From an uncultured Arthrobacter sp. (GTDB taxonomy: Bacteria; Actinomycetota; Actinomycetes; Actinomycetales; Micrococcaceae): a DNA stretch of 42,028 bases. Shown here one piece after another: positions 1 through 42,028 of the stretch (the stretch's first letter is position 1; every line of letters starts with the position of its first letter). Where the stretch lies: contig NZ_CADCTE010000095.1 in assembly GCF_902805515.1 (NCBI RefSeq), positions 1 through 42,028 on the forward strand. The letters are read 5' to 3'. A program made the position numbers and the translations under genes. The notes under the pieces were generated by a model that was given only the letters and a program-made list of their open reading frames with translations, searched no databases and had not been told where the DNA came from.

Positions 1-2
1 GC

Positions 3-602
3 TCGGCCGCTGACGCCGACGACGTCGTGCAGGAGACCTGGCTGCGGTGGGCGGACGCGGATCAGGCGGCGGTGCGCGAGCCGCGGGCCTACCTGGTGCA
101 GATCGTCACCCGGCAGGCCCTCAACCGGCTGCGCACCGTGGCCCGCCGCCGCGAGGACTACGTCGGCGAGTGGCTGCCCGAGCCCCTGCTGACCAGCCCC
201 GACGTGGCCGAGGACGTCGAGCTCGCCGAGAGCGTCTCCATGGCGATGCTCACCGTTCTCGAGACGCTGGCCCCCACGGAGCGCGCCGTCCTGGTGCTGC
301 ACGAGGTGTTCGACGTGCCGTACGACGAGATCGCCGAGGCAGTCGGCAAGTCGCCGGCGGCGGTCCGGCAGATCGCGCACCGGGCCCGGGAGCACGTGGC
401 CGCGCGGCGCCCGCGCACGGCGGTGAGCCGCACCTCGGTCAGCCAGCACCTGGCGAAGCTGCGTCTGGCCGGCCTCGTCAGCACGCACCGCGAGAGCCGC
501 CGCGTGATCTACAGCATCACGGACGGCCATCTGGCGCGGCTGGTCCGGGAGGGCCTCAACCATGCCGACCACCGTGTCACGGGGGAACCCGGGCACGGCT
601 GA
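3..602 (+). CDS. ECF sigma factor / ArsR-type metal sensor chimera (5' truncated)
   Basis: The reading frame is open to the window edge; the residues before the first GTG (27) read SAADADDVV, the usual start of sigma region 2 (DAEDVVQETWLRW), so the true start lies upstream. Seen: sigma region 2, then region 4 (LAPTERAVLVLHEVFDVPYDEIAEAVGKS, shown here only as family identification), as in SigJ-type ECF factors, ending near base 415. Instead of the SnoaL-like tail of SigJ, the frame runs into the second half of an ArsR/CzrA/NmtR repressor: recognition helix (TSVSQHLAKLRLAGLV), beta-wing, and helix 5 with the complete metal site D-x-H-x10-H-x2-H (Asp codon 522, His codons 528, 561 and 570). 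The first helices of ArsR are missing. This is either the scar of a deletion joining two genes or a true fusion; I infer the former, but the frame is intact. Confidence 0.8.
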   Translation, partial: SAADADDVVQETWLRWADADQAAVREPRAYLVQIVTRQALNRLRTVARRREDYVGEWLPEPLLTSPDVAEDVELAESVSMAMLTVLETLAPTERAVLVLHEVFDVPYDEIAEAVGKSPAAVRQIAHRAREHVAARRPRTAVSRTSVSQHLAKLRLAGLVSTHRESRRVIYSITDGHLARLVREGLNHADHRVTGEPGHG

Positions 603-635
603 GGTGCGGTGCGGTACCGGGCCCCGCGTACGGGC

Positions 636-1895
636 CTAGGCGGACTCGGGCAGGCCGGCCCGGGAGGGCGCCCCCGCCGTCCTCCGGCTCATGCGCCAGA
701 GCCTGCGCACCGACCACGCAAAGATGCCCACCACGAGGAGGTTGCGCAGCGTCAGCAGGAGCGCGACGGCCGGGTTCAGCCCGTACCGCAGCTCGTCGTA
801 GAAGATCGGGTAGACGAGCGTTGTGAGCGCCGCGGTCAGGAGCATCGCCGCCGCCGGGAGCCGCCAGCCCCCTGCGGTATCGAGCACCAGCCCTGCCGCG
901 ATCGCCGCGGCGATCCAGAGCATGAACTGGGGTGAACCGACCTTATTGAACACGACGAGCGTGGTCACCAGGGCGAGCGAGGCGGTGGCCAGCAGCGGGC
1001 CGGGGCGCGCTCCACGGCGGAGCCCGACGGCGACCAGCGCGGCGGTTCCGAGCACCGCCAGGGCCAGCAGCGGGCCCATCAGGGCGGAGACCTGACCGCT
1101 CAGCGCCCCCCTCACCTCCATGGTGTTGATGATCTTGTCCTCGTAGAAGTACGCGCCCGAGGTGCCCGTGATCGCCTGCCAGACGCCGGGCGTCGACAGC
1201 GGCGCCTCGAGCTGCATTCCACGCGCGCCCTGGGCGCCGAGGAAGCCGGTGAGGTTGCGGAGGTCACCGAAGACGGCGACGACGACGGCGATGCCCGCTG
1301 ACAGTCCGGCACCCGCGAGCGCGATCCGAAGACGGCTGCGGCAGGTGATGACCGCGGCCAGTACGACGGCGGCGGGCCAGACCTTCACCCAGGTCGCGGC
1401 GCTGAGCAGGAGGGAGGCAAGGACCGGCCGCGCCGCGAGGAGCAGGATTCCGACGATCACCACGGGGGCGGTCAGCCCGTCGAGGCGTCCCACCGCGACC
1501 GGGCCGAGCAGTGCCGTGGCAGCGAGCCACCAGTACGCCGCCCGGGGGCCGTGCGGCGTGCCGCGGCGAAGCAGGGCGGCGGTGCCGGCCGCGTTGAGGG
1601 CTGCGAAGATGCCGAACCACGTCAGCTGGTACAGCTCCGGGCCGAGGGCCGTGGCGGCGACAATGGGCACGATGGCTCCGGTGGGATAGACCCAGGCGGT
1701 GGAAATGCCCTGCCAGATGCCGTCGTCCAGGGCCTGGTAGGCCCAGCCGCGGTAAATGTTGATGTCGCTGAGCACTCCCCCGGACAGGATGAAGGGCATC
1801 AGCCGGGCGAGGAACCCCGCGTGGATCAGCGCGAAGAAGATCCAGACGGACGAGGTGCGGGCAAGGAAGTCCGGACCAAGCCGAAGTGATCGCAC
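636..1895 (-). CDS. GT87-like membrane glycosyltransferase (DUF2029)
   Basis: A polytopic membrane protein of about 419 aa with roughly ten hydrophobic segments and an Asp-containing first loop (SDINIYRGWAYQAL) typical of the GT-C fold GT87/DUF2029 polyprenyl-phosphate-mannose-dependent mannosyltransferases of Actinobacteria. Such enzymes extend lipomannan or cell-wall glycans on the outer face of the membrane. The frame is open to a GTG at 1940, but that has no ribosome-binding site; the GTG at 1895 has AGGAG five bases upstream, so I place the start there. It converges on the chimeric sigma gene with a 33-bp gap. The substrate is not determinable from sequence. Confidence 0.75.
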   Translation of the reverse strand: MRSLRLGPDFLARTSSVWIFFALIHAGFLARLMPFILSGGVLSDINIYRGWAYQALDDGIWQGISTAWVYPTGAIVPIVAATALGPELYQLTWFGIFAALNAAGTAALLRRGTPHGPRAAYWWLAATALLGPVAVGRLDGLTAPVVIVGILLLAARPVLASLLLSAATWVKVWPAAVVLAAVITCRSRLRIALAGAGLSAGIAVVVAVFGDLRNLTGFLGAQGARGMQLEAPLSTPGVWQAITGTSGAYFYEDKIINTMEVRGALSGQVSALMGPLLALAVLGTAALVAVGLRRGARPGPLLATASLALVTTLVVFNKVGSPQFMLWIAAAIAAGLVLDTAGGWRLPAAAMLLTAALTTLVYPIFYDELRYGLNPAVALLLTLRNLLVVGIFAWSVRRLWRMSRRTAGAPSRAGLPESA

Positions 1896-2365
1896 GGGCG
1901 CTCCTGGTGGGTAGGGTGGTGGGCCAAGTCTTTCATCCACGCGCGCGGGCCTGGAAATCGCAGGCGTCGAACCGCGGGCGTGGAAATCACTGGCCTGGAA
2001 TCACGGGCCCGGAATCGCTGGCCCGGATATCCCGGGCCAGTGAGCCCGGGCCGCGCGAGCCCGCGCCCGGTCCCGGGGTCCCGGTCCCGGAGGGCGGTCT
2101 CGAAACCCGGGACGCCGCCCGCATGAGGGCCCTCCGCGCGTGCGCCGCACCTTCCAGGTCCCGCGCGCCCGCCCTGCTATAGTCGGCGCAGGTGGCCACC
2201 GTCCGGCTCACCTGAGGGGCGGTCGTGGGCCCGGCTCGCGCTGCACCGATGCACAGCGATCAGCGAAGGTTCACCATGCAACCATGCTCCACGCCGCAGC
2301 GAAGGTTCCCCTCCTGATGTCCGGGCGCATCGGCGTTCGGCGCCGGCTGCAGGGGTCGGTGTGCC
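1896..2365. other. 470-bp intergenic region with degenerate GC-rich repeats
   Basis: No convincing gene. Bases 1952-2030 hold a degenerate array of about 14-15 bp units built on (c/t)GGAA(a)TC (copies at 1952, 1981, 1996, 2010 and a diverged one at 2024), followed to about 2115 by GC-rich low-complexity sequence rich in CCCGG and GGTCCC. Further on there is an extended -10-like site at 2176-2183 and a 12-bp direct repeat CAGCGAAGGTTC at 2261-2272 and 2297-2308 in the leader of the downstream LOV gene. Confidence 0.6.
2176..2183 (+). promoter_or_regulatory. Extended -10 promoter element upstream of the first LOV-GGDEF-EAL gene
   Basis: TGCTATAGT (2175-2183) contains an extended -10 TGn-TATAGT. 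No good -35 is visible at the expected distance. Use of this promoter would give a leader of about 175 nt before the ATG at 2366. Confidence 0.4.
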
Positions 2366-4804
2366 ATGGGCATCACTGAACTGACCGTCACCCTGTGGCA
2401 GGAGCGGCGGGTGCTTGAGGAACTGCTTGCGGCGACCGGCCAGGCGCTGGCACCGCCCCGGGACTCCGCCCAGGGCCCGGCGGAAGCACCGCGCGCCGAG
2501 TCCGACCTGCGCAAGGAACTCGGGCTGATCCGCCTGGCGCGGGATGTCGAGCTGGCCGCCGTCGCCCAGGAGTGGGGGCTCGGATCCGCGACAGGACTGG
2601 CGGGCCTCGCCGCCGGCGCGCCAACCGACTCCTGGCGCTGGGTCCTCGATTCCCACCATCAGGCGCTGACCGACCTCGAGGTGCGGCTGCGCGCCGGCCG
2701 CGCCGCGGAGGCAACCGGTACAACTCCCCCGGCCGGCGGTCCCGTCGGGGATGAACCGCCGCGCCCGGGCGGGGACGGCGACGACGGACCGGGCCCGCCC
2801 GCCCTGCCGGACTCACTGCTCGGCCACGCCCTGAACGCGGTCTCAGAGGGCTCCCTGATCACGGACGCCGCCCAGGACATCGTGTACGCCAACGCCGCCT
2901 TCACGGCCATCACGGGCTACACCTCCGAGGAACTTCTCGGGAAGAACTGCCGGATCCTCCAGGGCCCCGGTTCGGACCGCGTCACGCTTGCCGCCATGAG
3001 CAGCCGCCTTCAGCGGGGGGAGACCTTTCGGGGCAATATCCTCAACTACCGCAAGAACGGTTCACCGTTCTGGAACGCACTCACCGTTTCACCGCTGCGC
3101 GACGACGACGGCAGGATCACCCACTTCGTCAGCATCCAGCGTGACATCACCGCCCAGGTGGCACTGCAGGAGGAACTGCGCTTCCTCGCCCTTCACGACC
3201 CGCTGACCGGGCTGCCCAACCGCAGCGGCCTCGAACAGCGGCTGGGCGCCGCACCAGCCGCCACGGACGTGGCGCTTGGGGTGATTCGCTTCGACAATTT
3301 CCGCCACGTCAACGAGACGTTCGGCCGCGACGCCGGAGACGCCCTCCTGCGCGAGATGGCACAGAGGTTGAAGTCGAACCTTCGCACCACCGATTTCCTC
3401 GCCCGGATCGGCGGAGACGAGTTCGTTCTCCTGATCGCGGGCATCGACGACGCCGAGGCGCACCGGCAGATCGGCTCCGTCGCCGCTCGGCTCCACCGTG
3501 CCGTTGAAACTTCGGTGCCGCTCGGCGGAGGGAATTCGGTCGACGTCGGACTGAGCATGGGGCTGGCGCTGCACCGCGCCGGCCGCGACGGGTTTGGCGA
3601 CTCCCGGCGGCGGGCGGAGGCCGCCCTCTCCGATAGACCGGTCGAGGGAAGCCCCGGCCGGCAGTGGTGGCGCCTCGCCGAACCCGGCGATCCGGTACCG
3701 CACCCCGGTGATCCATCTCCGCACCCCGAGCCCGGCGCATCCGCAACCGTGCAGCCTCCGCAAAGCCCAGCGCCGCAGACGGGAGATCCAGCCCCCGGCC
3801 CGCGCGGCCCGGCGGGGACACTGTCACTGGTCCTGCAGCCCGTTGTGGACCTCCGGACGGGAGAAGTGGACCTCCTGGAGGCGCTCGCGCGGGTCAGCAT
3901 CGAAGGCCACCCTCCGATGGGACCGGCTGACTTCCTGCCGGCGCTGGCCCCGCGGGACGTTGACCAGCTCTTCCGGGACGCGCTCGAGCAGGCCCTGTCC
4001 CACCTCGCCCGCTGGGACCGCTCGGGGCGTGCCTTCCGGGTCAGCGTGAACCTCAGCCCCTCCACCCTGCTCGATCCGGAGTGTGCCGGGTGGGTCGCCT
4101 CTACCCTCGAACGGCACGGCATCGCGCCGGACCGGCTCGTCCTTGAACTTCTCGAAACCGGTGCGATCACCTCCCCGGTTCAGGTGGCCGCGCTGTCGAA
4201 CCTCCGGACCCTGGGCGTCTGCCTCGCCATGGACGACCTCGGGTCGGGCTACAGCAGTCTTCAGCGGTTGTCCGTGCTGCCTTTCAGCGCGGTGAAGATC
4301 GATGGCGCGCTGACGGCCCAGCTGAGGACACGGCCCGTGCGTACGCTGACGATCCTCGCAATGCTCGTCCAGATGGGCCGCGACCTTGACTGGGACGTCA
4401 TCATCGAAGGCCTTGAGGACGCTGCCCTGACCGAGGCTGCACGGATCCTCGCACCGCCCTTCGGACAGGGATACCATTTGGCCCCTCCCCTGGAACCGGG
4501 GGACGTCCCCGCCTGGGTTGAGGTCTTTGCCCCGCGCGGCGCCGACGGCGGGCTGGACACCTTCCTTGGCGCCCTCGCGTACACGTGGCAGTTCACCCGG
4601 CTGCGCTCGCCCCATCCCGGGCCACAGGACCAGTGCCCGCTCACGGCGTTCCTGGACGCGCACGCCGAGCCCGGGTCGCCGGCCTTTGACTGGCACGGCC
4701 TCCAGCACGGTCCGGCCGCGGACGCCCCGGAGCCTGGGGCGCGGCTTGTGGACTGGCTTGCGGACCGCAGTATCGAAGAATATGCACGGCTTCCTCTGAA
4801 TTAG
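2366..4804 (+). CDS. LOV-GGDEF-EAL cyclic-di-GMP signalling protein (degenerate GGDEF)
   Basis: 812 aa. Residues 1-110 are a helical N-terminal region of unknown role (faintly FlgN-like), followed by a Pro/Gly-rich linker. Residues 155-265 form a PAS domain with LOV hallmarks: GKNCRILQGPGSD with the photoreactive Cys at 195, Asn in LNYRKNG and FWN, and Gln in VSIQRD. Next is GGDEF (349-353) with an RxxD inhibitory site (RTTD 340-343). The metal-binding Asp of the usual D-x-D-x-F motif is Arg308, and the end of the domain is eroded. The EAL domain (485-720) keeps the catalytic set E505, VNLS 561, ELLE 594, DD 623-624, K644, E681 and Q701. A C-terminal Cys/His tail follows. Known: LOV domains sense blue light via FMN; EAL hydrolyses c-di-GMP. 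Inferred: a light-regulated phosphodiesterase whose GGDEF is regulatory. Confidence 0.88.
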   Translation: MGITELTVTLWQERRVLEELLAATGQALAPPRDSAQGPAEAPRAESDLRKELGLIRLARDVELAAVAQEWGLGSATGLAGLAAGAPTDSWRWVLDSHHQALTDLEVRLRAGRAAEATGTTPPAGGPVGDEPPRPGGDGDDGPGPPALPDSLLGHALNAVSEGSLITDAAQDIVYANAAFTAITGYTSEELLGKNCRILQGPGSDRVTLAAMSSRLQRGETFRGNILNYRKNGSPFWNALTVSPLRDDDGRITHFVSIQRDITAQVALQEELRFLALHDPLTGLPNRSGLEQRLGAAPAATDVALGVIRFDNFRHVNETFGRDAGDALLREMAQRLKSNLRTTDFLARIGGDEFVLLIAGIDDAEAHRQIGSVAARLHRAVETSVPLGGGNSVDVGLSMGLALHRAGRDGFGDSRRRAEAALSDRPVEGSPGRQWWRLAEPGDPVPHPGDPSPHPEPGASATVQPPQSPAPQTGDPAPGPRGPAGTLSLVLQPVVDLRTGEVDLLEALARVSIEGHPPMGPADFLPALAPRDVDQLFRDALEQALSHLARWDRSGRAFRVSVNLSPSTLLDPECAGWVASTLERHGIAPDRLVLELLETGAITSPVQVAALSNLRTLGVCLAMDDLGSGYSSLQRLSVLPFSAVKIDGALTAQLRTRPVRTLTILAMLVQMGRDLDWDVIIEGLEDAALTEAARILAPPFGQGYHLAPPLEPGDVPAWVEVFAPRGADGGLDTFLGALAYTWQFTRLRSPHPGPQDQCPLTAFLDAHAEPGSPAFDWHGLQHGPAADAPEPGARLVDWLADRSIEEYARLPLN

Positions 4805-4927
4805 CCGGGCCGGCTAAAGAGTTCGGCAGATTGGGGATGCAAGAAACGTTTTCATCCCTAAGATCAGGAGTGGAACGCGGGACCTTTTTCCGCGGCTCGT
4901 TGCCCAGTGCCCGCGGAAAGGGCCACC

Positions 4928-6445
4928 ATGGATCCCACTCTTATTCCAATTATCCTCATCGTCGCGGCTGTGCTTGTCCTCGCCGTCGTCGGCGTCATTC
5001 TTGCCCGCATGGCGCTCCATATTGCCAGCCCTGACCAGGCCCTGATTATCTCGTCGAAAGACAGCAAGGGCCAGCCCGACCCCGACAGCCAGCGTGTGGT
5101 CTTCGGGCGGATCTTCATCAATCCGTTCTCCCAGCGCGCCTACCCCATCTCCCTGGCCTCCCGCCAGGTCTCGCTCAAGATCGAGGGAATCTCGCAGAAC
5201 GGGATCAAACTGCACCTCACCGGGGTGGCGCAGGTCAAGGTGGGCGGCGACGCCGACGCCGTCCGCAAGGCGGCCCAACGGTTCCTCAACCAGCAGGAGG
5301 CCATTGACCACTACACCCAGGAAACCCTTTCCGGGTCGCTCCGCTCTATTGTGGGCACACTGACAGTCGAATCGATTATCAAAGACCGGGCCACCTTTGC
5401 AAAGAGCGTGAAGGAAGAAGCCGAACACTCAATGCACAATCAGGGTCTCGAAATCGACACTTTTCAGATCCAGTCTGTGGACGACGATTCAGGCTATTTG
5501 AAAAACCTTGGCCGCCCGGAGGCCGCACTGGCCGAGAAAAACGCTAAAATTGCGGAGGCCCGGTCGGTCCAGGAATCGGAGCAGGCCCGCGCAATCTCCG
5601 ACGAGCAGGTAGCCCTGGCGCACCAGCAGCTCATCATCAAGCGTGCTGAACTGAAGGAAGTTGCCGACGCCCGCCAGGCGCGGGCGGACGCGGCCGGGCC
5701 CCTCGCCGTGGCGGAACAGAACGAGCAGGTGATCATCCGCGAGCAGCAGGTCGCCCAACGGCGCGCCGAACTGCGCGAGCGCGAGCTCGACACGGAGGTC
5801 CGCAAGCCCGCGGACGCCGAGAAGTACAGGTTGATCCAGCAGGCCGATGCCAGGCTCGAGGAGCGGCGGCGGGCCTCGGAGGCGACCGAGATCGAGGCAC
5901 GGGTGGAACTGGCCAAGCGCAAGCTCAACGCCGAAGGCGACCGGGTTGCGGCGGAGGCAGACGCCGCCGCGAACACGGCACGGGGAACCGCCGAAGCGGC
6001 CGTGCAGGAGGCGCGCGGGCGCGCCGAGGCGGCAGTGATCCGTTCACGCGGCGAGGCGGAGGCGGAATCCACCGAGGCCCGGGGCAAGGCAGAGGCCGCC
6101 GGCATCGCGGCGCAGGCCGAAGCCTACGAGAAGTTCAACGAAGCGGCCGTGCTGAGCAAGGTCCTTGAGGTCCTGCCCGCGATGGCGCGGGAGGTCGCCG
6201 CTCCGCTTGCGGCGATCAAGACGATGACCGTTGTGTCCAACGACGGCGCCGGCCAGCTCAGCCGGGATGTGTCGACCGGCGTGCAGCAGACCACCCAGCT
6301 GATCAAGGACACCACCGGCCTCGATGTCATCACCCTGCTGGGCGACATCCTGAAGGGCGCGGGGTCGGCCCCGCGCGTCTCCGCGAACGGCGGCGCCGTG
6401 TCACCGCCGGCCCCAGGCGGATCCGCGGACGGCGGGCGGCCCTGA
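4928..6445 (+). CDS. floT: Flotillin-like SPFH-domain scaffold protein
   Basis: About 505 aa. One N-terminal membrane segment (residues 5-27: PIILIVAAVLVLAVVGVIL) is followed by an SPFH/PHB domain (about 30-200), then a long charged coiled coil with Glu-Ala-rich repeats (EAEAESTEARGKAEA) and a flexible Gly/Pro-rich end. This is the layout and length of bacterial flotillin (YuaG/FloT), which organises membrane microdomains and signalling complexes. The frame opens at a GTG (4907), but the ATG at 4928 has GGAAAGG seven bases upstream and directly precedes the membrane segment, so it is preferred. No NfeD partner gene is adjacent. It lies between two LOV-GGDEF-EAL genes, 123 bp after the first and convergent with the second. 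Confidence 0.88.
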   Translation: MDPTLIPIILIVAAVLVLAVVGVILARMALHIASPDQALIISSKDSKGQPDPDSQRVVFGRIFINPFSQRAYPISLASRQVSLKIEGISQNGIKLHLTGVAQVKVGGDADAVRKAAQRFLNQQEAIDHYTQETLSGSLRSIVGTLTVESIIKDRATFAKSVKEEAEHSMHNQGLEIDTFQIQSVDDDSGYLKNLGRPEAALAEKNAKIAEARSVQESEQARAISDEQVALAHQQLIIKRAELKEVADARQARADAAGPLAVAEQNEQVIIREQQVAQRRAELRERELDTEVRKPADAEKYRLIQQADARLEERRRASEATEIEARVELAKRKLNAEGDRVAAEADAAANTARGTAEAAVQEARGRAEAAVIRSRGEAEAESTEARGKAEAAGIAAQAEAYEKFNEAAVLSKVLEVLPAMAREVAAPLAAIKTMTVVSNDGAGQLSRDVSTGVQQTTQLIKDTTGLDVITLLGDILKGAGSAPRVSANGGAVSPPAPGGSADGGRP

Positions 6446-6450
6446 CCTTT

Positions 6451-6485
6451 CGGCACCCCGTCGCCTGCCCGGCGGCGGGGTGCCG
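6451..6485. terminator. Strong hairpin between convergent flotillin and LOV genes
   Basis: CGGCACCCCGTCGCC (6451-6465) pairs with GGCGGCGGGGTGCCG (6471-6485) over 15 bp with one G-T wobble and a 5-nt loop. It starts six bases after the flotillin stop. No T-tract follows on either side, as is common in high-GC actinobacteria. Confidence 0.7.
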
Positions 6486-6541
6486 CCCGCACCGGCCCCG
6501 GGTGTTCAGGCGCCCGGGCCCCAGACCTCGGACCGCACACG

Positions 6542-6632
6542 CTCAGGCCTCAGGCCTCAGGCGTTCGGGGCTCAGGGCTTCGAGACTCGGGCCCCGAGCC
6601 GCTCGGGCGTTGCGACCTGCACAGGCTCAGGC
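6542..6632. repeat. CTCAGGC short tandem repeats
   Basis: Three perfect tandem copies of the 7-mer CTCAGGC (6542-6562) lead into a degenerate stretch of CTCGGG/CTCAGG units. A further exact copy at 6626-6632 overlaps the stop codon of the minus-strand LOV gene. Confidence 0.6.
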
Positions 6633-8702
6633 CAGCAGTTCCAGCCGCGGCCCGGCCGGCTCGGCGGTCGTGCGGATCTCGCGCACCAGCCAGTCCACGA
6701 GGAGCCGTCCGGCGCCGGCGTGTGCCGCCCGTGGATCATGCTGCTGGATGTGCCATCGGTCCACGTCGGCGCTGCTGCCGCGAGAGGCAAGGAATCGACT
6801 CAGGGGGCATTCGGCCAGGGCGCGGGGGTGGGGCGAACCCAGTCGGGCGAACTGCCAGTGGTAGGCCAACGCCCCAAGGCACGTGCGGAGCGAACCGTTG
6901 CGCGCCGGCAGGCGGAAGTGCTCGACCCACGCCGCGGCGTCCTGGGGTGCCAGCGGGGGGCTGAAGTGGAAGCCCTGACCCAGAGGCGCTCCGAGGACCG
7001 CCACCGCCTCGGCAATCCCCTCGTCCTCGATCCCTTCGATCACGACGTTCATGCCGAAATCCCTGCCCATCTGGATCAGGGTCGCGATCAGGCTGAGCGT
7101 CTCGGGCGGCTTGGTGCGGATGTCCGCGAGCAGATCGCGGTCGAGCTTGATGGCGTTGAACGGCAGCGACGACAGCCGCTTGAGGCTGCTGTATCCCGCG
7201 CCGAGGTCGTCCATGGCGAGGCCGACCCCCAGCCGGACCAGTTGGCTGAGGGCCTCCCGCTGGATGTCCCACTCAAGGGTCTGCGATTCGAGCAGTTCGA
7301 GGCCGAGCCGGTGGGGCGCGATTCCATGGCGGGTCAGGGCGCTGCCGATCAGGGCGGGTGAGGCCGGATCGAGAAGGGTGGTGGGCGGCAGGTTGACCGA
7401 CACGCTGTAGTTCAGCCCCTGCCGGTCCCACTCGGCCAGTTGCGCAAGGGACTGCTCAAGGACCGTGGAGAAGAGGTGGTCCAGGTCGAAGGTGCCCAGG
7501 TCCTTGACGAACCCGGCGGGCTCCAGCACCGTCCCGTTGGGAAGGGTCAGGCGGGCCAGGGCCTCGAACAGGTGCACCGAGCCGTCCCGCAGGTCGATGA
7601 CGGGCTGAAGGCAGATGGACAGTCCTCCACCGTAGAGGGCATCGCGCCGCCGCTCGCGGGCCCACGCGGCCTCCTCCCCGGCCGTATCGGCGGGATCCAC
7701 CCCCTCTGCGGCGCCGGCGGAGGCGGCGCCTGCAGCACCGGCGAAGGCCCCGGCCGGTGCCGGGGAGACCTCGGCGGAAAGCTCCCACCATCGGCGCCGC
7801 CCGTGTTTGCGGGTCTTCACCTCATAGAGGGCCTCATCGGCGCTCTTGAGCAGGGAAGCGGTGTCGAAGCCGTCTTCTGGAAACAGGGCGAGCCCCATGC
7901 TCATCCCGATGGTCACCCTGCGCCCATCGATGCTGAAGGGCACCTCGACGGCGGAGGACAGCCGCTCCAGGACCCGGGTGAGGCCCGCTTCCGGAGCGCC
8001 GCGGCTGATACCGCTGAGGATCAGGACGAACTCGTCCCCGCCCATCCGGCCGAGGAAATCCTCATCGCGCAGCTGCGCCTGGATCCGCGCCGCCCACTCC
8101 TTGAGCAGCAGGTCCCCCGCCTCGTGCCCGAAGGTGTTGTTCACGACGCGGAAGTCGTCGAGATCGATCATGCCCACGGCCGCAGTGATTTCGGACCGGG
8201 GCCCGCCCGCCAGAATGTCCGCGAGGTGGTTGTTCATCGCCAGGCGGTTCGGCAATCCGGTGACGGGATCGTGGAGCGCCTGGAAGCGGAGCTGTTCATG
8301 GAGCGCCATGCGGGTGTTGATGTCGCGCTGGACACTCACGAAGTGGGTGAGCTCCCCCGACTCGGAGGTCAGGGGCGTGATACTGAGCATGTTCCAGAAC
8401 GCCGACCCGTCCTTCCGGTAGTTGAGGATTTCACCGCGGAAGGGCTCACCGGCGTCGAGTGCAAGCCGGATGGCGGCCCGGGTCTCGACGTCGGTGCCCG
8501 GCCCCTGAAGCATCCGGCAGTTCCGCCCCAGCACCTCATCGGCCGTGTACCCGGTGATGGCAGTGAAGGACTCCGAGACATGCTGAATATGCTCCGAAGC
8601 ATCGGTGATCAAGGAAATTTCCGAGGTCGCGGCCATCGCCTTGATGAACAGCTCCTCCGGCAGTTCGCCGCCGCCGAAACGCGGCCCATGGCGTAGATGC
8701 AT
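6627..8702 (-). CDS. LOV-GGDEF-EAL cyclic-di-GMP signalling protein (all catalytic motifs intact)
   Basis: 691 aa. The LOV domain is close to the N-terminus (residues 20-135): GRNCRMLQGPGTD with photoreactive Cys62, Asn in LNYRKDG and FWN, Gln in VSVQRD. GGDEF (221-225) has an RxxD site (RDED 212-215), metal Asp180 in MIDLDDF, and an intact C-terminal helix (LLKSADEALYEVK). An Ala/Gly-rich linker leads to EAL (E380; VNL 436; ELLE 469; DD 498-499; E556; Q576). The tail repeats the Cys/His pattern of its paralogue: H625, C632, H651, H655. It should be able both to make and break c-di-GMP, with blue light as the likely input. It is a diverged duplicate of the gene at 2366, without the N-terminal helical region. 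The ATG at 8702 has GGGGGA eight bases upstream. Confidence 0.9.
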   Translation of the reverse strand: MHLRHGPRFGGGELPEELFIKAMAATSEISLITDASEHIQHVSESFTAITGYTADEVLGRNCRMLQGPGTDVETRAAIRLALDAGEPFRGEILNYRKDGSAFWNMLSITPLTSESGELTHFVSVQRDINTRMALHEQLRFQALHDPVTGLPNRLAMNNHLADILAGGPRSEITAAVGMIDLDDFRVVNNTFGHEAGDLLLKEWAARIQAQLRDEDFLGRMGGDEFVLILSGISRGAPEAGLTRVLERLSSAVEVPFSIDGRRVTIGMSMGLALFPEDGFDTASLLKSADEALYEVKTRKHGRRRWWELSAEVSPAPAGAFAGAAGAASAGAAEGVDPADTAGEEAAWARERRRDALYGGGLSICLQPVIDLRDGSVHLFEALARLTLPNGTVLEPAGFVKDLGTFDLDHLFSTVLEQSLAQLAEWDRQGLNYSVSVNLPPTTLLDPASPALIGSALTRHGIAPHRLGLELLESQTLEWDIQREALSQLVRLGVGLAMDDLGAGYSSLKRLSSLPFNAIKLDRDLLADIRTKPPETLSLIATLIQMGRDFGMNVVIEGIEDEGIAEAVAVLGAPLGQGFHFSPPLAPQDAAAWVEHFRLPARNGSLRTCLGALAYHWQFARLGSPHPRALAECPLSRFLASRGSSADVDRWHIQQHDPRAAHAGAGRLLVDWLVREIRTTAEPAGPRLELLA

Positions 8703-8927
8703 GACGTAGTCCCCCTCTACCTGTCACACCCGAAAGCACCGGCCACCCGCCGTCGTGCCCGTGCGTCGGCACAGCGTTGCGCTGCGCCTTAGGACGGATG
8801 TTAATGGCATGCTAACCCGTATCTAACCCGGCGTATATCTGGTGCTTTTGCCGGAACGAGCGACAAAAGCCGTCCAAGAACCATGGTGGGAGCGCACCAA
8901 CCATCCGGCCTGAAGGAAGGGCACAAC
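8703..8927. promoter_or_regulatory. Divergent regulatory region between LOV gene and TetR/leader ORF
   Basis: Holds a direct repeat CTAACCCG (8812-8819 and 8823-8830) with GTAT/GTATAT following each copy, and an inverted repeat GCTTTTG-N13-CAAAAGC (8844-8850 / 8864-8870). Both are candidate operators for the downstream TetR regulator. No clear -35/-10 pair was assigned. Confidence 0.4.
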
Positions 8928-9017
8928 ATGGGATCCAACCTCGAAATGTCCGGAGGACAGCTGGTGCAGCAGGTCCGCCCACCGGGCATCCCGCCCGGCC
9001 CCAGGGAGCCGGCATGA
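8928..9017 (+). CDS. 29-codon leader ORF coupled to the TetR gene
   Basis: ATG at 8928 has a good ribosome-binding site (GAAGGAAGGG, 8912-8921, seven bases away). The ORF encodes MGSNLEMSGGQLVQQVRPPG... (29 aa, no hydrophobic segment) and ends with TGA at 9015-9017, overlapping the ATG of the TetR gene as ATGA. The TetR gene has no comparable site of its own, so its translation is probably coupled to this ORF. The peptide itself is not recognised; it may only serve coupling. Confidence 0.5.
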   Translation: MGSNLEMSGGQLVQQVRPPGIPPGPREPA

Positions 9018-9655
9018 TCCAGCAGCGGGCACGGGCGACCCGCGAGTCCATCCTCGCCGGGGCCGCTGCGGTCTTCGAAAAAGAAGGGTATGGGATGGCC
9101 TCACTCGCGCGTGTCGCGGAGGAGGCCTCGGTGACCAAGGGCGCGCTGTACTTCCACTTCCGTTCCAAGGACGAACTGGCGCGGGCTGTCATTGCGGCCC
9201 AGCATGCCCGTGGGATGGAGCGCTCGGCCGCCATTATTGCTGAGGGCCGCCCGCCGCTTGAGTCGATGATCCTCATCATTCGAGGCTTCGGGCAGGACAG
9301 CCTCAAGGAGCCGATCGTCCGCGCCGGAATCCGCCTGACCTTCGAGGCATCGGCTTTCGGCCAGGATGTGGCGGGGCCCTACCTGCACTGGACCGAGGCC
9401 CTGGAGTCGATGACCCGCGCAGCGCGGGATGAGGGCTGGCTGCATGCGGAGGTCGACCCGGGGTCCTTTGCCCGGCTTCTGGTGGCCTCGGTCGCAGGCA
9501 TTCAGATGGTCTCCAGCATCCTCGCCGGGCGCCGGGACCTCATGGAGCGTATCGAGGAAATGTGGGCGGCCTTCCTCCCCGGCATCCTCGCCCAGGAGCA
9601 TCAGCAGGAGATCGGGCGGCTCGTTGGACTCGTCCGCGGAACGCCGGAGGAGTGA
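9014..9655 (+). CDS. TetR-family regulator resembling gamma-butyrolactone receptors (ScbR/ArpA type)
   Basis: 213 aa, the usual size for the family. The N-terminal HTH (about residues 28-60: ARVAEEASVTKGALYFHFRSK) matches the VTKGALYFHF signature of ScbR/ArpA receptors. The ligand half shows further family features: RAGIRLT (103-109), a Trp at 126 (YLHWTEAL) where CprB/ArpA place their essential ligand-pocket Trp, and MWAAFLP near the C-terminus. Known: these proteins repress antibiotic and autoregulator genes until a butyrolactone binds. No afsA-type synthase is in the window. Translation is coupled to the 29-codon ORF upstream. Its target is not known; the neighbouring LOV gene and its own promoter are candidates. 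Confidence 0.75.
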   Translation: MIQQRARATRESILAGAAAVFEKEGYGMASLARVAEEASVTKGALYFHFRSKDELARAVIAAQHARGMERSAAIIAEGRPPLESMILIIRGFGQDSLKEPIVRAGIRLTFEASAFGQDVAGPYLHWTEALESMTRAARDEGWLHAEVDPGSFARLLVASVAGIQMVSSILAGRRDLMERIEEMWAAFLPGILAQEHQQEIGRLVGLVRGTPEE

Positions 9656-9773
9656 AACCGGTCGAATGGTTTGTTTTTAACGCCGGCTGTGCTTAGGCTT
9701 CGTTGGGGCGCACGACTCACCGCTCCGTGGGGGAAGCGATGAGACGACGGAACCTATCCGTTCCCGCCTCTGA

Positions 9774-9812
9774 CCGTGCCCGGCGCGTGGTTCACTCCAC
9801 GCCCGGGCACGG
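9774..9812. terminator. Hairpin between convergent TetR and UPF0303 genes
   Basis: CCGTGCCCGGCGCGTGG (9774-9790) pairs with CCACGCCCGGGCACGG (9797-9812), 16 pairs with a one-base bulge and a 6-nt loop TTCACT. Confidence 0.65.
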
Positions 9813-9832
9813 CCACAAGCCCGCGGCCCGCT

Positions 9833-9874
9833 TCGCTCAACCGGTCTCGCTCAACCCGCCTCGCTCAACCCGCC
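9833..9874. repeat. 14-bp tandem repeat, three copies
   Basis: TCGCTCAACCGGTC (9833-9846), TCGCTCAACCCGCC (9847-9860) and TCGCTCAACCCGCC (9861-9874). The last copy covers the stop codon and last codons of the minus-strand UPF0303 gene, so the array extends outward from the gene's 3' end. Confidence 0.8.
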
Positions 9875-10404
9875 TCGTGCTGCCATGACCGCAGCGCCTC
9901 GACCACCAGGTCGTGGTCGGCGACCTGAGGCAGCCCGGACACCGTCACGACGGCCACCGGCCCCACACCGCGCACATACAAGGGAAACGCTCCGCCATGG
10001 GCGGCGTAGAGTGCAGGATCGAGCATCGGATTGTCCTCGGGCCTTCCGCCACCCCGGCGCGCCCGCAGCCCGACCAGCAGGGACGGCTCCGCGTACCGCA
10101 TCGCGGTGCGGCTCTTGGCCGCGGCCCACAGGTCGTTGTCGTAGGTGGCGCCGTGCAGGGCGACGTGGAAGACCGTGTGGTCGCCGCGGCGGATGTCGAT
10201 GGCGATTGGGAGATCCCTTTCGGTCCCCAGTTCCACAAGCCGGAGTCCGAGTGCGAGCGCGTCGGCAGCGGTGAACCGGTCAAACTGGAGCTCGGCGATC
10301 TCGCCTTCGATTTTCCCGATCGCAGCGGCGAGCAGCTCCTCCGGCTGGGGTTCGAATGAATCCGGATCGAATTCCGGGGCGTGCGGGAGTTCAGGTGTCT
10401 GCAT
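9865..10404 (-). CDS. UPF0303 / heme-degrading-type (HbpS-like) family protein
   Basis: 179 aa, full length for the UPF0303 family (DUF336/GlcG/HbpS-like fold). Recognised by the pattern PIAIDIRRGDHTVFHVALHG, then DNDLWAAAKSRTAMRY and the C-terminal GFPL-type segment (AFPLYVRGVGPVAVVTVSGLPQVADHDLVVEAL, listed as a family pattern). Biochemical role is unsettled in this family; relatives bind heme or cobalamin. It stands alone between a convergent TetR gene and a small Gly-rich gene in the same orientation. Confidence 0.8.
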   Translation of the reverse strand: MQTPELPHAPEFDPDSFEPQPEELLAAAIGKIEGEIAELQFDRFTAADALALGLRLVELGTERDLPIAIDIRRGDHTVFHVALHGATYDNDLWAAAKSRTAMRYAEPSLLVGLRARRGGGRPEDNPMLDPALYAAHGGAFPLYVRGVGPVAVVTVSGLPQVADHDLVVEALRSWQHEAG

Positions 10405-10517
10405 CGCACCAACCTACTCCGCGGCGGCCCTTCGTGCCTGCTGCGGTTTCGGGATGGGCCCGGGACGCCCGGCGGGACCTCTCCGGCATGGACCCGGACC
10501 GGGCAGCCGGCCGGTGC

Positions 10518-10739
10518 CTACCGCCGGCCCAGGATCCCCCGGATCATTCCGCCGAGTCCGCCGCGCGAACCGCTGCTCATGCCGCCCCGGCCGGTGGTGC
10601 GGCCCATGCCGCGCCCTGCGCCGCCCATGCCGCGTCCTACTCCGCCCGTACCTCGGGTCCCGCGGGTGCCCGTGGTCCCCGTGGTGCCGCGGCCCGCCAG
10701 TCGTCCCGCAGCGTTGATAAGTCGGTTGCTCAAGCCCAT
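10518..10739 (-). CDS. Small Gly/Arg/Thr-rich low-complexity protein
   Basis: 73 aa. The frame is open further upstream, but the ATG at 10739 has AGGGAG six bases before it and starts a short amphipathic segment (MGLSNRLINAAGRLAGR), followed by 50 residues of Gly-rich repeats (GTTGTTGTRGTRG; GRGMGGAGRGMG). The very high Gly content with Arg every few residues suggests a disordered, possibly nucleic-acid- or surface-binding peptide; no family recognised. It could also be a non-coding GC-repeat tract, although the ribosome-binding site argues for translation. Confidence 0.5.
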   Translation of the reverse strand: MGLSNRLINAAGRLAGRGTTGTTGTRGTRGTGGVGRGMGGAGRGMGRTTGRGGMSSGSRGGLGGMIRGILGRR

Positions 10740-10936
10740 GGCGCACTCCCTGGTTGGTTGTGCCCGCAGGTCGAATACCCACCGGTCACGCCTCAATGCT
10801 AAGCCTGCGATGTATTCCCGGCCATAACTTTCAAGACCCTTCATTCCGCGGATTCCCTCTGGGTAGGATGATGACCTCAGCCCCCATCCGAGGGCCCCGG
10901 GGGCGGCGGCGGACACTCGCACAAGGAGCGGACAGC

Positions 10937-11167
10937 ATGGCAATCGCGGAGGACGACGGCGGGGAAATGGTGATCGGCGATGTCAGCCGGGTGGGCGGAC
11001 GGGCACTTGCGGTGGGGCTTTCGGGCACCGGGGGCGACGAGGTGCTGAAGATCGGCTGGGTGGAGCAGTCCGCCGAACTCGAACTCACCATGGAGGAGGC
11101 GGTTGCCTTGCGCGACGAGATCGACAGGATCATCCGCGACCGCCAGTCCCACTCCCAGGGACGTTAG
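10937..11167 (+). CDS. Uncharacterised 76-aa protein
   Basis: Start ATG 10937 has AGGAG (10923-10927) upstream. The frame is open to 10754, but that part lacks a ribosome-binding site and overlaps the opposite promoter. The protein looks like a small beta-sheet domain followed by a helix (TMEEAVALRDEIDRIIRDRQS). Its stop TAG overlaps the TAA of the convergent zinc-ribbon gene by two bases. A -10-like TAGGAT at 10863-10868 could drive it. Function unknown. Confidence 0.6.
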   Translation: MAIAEDDGGEMVIGDVSRVGGRALAVGLSGTGGDEVLKIGWVEQSAELELTMEEAVALRDEIDRIIRDRQSHSQGR

Positions 11168-11319
11168 GCCTGGACCGCGGGCTCGGCGACGATGACCCGG
11201 TGATTGCCCTCGCACTGGTAGACGGCGACCGCCCCCTCCGGGACGGGTCCGGCCGCCGGCCACTGGCTCTCCGGAAGCTCCAGCAGACTCGATCCGCACG
11301 ATGGACACACAGCGCTCAT
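11164..11319 (-). CDS. Small zinc-ribbon protein
   Basis: 51 aa starting at ATG 11319, which has a very strong AGGAGGAG five bases upstream. The N-terminus has CPSCGSS (a zinc-knuckle half) and a second Cys near the C-terminus (VYQCEGNHRV), giving a C-x2-C ... C-x3-H set that could bind one zinc. Function unknown. It is convergent and overlapping with the 76-aa gene, and divergent from the beta-glucosidase gene. Confidence 0.6.
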   Translation of the reverse strand: MSAVCPSCGSSLLELPESQWPAAGPVPEGAVAVYQCEGNHRVIVAEPAVQA

Positions 11320-11433
11320 CTTCTCCTCCTGGATACCGCGGGCAGGTCCTGCCATTAAACCCGGTCGCTGCCGCCGGGCCTACGGGATCGGGTTTACGCC
11401 GGCGCTGGACAAATCGCACGATCTGCCCCTCCT

Positions 11434-11463
11434 TTGACACTTCCGCCCCCGCCTTCCTAGACT
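11434..11463 (+). promoter_or_regulatory. Sigma-70-type promoter of the beta-glucosidase gene
   Basis: TTGACA (11434-11439) and TAGACT (11458-11463) are separated by 18 bp. The predicted transcription start is near 11470, just before the LacI-type palindrome. Confidence 0.65.
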
Positions 11464-11475
11464 CAACCCACCCCG

Positions 11476-11490
11476 TGAGAGCGCTCTCTG
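11476..11490. promoter_or_regulatory. LacI-family operator
   Basis: TGAGAGCGCTCTCTG contains the perfect 12-bp palindrome GAGAGCGCTCTC with the central CG typical of LacI/GalR operators. It sits just downstream of the promoter, where binding would block transcription. The lacI gene follows the beta-glucosidase gene. Confidence 0.75.
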
Positions 11491-11540
11491 CGGCAGCACG
11501 GCGTTTTTCCGCAACCCATTCAAGGAGCAGGTAAGGGCCC

Positions 11541-13004
11541 ATGTCTCAGCAGGAACACTTCCGCACGAACTGGCCGCAGGGCTTCCTCTGGGGTTCGGCT
11601 ACCGCCGCTGCCCAGGTGGAGGGGGCCGGCCATGAAGGCGGCAAGGAGGACTCGGTGTGGGACGCCTTTGCCCGCATCCCCGGCGCCGTTGCGAAGGGGG
11701 AGAACCTCGAGACCGCTGTGGACCACTACCACCGCATGCCCGAGGATGTCCGCCTGATGAGGGAACTCGGACTCGACTCCTACCGGTTCTCCACCAGCTG
11801 GGCCCGCGTGCGCCCCGGGGACCGCGCCGTGAACCGGGAGGGACTCGACTTCTACTCCCGGCTCGTCGATGAACTGCTCGACGCCGGCATCCTGCCCTGG
11901 CTGACCCTCTACCACTGGGATCTGCCGCAGGCGCTTGAGGAGAAGGGCGGGTGGGCCAACCGCGACACCGCCTACCGCTTCGTCGAGTACGCCACCGACG
12001 TCTACGAGGCCCTCGGCGACCGCGTGAAGCACTGGACGACCTTCAACGAGCCGTTCTGCTCCTCACTGCTCGGCTACGGCTCCGGGGTGCATGCCCCGGG
12101 CCGCCAGGAGCCGCGCGCCGCCATCGCCGCCGTGCACCACCAGCACCTGGCACACGGCCTGGCCGTGGCGGAGCTGCGCAACCGCGGCGCCGCGCACCTT
12201 GGCATCACCCTCAACCTCAGCAATTCGATCCCGAAGGACCCGTCCGACCCGGTCGATCTCGAAGCGGCGCGCCTTTTCGATTCCCTGCAGAACCGGATCT
12301 TCATCGACCCGATCCTCCGTGGCGCCTATCCCGAGGACTCCCTGCGGGACCTGAAACCGTTCGGGCTGGCCGAGCTCATCCAGCCGGGCGACCTTGAGGT
12401 GATCGGGGCTCCGCTGGACTTCCTCGGGGTGAACCACTATCACGATGACCTCATCAGCGGACACCCCGACCTCTCGGGCAGCGACGGACATTCAGGCGGC
12501 GCGGAGCGGCCGGCGGCGTCGCCCTGGATCGGCGCCGAGTGGATCACCTTCCCCAGCCGCGGCCTGCCGCGCACGGCCATGGACTGGGAGGTCAACCCCG
12601 ACGGGCTGCGGCACCTGCTGGTGCGCCTGGGCAGGGAGTACGAAACCCTCCCCCCGCTGTACATCACGGAGAACGGTGCGGCGTACGACGACGAGGTCAG
12701 TGCCGATGGTGCCATCCACGACGCCGAGCGGACCCGGTTCATCGGAGACCATATCGACGCCGTGGGGCGGGCCATCGACGAGGGCGCCGACGTGCGGGGG
12801 TACTTTGTGTGGTCCCTGCTCGACAACTTTGAATGGTCGTGGGGTTACGGCAAACGGTTCGGCATCGTGCGCGTTGACTACGACACCCTGGCCCGCACCA
12901 TCAAGGACAGCGGCCACGCCTACGGCCGGGTGATCGCCGCCGCGCATTCGGGCTCCGATCCGGCCGCCGCGCCAGCCGAGGCGCAGGACCGGCCGGCCGG
13001 GTAG
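11541..13004 (+). CDS. GH1 beta-glucosidase
   Basis: 487 aa, full-length glycoside hydrolase family 1. Seen: the N-terminal signature FLWGSATAAAQVEGA, the acid/base motif TFNEPF (Glu170), NHY near 299, the nucleophile motif YITENG (Glu377) and the C-terminal WSLLDNFEW substrate-binding segment. It hydrolyses beta-glucosides such as cellobiose or aryl glucosides in the cytoplasm; there is no signal peptide. It is preceded by a sigma-70-type promoter and a LacI operator and followed, 11 bp on, by its probable repressor. No transporter gene is in the cluster, so uptake must come from elsewhere. Confidence 0.92.
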   Translation: MSQQEHFRTNWPQGFLWGSATAAAQVEGAGHEGGKEDSVWDAFARIPGAVAKGENLETAVDHYHRMPEDVRLMRELGLDSYRFSTSWARVRPGDRAVNREGLDFYSRLVDELLDAGILPWLTLYHWDLPQALEEKGGWANRDTAYRFVEYATDVYEALGDRVKHWTTFNEPFCSSLLGYGSGVHAPGRQEPRAAIAAVHHQHLAHGLAVAELRNRGAAHLGITLNLSNSIPKDPSDPVDLEAARLFDSLQNRIFIDPILRGAYPEDSLRDLKPFGLAELIQPGDLEVIGAPLDFLGVNHYHDDLISGHPDLSGSDGHSGGAERPAASPWIGAEWITFPSRGLPRTAMDWEVNPDGLRHLLVRLGREYETLPPLYITENGAAYDDEVSADGAIHDAERTRFIGDHIDAVGRAIDEGADVRGYFVWSLLDNFEWSWGYGKRFGIVRVDYDTLARTIKDSGHAYGRVIAAAHSGSDPAAAPAEAQDRPAG

Positions 13005-13007
13005 GCT
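13002..13007 (+). promoter_or_regulatory. -10 element giving a near-leaderless lacI transcript
   Basis: TAGGCT overlaps the beta-glucosidase stop codon and lies eight bases before the GTG start of the LacI gene, which has no ribosome-binding site. The -35 region is weak. Confidence 0.35.
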
Positions 13008-13015
13008 GCCGCCCT

Positions 13016-14038
13016 GTGACACACCGCGATCCGGGCCGGGCCCGGCCGGCGCCGACCCTCGAAATGGTGGCGGCGCTGGCCGGAGTCTCGCGCGCCACCG
13101 TCTCCCGGGTGGTGAACGATTCCCCGGCGGTCGATCCGCAGCGCGCACGGGCGGTCCGGGATGCCATCGCGGCACTGAACTACGTCCCGAACCGTGCCGC
13201 CCGCTCGCTGGCCAGCCGGCGGACCCAGGCGGTGACGCTGGTGCTCCCGGAGTCGACCTCGAAGGTCTTCACCGACCCCTTCTTCGCCTCGGTCATCGAG
13301 GGAATCGCCGGCTACCTTGCGGAAACCGAGTACACCCTCACCATGATCCTGTCCTCGGAGTCCTCACCCGAGAAGACCCGGCGCTACCTGCTGGGCGGGA
13401 ACGTGGACGGGGCCCTCGTGGTGTCCCATCACAGCGGGGACAACTCCTGGGCACGGGTGAGCGGGTCCCTGCCGGTCGTCTTCGCCGGCCGCCCGCTGGT
13501 GGGAGAGGCCGGGAGCCACTACGTCGAGGTGGAGAACGAGCCGGGCGCGGCCGCCGCCACGGACCTCCTGCTCTCGCGGGGGCGGCGGAACATCGCCACC
13601 ATCGCCGGCCCGCAGGACATGCCCGCCGGAATTGACCGGCTCGCCGGCTGGCGCAGGGCACTGGCCGGTGCCGGGCTTGATTCCTCGAGGGTCGAGTTCG
13701 GGGACTTCACCCCCGCCTCGGGGGCGGCGGCGATGCGCCGGCTCCTCGCCCGCGGCGCCCCGATCGATGGGCTGTTCGTGGCGAGCGCCCAGATGGCCGC
13801 CGGCGCGTACTCGATCCTCGCGTCGCACTCGCTGCGGATTCCCGGGGATGTGGCGGTCGTCGGGTTCGACGACGACGAGTTCGCGGCGGCGCTCACCCCG
13901 GCCCTGACGACAGTCCACCATCCGGTGACCGGCCTGGGCGCACGGATGGCGGAGAAGCTTGTGGCCCTGATTGAGGGCCGCCCGGTCGAACGGGTCACCC
14001 GGCTGGGCACATCCCTGGTCCTTCGCGGTTCTGCCTGA
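13016..14038 (+). CDS. LacI-family transcriptional regulator of the beta-glucosidase gene
   Basis: 340 aa. The N-terminal HTH reads TLEMVAALAGVSRATVSRVVN (residues 14-34 region) with hinge helix AARSLASRRT, followed by a periplasmic-binding-protein-like sensor domain ending in the usual GFDDDEFAAALTPALTTV motif. The GTG start at 13016 is 11 bp after the beta-glucosidase gene and without a clear ribosome-binding site, consistent with leaderless translation. The likely target is the palindrome at 11476; the inducer is probably a beta-glucoside or its transglycosylation product. Confidence 0.9.
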   Translation: MTHRDPGRARPAPTLEMVAALAGVSRATVSRVVNDSPAVDPQRARAVRDAIAALNYVPNRAARSLASRRTQAVTLVLPESTSKVFTDPFFASVIEGIAGYLAETEYTLTMILSSESSPEKTRRYLLGGNVDGALVVSHHSGDNSWARVSGSLPVVFAGRPLVGEAGSHYVEVENEPGAAAATDLLLSRGRRNIATIAGPQDMPAGIDRLAGWRRALAGAGLDSSRVEFGDFTPASGAAAMRRLLARGAPIDGLFVASAQMAAGAYSILASHSLRIPGDVAVVGFDDDEFAAALTPALTTVHHPVTGLGARMAEKLVALIEGRPVERVTRLGTSLVLRGSA

Positions 14039-14093
14039 GCGGCACGCCCGCCCGGCGGCCACCCGGGACGCCGGCCCGCCTAGGCCCGGCGAA

Positions 14094-14375
14094 TCAGGCT
14101 TCGGCCTCTTCCGCGTCCCCATCCGGGGTCTTGAGGACGGTCACCTCGGCGACGGGCCGGGATTCCAGCTCCGCGTCCTCGTCCCTGCGGTCAAGTTCCT
14201 CGGTCAGCTCCTCGAGGCGAAACTCGGTCTCCGGAACAAGCTCCCCCAGCTCGTCGTACTCAGCATCGATCTCGCGGTGGATCTTGCTGTGCAGGACCTC
14301 GACCGACTCGTCCCTGAGCTCCGTCAGGTCGTCGGGGAACGGCTCCTCCGGGGTGAGTCTGCTCTTGTTGGGCAT
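14094..14375 (-). CDS. Acidic 93-aa hypothetical protein
   Basis: Start taken at ATG 14375 (MPNKSRLTPEE); the frame reaches a TTG at 14426 that is unlikely. The protein is Glu/Asp-rich and predicted largely helical (EFRLEELTEELDRRDEDAELE). No family recognised. Upstream lies a near-perfect dyad (14445-14473). Same orientation as the 74-aa gene behind it. Confidence 0.55.
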   Translation of the reverse strand: MPNKSRLTPEEPFPDDLTELRDESVEVLHSKIHREIDAEYDELGELVPETEFRLEELTEELDRRDEDAELESRPVAEVTVLKTPDGDAEEAEA

Positions 14376-14444
14376 GTGATCTGCTCTGTCTGTGTGAGGG
14401 GGTGGCGGGGACCGGACTCGACTCAACAGCGTTCGTCGAAACCA

Positions 14445-14473
14445 TTAGGAAAGCATATAGGTAGCTTTTCTAA
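14445..14473. promoter_or_regulatory. AT-rich dyad, candidate operator
   Basis: TTAGGAAAGC-N9-GCTTTTCTAA: 10-bp arms with one mismatch. It stands out in GC-rich DNA, 70 bp upstream of the acidic 93-aa gene. The binding protein is unknown; it only partly resembles an iron box. Confidence 0.5.
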
Positions 14474-14528
14474 CAAGTGCCATCGTGGCCTTCTTTCCCT
14501 CCCAGGCATCCGGAGGAGAACGGCGGCT

Positions 14529-14753
14529 TCACTCGGGCTGGATTTCCTTGGCACCCGCCGGCGCACCCGACAGCCCGACCACCTCGGGCTCGGGCAGGTC
14601 TGCGGCCTCGGCGATGAGGGCCGGATGTTCGCCGTGGCGCAGCGCCTCGACGACAGCCTCCTCAAGGGTCAGTGAGGCGTGGTCGAGTTCGAAGGCCGCA
14701 GCCTCCTTGTCTGCTGCGGCAATGCGGATGCGTCGGAGGTCTTCCTCGTTCAT
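14529..14753 (-). CDS. 74-aa hypothetical protein
   Basis: ATG 14753 has AAGAAGGG nine bases upstream. The protein is helical; the segment HPALIAEAADLPEPEVVGL resembles a helix-turn-helix but is too short to classify. Possibly co-regulated with the acidic gene downstream. Function unknown. Confidence 0.6.
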   Translation of the reverse strand: MNEEDLRRIRIAAADKEAAAFELDHASLTLEEAVVEALRHGEHPALIAEAADLPEPEVVGLSGAPAGAKEIQPE

Positions 14754-14965
14754 GTGTTCAGCCCTTCTTTCCTGGACCGGAAATGCGCCGGGAAGACCAT
14801 TCCGCCCCCCATCTGTCCTGCTCGAAATCAGCCGAACACGCTCATCATAGGAGTACTTCAGTGTTTGCGATAGCGGCGGGTGCGGACGGCAACCAACCGT
14901 TCACGTCCTGTGCCTCGCACGGAGCCGTCCGGCATGGCGGCACCCTTGCCCAACGGTGATGTCTT

Positions 14966-14979
14966 TGCCAGTGTTGGCA
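14966..14979. promoter_or_regulatory. Short palindrome upstream of coiled-coil gene
   Basis: TGCCA-GTGT-TGGCA, 31 bp before the start at 15010. Could be an operator; weak evidence. Confidence 0.25.
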
Positions 14980-15009
14980 TCCCCGACTCCCTCCCGAGAG
15001 GCATGACAC

Positions 15010-15879
15010 ATGGATCTGGCCTCAGCGGCAGCCGAGCTGTACGCGTTGCCCCTTGACGAGTTCACCCGTGCCCGGGACGACCGGGCGAAGGAGGCCGCTG
15101 CGGCCGGGGACAAGGACCTGGGCGGTGCACTCCGGAAGCTTCGGAAGGCCTCGACGGCGGCCTGGCTGGTGAACCTCCTGGTCGACCGGCAGCGGGAGGA
15201 GATCGAGCAGGTGCTTGCCCTGGGCGAATCCCTGCGCGAGGCCCAGGAGACCACCGACCGGGCCCGCCTTCACGCGCTGGGGCAGCAGCGGCAGCGCCTC
15301 CTGGCCGGCATCGCACGGCAGAGCCTTGACCTCGCCGCCGGACTCGGCCACCGGGTCGGAGCCTCCGCCCTGCCGGAGGTGGAGGGGACCCTTCGGGCGG
15401 CGATGACCGATCCGGGCGCGGCGGCGGCCGTCCTCACCGGCCGGCTGGTCCGCCCGCTCGAGGTCTCGGGGTGGGAGCCGGTGGATCTGGCCGGGGCGGT
15501 CGCCGGGCCGTTTGAGGACCCGTTTGAAGCCGGTGGCGATGCCGGGGATGAGAGCCGGCCGGCCGATGATCCGAAGCGCGCGGCGCGGCTGGCGCAGGCC
15601 CAGGCCGACCTTTCGGAGGCCGAGGCCGCCGCCCAGCGGGCGGCCGGGGAGGCCGAGGCGCTGCAGAAGCGCGCGCACCGGATCGCGGTGAAGCGCGAGG
15701 GGCTTGCGGCCTCCATCGAGGACCTTCAGGAGCGGCTGGGGGTGCTGCAGCGCGAGCTGGATGGGTTGGACGCCGAAGCCGCCAAAGCCGGGCGCGCGAA
15801 AGACGCAGCCGAACGTGCGGCGGAGGCCGCACAGGAGGAGGTGGAGCAGGCGCAGCAGCGGGTCGGGGATCTCACCTGA
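15010..15879 (+). CDS. Coiled-coil protein of unknown function
   Basis: 289 aa. Residues 1-150 are a helical domain starting DLASAAAELYALPLDEFTRARDDRAKEA; around 170-190 is an acidic linker; residues 190-285 form an Ala/Glu/Arg-rich coiled coil. This family occurs as 'hypothetical protein' in many actinobacteria; no enzymatic motif is visible. The architecture suggests a structural or chromosome/DNA-binding role, but this is speculation. Confidence 0.7.
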   Translation: MDLASAAAELYALPLDEFTRARDDRAKEAAAAGDKDLGGALRKLRKASTAAWLVNLLVDRQREEIEQVLALGESLREAQETTDRARLHALGQQRQRLLAGIARQSLDLAAGLGHRVGASALPEVEGTLRAAMTDPGAAAAVLTGRLVRPLEVSGWEPVDLAGAVAGPFEDPFEAGGDAGDESRPADDPKRAARLAQAQADLSEAEAAAQRAAGEAEALQKRAHRIAVKREGLAASIEDLQERLGVLQRELDGLDAEAAKAGRAKDAAERAAEAAQEEVEQAQQRVGDLT

Positions 15880-15934
15880 CGGTGGGCACCCCGGGAAGCC
15901 CGGTCGAGGCCTCGGCACGGGCGGCGGTCCCTGC

Positions 15935-15940
15935 TAAGGT
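15935..15940 (+). promoter_or_regulatory. -10 element for a leaderless decarboxylase transcript
   Basis: TAAGGT followed by six bases and then the ATG at 15947, the spacing expected when transcription starts at the start codon. Confidence 0.4.
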
Positions 15941-15946
15941 GGCGGC

Positions 15947-17338
15947 ATGTCGGCCCGGCCGGACGTCTATGGCGACGCGTTGGAGAGGGCGAGGGTTCAC
16001 GCTGAGAAGTGGCTCGCGTCAGTCCCTACGCGCGCTCTGCCGCCCGGGCGTACGGCGGACGAACTCGCCGCGCAGTTCGCCGCTCCCCTGCCCGAGGGGC
16101 CCACGGATCCCGCTCGGGTCATCGATGAGCTTGCCCTGCTCGCCGAGCCGGGGCTGATGGCCATGCCGTCGGGCCGGTTCTTCGGCTGGGTCATCGGCGG
16201 CACCCTTCCGGCGGCGCTCGGCGCCGACTGGCTGGTGAGCGCATGGGACCAGAACGCGGGGCTGCGGTTCGCCACCCCGGCCGTGGTGGCCGCCGAGGAG
16301 GCCGCCGGGGGATGGCTGCTGGAGCTGCTCGGCCTCCCGGCCGGAAGCGGCGTGGGGTTCACCACCGGGGCCACCATGGCGAACTTCGTCGGCCTGGCCG
16401 CCGGGCGCCAGGTCGTCCTCGACAGGGCCGGCTGGGACCTCGACCGGGACGGTCTCGCCGGAGGCCCCCGCGTCCGGGTCTTCGTCGGAGCCGAACGGCA
16501 CGACGTCATTGACCTTGCCGTGCGCTACCTCGGGCTCGGTGCCCCGACCGTGGTCGAGGCGGATGCCCAGGGCCGCCTTCGGCCCGATGCCCTTGCGGCG
16601 GCTCTGGACGCCGGCGAGGGCCCCGCCCTCGTCTGCCTTCAGGCAGGCAACCTTCACTCCGGGGCGTCCGACCCAATGACCGAGGCGGTCGCCGTCGCCC
16701 ATGCGAGGGGGGCCTGGGTCCACGTCGACGGCGCCTTCGGCCTGTGGGCCGCGGCAAGCCCGCACTACCGGGGGCAGCTGGCCGGCATCGAAGCGGCCGA
16801 CTCCTGGGCCACGGACGCCCATAAGACGCTCAATGTCCCCTACGACTGCGGGGTGGCGTTCGTCGCCCGGCCCGAGGTGATGCGCGGGGTGTTCGGGGTA
16901 CACACGAGCTACCTCATCGCCGATGTCTCGGGCCCCGGCGACCCGCTGGAAAAGGTTCCGGAGCTGTCCCGGCGGGCCCGCGGCGTTCCGGTCTGGGCCG
17001 CCCTGCGCTCCCTCGGCCGCTCCGGCACCGTCGACCTCGTCGAGAGGCTCGCCCGGCACGCCCGTGCCTTGGCCGACGGCATCGGCCGGCTTCCCGGGGC
17101 CGAGATCCTCAACGACGTTGCCTTCACCCAGGTCTGCGTGAGCTTCGGGGACGACGAACGCACCCGGCGGGTCACCGAAAACCTGCTCGCCGAAGGAACG
17201 GCCTGGATGTCCGGATCGCGCTGGCACGACCGGGCGGTGCTGCGGATCTCCGTCAGCAACTGGTCCACCGACGAGGACGACGTCGAGCAGTCGATCGCCG
17301 CCGTCGCACGTGCCCTCTCGGCGGTTGGGAAGGGGTGA
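15947..17338 (+). CDS. Group II PLP-dependent decarboxylase
   Basis: 463 aa. Seen: SGVGFTTGATMANFVGLAAGR (cofactor phosphate binding; residues 134-154 region), HVDGAFG with Asp261, and the PLP-lysine motif TDAHKTLNVPYD with Lys293. This places it with the group II amino acid decarboxylases (DOPA/tryptophan/glutamate/diaminobutyrate types). The substrate cannot be told from sequence. No amine transporter or degradation gene adjoins. It is followed, nine bases on, by the thioesterase gene. Confidence 0.85.
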   Translation: MSARPDVYGDALERARVHAEKWLASVPTRALPPGRTADELAAQFAAPLPEGPTDPARVIDELALLAEPGLMAMPSGRFFGWVIGGTLPAALGADWLVSAWDQNAGLRFATPAVVAAEEAAGGWLLELLGLPAGSGVGFTTGATMANFVGLAAGRQVVLDRAGWDLDRDGLAGGPRVRVFVGAERHDVIDLAVRYLGLGAPTVVEADAQGRLRPDALAAALDAGEGPALVCLQAGNLHSGASDPMTEAVAVAHARGAWVHVDGAFGLWAAASPHYRGQLAGIEAADSWATDAHKTLNVPYDCGVAFVARPEVMRGVFGVHTSYLIADVSGPGDPLEKVPELSRRARGVPVWAALRSLGRSGTVDLVERLARHARALADGIGRLPGAEILNDVAFTQVCVSFGDDERTRRVTENLLAEGTAWMSGSRWHDRAVLRISVSNWSTDEDDVEQSIAAVARALSAVGKG

Positions 17339-17347
17339 GCGGGGGCA

Positions 17348-18307
17348 GTGGATGAACCGATGAGCTCCCGCGGCACCATGGTCCTGCGCTTCCTCGCCGC
17401 CCCGACCGACGTCGCCGTCGGCGGCAGCACCGTGCAGGCCGGCCGGGTGCTCGAGTGGATCGACAAGGCAGGGTTCGCCTGTGCCGTCGGCTGGAGCGGC
17501 GGCTACTGCGTCACCGCCTACGTCGGGGACGTCCGGTTCACCCGGCCCATCCCCGCCGGCAGCCTCATCGAGGCCCATGCCAAGCTGATCTACACCGGCA
17601 GCACCAGCATGCACATCCTGGTCAGCGTCCTCTCCGCGAACCCCCGCTCCGGCCGGTACGAGGAGGCCACCGAGTGCCTCCTCGTGTTCGTCGCCGTCGA
17701 CGACGCCGGCGCCCCGCGGCGCGTGCCCGAATGGACCCCCTCAACCGATGAGGAACGCGCCTTCCATGCGGCGGCCGCGGAGCGCATCCCGATCCGGTCG
17801 GAGATCAAAAAGGAGGTGGCCCGCACCACCTACACCGCGGCCGGGTCCGGGCCGCAGATGATCTTCCGGTTCCTCACGGCGCCCACCGACGCGAACTGGA
17901 GCGGCAAGACCCACGGCGGCACGGTGATGGCCTGGATCGACGAGACGGCCTTCGCCTGCGCCACCGGATGGTGCCGGCAGAACACCGCTGCCGTCTACGC
18001 CGGCGGCATCCACTTCCACCGGCCCATCCCGGTGGGCCACCTCCTCGAGATCGAGGCGAGGCTGCTGATGACCGGAACCTCGAGCATGCACATCGGACTG
18101 CGCGTGCGTGCCGCCGACCCGAAGGACCAGGTGATGCATCTCGCCGCACAGTGCCTGAGTGTCTTCGTGGCCCTGGACGACGACGGCCGCGCCGTCCCGG
18201 TGCCGGCATATACGCCCGCCACCGATGAGGACGAGGCACTGCAGCGCCATGCGCAAAGGCTCAAGGAGCTCCGCGAAGGCATGCCGGTGCTGGACCTGAG
18301 GCCGTAG
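17348..18307 (+). CDS. Tandem-hotdog acyl-CoA thioesterase
   Basis: 319 aa made of two hotdog domains (about 1-125 and 165-290). Each has the helix motif (L/M)xWID(K/E)xxFACAxGW and a strand of RPIPxGxLxE type, as in Cys-type BFIT/ACOT hotdog thioesterases. In the second copy the helix is preceded by the canonical HGG; in the first it is QAG, so the first copy probably lacks that part of the active site. Start: GTG 17348, or ATG 17360 in frame; neither has an ideal ribosome-binding site. It hydrolyses acyl-CoA thioesters. Likely co-transcribed with the decarboxylase gene. Confidence 0.8.
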   Translation: MDEPMSSRGTMVLRFLAAPTDVAVGGSTVQAGRVLEWIDKAGFACAVGWSGGYCVTAYVGDVRFTRPIPAGSLIEAHAKLIYTGSTSMHILVSVLSANPRSGRYEEATECLLVFVAVDDAGAPRRVPEWTPSTDEERAFHAAAAERIPIRSEIKKEVARTTYTAAGSGPQMIFRFLTAPTDANWSGKTHGGTVMAWIDETAFACATGWCRQNTAAVYAGGIHFHRPIPVGHLLEIEARLLMTGTSSMHIGLRVRAADPKDQVMHLAAQCLSVFVALDDDGRAVPVPAYTPATDEDEALQRHAQRLKELREGMPVLDLRP

Positions 18308-18369
18308 GCCCCCAGTGACACCGGTCTCCCCGGGCGGAACAACCAGCGCGGCCCGGCCGTTGCGGCAGT

Positions 18370-19239
18370 ATGACTGATACTCCACACCCGTCCACGACTC
18401 TGTCCCCGACCATCGACCTCAAGGACCTCGGGACGGTCCACCGGCTGGGCTTCGGCGCCATGCGCATCACCGGCCCGGGCATCTGGGGTGAGCCGGCACA
18501 CCGAGGCACTGCCATCGACGTCGTGCGCCGTGCCGTCGAGCTCGGGGTGGACTTCATCGACACCGCCGACTCCTACGGGCCCGACGTCAGCGAGGAGATC
18601 CTGGCCGAGGCCCTCTACCCCTACCCGGAGGGCGTGCGCATCGCCACGAAGGTCGGCTTTACCCGGCCCGGCCCCAACCGCTGGGTCGCCGTCGGCCGTC
18701 CCGAATACCTGCGCCAGCAGACCGAACTCAGCCTCCGCAAACTCCGCGTCGACTCCCTCGACCTGCTCCAGCTGCACCGGATCGATTCCAAGGTCGACGC
18801 CGGCGAGCAGTTTGCCACCCTCCGCGACCTCCAGCAGGAAGGCAAGGTGAAGGCCCTCGGCCTGTCCGAGGTCACGGTGGACCAGCTGAAGGAGGCGGAG
18901 AAGTACTTCACCGTCTCCACCGTGCAGAACCGGTACAACCTCACCGACCGCACCTCGGAGGACGTCCTGGACTACGCCACGGAGAACGGGATCGGCTTCA
19001 TCCCCTGGGCGCCGATTTCGGCCGGCGAACTGGCCCTCCCCGGCGGCCCGGTGGACGAGGCAGCCCGGCGGCTGAATGCCAGCGCCTCCCAGGTCGCCCT
19101 GGCCTGGCTGCTTCGCCGTTCGCCGGTGATGATGCCGATCCCGGGCACGGGCTCCATCGACCACCTCGAGGACAATATGGGCGCCCTCGGCATCGCGCTC
19201 GATGACGCAACCTACGCGCAGCTCGAATCCGCCCGGTGA
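18370..19239 (+). CDS. Aldo/keto reductase
   Basis: 289 aa. The AKR catalytic tetrad is complete: Asp64 and Tyr69 (FIDTADSYG), Lys94 (IATKVGF) and His136 (LLQLHRID). The NADPH-binding end (PIPGTGSIDHLEDNM) is typical. Short form closest to the YdbC/oxidoreductase type. Reduces aldehydes or ketones in the cytoplasm; substrate unknown. No clear ribosome-binding site precedes the ATG. Confidence 0.88.
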   Translation: MTDTPHPSTTLSPTIDLKDLGTVHRLGFGAMRITGPGIWGEPAHRGTAIDVVRRAVELGVDFIDTADSYGPDVSEEILAEALYPYPEGVRIATKVGFTRPGPNRWVAVGRPEYLRQQTELSLRKLRVDSLDLLQLHRIDSKVDAGEQFATLRDLQQEGKVKALGLSEVTVDQLKEAEKYFTVSTVQNRYNLTDRTSEDVLDYATENGIGFIPWAPISAGELALPGGPVDEAARRLNASASQVALAWLLRRSPVMMPIPGTGSIDHLEDNMGALGIALDDATYAQLESAR

Positions 19240-19348
19240 CGCTCCAGGCTGACCCAGGCATAAATACCGGCCCGGGTAGGCTGTCTCCAAGGACACCAAT
19301 CAACCGATCGGCGTGCCCGCCGGGCGCGCCCGTGAAGGAGTACAACCC

Positions 19349-20050
19349 ATGGCCCGAATCCTGATGGTCGTATCGTCCGCCGACGCCCTCACCCTGAAAG
19401 ACGGCAGCTCCCACCCAACCGGCGTCTGGGCCGAAGAGCTCGTCGTCGCGCACCGCACCCTCCGTGAGGCCGGGCACGCGGTGCAGCTCGCCTCCCCCGG
19501 CGGGGTCAAGCCGACGATTGACGCGGCGAGCCTCGACCCGGAGCAGATCGGCGGCGCCGCCAAGGCCGAGGACTTCCGCTCCTACCTCGCGGACATCGAC
19601 AACGAGCTTTCCTCCCCCCTGGTCCTGGCGCACGTCAGCGCGTCCGACTTCGACGGCGTCGTGATGCCCGGCGGCCACGGCCCCATGGCCGACCTCGCGG
19701 AGAACAAGGATTTCGGCCGGATCCTCGTGGAGACCAACAACGCGGGCAAGGTCATCGCACCGTTCTGCCACGGGCCGGCCGGCCTGCTCAGCGCCGTGGA
19801 CGAGGACGGCGGCTTCGCCTTCGCCGGACGGCGCATGACCGTGTTCACCAACGAGGAGGAGCTCGCCGGCGGCACCGGCGAGAACACCCCCTGGTTCGTC
19901 GAGGACGTGCTGCGCGAGCGGGGCGCGGTCCTTGAGACCTCGGCCGCGTGGAGCAGCGCCGTGGTGCGGGACGGGAACCTGATTACGGGCCAGAACCCGC
20001 AGTCAAGCGAGGATGTCGCCAAGGAAGTCATCAAGGCCCTCGCCGAGTAA
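19349..20050 (+). CDS. DJ-1/PfpI (Hsp31-like) family protein
   Basis: 233 aa from ATG 19349 (GAAGGAG nine bases upstream). The nucleophile elbow is VIAPFCHGPAGLL with Cys140, and VMPGGHGPMADL follows the usual pattern of type 1 glutamine amidotransferase-like proteins of the Hsp31/GATase1 group. Members act as chaperones, glyoxalase III or deglycases. The stop is followed by a strong hairpin. Confidence 0.85.
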   Translation: MARILMVVSSADALTLKDGSSHPTGVWAEELVVAHRTLREAGHAVQLASPGGVKPTIDAASLDPEQIGGAAKAEDFRSYLADIDNELSSPLVLAHVSASDFDGVVMPGGHGPMADLAENKDFGRILVETNNAGKVIAPFCHGPAGLLSAVDEDGGFAFAGRRMTVFTNEEELAGGTGENTPWFVEDVLRERGAVLETSAAWSSAVVRDGNLITGQNPQSSEDVAKEVIKALAE

Positions 20051-20079
20051 TCTCCGAGGCGTCCGCAGCAGGACGAAAT

Positions 20080-20117
20080 GACGGCGGGCGGTCACCGAAG
20101 GGTGGCCGCCCGCCGTC
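20080..20117. terminator. GC-hairpin (REP-like) at convergent DJ-1/nitrilase junction
   Basis: A 17-bp stem (20080-20096 with 20101-20117) with one wobble, loop GAAG; stem core GGCGGGCGG(T/C)CACC. Nearly the same stem recurs at 24621. Confidence 0.8.
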
Positions 20118-20126
20118 GCTCCCGAT

Positions 20127-20183
20127 GTTCCAATGTTCCGACGTCGTTCCAATGTTCAGACGTCGTTCCAATGTTCCGACGTC
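20127..20183. repeat. 19-bp tandem repeat, three copies
   Basis: Exactly three copies of GTTCCAATGTTCCGACGTC (20127-20145, 20146-20164, 20165-20183). Only the middle copy differs, by two adjacent bases (CAG for CCG plus context). Not coding in any convincing frame. Confidence 0.9.
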
Positions 20184-20225
20184 GCGATGTCCGCGCCGGG
20201 GCCGGCAGGGCAGCGCCGGGCCGGA

Positions 20226-21023
20226 TCAGCCGTACAGCGCCGGGCGCATGCAGGTGAGGTAGGTGTTCAGGCCGCGTGCCCGCTCCACCTCCGACCGATC
20301 GACCTCGGCGACGAGCAGTTCCTCCCCGCCGCCGGCGAGCCCGAGGAAGGTGCCGTACGGGCTCGCGATGCTGCTGAACCCGGTGAAGTCGGGGCTCGTG
20401 TGGTTGGCGTACGCGACGTAGAGGCCGTTTTCCAGGGCACGGGCCGGCACGAGCAGGGTGGAGATCCGTTCCGCGTTGTAGGTCAGTTCCGGCGGACGCC
20501 CTCCCACGTCCCCGGTCGTGGGCACCGCTGTGGGGATGCAGAGCAGGTCCACGCCGCGCCGGGCAGCGCTGCGGGCGAACTCCGGGAACTCAATGTCGTA
20601 GCAGATGCCCAGGGCCACCGTGAGGCCCAGCAGGGGCACCGGGTCCGGTAGGTCGTTTCCCGGGGTAAAGACCGACTTCTCCTCGGGCCCGAACAGGTGC
20701 GATTTCCGGTACCGGGTGAGCTCCGCCCCCTGCCGGTCGAAGAGCGAGGCAGTGATGTGCCGGCCCTCCCCGGCGGCCTCGACCGTCGACCCGACGAGCG
20801 CGATGCGGTGCCGGCGGGCGATGTCGGCCAGTTCGGCCCGGATGCCTTCCCCGTCCGAATCGACGACGAGCGCCGGGGCGTAGCCGGTCGCGAAGAGCTC
20901 GGGGGTCACCAGGAGCTCCGCCCCCTGCTCCGCGGCGCGCGCGGCGTAGCCCTTAAGGCGGTGCAGGTTCTCCTCGACGGCGTTGACCGCTCCCGCGGCC
21001 TGCAGCACTGCCATTGCCGGCAC
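20226..21023 (-). CDS. Carbon-nitrogen hydrolase (nitrilase superfamily)
   Basis: 265 aa from GTG 21023, which has GAGGAGG four bases upstream; the ATG at 21014 is an alternative. The longer open frame to 21161 crosses the divergent promoter and is rejected. Catalytic triad: Glu42 (VTPELFATGY), Lys107 (YRKSHLFGPEE), Cys141 (LGICYDIEFPE). The family hydrolyses amide or carbamoyl bonds. It is divergent from a nucleobase-type permease operon, which suggests use of a nitrogenous heterocycle or its ring-opened product; inference. Confidence 0.85.
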   Translation of the reverse strand: MPAMAVLQAAGAVNAVEENLHRLKGYAARAAEQGAELLVTPELFATGYAPALVVDSDGEGIRAELADIARRHRIALVGSTVEAAGEGRHITASLFDRQGAELTRYRKSHLFGPEEKSVFTPGNDLPDPVPLLGLTVALGICYDIEFPEFARSAARRGVDLLCIPTAVPTTGDVGGRPPELTYNAERISTLLVPARALENGLYVAYANHTSPDFTGFSSIASPYGTFLGLAGGGEELLVAEVDRSEVERARGLNTYLTCMRPALYG

Positions 21024-21087
21024 GGCCCCTCCTCTCCGGGGGCGTCCGCGGGTCCGGGCGCCACTCCAAAATTCGAAACAAAATCCG

Positions 21088-21140
21088 TTGACAGCCCCCA
21101 TGATAGGCACAACTATTGATCCAAAACCGAATGACATTCG
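21088..21140. promoter_or_regulatory. Divergent control region with TTGACA and palindrome CGAATGACATTCG
   Basis: TTGACA at 21088-21093 (plus strand) and a perfect dyad CGAAT-GAC-ATTCG at 21128-21140, just before the small membrane protein gene. The whole stretch is AT-rich relative to its surroundings. Candidate operator for the TetR regulator at the end of this operon. Confidence 0.5.
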
Positions 21141-21160
21141 ATTAGTGGAGTGCGAGGACA

Positions 21161-21334
21161 ATGGATTCAGCTGACACCACGACGGCCGCCGAACTACGCC
21201 GGCGGCTCACGGAAATCTCGGCGCACGAGCAGAACGATCCATCCCGGAAGGCCTTGTCGGGACGGGACCTGGGCCTGTTTACCGCAGTGGCCCTGGGCAT
21301 TACCCTGCTCGGCTTCCTGGTGCTGGTCCTGTGA
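21161..21334 (+). CDS. 57-aa single-span membrane protein coupled to NCS1 permease
   Basis: ATG 21161 has GTGCGAGGACA upstream (GAGG seven bases away). The product has a charged N-terminal half (AAELRRRLTEISAHEQNDPSRK) and one C-terminal hydrophobic helix (LGLFTAVALGITLLGFLVLV, residues 37-56). Its TGA overlaps the GTG start of the permease as GTGA, so the two are translationally coupled. It may be an accessory subunit of the permease; I do not recognise the family. Confidence 0.75.
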   Translation: MDSADTTTAAELRRRLTEISAHEQNDPSRKALSGRDLGLFTAVALGITLLGFLVLVL

Positions 21335-22797
21335 GCGGGACATCCGGGGAGCGGCAGGCGCCTGCTGCTGAAGGCGCGAACGGCGGATCGCTGGGCTCGC
21401 TCCCCCTGCTCCTCAAGGAACGGATCTGGAACGGATCCGACTTCACCGGCGTCAACATCAGCCTTGCCATCGCCACCTGGGCGTTCCTCGTCGGCGGGTC
21501 AACGGCCCTCCTCGTGGGCTTCCAGCAGGGCATCGCCGCCATGGTGATCGGCAACGCCATTGGTCTCGGTTTCATGATCCTCGCGAGCGTCGTGGCCAGC
21601 CAGCGCTACGGCGTCGAGCAGTACACCATCCTCCGGCCGGTGTTCGGGCTGGTCGGCGTGGGCATCCTTGTCTTCACCGTCATCCTGATCACAGAGATGG
21701 GCTGGTCGTCGCTGCTCGCGATCATGGTGGGGCGCGCCGTCACCCAGGTGTCGAATTCGACCTTCGGGACCGACTTCGGTCCGGAGAGCCTCATGGTGAC
21801 GTTCTTCGCGCTTGTCGCCATCGCCGTCTCCTGGTGGATCCTCTCCCGCGGGCCGGTGACCATCGGGCGGTTCAACAAGTTCATCGCACCTGGCCTGATC
21901 GTCGTCACGGTGTTCCTGATGATCTTCCTCGTCCTCAACACCTCGTGGGAAGCGCTCCTCACGGCGGCGCCGCTGGCGCCGTTCGAGGACGACCGGCTCA
22001 ACTTCGCCCTGGCCGTGGAATTCAACGCCGGTGTCGGGGTGTCCTGGTACCCCGTGATGGGCTCGCTCGCCCGCCTGACCAAGACGCCGCGGGCGGCACT
22101 GTGGCCCTCCTACGGCGGACTGCTCGGCGCCACCCTGATTGCGCAGATCGTCGGCATGGCTGCGGCCCTGACCCTCGGCGATTCCGACCCGACGGTCTGG
22201 ATGCTTCCCTTCGGCGGCCCCCTGCTCGGCGCCTTCATCCTGCTGTTCATCGCCTTCGCCAACATCACCAGCACCTCCTCCATCGTCTACTCGACGGTGC
22301 TTGCCCTCCGGCAGGCCAGCGGGAACCTGCTCTCGCGGGTGCGGTGGGCGTGGCTGTGCGCCGCGTTCTTCGTCCTGCCGGCCATCCTCGCCTTCTTCCC
22401 GGGCTTCATGTACGAGCAGTTCATGGTCTTCGTGACCCTCAGCGGGGCCTTCCTGGCCCCGATGTGCGGGGCGATCATCGCCGACTACTTCGTGCTGCGC
22501 CGCCAGCGGGTCGAACTCGAGCACCTCTACCGGCACCGCAGCGACAGCGACTACCACTTTTCCGGCGGAATCAACTGGGCCGGGCTCGGCGCCGTCGCCG
22601 CCGGGGCCGTCTTCTACCTGGTGATCTACAACCCGGTCACGCTCACTACCCTGCCGGTCTTCAGCTACATCACGGCGTCCCTGCCCTCGGCCATCGTGGG
22701 CGCGGTTGTCTACTATGTGCTGGCGCGGGCCCTCTATGTCCGCCGGGGTATCGGCGGCTACGCACCCGCCGCGGTGAAGGTTGAGGAAAGCGCATGA
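21331..22797 (+). CDS. NCS1-family nucleobase:cation symporter (purine/cytosine permease)
   Basis: 488 aa with about 12 membrane segments. Begins with WNGSDFTGVNISLAIATWAFLVGG, the NCS1 TM1 region, and shows the AFANITSTSSIVYS and GAIIADYFVLRR motifs of the family. Imports purines, pyrimidines, hydantoins or similar compounds with a cation. Its stop overlaps the ATG of the dehydrogenase gene (ATGA), and its start overlaps the small membrane protein gene, so three genes are tightly coupled. Confidence 0.88.
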   Translation: MSGTSGERQAPAAEGANGGSLGSLPLLLKERIWNGSDFTGVNISLAIATWAFLVGGSTALLVGFQQGIAAMVIGNAIGLGFMILASVVASQRYGVEQYTILRPVFGLVGVGILVFTVILITEMGWSSLLAIMVGRAVTQVSNSTFGTDFGPESLMVTFFALVAIAVSWWILSRGPVTIGRFNKFIAPGLIVVTVFLMIFLVLNTSWEALLTAAPLAPFEDDRLNFALAVEFNAGVGVSWYPVMGSLARLTKTPRAALWPSYGGLLGATLIAQIVGMAAALTLGDSDPTVWMLPFGGPLLGAFILLFIAFANITSTSSIVYSTVLALRQASGNLLSRVRWAWLCAAFFVLPAILAFFPGFMYEQFMVFVTLSGAFLAPMCGAIIADYFVLRRQRVELEHLYRHRSDSDYHFSGGINWAGLGAVAAGAVFYLVIYNPVTLTTLPVFSYITASLPSAIVGAVVYYVLARALYVRRGIGGYAPAAVKVEESA

Positions 22798-23891
22798 GCC
22801 GCCTCTCCCGCGCCGCGGTGCACCGGACCGGTACGCGGGACCTCGACCTGACAAGTGTCGAAGTGGCCGACCCCGCCCCGGGAACCGTCCTGGTCCGCAT
22901 GGGAGCCTCGGGGGTCTGCGGGTCGGACCGCCATGTGCTCGACGGCGACTGGACCCTGCCCTCCCCCACCGTGATGGGACACGAAGGGGCCGGCACCGTC
23001 GAGGCGGTCGGCGAGGGCGTCACCGATGTCACCGTCGGCGACCGCGTCATCCTCTCCTGGTTCTACCCCTGCCGGCGCTGCACGGCGTGCGTCTCGGGCA
23101 GGTCCTACGTGTGCACTGGCAGCCGGTCGGAGGAGTGCCTGCTGCCCGACGGCAGCACCCCGCTCGTCCTCGACGGCGCTAGGGCGTTCCCCTACCTGAG
23201 CGTCGGTTCGATGAGCGAGTACGCAGTGGTCCCCGAGGCAGGGGCCATCCGCATCCCGCGCGAGGTGCCCTTCGACGTCGCGAGCCTCATCGGCTGCTCC
23301 GTCGCGACCGGATTCGGTGCCGTTGTGAACGACGCCGGAGTCGAGGCCGGAACCTCGGCCGTCGTGGTGGGGAGCGGAGGGGTTGGCCTCTCGATCATCA
23401 TGGCGCTGCAGCTCGTCGGAGCAAATCCGATCATCGCCGTGGACCTGAGCGAGGAAAAGCTCGTGGCAGCGAAGGCCTTCGGGGCTACCCATACCCTCAC
23501 GCCCTCGGACGGGCTCGCTGAGGAGATCCACCGGCTGACTGGCGGCGGGGCCTCGTACGCCTTCGAAGCCATCGGGCGGGTCAAGACCATCGAGTCCCTT
23601 CCGTCGCTGATCGCGGCGGGGGGCAAGGCCGTGATCGTTGGCCTTCCTCCCGAGGACTCCCCCGTTTCCATCGACGCGCTGGCGCTTGCCGAGGGCGGAA
23701 AGTCACTGATTGGATCCAACTATGGCTCCACGGTGCCCGGCCGGGATTTCCCCCGCCTGGCGCAGCTGTTCCTCGCGGGGCGCCTGCCGGTTGATCGTCT
23801 CATCTCGCATCGGATTAAGCTGAACGAGGTCAATGAGGCCTTCGAGGCGATGCGCCGGGGCGAGCGGGCACGGAGCGTGATCGTGTTCTAG
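22794..23891 (+). CDS. Zinc-dependent alcohol dehydrogenase (MDR superfamily)
   Basis: 365 aa. Catalytic zinc region GVCGSDRHV and GHEGAG; structural zinc loop C-x2-C-x2-C-x7-C (PCRRCTACVSGRSYVC); Rossmann motif VVVGSGGVGLS. Resembles class III-type/FrmA-like medium-chain dehydrogenases that oxidise alcohols or hydroxymethyl adducts with NAD. In an operon with the NCS1 permease, so it may act on a product of the imported compound; inference. The 3' end is duplicated in tandem just after the stop codon. Confidence 0.88.
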   Translation: MSRLSRAAVHRTGTRDLDLTSVEVADPAPGTVLVRMGASGVCGSDRHVLDGDWTLPSPTVMGHEGAGTVEAVGEGVTDVTVGDRVILSWFYPCRRCTACVSGRSYVCTGSRSEECLLPDGSTPLVLDGARAFPYLSVGSMSEYAVVPEAGAIRIPREVPFDVASLIGCSVATGFGAVVNDAGVEAGTSAVVVGSGGVGLSIIMALQLVGANPIIAVDLSEEKLVAAKAFGATHTLTPSDGLAEEIHRLTGGGASYAFEAIGRVKTIESLPSLIAAGGKAVIVGLPPEDSPVSIDALALAEGGKSLIGSNYGSTVPGRDFPRLAQLFLAGRLPVDRLISHRIKLNEVNEAFEAMRRGERARSVIVF

Positions 23892-23937
23892 AACTGCCGG
23901 CGGGCACGGAGCCTGATCGTGTTCTGGAACTGCCGGC
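23866..23937. repeat. 36-bp tandem duplication covering the dehydrogenase stop codon
   Basis: Bases 23866-23901 (last codons, stop TAG and ten bases after) are repeated at 23902-23937 with two substitutions, one changing the copied TAG to TGG. A recent local duplication at the gene's 3' end. Confidence 0.9.
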
Positions 23938-24000
23938 GGGGCTTCCGCCGGTACGGACGACGGCGGAGGTGCGGCAGCGCACCCCAGGACGGGAGGGACC

Positions 24001-24642
24001 ATGGGGCGTCCACGCCGGGCGATCCTGTCGCCCGAGAAGATCTACCGGGCAGCCCTTGAGCTGGTTGACGAGTTTGGGGACTTCACCCTGCCCGGCCTGG
24101 CGCAGCGGCTGAGCGTCAGCCCATCCTCCATCTACCACCACGTCCAGGGACGCCCGGAGATCATCAACGGGATCCGTTCGGTCATCGGCTCGGACGCGCT
24201 GGCGTCGGGTGATTTCTTCACCGCCGGCCCGGCCTGGCAGAACCGCGCCGCGGCGTGGGCGCGCAGCTACCGCAGCGCGCTGGGCCAGCACGCCAAGGCC
24301 ATTCCGCTGCTGGTTGGTGAGGCAGTGACGGACAAGGCCACCCTCGATATCTATGAACAGCTCGCCGCCCTGTTCGCCGGGGCGGGCTTCGGGCCCAATG
24401 ATGTGGTCGTCGCCGTCACGGCGCTCGACAGCTTCATGCTGGGCTCCACCCTGGACTGGGCGTCCCCGGAGGCGGCCTGGGTGGCTGATCCCGCCTCACA
24501 ACCGGCCCTGCACGAGGCCTTCGCACTGGCCACCCTGGAGGGACGGCGCTCCGACCTCGGTTTCGAAGTGGGGGTGGAGGCGATCATCACTCATCTGGAG
24601 ACCCTCCTGCCCGGACACCAGCGGGCGGCCACCAGTAGGTGA
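24001..24642 (+). CDS. TetR-family regulator
   Basis: 213 aa, ATG 24001 with GGAGGGACC directly upstream. N-terminal HTH: GLAQRLSVSPSSIYHHVQGR; the TetR_C-type ligand domain follows. Last gene of the operon with the NCS1 permease and dehydrogenase, hence the likely regulator of it; a palindromic candidate operator lies at 21128. A strong hairpin overlaps its last codons and stop. Confidence 0.85.
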   Translation: MGRPRRAILSPEKIYRAALELVDEFGDFTLPGLAQRLSVSPSSIYHHVQGRPEIINGIRSVIGSDALASGDFFTAGPAWQNRAAAWARSYRSALGQHAKAIPLLVGEAVTDKATLDIYEQLAALFAGAGFGPNDVVVAVTALDSFMLGSTLDWASPEAAWVADPASQPALHEAFALATLEGRRSDLGFEVGVEAIITHLETLLPGHQRAATSR

Positions 24643-24650
24643 CCGCCCGC
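24621..24650. terminator. GC-hairpin (REP-like) overlapping the TetR stop codon
   Basis: GCGGGCGGCCACC (24621-24633) pairs with GGTGACCGCCCGC (24638-24650), one wobble, loop AGTA. Stem and following CGTCG are nearly identical to the hairpin at 20080. The stop TGA (24640-24642) lies in the right arm. Confidence 0.75.
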
Positions 24651-24654
24651 CGTC

Positions 24655-24684
24655 GTTCGATGATGAAGCGTTCGATGATGAAGC
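24655..24684. repeat. 15-bp tandem repeat, two copies
   Basis: GTTCGATGATGAAGC at 24655-24669 and 24670-24684, followed by a partial, diverged copy (GTCGAATGCG). Confidence 0.85.
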
Positions 24685-24724
24685 GTCGAATGCGCCATCG
24701 CGCGGTGTTCCCGCCCCGGAGTGT

Positions 24725-26398
24725 TTAGGCTCCCGCGACCACCCACGCGGTGGTGTCGGCGGGAAGCTTCCCGTCGATCAGGGGGCCGCTGCTCACGACG
24801 ACCCGGCCCGCCGGCAGGTCCACCGGGTCGGCCCCGAAGTTGGTCACCGAGTGCCAGCCACCAGAGCGGGTGAAGTGAAGGACCTCCGGTGCCGAGGGAA
24901 CCCAGTCGAGCTGCTCGGTGGTCTGGAGTTCCCGGCGCAGCGCCAGGGCACGGCGGTAGAGGTTCAGGGTGGAGTCCCCGCCCTCCTCCTGCACCTCGAC
25001 GGCGGAGTCGGAGAACCAGTCCGGCTGGGGCAGGTGGGCCGTGTGTCCCCCGAAGCCGAAGGAGGGCCCATCGGCGGTCCAGGGCAGCGGCACCCGGCAT
25101 CCGTCGCGGCCAACCTCAACGCCCGGGTTGCGGAAGAACGTCGGGTCCTGGCGCGCCTCGTCGGCGATGTCGGCCACCTCGTGCAGGCCCAGCTCCTCAC
25201 CCTGGTACAGGTAGGCCGAGCCGGGCAGCGCGAACATCAGCAGGGACGCGGCGCGGGCGCGCCGGAGGCCGCGTTCGGCGTCCAGCTCCGGGGTGGTTCC
25301 ACCGCTGAGCAGCCAGTCGATCCCGGTGGGCTTGCCGTCCCCGGCCGGGGGCAGGCCGTAGCGGGTGGCGTGGCGGACGACGTCGTGGTTGGAGAAGACC
25401 CACGTCGAGGAGGCGCCGGAGTTCTCGGCCTCGGTGAGGTTGGTGGTGATGATGCTGCGGAACTGGCCGGGGTTCCAGTCGGCGCGCAGCAGGTCGAAGT
25501 TGAACGCCTGGCCGAGCCCGTCGGGGCTGGCGTAGCGGGCCCGACGGGTGGCGTGGACCCAGGCCTCGGCCACGGCGGTGCGCGGCGGGTCGTACTCGTT
25601 GAACACCCGGCGCCATTCGGTGTAGATGTCGTGGACCTCGTCGCGGTCCCAGAAGGGGTGCTCGCCGTTGAGGTTTTCGTCCTCGGCGCCCAGCTCGGCC
25701 TTCGAGGGAAGCGGGTCGGTGAGGTTCTTGGTCAGCGCATGTGCCACGTCCACCCTGAAGCCGTCGACACCGCGGTCGGACCAGAAGCGCAGCGTCTTCA
25801 GGAAGTCATCGCGCACCTCCCGGTTGTCCCAGTTGAGGTCCGGCTGCTCCGGGGCGAAGAGGTGAAGGTACCACTGGCCGTCCTCGGTGCGGTCCCAGGC
25901 GGGCCCGCCGAAGACGGACTCCCAGTCCGAGGGCGGCTCCGAGCCGTCCGGGCCCTTGCCGTCGCGGAAGATGTAGCGCTCCCGGGCCGGTGATCCCTTC
26001 GGCGAGGCCAGGGCCTCACGGAACCACTCGTGCCGGTTGGAGGTGTGGTTGGGCACGATGTCGGCGATGAGCTTGATCCCGGCACCGTGCAGGGCGGCGA
26101 CCAGTTCATCGAAGTCCTCAAGTGTTCCGAGCTTCGGGTCGACGTTTCGGTAGTCATCGACGTCGTAGCCGCCGTCGGCCAGGGCCGAGGGGTAGAACGG
26201 GCTGAGCCAGACGGCGTCCACCCCCAGGGACGACAGGTAAGGCACCCGCGAGGTGATGCCCCGGATGTCGCCCAGGCCGTCGCCGTTGGAGTCGGCGAAG
26301 CTGCGGGGGTAGATCTGGTAGACGGCGGCCTGGCGCCACCAGTTGGGATCCGACATGGAGCCGGTCTGTGCGGAAAGTTCGGCGGTGCTTGTAGCCAC
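24725..26398 (-). CDS. aglA: GH13 alpha-glucosidase of the alpha-glucoside operon
   Basis: 557 aa from GTG 26398 (AAAGGAAA nine bases upstream). GH13 motifs in order: DIVPNHTS (113-120), GFRVDVAH with nucleophile Asp217, AVAEAW with acid/base Glu278, FSNHD with Asp339. Oligo-1,6-glucosidase/maltase-like; no signal peptide, so it hydrolyses imported oligosaccharides in the cytoplasm. Last gene of the binding protein-permease-permease-hydrolase operon. Symbol by analogy to agl operons; substrate (maltose, trehalose, sucrose isomers) not determinable. Confidence 0.88.
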   Translation of the reverse strand: MATSTAELSAQTGSMSDPNWWRQAAVYQIYPRSFADSNGDGLGDIRGITSRVPYLSSLGVDAVWLSPFYPSALADGGYDVDDYRNVDPKLGTLEDFDELVAALHGAGIKLIADIVPNHTSNRHEWFREALASPKGSPARERYIFRDGKGPDGSEPPSDWESVFGGPAWDRTEDGQWYLHLFAPEQPDLNWDNREVRDDFLKTLRFWSDRGVDGFRVDVAHALTKNLTDPLPSKAELGAEDENLNGEHPFWDRDEVHDIYTEWRRVFNEYDPPRTAVAEAWVHATRRARYASPDGLGQAFNFDLLRADWNPGQFRSIITTNLTEAENSGASSTWVFSNHDVVRHATRYGLPPAGDGKPTGIDWLLSGGTTPELDAERGLRRARAASLLMFALPGSAYLYQGEELGLHEVADIADEARQDPTFFRNPGVEVGRDGCRVPLPWTADGPSFGFGGHTAHLPQPDWFSDSAVEVQEEGGDSTLNLYRRALALRRELQTTEQLDWVPSAPEVLHFTRSGGWHSVTNFGADPVDLPAGRVVVSSGPLIDGKLPADTTAWVVAGA

Positions 26399-26430
26399 GG
26401 CGGGGTTTCCTTTCGGTATCTGGGACGAGT

Positions 26431-27324
26431 TTATTTGGTCGAGCCGCGCATGACGCCGGAGACAACCCAGCGCTGGGCGAACAGGTACACGAGCAGCAGC
26501 GGAGCCAGGGCCAGCAGGTAGGAGGCGAAGGCCACCGGGTAGTTGGTGTTGAACTGGCCCTGGAAGATGAACTGGGCCAGCGGGAGGGTCTGGGCGGCCG
26601 GGTCCGAGAGGATCACCAGGGGCAATAGGAAGTCGTTCCACGCCCACAGGCAGGTGAGGATGCCCACGGTGGCGTTCATCGGCCCAAGCAGCGGGAAGAT
26701 GATGCGCCAGAAGATCGTCCAGGTGCTGGCACCGTCGGTGAGGGCGGCCTCCTCGAGCTCGAGCGGGATCGAGCGGATGTAGGCCACGTAGACGAAGATG
26801 TTGAACGAGAGTCCGTACACCGTGTAGAGCAGGATCAGGCCGAGCTGGTTATCGAGGCCCAGGATCGCGGTTTCCTTGACCACCGAAAGCAGGATGATCG
26901 GGAACGGTACGAAGAGGGCGGCGATGAAGTACAGGTAGAGGCCCTTGAAGAACTTCCGGTGAAGGTTCCGGGCGATGGCGTAGGCGACCATCGAGTTCGT
27001 CAGGAGCGTCAGCAGCACCGCCCCGACCGTCACCAGCGCGGTGTTCAGCAGGGCCCGCGGGAACTTGACCGTGGTCCACGCCTCGGCGAAGTTTTCCCAG
27101 CGGGCTCCGATGGGCAGTTCGAACCCGGTGCCGCCGAGCTGGTCTGGTGTCTTCAGTGCAGTGACGACGGCGAGGTACAACGGGATGAGCACCGTCAGGG
27201 AACAGACCGCGACGAGTGCGGTGAGCCACCAGTTGATCTTCGCGCGGTCGCGCCGCAGAGCCTTGGGGGCGGGCCCGGACGGGGCAGAGGTACGTGGCGC
27301 TGCCGATTCGGCTGTAGCTGTCAT
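26431..27324 (-). CDS. aglG: ABC sugar transporter permease, MalG type
   Basis: 297 aa with six membrane segments and the EAA loop EEAALTDGASTWTIFWRIIFP. CUT1 family second permease. Its ATG overlaps the stop of the upstream permease by one base (TAATG). No ATPase gene is in the operon; a shared MsiK-type ATPase elsewhere is expected, as in other actinobacteria. Symbol by analogy. Confidence 0.9.
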   Translation of the reverse strand: MTATAESAAPRTSAPSGPAPKALRRDRAKINWWLTALVAVCSLTVLIPLYLAVVTALKTPDQLGGTGFELPIGARWENFAEAWTTVKFPRALLNTALVTVGAVLLTLLTNSMVAYAIARNLHRKFFKGLYLYFIAALFVPFPIILLSVVKETAILGLDNQLGLILLYTVYGLSFNIFVYVAYIRSIPLELEEAALTDGASTWTIFWRIIFPLLGPMNATVGILTCLWAWNDFLLPLVILSDPAAQTLPLAQFIFQGQFNTNYPVAFASYLLALAPLLLVYLFAQRWVVSGVMRGSTK

Positions 27325-28214
27325 TAGAACGAAGCCTCCCTGCGCTGCAGGATGCGCAGCTGGACGAATGAGATGGCGATGATGACGATGAGGTAGATCA
27401 CGGCGTTGGCGGTCTGGTAGCCGTATTCGCCGCCCTCGAACCCGCCACGGTAGATGAGCAGGGAGATCGATTCCGTCGACGTGCCCGGTCCGCCGGCGGT
27501 CAGGGAGACGATCTGGTCGAACACCTGCAGGAAGTTCTTCAGGGACAGAACCATGTTGATGGTGAAGAACGCCCCGATGAGGGGGAAGGTGATGGACCGG
27601 AACTGCCGCCATGAGGAGGCGCCGTCGAGCGAGGCCGCCTCGTACAGCTCACCGCCGATGGTCTGCAGCCCGGCCAGGTAGATGATGATGTTGAAGGCGG
27701 CCGCCTGCCAGACGGAGAGGATCACCACGCCGATCCAGGCCGTATCGGCGCCGGCGAGGATGCTCGTGGTCAGGGCGTTGATCCCCAGTGCTTCCGCGAT
27801 CGCCGGGACGGAGTTGGAGAACAGGTAGTTGAAGACGTATCCGACGATGAGGATCGACAGGATGTTCGGGATGAAGAAAATCCCGCGGAAGCCCGTCTTG
27901 AACTTGATCCGCCCGTTGAGGGCGATGGCCACGGCCAGGGAGATGACGTTGACCGCGATGGTCGAGACGATTGCGAACAGGAAGGTGAACCCGTAGGCGT
28001 TGAGGATCCGGTCGTCGCGGAAGAGGTTGATGTAGTTGCTCAGCCCGACGAAGGACCACTCACCGTAGCCGGCGTAGTTGGTGAAGCTGAAGTAGATTCC
28101 GCTCAGCAGCGGCACGGTGTGGAACACCGCGAAGATCACCAGCGCCGGGAGGACCATGAAGTAAAAGACCCGAGGAGTCTTGCGGCCGACGTTCGGCCGT
28201 GTCAGCGTGCTCAT
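27324..28214 (-). CDS. aglF: ABC sugar transporter permease, MalF type
   Basis: 296 aa with six membrane segments and the EAA loop YEAASLDGASSWRQFRSITFP. CUT1 family first permease. Overlaps the binding-protein gene by four bases (ATGA) and the second permease by one. Symbol by analogy. Confidence 0.9.
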   Translation of the reverse strand: MSTLTRPNVGRKTPRVFYFMVLPALVIFAVFHTVPLLSGIYFSFTNYAGYGEWSFVGLSNYINLFRDDRILNAYGFTFLFAIVSTIAVNVISLAVAIALNGRIKFKTGFRGIFFIPNILSILIVGYVFNYLFSNSVPAIAEALGINALTTSILAGADTAWIGVVILSVWQAAAFNIIIYLAGLQTIGGELYEAASLDGASSWRQFRSITFPLIGAFFTINMVLSLKNFLQVFDQIVSLTAGGPGTSTESISLLIYRGGFEGGEYGYQTANAVIYLIVIIAISFVQLRILQRREASF

Positions 28215-29482
28215 GGGGTGTCCTTCTCATTGCTGATGGTGCGGGCGGCGATCTTGTTCCACTCGTTGTCCAGTGATGCGAGGAGGTTGTCGGTGCTACC
28301 TCCGAGGGCGAACTCCTGGAGCAGCGGCGCCAGCGGCAGGCTTGAGGGGATCTGGTGGTCGATGAAGCCGATCAGGCGTCCCTCGGTGAAGTAGGGGGCG
28401 AGCCCCTCGAGGGCCGGATCCTCATTGGGCGGGCTGGTCTTCAGGGGTGAGAAGGCGCTCTGCTCCTTCGCGTACGCCTCGACGACCTCCTGGGAGAGGA
28501 GGAACTCCGTGAACCTGCGTGCCTCCTCGGGGTGCTCGGTGTCGCGTCCGATGGAGATCCCGACGTCGACGCCGGAGACGACGACGGTCTCGGCGGGGTC
28601 ATTGCTGGCGGGGTAGGGGAACGAGCCGATGTTGGCGTCAGGATTGGCGGCCCGGATCGCCGGGATCGCGTAGCTGCCCTGGAGGTACATCGCTGCCTCG
28701 CCGGCGCCGAAGGCCGCGTTGCCCGCGTTGTAGTCCTTGCCCGGCGCATCGGGCTGGCCGTAGGAGAACAGCGTCTTCAACTTCTCCGCCGCTTCCGGGT
28801 AGTCCTTGGAGAAGGACACATCGCCGTCCTTGGACAACAGATCCTCGAAGAAGCCCTCGGGCTGGAGGGCGCCGCCGAGGTTCACGAAGGCCGGCCCAAC
28901 GGTCCAGGCATCCTTCAGCGTTGTGTAAAAGGGCGTCACCCCGTTGGCCTTGAAGGTCTCGGCCGCTTCGATCAGCTCATCCCAGGTCCGGGGAGGAGCC
29001 ACGTCGTACTTGGCGAAGATGTCCTTGTTGTACAGGATGCCGCTGGCGTTGCTGGAGAACGGCAGCGCGTTGACCTCCGAGGGAGTGCGGGTGCCGAGTT
29101 CCTGGACAATGTCCTTGACCGCCGGAAGCACGGTATCGGCGGCGGGATGGTCGCTGAGGTCGGCGAAGACGCCCGCCTCGGCGAGCTTGCCGTAGTTGCC
29201 GTTGGTGTTGAGGGTCAGGACGTCGGGTGTCTTGTTCTTCACCAGGAGCGTGCGGATGGCGGTGTCGGCATTGGGCACATGGTTCTGCACCACGTTGATG
29301 CCGGGATTCTGGGCTTCGAACTCGCTGATGATTTTGTCGAAACTGCCGACGGCTTCCGGCTTGAACTGGAAGAAATCGAGGGTCACGACGTCGGTGTCGG
29401 TGGGCGCGCAGGCGGACAGCATCAGCGCTGTCGCGGCCGCGGTGGCGAAAATCTTCGCTCGAACCCGGCGCTGTATAAACAT
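28211..29482 (-). CDS. aglE: ABC sugar-binding lipoprotein
   Basis: 423 aa. Signal peptide MFIQRRVRAKIFATAAATALMLSAC (cited by position: residues 1-25) ends in lipobox LSAC, so it is lipid-anchored outside the membrane. The mature part is a family 1 extracellular solute-binding protein (IRTLLVKNKTPDVL; GSYAIPAI; TEFLLSQEVVEAYAKEQSAFS-type end). First gene of the operon. No ribosome-binding site lies before the ATG; the -10 element is seven bases upstream, so it is probably leaderless. Symbol by analogy. Confidence 0.88.
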   Translation of the reverse strand: MFIQRRVRAKIFATAAATALMLSACAPTDTDVVTLDFFQFKPEAVGSFDKIISEFEAQNPGINVVQNHVPNADTAIRTLLVKNKTPDVLTLNTNGNYGKLAEAGVFADLSDHPAADTVLPAVKDIVQELGTRTPSEVNALPFSSNASGILYNKDIFAKYDVAPPRTWDELIEAAETFKANGVTPFYTTLKDAWTVGPAFVNLGGALQPEGFFEDLLSKDGDVSFSKDYPEAAEKLKTLFSYGQPDAPGKDYNAGNAAFGAGEAAMYLQGSYAIPAIRAANPDANIGSFPYPASNDPAETVVVSGVDVGISIGRDTEHPEEARRFTEFLLSQEVVEAYAKEQSAFSPLKTSPPNEDPALEGLAPYFTEGRLIGFIDHQIPSSLPLAPLLQEFALGGSTDNLLASLDNEWNKIAARTISNEKDTP

Positions 29483-29486
29483 GAGA

Positions 29487-29519
29487 TTATTTTTACCTTG
29501 AAATAAAGTAGAGTGTCAA
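29487..29519 (-). promoter_or_regulatory. Promoter and ROK-type operator of the alpha-glucoside operon
   Basis: Minus strand: TTGACA (29519-29514), 18-bp spacer, TAAAAA (29495-29490), then seven bases to the ATG. The palindrome TTATTT-N8-AAATAA (29487-29506) covers the -10 and half the spacer and matches the NagC/Mlc-type consensus bound by ROK repressors. Confidence 0.7.
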
Positions 29520-29614
29520 AAGGCCCCAGGACACCCATCCGGGGCTTTCCTGCGTAGTTCTTGAGTGGTGTTACAGTTACGGTGAAAATAATCACGGCAT
29601 CTCCGGAGGCGGCC

Positions 29615-30754
29615 ATGGAATCGGTCCTCGCTCTCTCCCCGGACAGTCCCGTCCGCAGCATCGCGCGCGAGGTGCTGATCCACGGCCCGATTTCGAGGTC
29701 CAACCTGGCCTCCCGCCTCGGCCTCTCGGTCGCGAGCCTCACCCGGCTCAGCAAACCGCTGCTTGACGCCGGGGTGGTGCGCGAGAGGAACGAATTGGTC
29801 CCCGGCGGAGTCGGCCGCCCGACACGCCCGCTGGAGATCGTTCCGGAGGCGCACCGGTTCGTCGGCATCAAGCTCAGCGGCACGAGCGCGGCGGGCGTTG
29901 CGACGAACCTCCGCTCGGACTCCCTCGGCACGGCCGAGAGACTCCTGCCGAGCCATGATGTCGCCGACGTGGTCTCGACGATCCTGGCGGTCATCGAGGA
30001 CCTTGGCGGCGCCTCGCAGTTCAGCGGCGTCGGCATCAGCATCGGCGGAAAGCTCAGCGCTGACGGCGTCGTGGTCCGTGCCCCGTTCCTTGGCTGGCGG
30101 GACGTGCCCCTGGCCCGCCTGATCGGGGATGAGGTGGCGGTCCCGGTGGCCGTGGAGAACGACGTCGTCGCCCTCACCATGGCCGAACACTGGTTCGGCG
30201 GCGGGCGCGGGGAGACCGACTTCGCCGTCCTCACCGTCGGTGCCGGCGTGGGGTACGGGTTGGTGCTCAACGACACGGTCATCGCGCCGCCGGATGCCGG
30301 CCTCGGCCTCCTCGGCCACTACCCGCTCGACCCATCGGGCCCCCTGTGCCTTGAGGGCCACCGCGGGTGTTCCTCGGCCGTCCTGACCATCCCGGCGATC
30401 TGCGCCCAGGTCGCCGCCGCCACCGGCCGGCAGTGCAAGTATGAGGACATCCTCGACATGGCCCGCGCGGGCCATCCCGTTGCAAGGGCGGTGATGGACG
30501 CCGCGGGCACCGCCCTGGGAACGTTGATCGCCGCCGTTGGGAATCTGACGATGGTTGACCTCGTCGTGCTCTCCGGCGAGGGGATGGAACTCGCCGATGT
30601 TTCTCCCGAAAAGATCGACGCGGCGATTGCGAGCCACCGGGACCCCGAAGCGACGCCGATCCGGCTGAAGCGTCAGCCGACCGACTTCGGCGAGTGGGCC
30701 CGGGGCGCCGCCGCCGTCGTCATCCAGCGCTCAATCCTCGGCACCCTGCGCTAG
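29615..30754 (+). CDS. ROK-family repressor of the alpha-glucoside operon
   Basis: 379 aa from ATG 29615 (GGAGG five bases upstream); the open frame to 29561 has no ribosome-binding site. N-terminal winged HTH (ISRSNLASRLGLSVASLTRLSKPL, residues 25-48 region), then a ROK sugar-kinase-like fold with GVGISIGGKLS and the modified zinc motif CLEGHRGC (second Cys replaced by Glu). No intact kinase catalytic set could be confirmed. Divergent from the operon it most likely represses. A half-site AAAATAA lies before it (29584-29591), hinting at autoregulation. Confidence 0.85.
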   Translation: MESVLALSPDSPVRSIAREVLIHGPISRSNLASRLGLSVASLTRLSKPLLDAGVVRERNELVPGGVGRPTRPLEIVPEAHRFVGIKLSGTSAAGVATNLRSDSLGTAERLLPSHDVADVVSTILAVIEDLGGASQFSGVGISIGGKLSADGVVVRAPFLGWRDVPLARLIGDEVAVPVAVENDVVALTMAEHWFGGGRGETDFAVLTVGAGVGYGLVLNDTVIAPPDAGLGLLGHYPLDPSGPLCLEGHRGCSSAVLTIPAICAQVAAATGRQCKYEDILDMARAGHPVARAVMDAAGTALGTLIAAVGNLTMVDLVVLSGEGMELADVSPEKIDAAIASHRDPEATPIRLKRQPTDFGEWARGAAAVVIQRSILGTLR

Positions 30755-30769
30755 TCCTCTGACCGCGTC

Positions 30770-30805
30770 AGCGGCGGGCGGCCCCCCTACTGGCCGCCCG
30801 CCGCT
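30770..30805. terminator. GC-hairpin between convergent ROK and LLM genes
   Basis: Perfect 14-bp stem AGCGGCGGGCGGCC (30770-30783) with 30792-30805, 8-nt loop. Shares the core GGCGGGCGG with the hairpins at 20080 and 24621. Confidence 0.75.
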
Positions 30806-30836
30806 GGCTGTCCTCAGGCCCCGGCCTGCCGCCGGC

Positions 30837-31856
30837 TCAGCGCCAGCCCGCCGCGGGCGCTACATGCCGAACGATGCTGTCGAGGAGCGTCGCGTTGTAC
30901 TCGACGCCGAGCTGGTTCGGGATGGTCAGCAGGACGGTGTCAGCTGCCTGCACCGCCGCATCGGCGGCGAGCTGCGCGGCGATGGCGTCCGGTTCCCCGA
31001 TGTAGCTCTTGCCGAAGCGGGCCTGGACGCCGCCGAGGTTGCCGACCTGGTCGGTGGCCTCGAGCTGTGCCCTCACCCCGAAGTAGTAGCGGTCCTCGTC
31101 GGTGACCAGGGGGAACACGCTGCGGCTCACCGACACGCGTGGGCTTCCCGCGTGCCCGGCCGAGGCCCACGCTGCGCGGAAGACCTCAATCTGCTCGGCC
31201 TGGAGCTGGTCGAAGGGAACCCCGGTATCCTCGGTCAGCAGGGTGGAGCTCATGAGGTTCATACCCTGCTCCCCCGCCCACTTGGCGGTGGCGCGGGTGC
31301 CCGATCCCCACCAGATGCGTCCACTGAGCCCCGGGGCCTGTGGATCGATGGCCAACTGCCCCGCGGACCCCGTCATCCGGGGGTCGGCGTCGGCGATTCC
31401 CGCCCCGGCGATGGCGGCGCGGAAGATGGCCGTCTTCCGGCGCGCGTCGTCGGCGTCGGAGAGCCCCTCGGCCGGCACGTAGCCGAACTTCTCATAGCCG
31501 CGCAGGGCCGGTTCGGGTGATCCCCGGCTGACTCCGAGCTGCAGCCGGCCGTTGCTGATCAGGTCGGTGACGGCCGCTTCCTCCGCCATGTACAGGGGGT
31601 TCTCGTAACGCATGTCGATGATGCCCGTCCCCAGCTCAATGCGGCTGGTGCGGGCCGCCATCGCCGCCAGCAGCGGGAAGGGCGAGGCGAACTGGGGGGC
31701 GAAGTGGTGCACCCGCAGGAACGCGCCGTCGACGCCGACCTCCTCGGCGGCGACCGCGAGCTCCACCATCTGCTGCAGGGCGTCCCGTGCCGTGGGCACG
31801 AGGGAACCTTGGACATCCTGGTAGTGCCCGAAGGACAGGAAACCTATTTTCTTCAT
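30837..31856 (-). CDS. LLM-class flavin-dependent oxidoreductase
   Basis: 339 aa, luciferase-like TIM barrel with RIELGTGIIDMRYENPLYMAEEAA and GRLQLGVSRGSPEP segments. FMN- or F420-dependent monooxygenase/reductase of unknown substrate. 38 bp downstream of gluconokinase, same strand. A hairpin (CCCGGG-TAGCGT-CCCGGG) abuts its start codon and no ribosome-binding site is visible. Confidence 0.85.
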   Translation of the reverse strand: MKKIGFLSFGHYQDVQGSLVPTARDALQQMVELAVAAEEVGVDGAFLRVHHFAPQFASPFPLLAAMAARTSRIELGTGIIDMRYENPLYMAEEAAVTDLISNGRLQLGVSRGSPEPALRGYEKFGYVPAEGLSDADDARRKTAIFRAAIAGAGIADADPRMTGSAGQLAIDPQAPGLSGRIWWGSGTRATAKWAGEQGMNLMSSTLLTEDTGVPFDQLQAEQIEVFRAAWASAGHAGSPRVSVSRSVFPLVTDEDRYYFGVRAQLEATDQVGNLGGVQARFGKSYIGEPDAIAAQLAADAAVQAADTVLLTIPNQLGVEYNATLLDSIVRHVAPAAGWR

Positions 31857-31857
31857 C

Positions 31858-31875
31858 CCCGGGTAGCGTCCCGGG
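31858..31875 (-). promoter_or_regulatory. Hairpin one base upstream of the LLM oxidoreductase start
   Basis: CCCGGG (31858-31863) and CCCGGG (31870-31875) with loop TAGCGT/ACGCTA; in the transcript this sits where a ribosome-binding site would be. Confidence 0.4.
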
Positions 31876-31894
31876 CCCGCCCCTTATTCCCCGG

Positions 31895-32458
31895 TCAATC
31901 TTCCCCTGCCGCTCTTTCCCTGTCGCTGCCCGGGGTCTCATCCTCGGGGGGCAGGCCCCTCAGATAGTCGGCGGCCTGGTCCACGATCTGCTCGAGGGAC
32001 AGGCTCAGGTCGACGGTGACACCGCGCTCGTCTTCCTGCAGGGTCTGCAGAACCTCGTACTGGGACACCAGCAGCGAGGGCGGCATGAACTGATGCCGGC
32101 GGTTGGCCACGCGTTCGGCCACCACCTCCATCGGCCCGTGCGGGTGGACCATCACCGCGGCCGGCGCGAAGCTGCGCAGCAGGTCGCGGTAGGAACGCTT
32201 CAGCGCAGAGCAGGCCACGACGATGCCTTGGTCTCCGCCCTGCGCGAGCCTCTCGCCCACGGCCCGCAGCCAGGGCAGGCGTTCGGTGTCGGTGAGGGGC
32301 GTGCCTGCTGCCATGAGTTTCCGGTTGTGCTCGGAATGCAGGTCGTCGCCGTCGACGAAGTCGGCGCCGAGGCGGGCGGCCAGCAGGGTGCCGACCGTGG
32401 TCTTGCCGGAGCCCTGCACCCCCATGACGACGATCGGTGGAAGCTGGGTTTGCGGCAC
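31895..32458 (-). CDS. gntK: Gluconokinase
   Basis: 187 aa, typical GntK length. Walker A GVQGSGKTT (residues 13-21), FVDGDDLHSEHNRKLMAAGTPLTD, and the ACSALKRSYRDLLR motif are diagnostic. Phosphorylates gluconate to 6-phosphogluconate in the cytoplasm. GTG start with AAGGGT upstream. No gluconate permease is adjacent. Confidence 0.92.
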   Translation of the reverse strand: MPQTQLPPIVVMGVQGSGKTTVGTLLAARLGADFVDGDDLHSEHNRKLMAAGTPLTDTERLPWLRAVGERLAQGGDQGIVVACSALKRSYRDLLRSFAPAAVMVHPHGPMEVVAERVANRRHQFMPPSLLVSQYEVLQTLQEDERGVTVDLSLSLEQIVDQAADYLRGLPPEDETPGSDRERAAGED

Positions 32459-32570
32459 GGTTGACCCTTCGTCGGACCGCGGGGTAGGCGCGGGCGGGGA
32501 GATGGACGTCTGAGCATTCTACAAAGCGGTCCCCGGATCGCCACAGGCGCGGGCGGCGGAGATGCCACCC

Positions 32571-32576
32571 TAGGAT
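32571..32576 (+). promoter_or_regulatory. -10 element for a leaderless K+ channel transcript
   Basis: TAGGAT lies six bases before the ATG at 32583; no ribosome-binding site is present. Confidence 0.45.
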
Positions 32577-32582
32577 TCAGCT

Positions 32583-33305
32583 ATGACTTCTGAGATGTGG
32601 CGGGCGCGCACCGAGTGGCCCCTGGCCGGGGCCGCGGTCCTCTTCCTCCTGCTTTATTCGGTCCAGGTGATTCTGCCGCTGAGTCCGGCCGAGTCCTCCC
32701 TGCTGGCCGCCGTGAACTGGGCCATTTGGGCGGTCTTCCTCCTTGACTTCGTGGTGAACCTCGCGCTGGCGGAGCGGCGGTGGCACTGGCTGCTCCGGAA
32801 CCTCCACGAACTTCTCATCCTGGTCCTGCCCATGCTGCGGCCGCTGCGCCTACTGCGGTTGCTGACCCTGCTGCGGGTGCTGAACAGGGCCGGAGGAGAC
32901 GCGCTCCGCGGCCGGCTGGCGCTCTATGTCCTGACCTCCTCCGCTATCCTTTCCTATGCCGGCGCCCTGGCGGTGCTCGATGTGGAGCAGGATGCCCAGA
33001 AGGGCAATATCCTCACCATCGGCGATGCCCTCTGGTGGTCCCTGACGACCGTGACCTCCGTGGGCTATGGCGACCACTTCCCCGTCACGGTACCCGGCCG
33101 GCTGGTTGCCTCGGGGCTCATGGTGCTCGGCATCGCGGTCCTCGGCGTCGTGACCGCCACCGTGGCCTCCTGGCTGGTGGAGAGCGTCTCGACCGGATCG
33201 CCCGACGACTCCGCCGACGCCGTGCGGCAGGAGCTTGCTGCGGTGCGCGCCCAGCTTGCCGACCTCACTGACCAGCTCGCGGCCGGGCGCCGGCCGCCGG
33301 AGTGA
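32583..33305 (+). CDS. Voltage-gated-type potassium channel
   Basis: 240 aa, six membrane segments. The fourth (about 84-100) carries Arg86, Arg89, Arg92 and Arg98 at mostly three-residue spacing, as in voltage sensors. The pore loop ends in the K+ selectivity filter TVTSVGYGD (156-164). After S6, residues 207-235 form a coiled coil (AVRQELAAVRAQLADL) likely to hold the tetramer together. Resembles KvAP-like bacterial channels. Monocistronic, probably leaderless. Confidence 0.9.
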   Translation: MTSEMWRARTEWPLAGAAVLFLLLYSVQVILPLSPAESSLLAAVNWAIWAVFLLDFVVNLALAERRWHWLLRNLHELLILVLPMLRPLRLLRLLTLLRVLNRAGGDALRGRLALYVLTSSAILSYAGALAVLDVEQDAQKGNILTIGDALWWSLTTVTSVGYGDHFPVTVPGRLVASGLMVLGIAVLGVVTATVASWLVESVSTGSPDDSADAVRQELAAVRAQLADLTDQLAAGRRPPE

Positions 33306-33352
33306 GTCCGGCGGGGGTGGACGGCGCGTCAGGAAACCGGGTTGGATGAGGC

Positions 33353-34012
33353 ATGAGCAAACACACGACGACACTCGGCCTGATCGGCAGCGGCCACATT
33401 GGCTCGCAGCTGGCACGCCTCGCTGTCTCCCGCGGATACGACGTAATCCTCAGCAACTCCCGCGGCCCGGCGACCCTGGCCGACCTCGTGGCCGAGCTCG
33501 GTCCGCGGGCCCGGGCGGCCACGAGCGCCGAAGCGGCGGCGGCGGGTGACATCGTCGTCGTCACGGTCCCCCTCAAGGGCTACCGGAATCTCCCCGCGGA
33601 GGCGCTGGCCGGAAAGGTGGTCATCGACACCTGCAACTACTACCCCCAGCGGGACGGCCGGATCCCCGAGCTCGACGACGAAAGCACCACCACCAGCGAA
33701 CTGATTCAGGCGCAGCTGCCCGGCGCGCGCGTCGTGAAGGCCTTCAACAACATCTACTTTGCCGACCTGCGGGAGGGATCGCCCGCCGGGACGCCAAACC
33801 GGCGGGCCCTGCCGATCGCCGGGAACGACGAGGCGGCGAAGGCCACCGTCGCGGCGATGATCGATGAATTCGGCTTCGACGTCATCGACGCCGGACCGCT
33901 GGCCGAGGGCTGGCGGTTTCAGCGCGATACACCCGCCTACGTCACCCCGGCGGACGCCGACGGGATGCGGGAAGCGCTCGGGCGTGCGAAGCGGTACGCC
34001 GACGCGGGCTGA
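33353..34012 (+). CDS. NADP(F420)-dependent reductase family protein
   Basis: 219 aa. N-terminal Rossmann fold TLGLIGSGHIGSQLARLAV, substrate/cofactor region DIVVVTVPLKGY, VVIDTCNYY and VKAFNNIY typical of the NADPH-dependent F420 reductase / pyrroline-5-carboxylate-like family. True F420 use is not certain. GATGAGG lies just before the ATG. Its stop is one base from the convergent lipoprotein gene. Confidence 0.82.
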   Translation: MSKHTTTLGLIGSGHIGSQLARLAVSRGYDVILSNSRGPATLADLVAELGPRARAATSAEAAAAGDIVVVTVPLKGYRNLPAEALAGKVVIDTCNYYPQRDGRIPELDDESTTTSELIQAQLPGARVVKAFNNIYFADLREGSPAGTPNRRALPIAGNDEAAKATVAAMIDEFGFDVIDAGPLAEGWRFQRDTPAYVTPADADGMREALGRAKRYADAG

Positions 34013-34013
34013 A

Positions 34014-34829
34014 CTAGCCGGAGACGGGTTTGCCGGTGAGGAGTTCTCCGGCGAGCCGTCCCAGCTCATCCTGGGTCACCAGGTCGGGCTCGGTGGTTCC
34101 GATCTGCTGGGCCGACGCGACGGTGGCGCCCTCCCTGGCCATGACCCCGATGATGTACATGGTCTGACCGGTGGGCAGGGCCTGGGCCATCAGGAAGGAC
34201 ACCGTTTCTCCACCCACTGGATCGATGGGCAGTTCCTCCATGGTGACCGAGACCGTCTGGCCTTCGATGGTCATGGTGAACTCCGTACATCCCGACGTGT
34301 TGATGTCCAGGCTCTGCGCCAAAAGGTCCGGATTGTCGTTGGACGCGAGGGACACAACGGTGATCGAGCCGGCTGGGTCGGGGATGCCGATCCCCGCGGC
34401 CGCCGCAGCGTCCTCGGGGATCTGTTGCAGGCTCTTGTTCGCCATCTCCGCGCATGCCGCCGGCTCGATCACGGCCGCGTCGAGTCCCATCTTGACCAGA
34501 TCCATCCCTGCCGCCTGCTGATCCGGCGGCACCGGAGTAAACGGCCGGCCCTGGGCGTCCAGGAGCCCGGCTACGCGTGCCTCCAGTTCCGCCGGCGGCA
34601 GCACTTCCGGTGCGGCGGGCGGCTTGGCCGGAGCCGTCGATGCAGGGACTGTCGGCTCTGGGTCCGCAGAGACGGGCCGGGTGGGATCCGGCGAGGCGAC
34701 GGATTCAGCTGGAGAACCCTCCGCCTCCGCCCCGGGGCCGGGGCCGAGCACGCCACAGCCCGAGAGCAATACTCCGACAGTCAGCAGGGCGCTCACGCGC
34801 GCGCCGATTCTTCCCATGTTTTCCCCCAT
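34014..34829 (-). CDS. Secreted lipoprotein of unknown function (PknH-sensor-like)
   Basis: 271 aa from ATG 34829 (GGGGGA four bases upstream; ATG 34817 is equally possible). Signal peptide with lipobox LLSGC, then a Pro/Ala/Ser-rich linker (about 40 residues) and an extracellular domain (ARVAGLLDAQGRPFTP ... CAEMANKSL ... FTMTIEGQTVSVTM) with two cysteines (CAEM, GCTEF) that may form a disulfide. The fold recalls the PknH-like sensor domain; not certain. Confidence 0.7.
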   Translation of the reverse strand: MGENMGRIGARVSALLTVGVLLSGCGVLGPGPGAEAEGSPAESVASPDPTRPVSADPEPTVPASTAPAKPPAAPEVLPPAELEARVAGLLDAQGRPFTPVPPDQQAAGMDLVKMGLDAAVIEPAACAEMANKSLQQIPEDAAAAAGIGIPDPAGSITVVSLASNDNPDLLAQSLDINTSGCTEFTMTIEGQTVSVTMEELPIDPVGGETVSFLMAQALPTGQTMYIIGVMAREGATVASAQQIGTTEPDLVTQDELGRLAGELLTGKPVSG

Positions 34830-35177
34830 TGAATCCCCCGCATGCGTCGTAATCAGCACAGCGTACACGCAGGGCTTGTCTCCCGCCCGGCTGGTCCACC
34901 AAAGCCTCCGAAGTTTTGGCCGCCCCGCACCGGCTGCGTCCGGACCGAGAAAAAAGTAAGTAGGTGTATTGCTCGATTGTCTAAATAAATGTCATACTCG
35001 AATTCTTCGCTGGGGAGTGGATACACAATCGGTCTATGCGGCAGGACGCAGGCAGGACCTCCACGAGCCGGGGAGGGTTGGTCCACGAACAGAGCAGGTT
35101 TTCATGCCGGGCAACACTCAAGCGACGGGTGCGCATCCTTTAGCTTGCGCATGCTCGGACTCAGGGACCCTGCAGCC
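34830..35177. other. 348-bp AT-rich intergenic region upstream of sigma gene
   Basis: No gene supported. Bases 34950-35015 are strikingly AT-rich for this genome and include TTGCTC (34969-34974), an 18-bp spacer and CATACT (34993-34998), a possible promoter for the sigma gene. The longer in-frame extension of the sigma ORF through this region has no ribosome-binding site and low-complexity-free but unconserved sequence. Confidence 0.5.
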
Positions 35178-35762
35178 ATGACCGCCAACAGCTCAACGAC
35201 CCCCACTCTGCTGCGGCTCCTTGAGGAGGTGGCGGGCGGCAGCGAGCCGGCGTTTGAGTCGCTCTACGAGCAGACCGTCCGCCGGGTGTACCGGGTGGCC
35301 CTGAATGTAATCAAGAACCCGGCGATGGCGGCCGAGATCGTTCAGGAGGTGTATCTGCTCGTCTGGACGTCGGCCGGAAAGTACGATCCCTCCCTGGGCT
35401 CGCCCCAGACCTGGATCCTCACCCTCGCCCACCGGCGGGCGGTGGACCGCGTCCGCAGTGAGCAGAGTTCCTCCGAACGCGGTGCGCGCCACGCCCAGGA
35501 AATGGGTGCGCTCAAGCACGATTCAATCGACGAGACGGTCCACCGCTCCCTGATGGCCGAGACGGTCCGCAGGTGCCTCTCCTCCCTGACCGACCACCAG
35601 GCCGAGGCCATCCGGCTCGCCTACTACGGCGGCCTGACCTATGTCGAGGTCGCCGAGGCACTCAACCTCAAGGTCCCCACGGCGAAGTCCCGCATCCAGA
35701 GCGGTCTGACGAAACTCCGCCGCACACTCGAGGTCGAGGGGTACGACGCCTACTCCCGGTAG
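35178..35762 (+). CDS. sigK: SigK-like ECF RNA polymerase sigma factor
   Basis: 194 aa from ATG 35178. Region 2: AFESLYEQTVRRVYRVALNV ... EIVQEVYLLVWTSAGKYDPSLGSPQTWILTLAHRRAVDRVRSEQ (family pattern); region 4: LTDHQAEAIRLAYYGGLTYVEVAEAL ... PTAKSRIQSGLTKLR. The TLAHRRAVDRVRS stretch is characteristic of SigK. In relatives an anti-sigma gene (rskA) follows directly; here the next gene is a histidine kinase, so the regulator is missing or elsewhere. An in-frame ATG at 35151 is an alternative start. Confidence 0.85.
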   Translation: MTANSSTTPTLLRLLEEVAGGSEPAFESLYEQTVRRVYRVALNVIKNPAMAAEIVQEVYLLVWTSAGKYDPSLGSPQTWILTLAHRRAVDRVRSEQSSSERGARHAQEMGALKHDSIDETVHRSLMAETVRRCLSSLTDHQAEAIRLAYYGGLTYVEVAEALNLKVPTAKSRIQSGLTKLRRTLEVEGYDAYSR

Positions 35763-35876
35763 GCCCCCGCCTATCGAACGCACCGGCCGCCTCCCCGCGC
35801 CTACAGCGTCTGAATTCGCGCGATGCGGTAGCTTGGGGTATTCCTGACCCGGTCTCGATTCACCCCAGGGGGAGCA

Positions 35877-37154
35877 ATGCAGGATGCGCTTATCGATCAG
35901 CCCCGCCTGGAGGAGCTTTCCCGCCAGGCCGTGCTGCGCGCGTATGGGCTTCCCTCCCACGCAGGGGAAGCCACCTCCGGTGAGGTTTCTCCTCCACCGG
36001 AACTGTTGAACCTGGTCCGGCTCGCGGTGCAGATCACCGGAATGGCCTCGGGTGCCATCAACATCATCACCGCGGACGAGCAGCACACGATCGCCGCGCA
36101 CGGCATCAAGCCGGAGGTCTGCTCCCGGGAGGACTCGATGTGCTCCAAGGTATTCCAGTCGGGTGAGATCACTGTGGTGCCCGACGCCACCCGGGACCAC
36201 CGCTTCGTCAACAATCCCTTCGTCAACGGAGTGAAGTTCAGCATCCGCTCCTACGCCTCGGTGCCGCTGGTCTCCCCGGCAGGCTCGGCCCTCGGCTCGC
36301 TCTGCGTCTTCACAAGCGATCGCCAGGACCTTGATCCGGAGCGCCGGGAGGGCCTTGAAATTCTCGCATCGCAGGTCATCGAGGTGCTCGAACTGCAGCT
36401 GAGGACCCGGCAGCTCGCCGATGCACTGGCCACCGTCCGGCGCAGCAACGAGGACCTCGCAGGGTTCGCGGCCCGGGTCAGCCACGATCTCAAGAATCCA
36501 CTCACGGCCATCCTTGGCTATGCGGAACTCGGCGAGCAGGACGACTCGGTGTCGGGGCCCGCTGCAGGCTACCTCCGGATCATCCGGGGAAGCGCCGGCC
36601 GGATGCTCGAGACGGTCCAGGAGGTCCTTGGCTTTTCCCGGGTCGGTGGCAGCATCACGCGGGAGCGGGTTCCGCTGGCCGCCGCCGTCTCCGCCGTCCG
36701 GCAGGACATCCTGCCGCTGGTGCGGGACTCCGGGGCGGGCATCACCGCCGCCGACGCCGAGCTGGACGCCGACCCGACGCTGCTTCGCGCCCTGCTGCAG
36801 AACCTCATCGCTAATGCGATCAAGTACTCCCGCCCCGATGCCGCCCCGCGCATTGCGGTGCTCGCCGAGACCGGTGACACCCAGGTCCTCACCGTCGTGG
36901 ATAACGGCAAGGGCATCGCCACCGAGGACCGCACCCGGGTCCTCGAGCCGCTGGTACGGCTGTCCCGCGAGGGCGATCCGCCAGGCACCGGGATCGGCCT
37001 TGCGACCTGCGCCCGTATCGCCGCGGCCCACGGCGGGAGCGTCTCGATCACCGACACTCCGGGCGGCGGAACAACGGTGAGGGTCGATCTGGGCCCGGCC
37101 GGTCCCCTCGGTGCCTCCGGCCCTGCCGGAACGGCGCCGAGGGGCAGGGCTTAA
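35877..37154 (+). CDS. GAF-domain sensor histidine kinase
   Basis: 425 aa, no membrane segments, so cytoplasmic. GAF domain 41-172 (NLVRLAVQITG ... SREDSMCSKVFQSGE ... VVPDATRDHRFVNNPFV). H-box VSHDLKNPLTA with His203; N-box QNLIANAIKYS; G1 DNGKGI; G2 GTGIGLA. No response regulator is adjacent. GGGGGAGCA precedes the ATG. Its stop overlaps the stop of the convergent usp gene (TTAA). Confidence 0.88.
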   Translation: MQDALIDQPRLEELSRQAVLRAYGLPSHAGEATSGEVSPPPELLNLVRLAVQITGMASGAINIITADEQHTIAAHGIKPEVCSREDSMCSKVFQSGEITVVPDATRDHRFVNNPFVNGVKFSIRSYASVPLVSPAGSALGSLCVFTSDRQDLDPERREGLEILASQVIEVLELQLRTRQLADALATVRRSNEDLAGFAARVSHDLKNPLTAILGYAELGEQDDSVSGPAAGYLRIIRGSAGRMLETVQEVLGFSRVGGSITRERVPLAAAVSAVRQDILPLVRDSGAGITAADAELDADPTLLRALLQNLIANAIKYSRPDAAPRIAVLAETGDTQVLTVVDNGKGIATEDRTRVLEPLVRLSREGDPPGTGIGLATCARIAAAHGGSVSITDTPGGGTTVRVDLGPAGPLGASGPAGTAPRGRA

Positions 37155-37546
37155 GGCAGCTTCACCGCCAGCACGTTGCACCGGGCCGAAAGCAGGATCG
37201 TCTGCGCGGTGGAGCCCATGATGAGCTTGCCAACCGGCGTGCGGTGCCGCAGCCCGATCACCAGGAGTTCGGCGTTCAGGCTTTCGGCGGCCTCGAGGAC
37301 CTCCTCGGCCGCCGTGGCGTCGGAGGTGCCGTGCCGGATCTCGTATTTCACATTCGAGGCCGCCAGTTTTCCCTCAAGCCGGGACACATCCGTGTCATCG
37401 GCGTAGCCGGGGTCAACGAGCCGGTCCGCGCGGGTGGTGTTCACCACCACCAGCCCGGCGTCCCGTCGCCGCGCCTCGTGGATCGCCTCCTCCACCGCTG
37501 CGTCTCCGAGGGCGTTGGGCACGTAGCCGACAACGATCGTGCTCAT
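37151..37546 (-). CDS. Universal stress protein (UspA family)
   Basis: 131 aa, single Usp domain: IVVGYVPNALGDAAVEEAIHEAR, then GLRHRTPVGKLIMGSTAQTIL containing the ATP-binding G-x2-G-x9-G(S/T) pattern. Its ATG overlaps the tctA stop (ATGA), so it is translationally coupled to the tricarboxylate transporter. Confidence 0.88.
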   Translation of the reverse strand: MSTIVVGYVPNALGDAAVEEAIHEARRRDAGLVVVNTTRADRLVDPGYADDTDVSRLEGKLAASNVKYEIRHGTSDATAAEEVLEAAESLNAELLVIGLRHRTPVGKLIMGSTAQTILLSARCNVLAVKLP

Positions 37547-39288
37547 GGGCCTTCCTTTCGGTTCTTGGTGCTTGAAGCTCCGGAGTGGGCCCCACCGGAC
37601 ACGGTGTCCGGCCCGTGAGCGCTCCTGGCGCCGGGGACGCCGGCCGCCGCACCCGGATCAGCGGGTCCAACGGGATCACCGGACACCGCGGGCGCCGTAC
37701 CGGAGGTCCCGTCGGCGTCCGGACCGCCCGGGGCGGCCGAAGCGCGGGGAGTACCGGTGCCGTCATCGACGTCGTCCTCGAGGTCGGCGGTGGTCTCCGC
37801 CTCCAGCGCGCTCTGACGCTTCCTCATCCAGAAGGACAGGACGAAGATGATAATGAGCACCACGTAGATGACTGCGGCGATTGGCGAGGACACCAGCGCC
37901 ACCGGATCGCCCTGGGAGATGGCCAGGGAGCGCCGCAGCTGGTTCTCGAAGATCGGGCCAAGGATCAGGCCGACCACCATGGGTGCAACCGGGTAGCCGA
38001 AGCGCCGCATGAAGAACCCGAGGATGCCAAGGATCAGCAGGATGATCACGTCAATGGGCGTGAAGTTCACCGAGAACGCACCCAGGGCGGCGAACACGAG
38101 GATGCCGGCGTAGAGGTAGGGCCGCGGGATCTGGAGGATCTTGACCCAGATGCCCACCAGGGGAAGGTTGAGCACCAGCAGCATGAGGTTGCCGACATAG
38201 AGGCTGGCGATCAGGGCCCATACCAGCGCGCTGTCGTTTTCGAAGAGCTGCGGCCCCACCGGGATCTGGTAGCGCTGGAATGCCACCAGGAGCATCGCGG
38301 CGGTGGCGGTGGTGGGGATGCCGAGGGTCAGCAACGGCACCAGCACACCGGCGGCTGCGGCATTGTTCGCCGCCTCCGGTCCGGCGACGCCCTCAATGGC
38401 GCCCTTGCCGAACTGCTTCTTCCGGGCGCCCTTGGCGAGCTTGCGCTCGGAGGCGTAGGAGAGGAAGGTGGCGACGTCGGCGCCTCCGGCCGGGATGGTG
38501 CCGACGGGGAAGCCGATCACGGTGCCGCGGAGCCAGGGCCGCCAGGAGCGCCTCCAGTCCTCCTTGCGCATCCACTTGGTCCAGCCGCCCGTCACCGGGA
38601 TGACCTTGATGGGCCCGTGGCGCAGCCGGGAGGCGACGTAGAGTGCCTCGCCGACCGCGAACAGCGCGACGGCGACGAGGACGACGTCGATCCCGTCCGC
38701 AAGGAACGGGCTGCCGAAGGTGTACCGCTGCTGGGCTGTCAGCGAATCGAAGCCCATGGTGGCGATGAACAGGCCAAGGGCCAGGGACGCGAGGCCGCGC
38801 AGCACCGAGGACCCCAGCAGGGCCCCGACGGTCAGGAAGGCGACGACCATGAGGGCGACGTACTCGACCGGGCCGATCTGCACGGCGAATGCCGCCACGT
38901 AGGGGGCGACGAAGCTCAGCAGGACGGTGGCGATGGTGCCGGCGATGAACGAGCCGACCGCCGCGGTGGCCAGCGCGGCGGCGCCGCGGCCGGCCTTGGC
39001 CATCCGGTTGCCCTCGAGGGCCGTGACGATCGAGGACGACTCCCCGGGGGTGTTGAGCAGGATGGAGGTGGTCGAGCCGCCGTACATTCCGCCGTAGTAG
39101 ATGCCGGCGAAGACGATGATGGCCGCCGTCGGCTCCAGGCTGTAGGTCAGCGGCATCAGCAGCGCCACGGTCATGGCGGGCCCGATGCCGGGAAGCACCC
39201 CGACGGCGGTGCCCACGAGCACCCCGCCCAGTGCGAACAGCAGGTACATCGGCTGCGCCGCGACGGCGAAGCCTTCGAGCAGGCTCAT
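37543..39288 (-). CDS. tctA: Tripartite tricarboxylate transporter, large membrane subunit TctA
   Basis: 581 aa from ATG 39288. About 12 membrane segments; diagnostic [20 protein letters not shown] and [21 protein letters not shown] near the N-terminus, and [19 protein letters not shown]. After the last helix (SFWMRKRQ) there is an unusual hydrophilic tail of about 80 residues (acidic, then Gly/Pro/Ala-rich). Four bases separate it from tctB. Imports citrate or another carboxylate using the Na+ or H+ gradient. Confidence 0.92.
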
Positions 39289-39292
39289 GAAG

Positions 39293-39835
39293 TTATCCAC
39301 TGAACACACCGAACCCTTCGAGGAAGCCCGCGGGCAGGGAGACACCGAGCAGCCCGGCGAAGACGAACTGCAGGACGAGCGCCAGGACGATGGCGGTGAT
39401 CAGGTTGCGGAACCAGGGCCGGGCACCGAGGGACCACGCGGCACCGAAGAACAGCACCGCGGCCGCAATGGGCCAGCCCAGGGGCACGATCAGGAAGGAG
39501 TGGAGCAGGACGAAGCCGGCGAGCTTCCCGACGGTTGCCCAGTCGGTGGCAATGTTCGGGTCGACGTCCTCCCCCTCCTCCGGCACGCCGGTCCCGCCGC
39601 GCAGCAGCTGGATGACAAGGCCCGTCCCGACGAGGACGAGCATGCCCGAGACCAGGTAGGGGAAGGCCTTGGGGCCGATGTCGCTGGCGGAGGGCGGGGT
39701 CTGGATGGATGCCCCGGCAACGAATCCCACCACGCCGACGCTGATCACGATGAGCGCGAAGATGAGCTCTCCGATCGGCCGGCCGGGAGCGGCGGTGGTG
39801 CCGCTCCCGGCGGGACTGGATGTTGACGTGCTCAT
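39293..39835 (-). CDS. tctB: Tripartite tricarboxylate transporter, small membrane subunit TctB
   Basis: 180 aa with four hydrophobic segments and the family signature SDIGPKAFPYLVSGMLVLVG (substitute for PxxFP). Lies two bases after tctC and four before tctA. Needed for TctA function in characterised systems. Confidence 0.9.
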   Translation of the reverse strand: MSTSTSSPAGSGTTAAPGRPIGELIFALIVISVGVVGFVAGASIQTPPSASDIGPKAFPYLVSGMLVLVGTGLVIQLLRGGTGVPEEGEDVDPNIATDWATVGKLAGFVLLHSFLIVPLGWPIAAAVLFFGAAWSLGARPWFRNLITAIVLALVLQFVFAGLLGVSLPAGFLEGFGVFSG

Positions 39836-39837
39836 GG

Positions 39838-40845
39838 CTACAGCAGGCCGATCTCGGTCAGGGTGGTCTTCACCGTGGCGATGTCCTCGGTGAGGAAGGT
39901 GTCGAACTCATCGCCGGTCAGGAACGCATCGGACCAGTTGTTCTCCTTGAGGGTCGTCTTCCAGGCCTCGGTCTCGTGGAGGTCGGTGACGAGTTCGGTG
40001 AGCTTGTCGGCCTGCGCCTCGTCGATCGACCCCGGGGCGACGACGCCGCGCCAGTTGGTGAGCACCACATCGATGCCCTGGTCGGTGAGGGTCTGGACCT
40101 CGGGAAGCTGCGGGGCGGCCTCCTCGCCGGAGACGGCGAGGGCGCGCAGCTTGCCGGCCTCGACCTGCTCGGCGTATTCGCCGACGCCGGAGATGCCGGC
40201 GTTCACCTTGTTGCCCAGCAGCGCGGCGAGGGATTCCCCGCCTCCTGAGTACGGGATGTAGTTCAGCTTGTCGGGGGCGATACCGGCCTCCTTGAGGACC
40301 ATTCCGGCGAGGATATGGTCTGCGCCGCCGGCGGAGCCGCCGGTGATGGAGACGCCCTGGCCCTTCGCCTCGATGTCATCGAGGAGGTCCTGCATGTTCT
40401 GGTACGGCGAGTCGGCCGGGACGACGACGACGAGCGGCTCGTCCGTCATGCGGGCGATCGGCGTCGTGTCCTCGATGCGGTTGGCCGCGTTGTTCGTCTC
40501 CACCGCTCCGACCATCACGTAGCCCATGACCATCAGGGTGTTCGGGTCGGTCTCGGTGGCGAGCTGGGCCAGCCCGTTGGTTCCGCCGGCACCGCCGACG
40601 TTGACCACGGAGGCCGTCTCGACGAGGTCGTTGTCCTGCAGGTCCTTCTGCATGGCGCGGCCGGTCTGGTCCCAGCCGCCGCCCGGGTCGGCCGGGACCA
40701 CGATGTTGAGCTTTTCGATGGCGTCGCCGCCCCCGCCCCCGGTGGTGCTCTCGGTCATCGAGCCGCAGGCGGAAAGAGCAAGCGCGGAGGCCAGGGCGAG
40801 TGCTGTCAGGGGAGTTCGGCGCGAGCCGGCTGGGTTGATCTTCAT
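39838..40845 (-). CDS. tctC: Tripartite tricarboxylate transporter, substrate-binding lipoprotein TctC
   Basis: 335 aa from ATG 40845. Signal peptide with lipobox ALSAC; mature protein begins IVVPADPGGGWDQTGRAMQ and has GGAGGTNGLAQLA, the two loops that bind the carboxylate in the TctC/Bug family. The open frame upstream to 41352 is the antisense of the divergent kinase gene and is rejected. First gene of the operon. Confidence 0.92.
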   Translation of the reverse strand: MKINPAGSRRTPLTALALASALALSACGSMTESTTGGGGGDAIEKLNIVVPADPGGGWDQTGRAMQKDLQDNDLVETASVVNVGGAGGTNGLAQLATETDPNTLMVMGYVMVGAVETNNAANRIEDTTPIARMTDEPLVVVVPADSPYQNMQDLLDDIEAKGQGVSITGGSAGGADHILAGMVLKEAGIAPDKLNYIPYSGGGESLAALLGNKVNAGISGVGEYAEQVEAGKLRALAVSGEEAAPQLPEVQTLTDQGIDVVLTNWRGVVAPGSIDEAQADKLTELVTDLHETEAWKTTLKENNWSDAFLTGDEFDTFLTEDIATVKTTLTEIGLL

Positions 40846-40924
40846 GGGGGTGTCTCTTCCTTGAGATGTGATGTGGATCACCACGCTCGTTTCAGCGTAG
40901 GAACGTGTCAAAGGCAGCGGAAGA

Positions 40925-40947
40925 ATACGGTCGTAACGCTCGTATTG
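40925..40947. promoter_or_regulatory. Dyad between divergent tctC and sensor kinase genes
   Basis: AATACG-N11-CGTATT (40925-40930 / 40942-40947). Candidate binding site for the response regulator partner of the kinase. A TTGACA on the minus strand (40913-40908 region) precedes tctC. Confidence 0.45.
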
Positions 40948-41005
40948 GTCTTTATGGTCCCGGCGATCGGGTGGAATTCCGCGCCGCAGCGGCCCGCCGC
41001 CGTGC

Positions 41006-41011
41006 CACAAT
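41006..41011 (+). promoter_or_regulatory. Extended -10 for a leaderless kinase transcript
   Basis: CACAAT preceded by TGC, six bases before the ATG at 41018, where there is no ribosome-binding site. Confidence 0.35.
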
Positions 41012-41017
41012 GGGCGC

Positions 41018-42028
41018 ATGGTCCGGACGATGTCGCTGCGGTTCCAGCTGTTCCTGCTGCAGTTGTTCATCGTGCTCGCCGTCGTCCTGGTGGCCGGATC
41101 CACGGCCGTCGCGAGCCAGATGCAGCAGATCCGCGACCAGTATGAGGACCGCATGGTGGGGGTGGCGCAGTCGGTGGCGCAGCTGCCCTCGATCATCGAG
41201 GCGTTCGACGACCCGGAGCCGAGCGCCACTATCCAGCCGATCGCCGACCTGATCGCCCAGTCCACCGGGGTGACGTACGTGGTGGTGACCGACGAACGCG
41301 GGGTGAGGTATTCCCACCCGAACCCGGAGCTGATCGGCAAGGTCGTCTCCACCGACCCGTCGGTCCCGCTCTCCGGCGAAATCTACGTCGGTACGCAGAC
41401 CGGCACCCTCGGCGAGTCGTGGCGCGTGAAGGTTCCGATCTACTCCGCGGCAGGCGAGATTATCGGCACGGCCTCGGTGGGCACCCTTGAGTCCGAGCTT
41501 CGGGAGGACCTCTTCGAGGACCTCCCCCGCCTGCTGATCTGGCTGGTCGCTGCGGCGCTGGTCGGCTCGGCCGGTTCCATCTACATCTCCCGCCTGGTCT
41601 GGCGCCGCATCTACAAGCTTGAACCCGAGGAAATCGCGTCCCTGCTCGAGACGCGCGACGCCATGCTCCACGGCATCAGCGAGGGAATGGTGGCCGTTGA
41701 CGAGAACGGCCGGATCGCCCTGATGAACGACGAGGCCAAGCGGCTGCTCGAGCTCGACGACGCCGCCACCGGCCGACACGCCTCCGAGGTGCTCGATCCC
41801 GCCCTCGCCCGGCTCCTCACCTCCCCCGGTGACGCCGACGAGACAGTCCTCGTGGGCGAGCGGGTCCTGCTGGCACGGACCACCGACGCCGTCGTCGACT
41901 CCAAGCGGGTGGGCACCGTGATGATCCTTCGCGACCGCACCGAACTCCACCAGCTCCTGACGGACCTGGACGGAGCCCGGGACGTCACCGCCGCCCTGCG
42001 CGCGCAGGCCCATGAGTTCGCCAACCGC
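41018..42028 (+). CDS. CitA/DcuS-type sensor histidine kinase (3' truncated by window end)
   Basis: 337 codons present, frame open at the window edge. ATG 41018: MVRTMSLRFQLFLLQLF begins TM1 (about 10-30); an extracellular Cache/PAS sensor follows (about 35-175) with the family signature RGVRYSHPNPELIGK; TM2 about 178-198; then a cytoplasmic PAS (about 215-325). The last bases reach the H-box RAQAHEFANR with phospho-accepting His332, typical of CitA/DcuS kinases sensing citrate or C4-dicarboxylates. Divergent from tctCBA, which it most likely regulates with a response regulator encoded beyond the window. Confidence 0.88.
   Translation, partial: MVRTMSLRFQLFLLQLFIVLAVVLVAGSTAVASQMQQIRDQYEDRMVGVAQSVAQLPSIIEAFDDPEPSATIQPIADLIAQSTGVTYVVVTDERGVRYSHPNPELIGKVVSTDPSVPLSGEIYVGTQTGTLGESWRVKVPIYSAAGEIIGTASVGTLESELREDLFEDLPRLLIWLVAAALVGSAGSIYISRLVWRRIYKLEPEEIASLLETRDAMLHGISEGMVAVDENGRIALMNDEAKRLLELDDAATGRHASEVLDPALARLLTSPGDADETVLVGERVLLARTTDAVVDSKRVGTVMILRDRTELHQLLTDLDGARDVTAALRAQAHEFANR

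Follow-up and report, generated by a model that had tools for sequence, protein, structure and literature searches.

Two predicted LOV-GGDEF-EAL photoreceptors, one with a FlgN-like domain, flank an apparently relocated flotillin gene in an Arthrobacter clade

The window analysed here, a stretch of 42,028 nucleotides from an uncultured Arthrobacter sp., encodes two diverged LOV-GGDEF-EAL proteins, LOV-A and LOV-B, which we read as photoreceptors in which light most likely raises the hydrolysis of c-di-GMP. LOV-A would carry a FlgN-derived domain for dimerisation or docking, and the flotillin gene between the two would be a bystander; we put the probability of this reading as a whole at about 0.62. 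LOV-GGDEF-EAL proteins are a well-known kind, and what is new here is the FlgN-LOV-GGDEF-EAL fusion of one clade, together with an unclassified C-terminal domain. An earlier example is the blue-light-inducible phosphodiesterase of Synechococcus elongatus (2010), cited in PMC10396304. The proteins of the window resemble bacterial LOV-GGDEF-EAL photoreceptors in their domain order and in a 21-residue linker, but both differ from them by a C-terminal His-Cys-His-His domain, and LOV-A differs also by its FlgN-like N-terminus.

LOV-A is encoded on the forward strand at 2366-4804 (an ORF of 812 aa, with FlgN-like, LOV, GGDEF, EAL and C-terminal domains in that order), the flotillin on the forward strand at 4928-6445 (505 aa), and LOV-B on the reverse strand at 6627-8702 (691 aa; LOV, GGDEF, EAL and C-terminal domains). 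The flotillin ORF is open from 4907, which would give 512 aa, but the start is probably the ATG at 4928, since the ORF of A. crusticola begins there. Pfam places PAS_9 at residues 161-263, GGDEF at 275-422 and EAL at 484-708 of LOV-A, and the same three domains at residues 30-129, 142-300 and 350-583 of LOV-B, all above the cut-off. The middle gene is also above the Pfam cut-offs, for Band_7 (SPFH/Band 7; 81.7 bits) and Flot (37.9 bits); it has these two domains in common with bacterial flotillins (FloT) but differs from them in falling below the NCBIfam FloT equivalog cut-off (216.8 vs 700 bits). By these ORFs and domain matches, the arrangement described in an earlier, sequence-only reading of this DNA, LOV-GGDEF-EAL proteins on either side of a flotillin, is present. 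The order LOV-B, flotillin, LOV-A recurs in two more genomes, those of Arthrobacter sp. MSA 4-2 (G171) and A. crusticola SLN-3 (G154), so the trio is not an artefact of assembly. Two parts of the proteins had been overlooked in that reading: about 150 extra N-terminal residues in LOV-A, and the C-terminal domain that LOV-A and LOV-B share.

The two LOV proteins had also been called duplicates. They are homologous, 48-50% identical and placed on separate branches of the tree, and on these two grounds we reject a recent tandem duplication. When 29 proteins are placed on a tree, all three LOV-A sequences group together, apart from LOV-B; their stem measures 1.33 changes per site, and that of the LOV-B clade 0.3. 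Because the LOV-A stem is so long and stands apart from LOV-B, the two look like old, diverged paralogues; the sister group of LOV-A is unsure, because LOV-A meets another long branch on the tree. The dN/dS ratio is 0.23-0.29 for LOV-A, 0.12-0.18 for its first 110 codons, and 0.09-0.11 for LOV-B, values which indicate that LOV-A evolves faster yet is kept as a protein, N-terminus included. LOV-A is a clade-specific, fast-evolved paralogue under purifying selection; LOV-B, of the ordinary type, has counterparts in roughly half of the genus.

The LOV domain of LOV-A (2846-3154, forward strand) matches PAS_9 at 90.8 bits, and searches of the PDB group the PAS domain of the LOV proteins with LOV photoreceptors, among others. 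The LOV hallmark residues noted earlier are all present in both proteins: Cys195 in LOV-A and Cys62 in LOV-B, which we take to form the photoadduct, Asn227/94 and Asn237/104, presumably flavin-binding, and Gln258/125. The role of this Gln, like those of the GGDEF and I-site positions and of the metal and catalytic positions of the EAL domain, is likewise our assignment from the family literature. We followed these positions through an alignment (A1) of 28 rows that includes both window proteins and omits four of 32 rows (a fragment, a truncated sequence, one whose C-terminus is broken and one in which a series of residues is unread). Of the positions checked for photochemistry, GGDEF, I-site and EAL, most do not vary across the 28 rows; the second LOV Asn is variable (18 of 28) and the Gln is found in 27. 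At the level of sequence, two blue-light-regulated c-di-GMP enzymes are supported. Blue light would lead to an FMN-cysteinyl adduct in the LOV domain, and the signal would pass through the linker to the GGDEF-EAL pair, where hydrolysis of c-di-GMP by the EAL domain would most likely be raised. The AlphaFold model of LOV-A (pLDDT 76.5, pTM 0.60) finds its best fold matches in PA0861 PAS-GGDEF-EAL, DosP and PA0575, which suggests a likeness of predicted fold to PA0861 and DosP; to our knowledge, these two differ from LOV-A in having neither a photoactive LOV domain nor a FlgN-like domain. The linker between LOV and GGDEF, counted as in PMC10396304, is 21 residues long in 27 of the 28 rows, the 28th row having been missed by the pattern used, and 21 residues is the length given for earlier LOV-GGDEF-EAL proteins in that paper.

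Both LOV proteins end in some 80-100 residues of predicted helices, at 4511-4801 (forward strand) in LOV-A and 6630-6932 (reverse strand) in LOV-B. Four residues of this domain, His750, Cys757, His777 and His781 in LOV-A numbering, are invariant in all 28 rows of A1, and they align with His625, Cys632, His651 and His655 of LOV-B. The CZB zinc-binding pattern consists of three His and one Cys, with the last two His four apart, and the three conserved His and one Cys of the C-terminal domain make up a CZB-like pattern of residues. CZB was not among the Pfam matches at E 10 of 24 members (the 28 rows of A1 minus near-duplicates and one over-long row), and the model of the domain (pLDDT 76.6) had no match better than E 2.7 among PDB folds. 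Identity with the CZB zinc domain is therefore unsupported by family and fold searches, although the domain may still bind metal. Weak matches to isocitrate lyase (best E 0.051 in Pfam and 0.18 in the PDB) are taken as chance. A profile of the C-terminal domain, searched against 396 genomes across the phylum, matched the window genome alone, in a sample that includes few genomes of its own family, the source of the A1 relatives. We regard the domain as unclassified; to date it has been observed solely in LOV-GGDEF-EAL proteins of this one bacterial family.

Of the roughly 150 extra residues that precede the LOV domain in LOV-A, residues 1-116 (2366-2713, forward strand) are FlgN-like, and sequence comparison identifies them as homologues of the chaperone for flagellar hook proteins, FlgN. 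We used a profile built from 22 FlgN-like sequences of the genus, including one that falls short of the Pfam cut-off. Against it, the full-length LOV-A proteins of the three genomes score 38.4-40.1 bits (E 8.5e-11 to 2.8e-10 for 5000 proteins), with the LOV-A of the window at 38.4; the best of 1000 shuffled LOV-A N-termini reaches 12.1 bits, and the remaining 634 of 637 called proteins all score at most 6.0. BLASTP aligns the N-terminus with the genome's own FlgN (L156) at 35% identity over 120 columns, hhalign gives 97.8%, and both proteins begin with M-G-I-x-E-L. The Pfam FlgN model (PF05130) gives no match to LOV-A at E 10, and in the window genome it matches at contig C58 only. In the structural model, the FlgN-like part is built as helices at residues 4-26, 40-69, 78-83 and 88-117, with low confidence at 26-38. 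A joint profile (A2) that includes the LOV-A rows has matches in 98 of 295 genomes of the family; among the matches listed, frames of at least 800 residues are the three LOV-A genes only and the next longest has 527, in a search that scored part of the first-look candidates of each genome, so that a fusion could be missed. Against the PDB, the matches of A2 include no FlgN entry, and the best of them, a vesicle-fusing ATPase at E 0.0042, is taken as chance. We found no FlgN-GGDEF fusion described in the open-access papers searched.

LOV-A has gained a helical domain derived from FlgN, which would probably serve as an added module for dimerisation or docking and may dock at the flagellar export or hook machinery. 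The LOV-A copy is homologous to the FlgN export chaperone of its own genome but differs from that chaperone family (PF05130) in being fused to a signalling enzyme, in having lost the C-terminal segment and in having no Pfam match; in alignment A2 its middle helix is also degenerate, and the FlgN gene of the window genome lies on a contig other than that of LOV-A. Apart from the fusion, these differences favour the view that the domain is a helical cap or dimeriser put to new use, and that it has no partner in the flagellum. We give this serious candidate slightly less than an even chance; against it, no variation is seen at 23 columns when the three LOV-A are compared with 13 of the 22 FlgN sequences, and purifying selection acts on the FlgN-like domain. 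By sequence reading, the FlgN gene stands between flagellin and FlgK genes, so a flagellar system seems to be present in the organism. A fuller flagellar role, in which the FlgN domain would bring LOV-A to the export or hook machinery so that light alters c-di-GMP at the flagellum, or in which LOV-A would compete with FlgN for its clients, strikes us as unlikely. The direction of the enzymatic output has to be weighed as well, since both GGDEF motifs are intact and a cyclase-dominant output is conceivable, with light mainly activating synthesis by GGDEF and the EAL domain acting as a brake. The GGDEF motif is found in 28 of 28 rows of A1, the RxxD I-site keeps its Arg in 24 and its Asp in 27, with both residues in LOV-A and LOV-B, and short-linker LOV-GGDEF cyclases are activated about 15-fold by light according to PMC10396304. 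We nevertheless find a mainly synthetic output doubtful. The twelve EAL positions checked (E, R, N, E, E, D, D, K, D, E, E, Q) are all present in LOV-A and LOV-B, with eleven invariant across the 28 rows and the R in 27; the GGDEF match of LOV-A is weaker than that of LOV-B (98.8 vs 129.4 bits) and ends before the end of the profile; and according to the same paper, earlier LOV-GGDEF constructs cut from LOV-GGDEF-EAL proteins with the 21-residue linker show no light-regulated synthesis, and light is suggested to act on the EAL domain. LOV-A and LOV-B are probably mainly phosphodiesterases.

Where these enzymes would act is the subject of a proposal of the sequence-only reading, a light, c-di-GMP and membrane-microdomain module, in which the flotillin would scaffold both LOV-GGDEF-EAL proteins and blue light would alter c-di-GMP locally at membrane microdomains. 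The adjacent genes are retained in three genomes, the apparent move of the flotillin to the LOV site could reflect selection, and LOV-A and flotillin may be co-transcribed, since they lie on a common strand with 123 bases and no terminator-like site found between them. The distribution of the genes points the other way. Among 38 genomes of the genus (matches counted at E 1e-60), LOV-GGDEF-EAL is found in 18, flotillin in 36 and both in 17, and flotillin occurs in 19 of the 20 genomes that lack the LOV gene. The trio of LOV-B, flotillin and LOV-A stands together in 3 of the 38, namely the window genome, G171 and G154, which form one close clade; the proposal had been tied beforehand to conservation of the neighbourhood in related genomes, and elsewhere the trio is not kept. 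The other 15 of the 18 LOV-bearing genomes have no flotillin found beside their LOV genes: the two genes are on different contigs in 13 and hundreds of kilobases apart on one contig in G172, and in G155 no flotillin was found. A tblastn search with the window flotillin (E 1e-10) covered the surroundings of the LOV genes in these 15 genomes (19 stretches, each about 9-20 kb long) and six further LOV stretches from the wider family; it found no flotillin there, but the same query recovers flotillin in 13 of 13 stretches taken around flotillins. In a sample of 149 genomes from the wider family, the LOV gene is found in 6 (E 1e-60) and flotillin in 45 (E 1e-30). Even within the three trio genomes, most of the surrounding genes are also in common order, so the trio is retained no better than its surroundings. 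LOV-A and LOV-B have no membrane-like stretch, with hydropathy maxima over 19 residues of 1.21 and 1.09, against 3.43 for the flotillin. Scaffolding of the two enzymes by the flotillin is, in our judgement, highly improbable, and as a conserved system the module is rejected, because the grouping is rare, flotillin occurs independently of LOV genes and the gene has apparently been relocated. No LOV-flotillin or flotillin/c-di-GMP system was found described in titles and abstract openings of the open-access papers searched.

The history of the flotillin gene is best seen from its position in relatives. In several of them, it follows a penicillin-binding-protein-like gene (c12) and has a small YccF-like gene (c19) and a DEAD-box-like gene (c11) downstream, directly in some and after one or two further genes in others (the names of c12, c19 and c11 come from sequence reading); further relatives have flotillin at other sites (L119-L123, L127). 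In the window genome, G154 and G171, the gap between c12 and its neighbour c19 is too small to hold a flotillin, tblastn finds no flotillin in stretches of 12-20 kb around c12, and there is a single flotillin match in each genome. Flotillin is absent from the c12 site that it holds in relatives, and each of the three genomes has one match only; this is most simply read as a move of the gene within this clade. The flotillin appears to have been relocated to the LOV site, and we regard it there as a relocated bystander. The commonest neighbours of LOV genes are a permease-like gene (c5, 8 loci) and a catalase-like gene (c38, 3 loci), again named from sequence reading; c5 adjoins LOV-GGDEF-EAL in the loci of relatives L091 and L096-L102, and it is a better conserved neighbour than flotillin.

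The surroundings of the LOV genes have further features. A leader 5' of LOV-A (2182-2319, forward strand) is strongly conserved, with 136/138 and 133/138 bases identical in two sister genomes from which LOV-A itself differs at synonymous sites by 0.16 and 0.33, and it includes a possible ORF of 22 residues. A riboswitch at this place was considered and rejected, since the leader has no Rfam match over the gathering score in the window and its folding is not unusual (z 1.19); one Rfam match elsewhere, at E 0.71, is chance-like. The leader of LOV-B is likewise well conserved. Divergent to LOV-B is a TetR-family gene (9014-9655) that scores above the NCBIfam cut-off for ScbR (butyrolactone-type) autoregulator-binding factors; it is present in all three trio genomes and could regulate LOV-B. 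In the ORF at 3-602, at the left end of the contig, sigma-70 regions 2 and 4 are combined with the latter half of an ArsR helix-turn-helix; since the two sister genomes carry other genes beside the glycosyltransferase here, either a misassembly or a fusion by deletion may have produced this ORF. The window genome (G000) has three further GGDEF loci (L165, L166 and L167), two of which, one of these broken off, have EAL-like sequence by sequence reading, and no PilZ receptor was found in this genome, which is 91% complete.

The tempting link between flotillin and the LOV proteins is probably the product of a recent gene relocation. Even without docking at the flagellum, the N-terminus of LOV-A documents how a signalling enzyme has taken up a chaperone domain. 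If the FlgN-derived part does dock there, LOV-A would be a natural design for the local control of c-di-GMP, and in an actinobacterium flagellar assembly would be tied directly and physically to a photoreceptor and a second-messenger enzyme.
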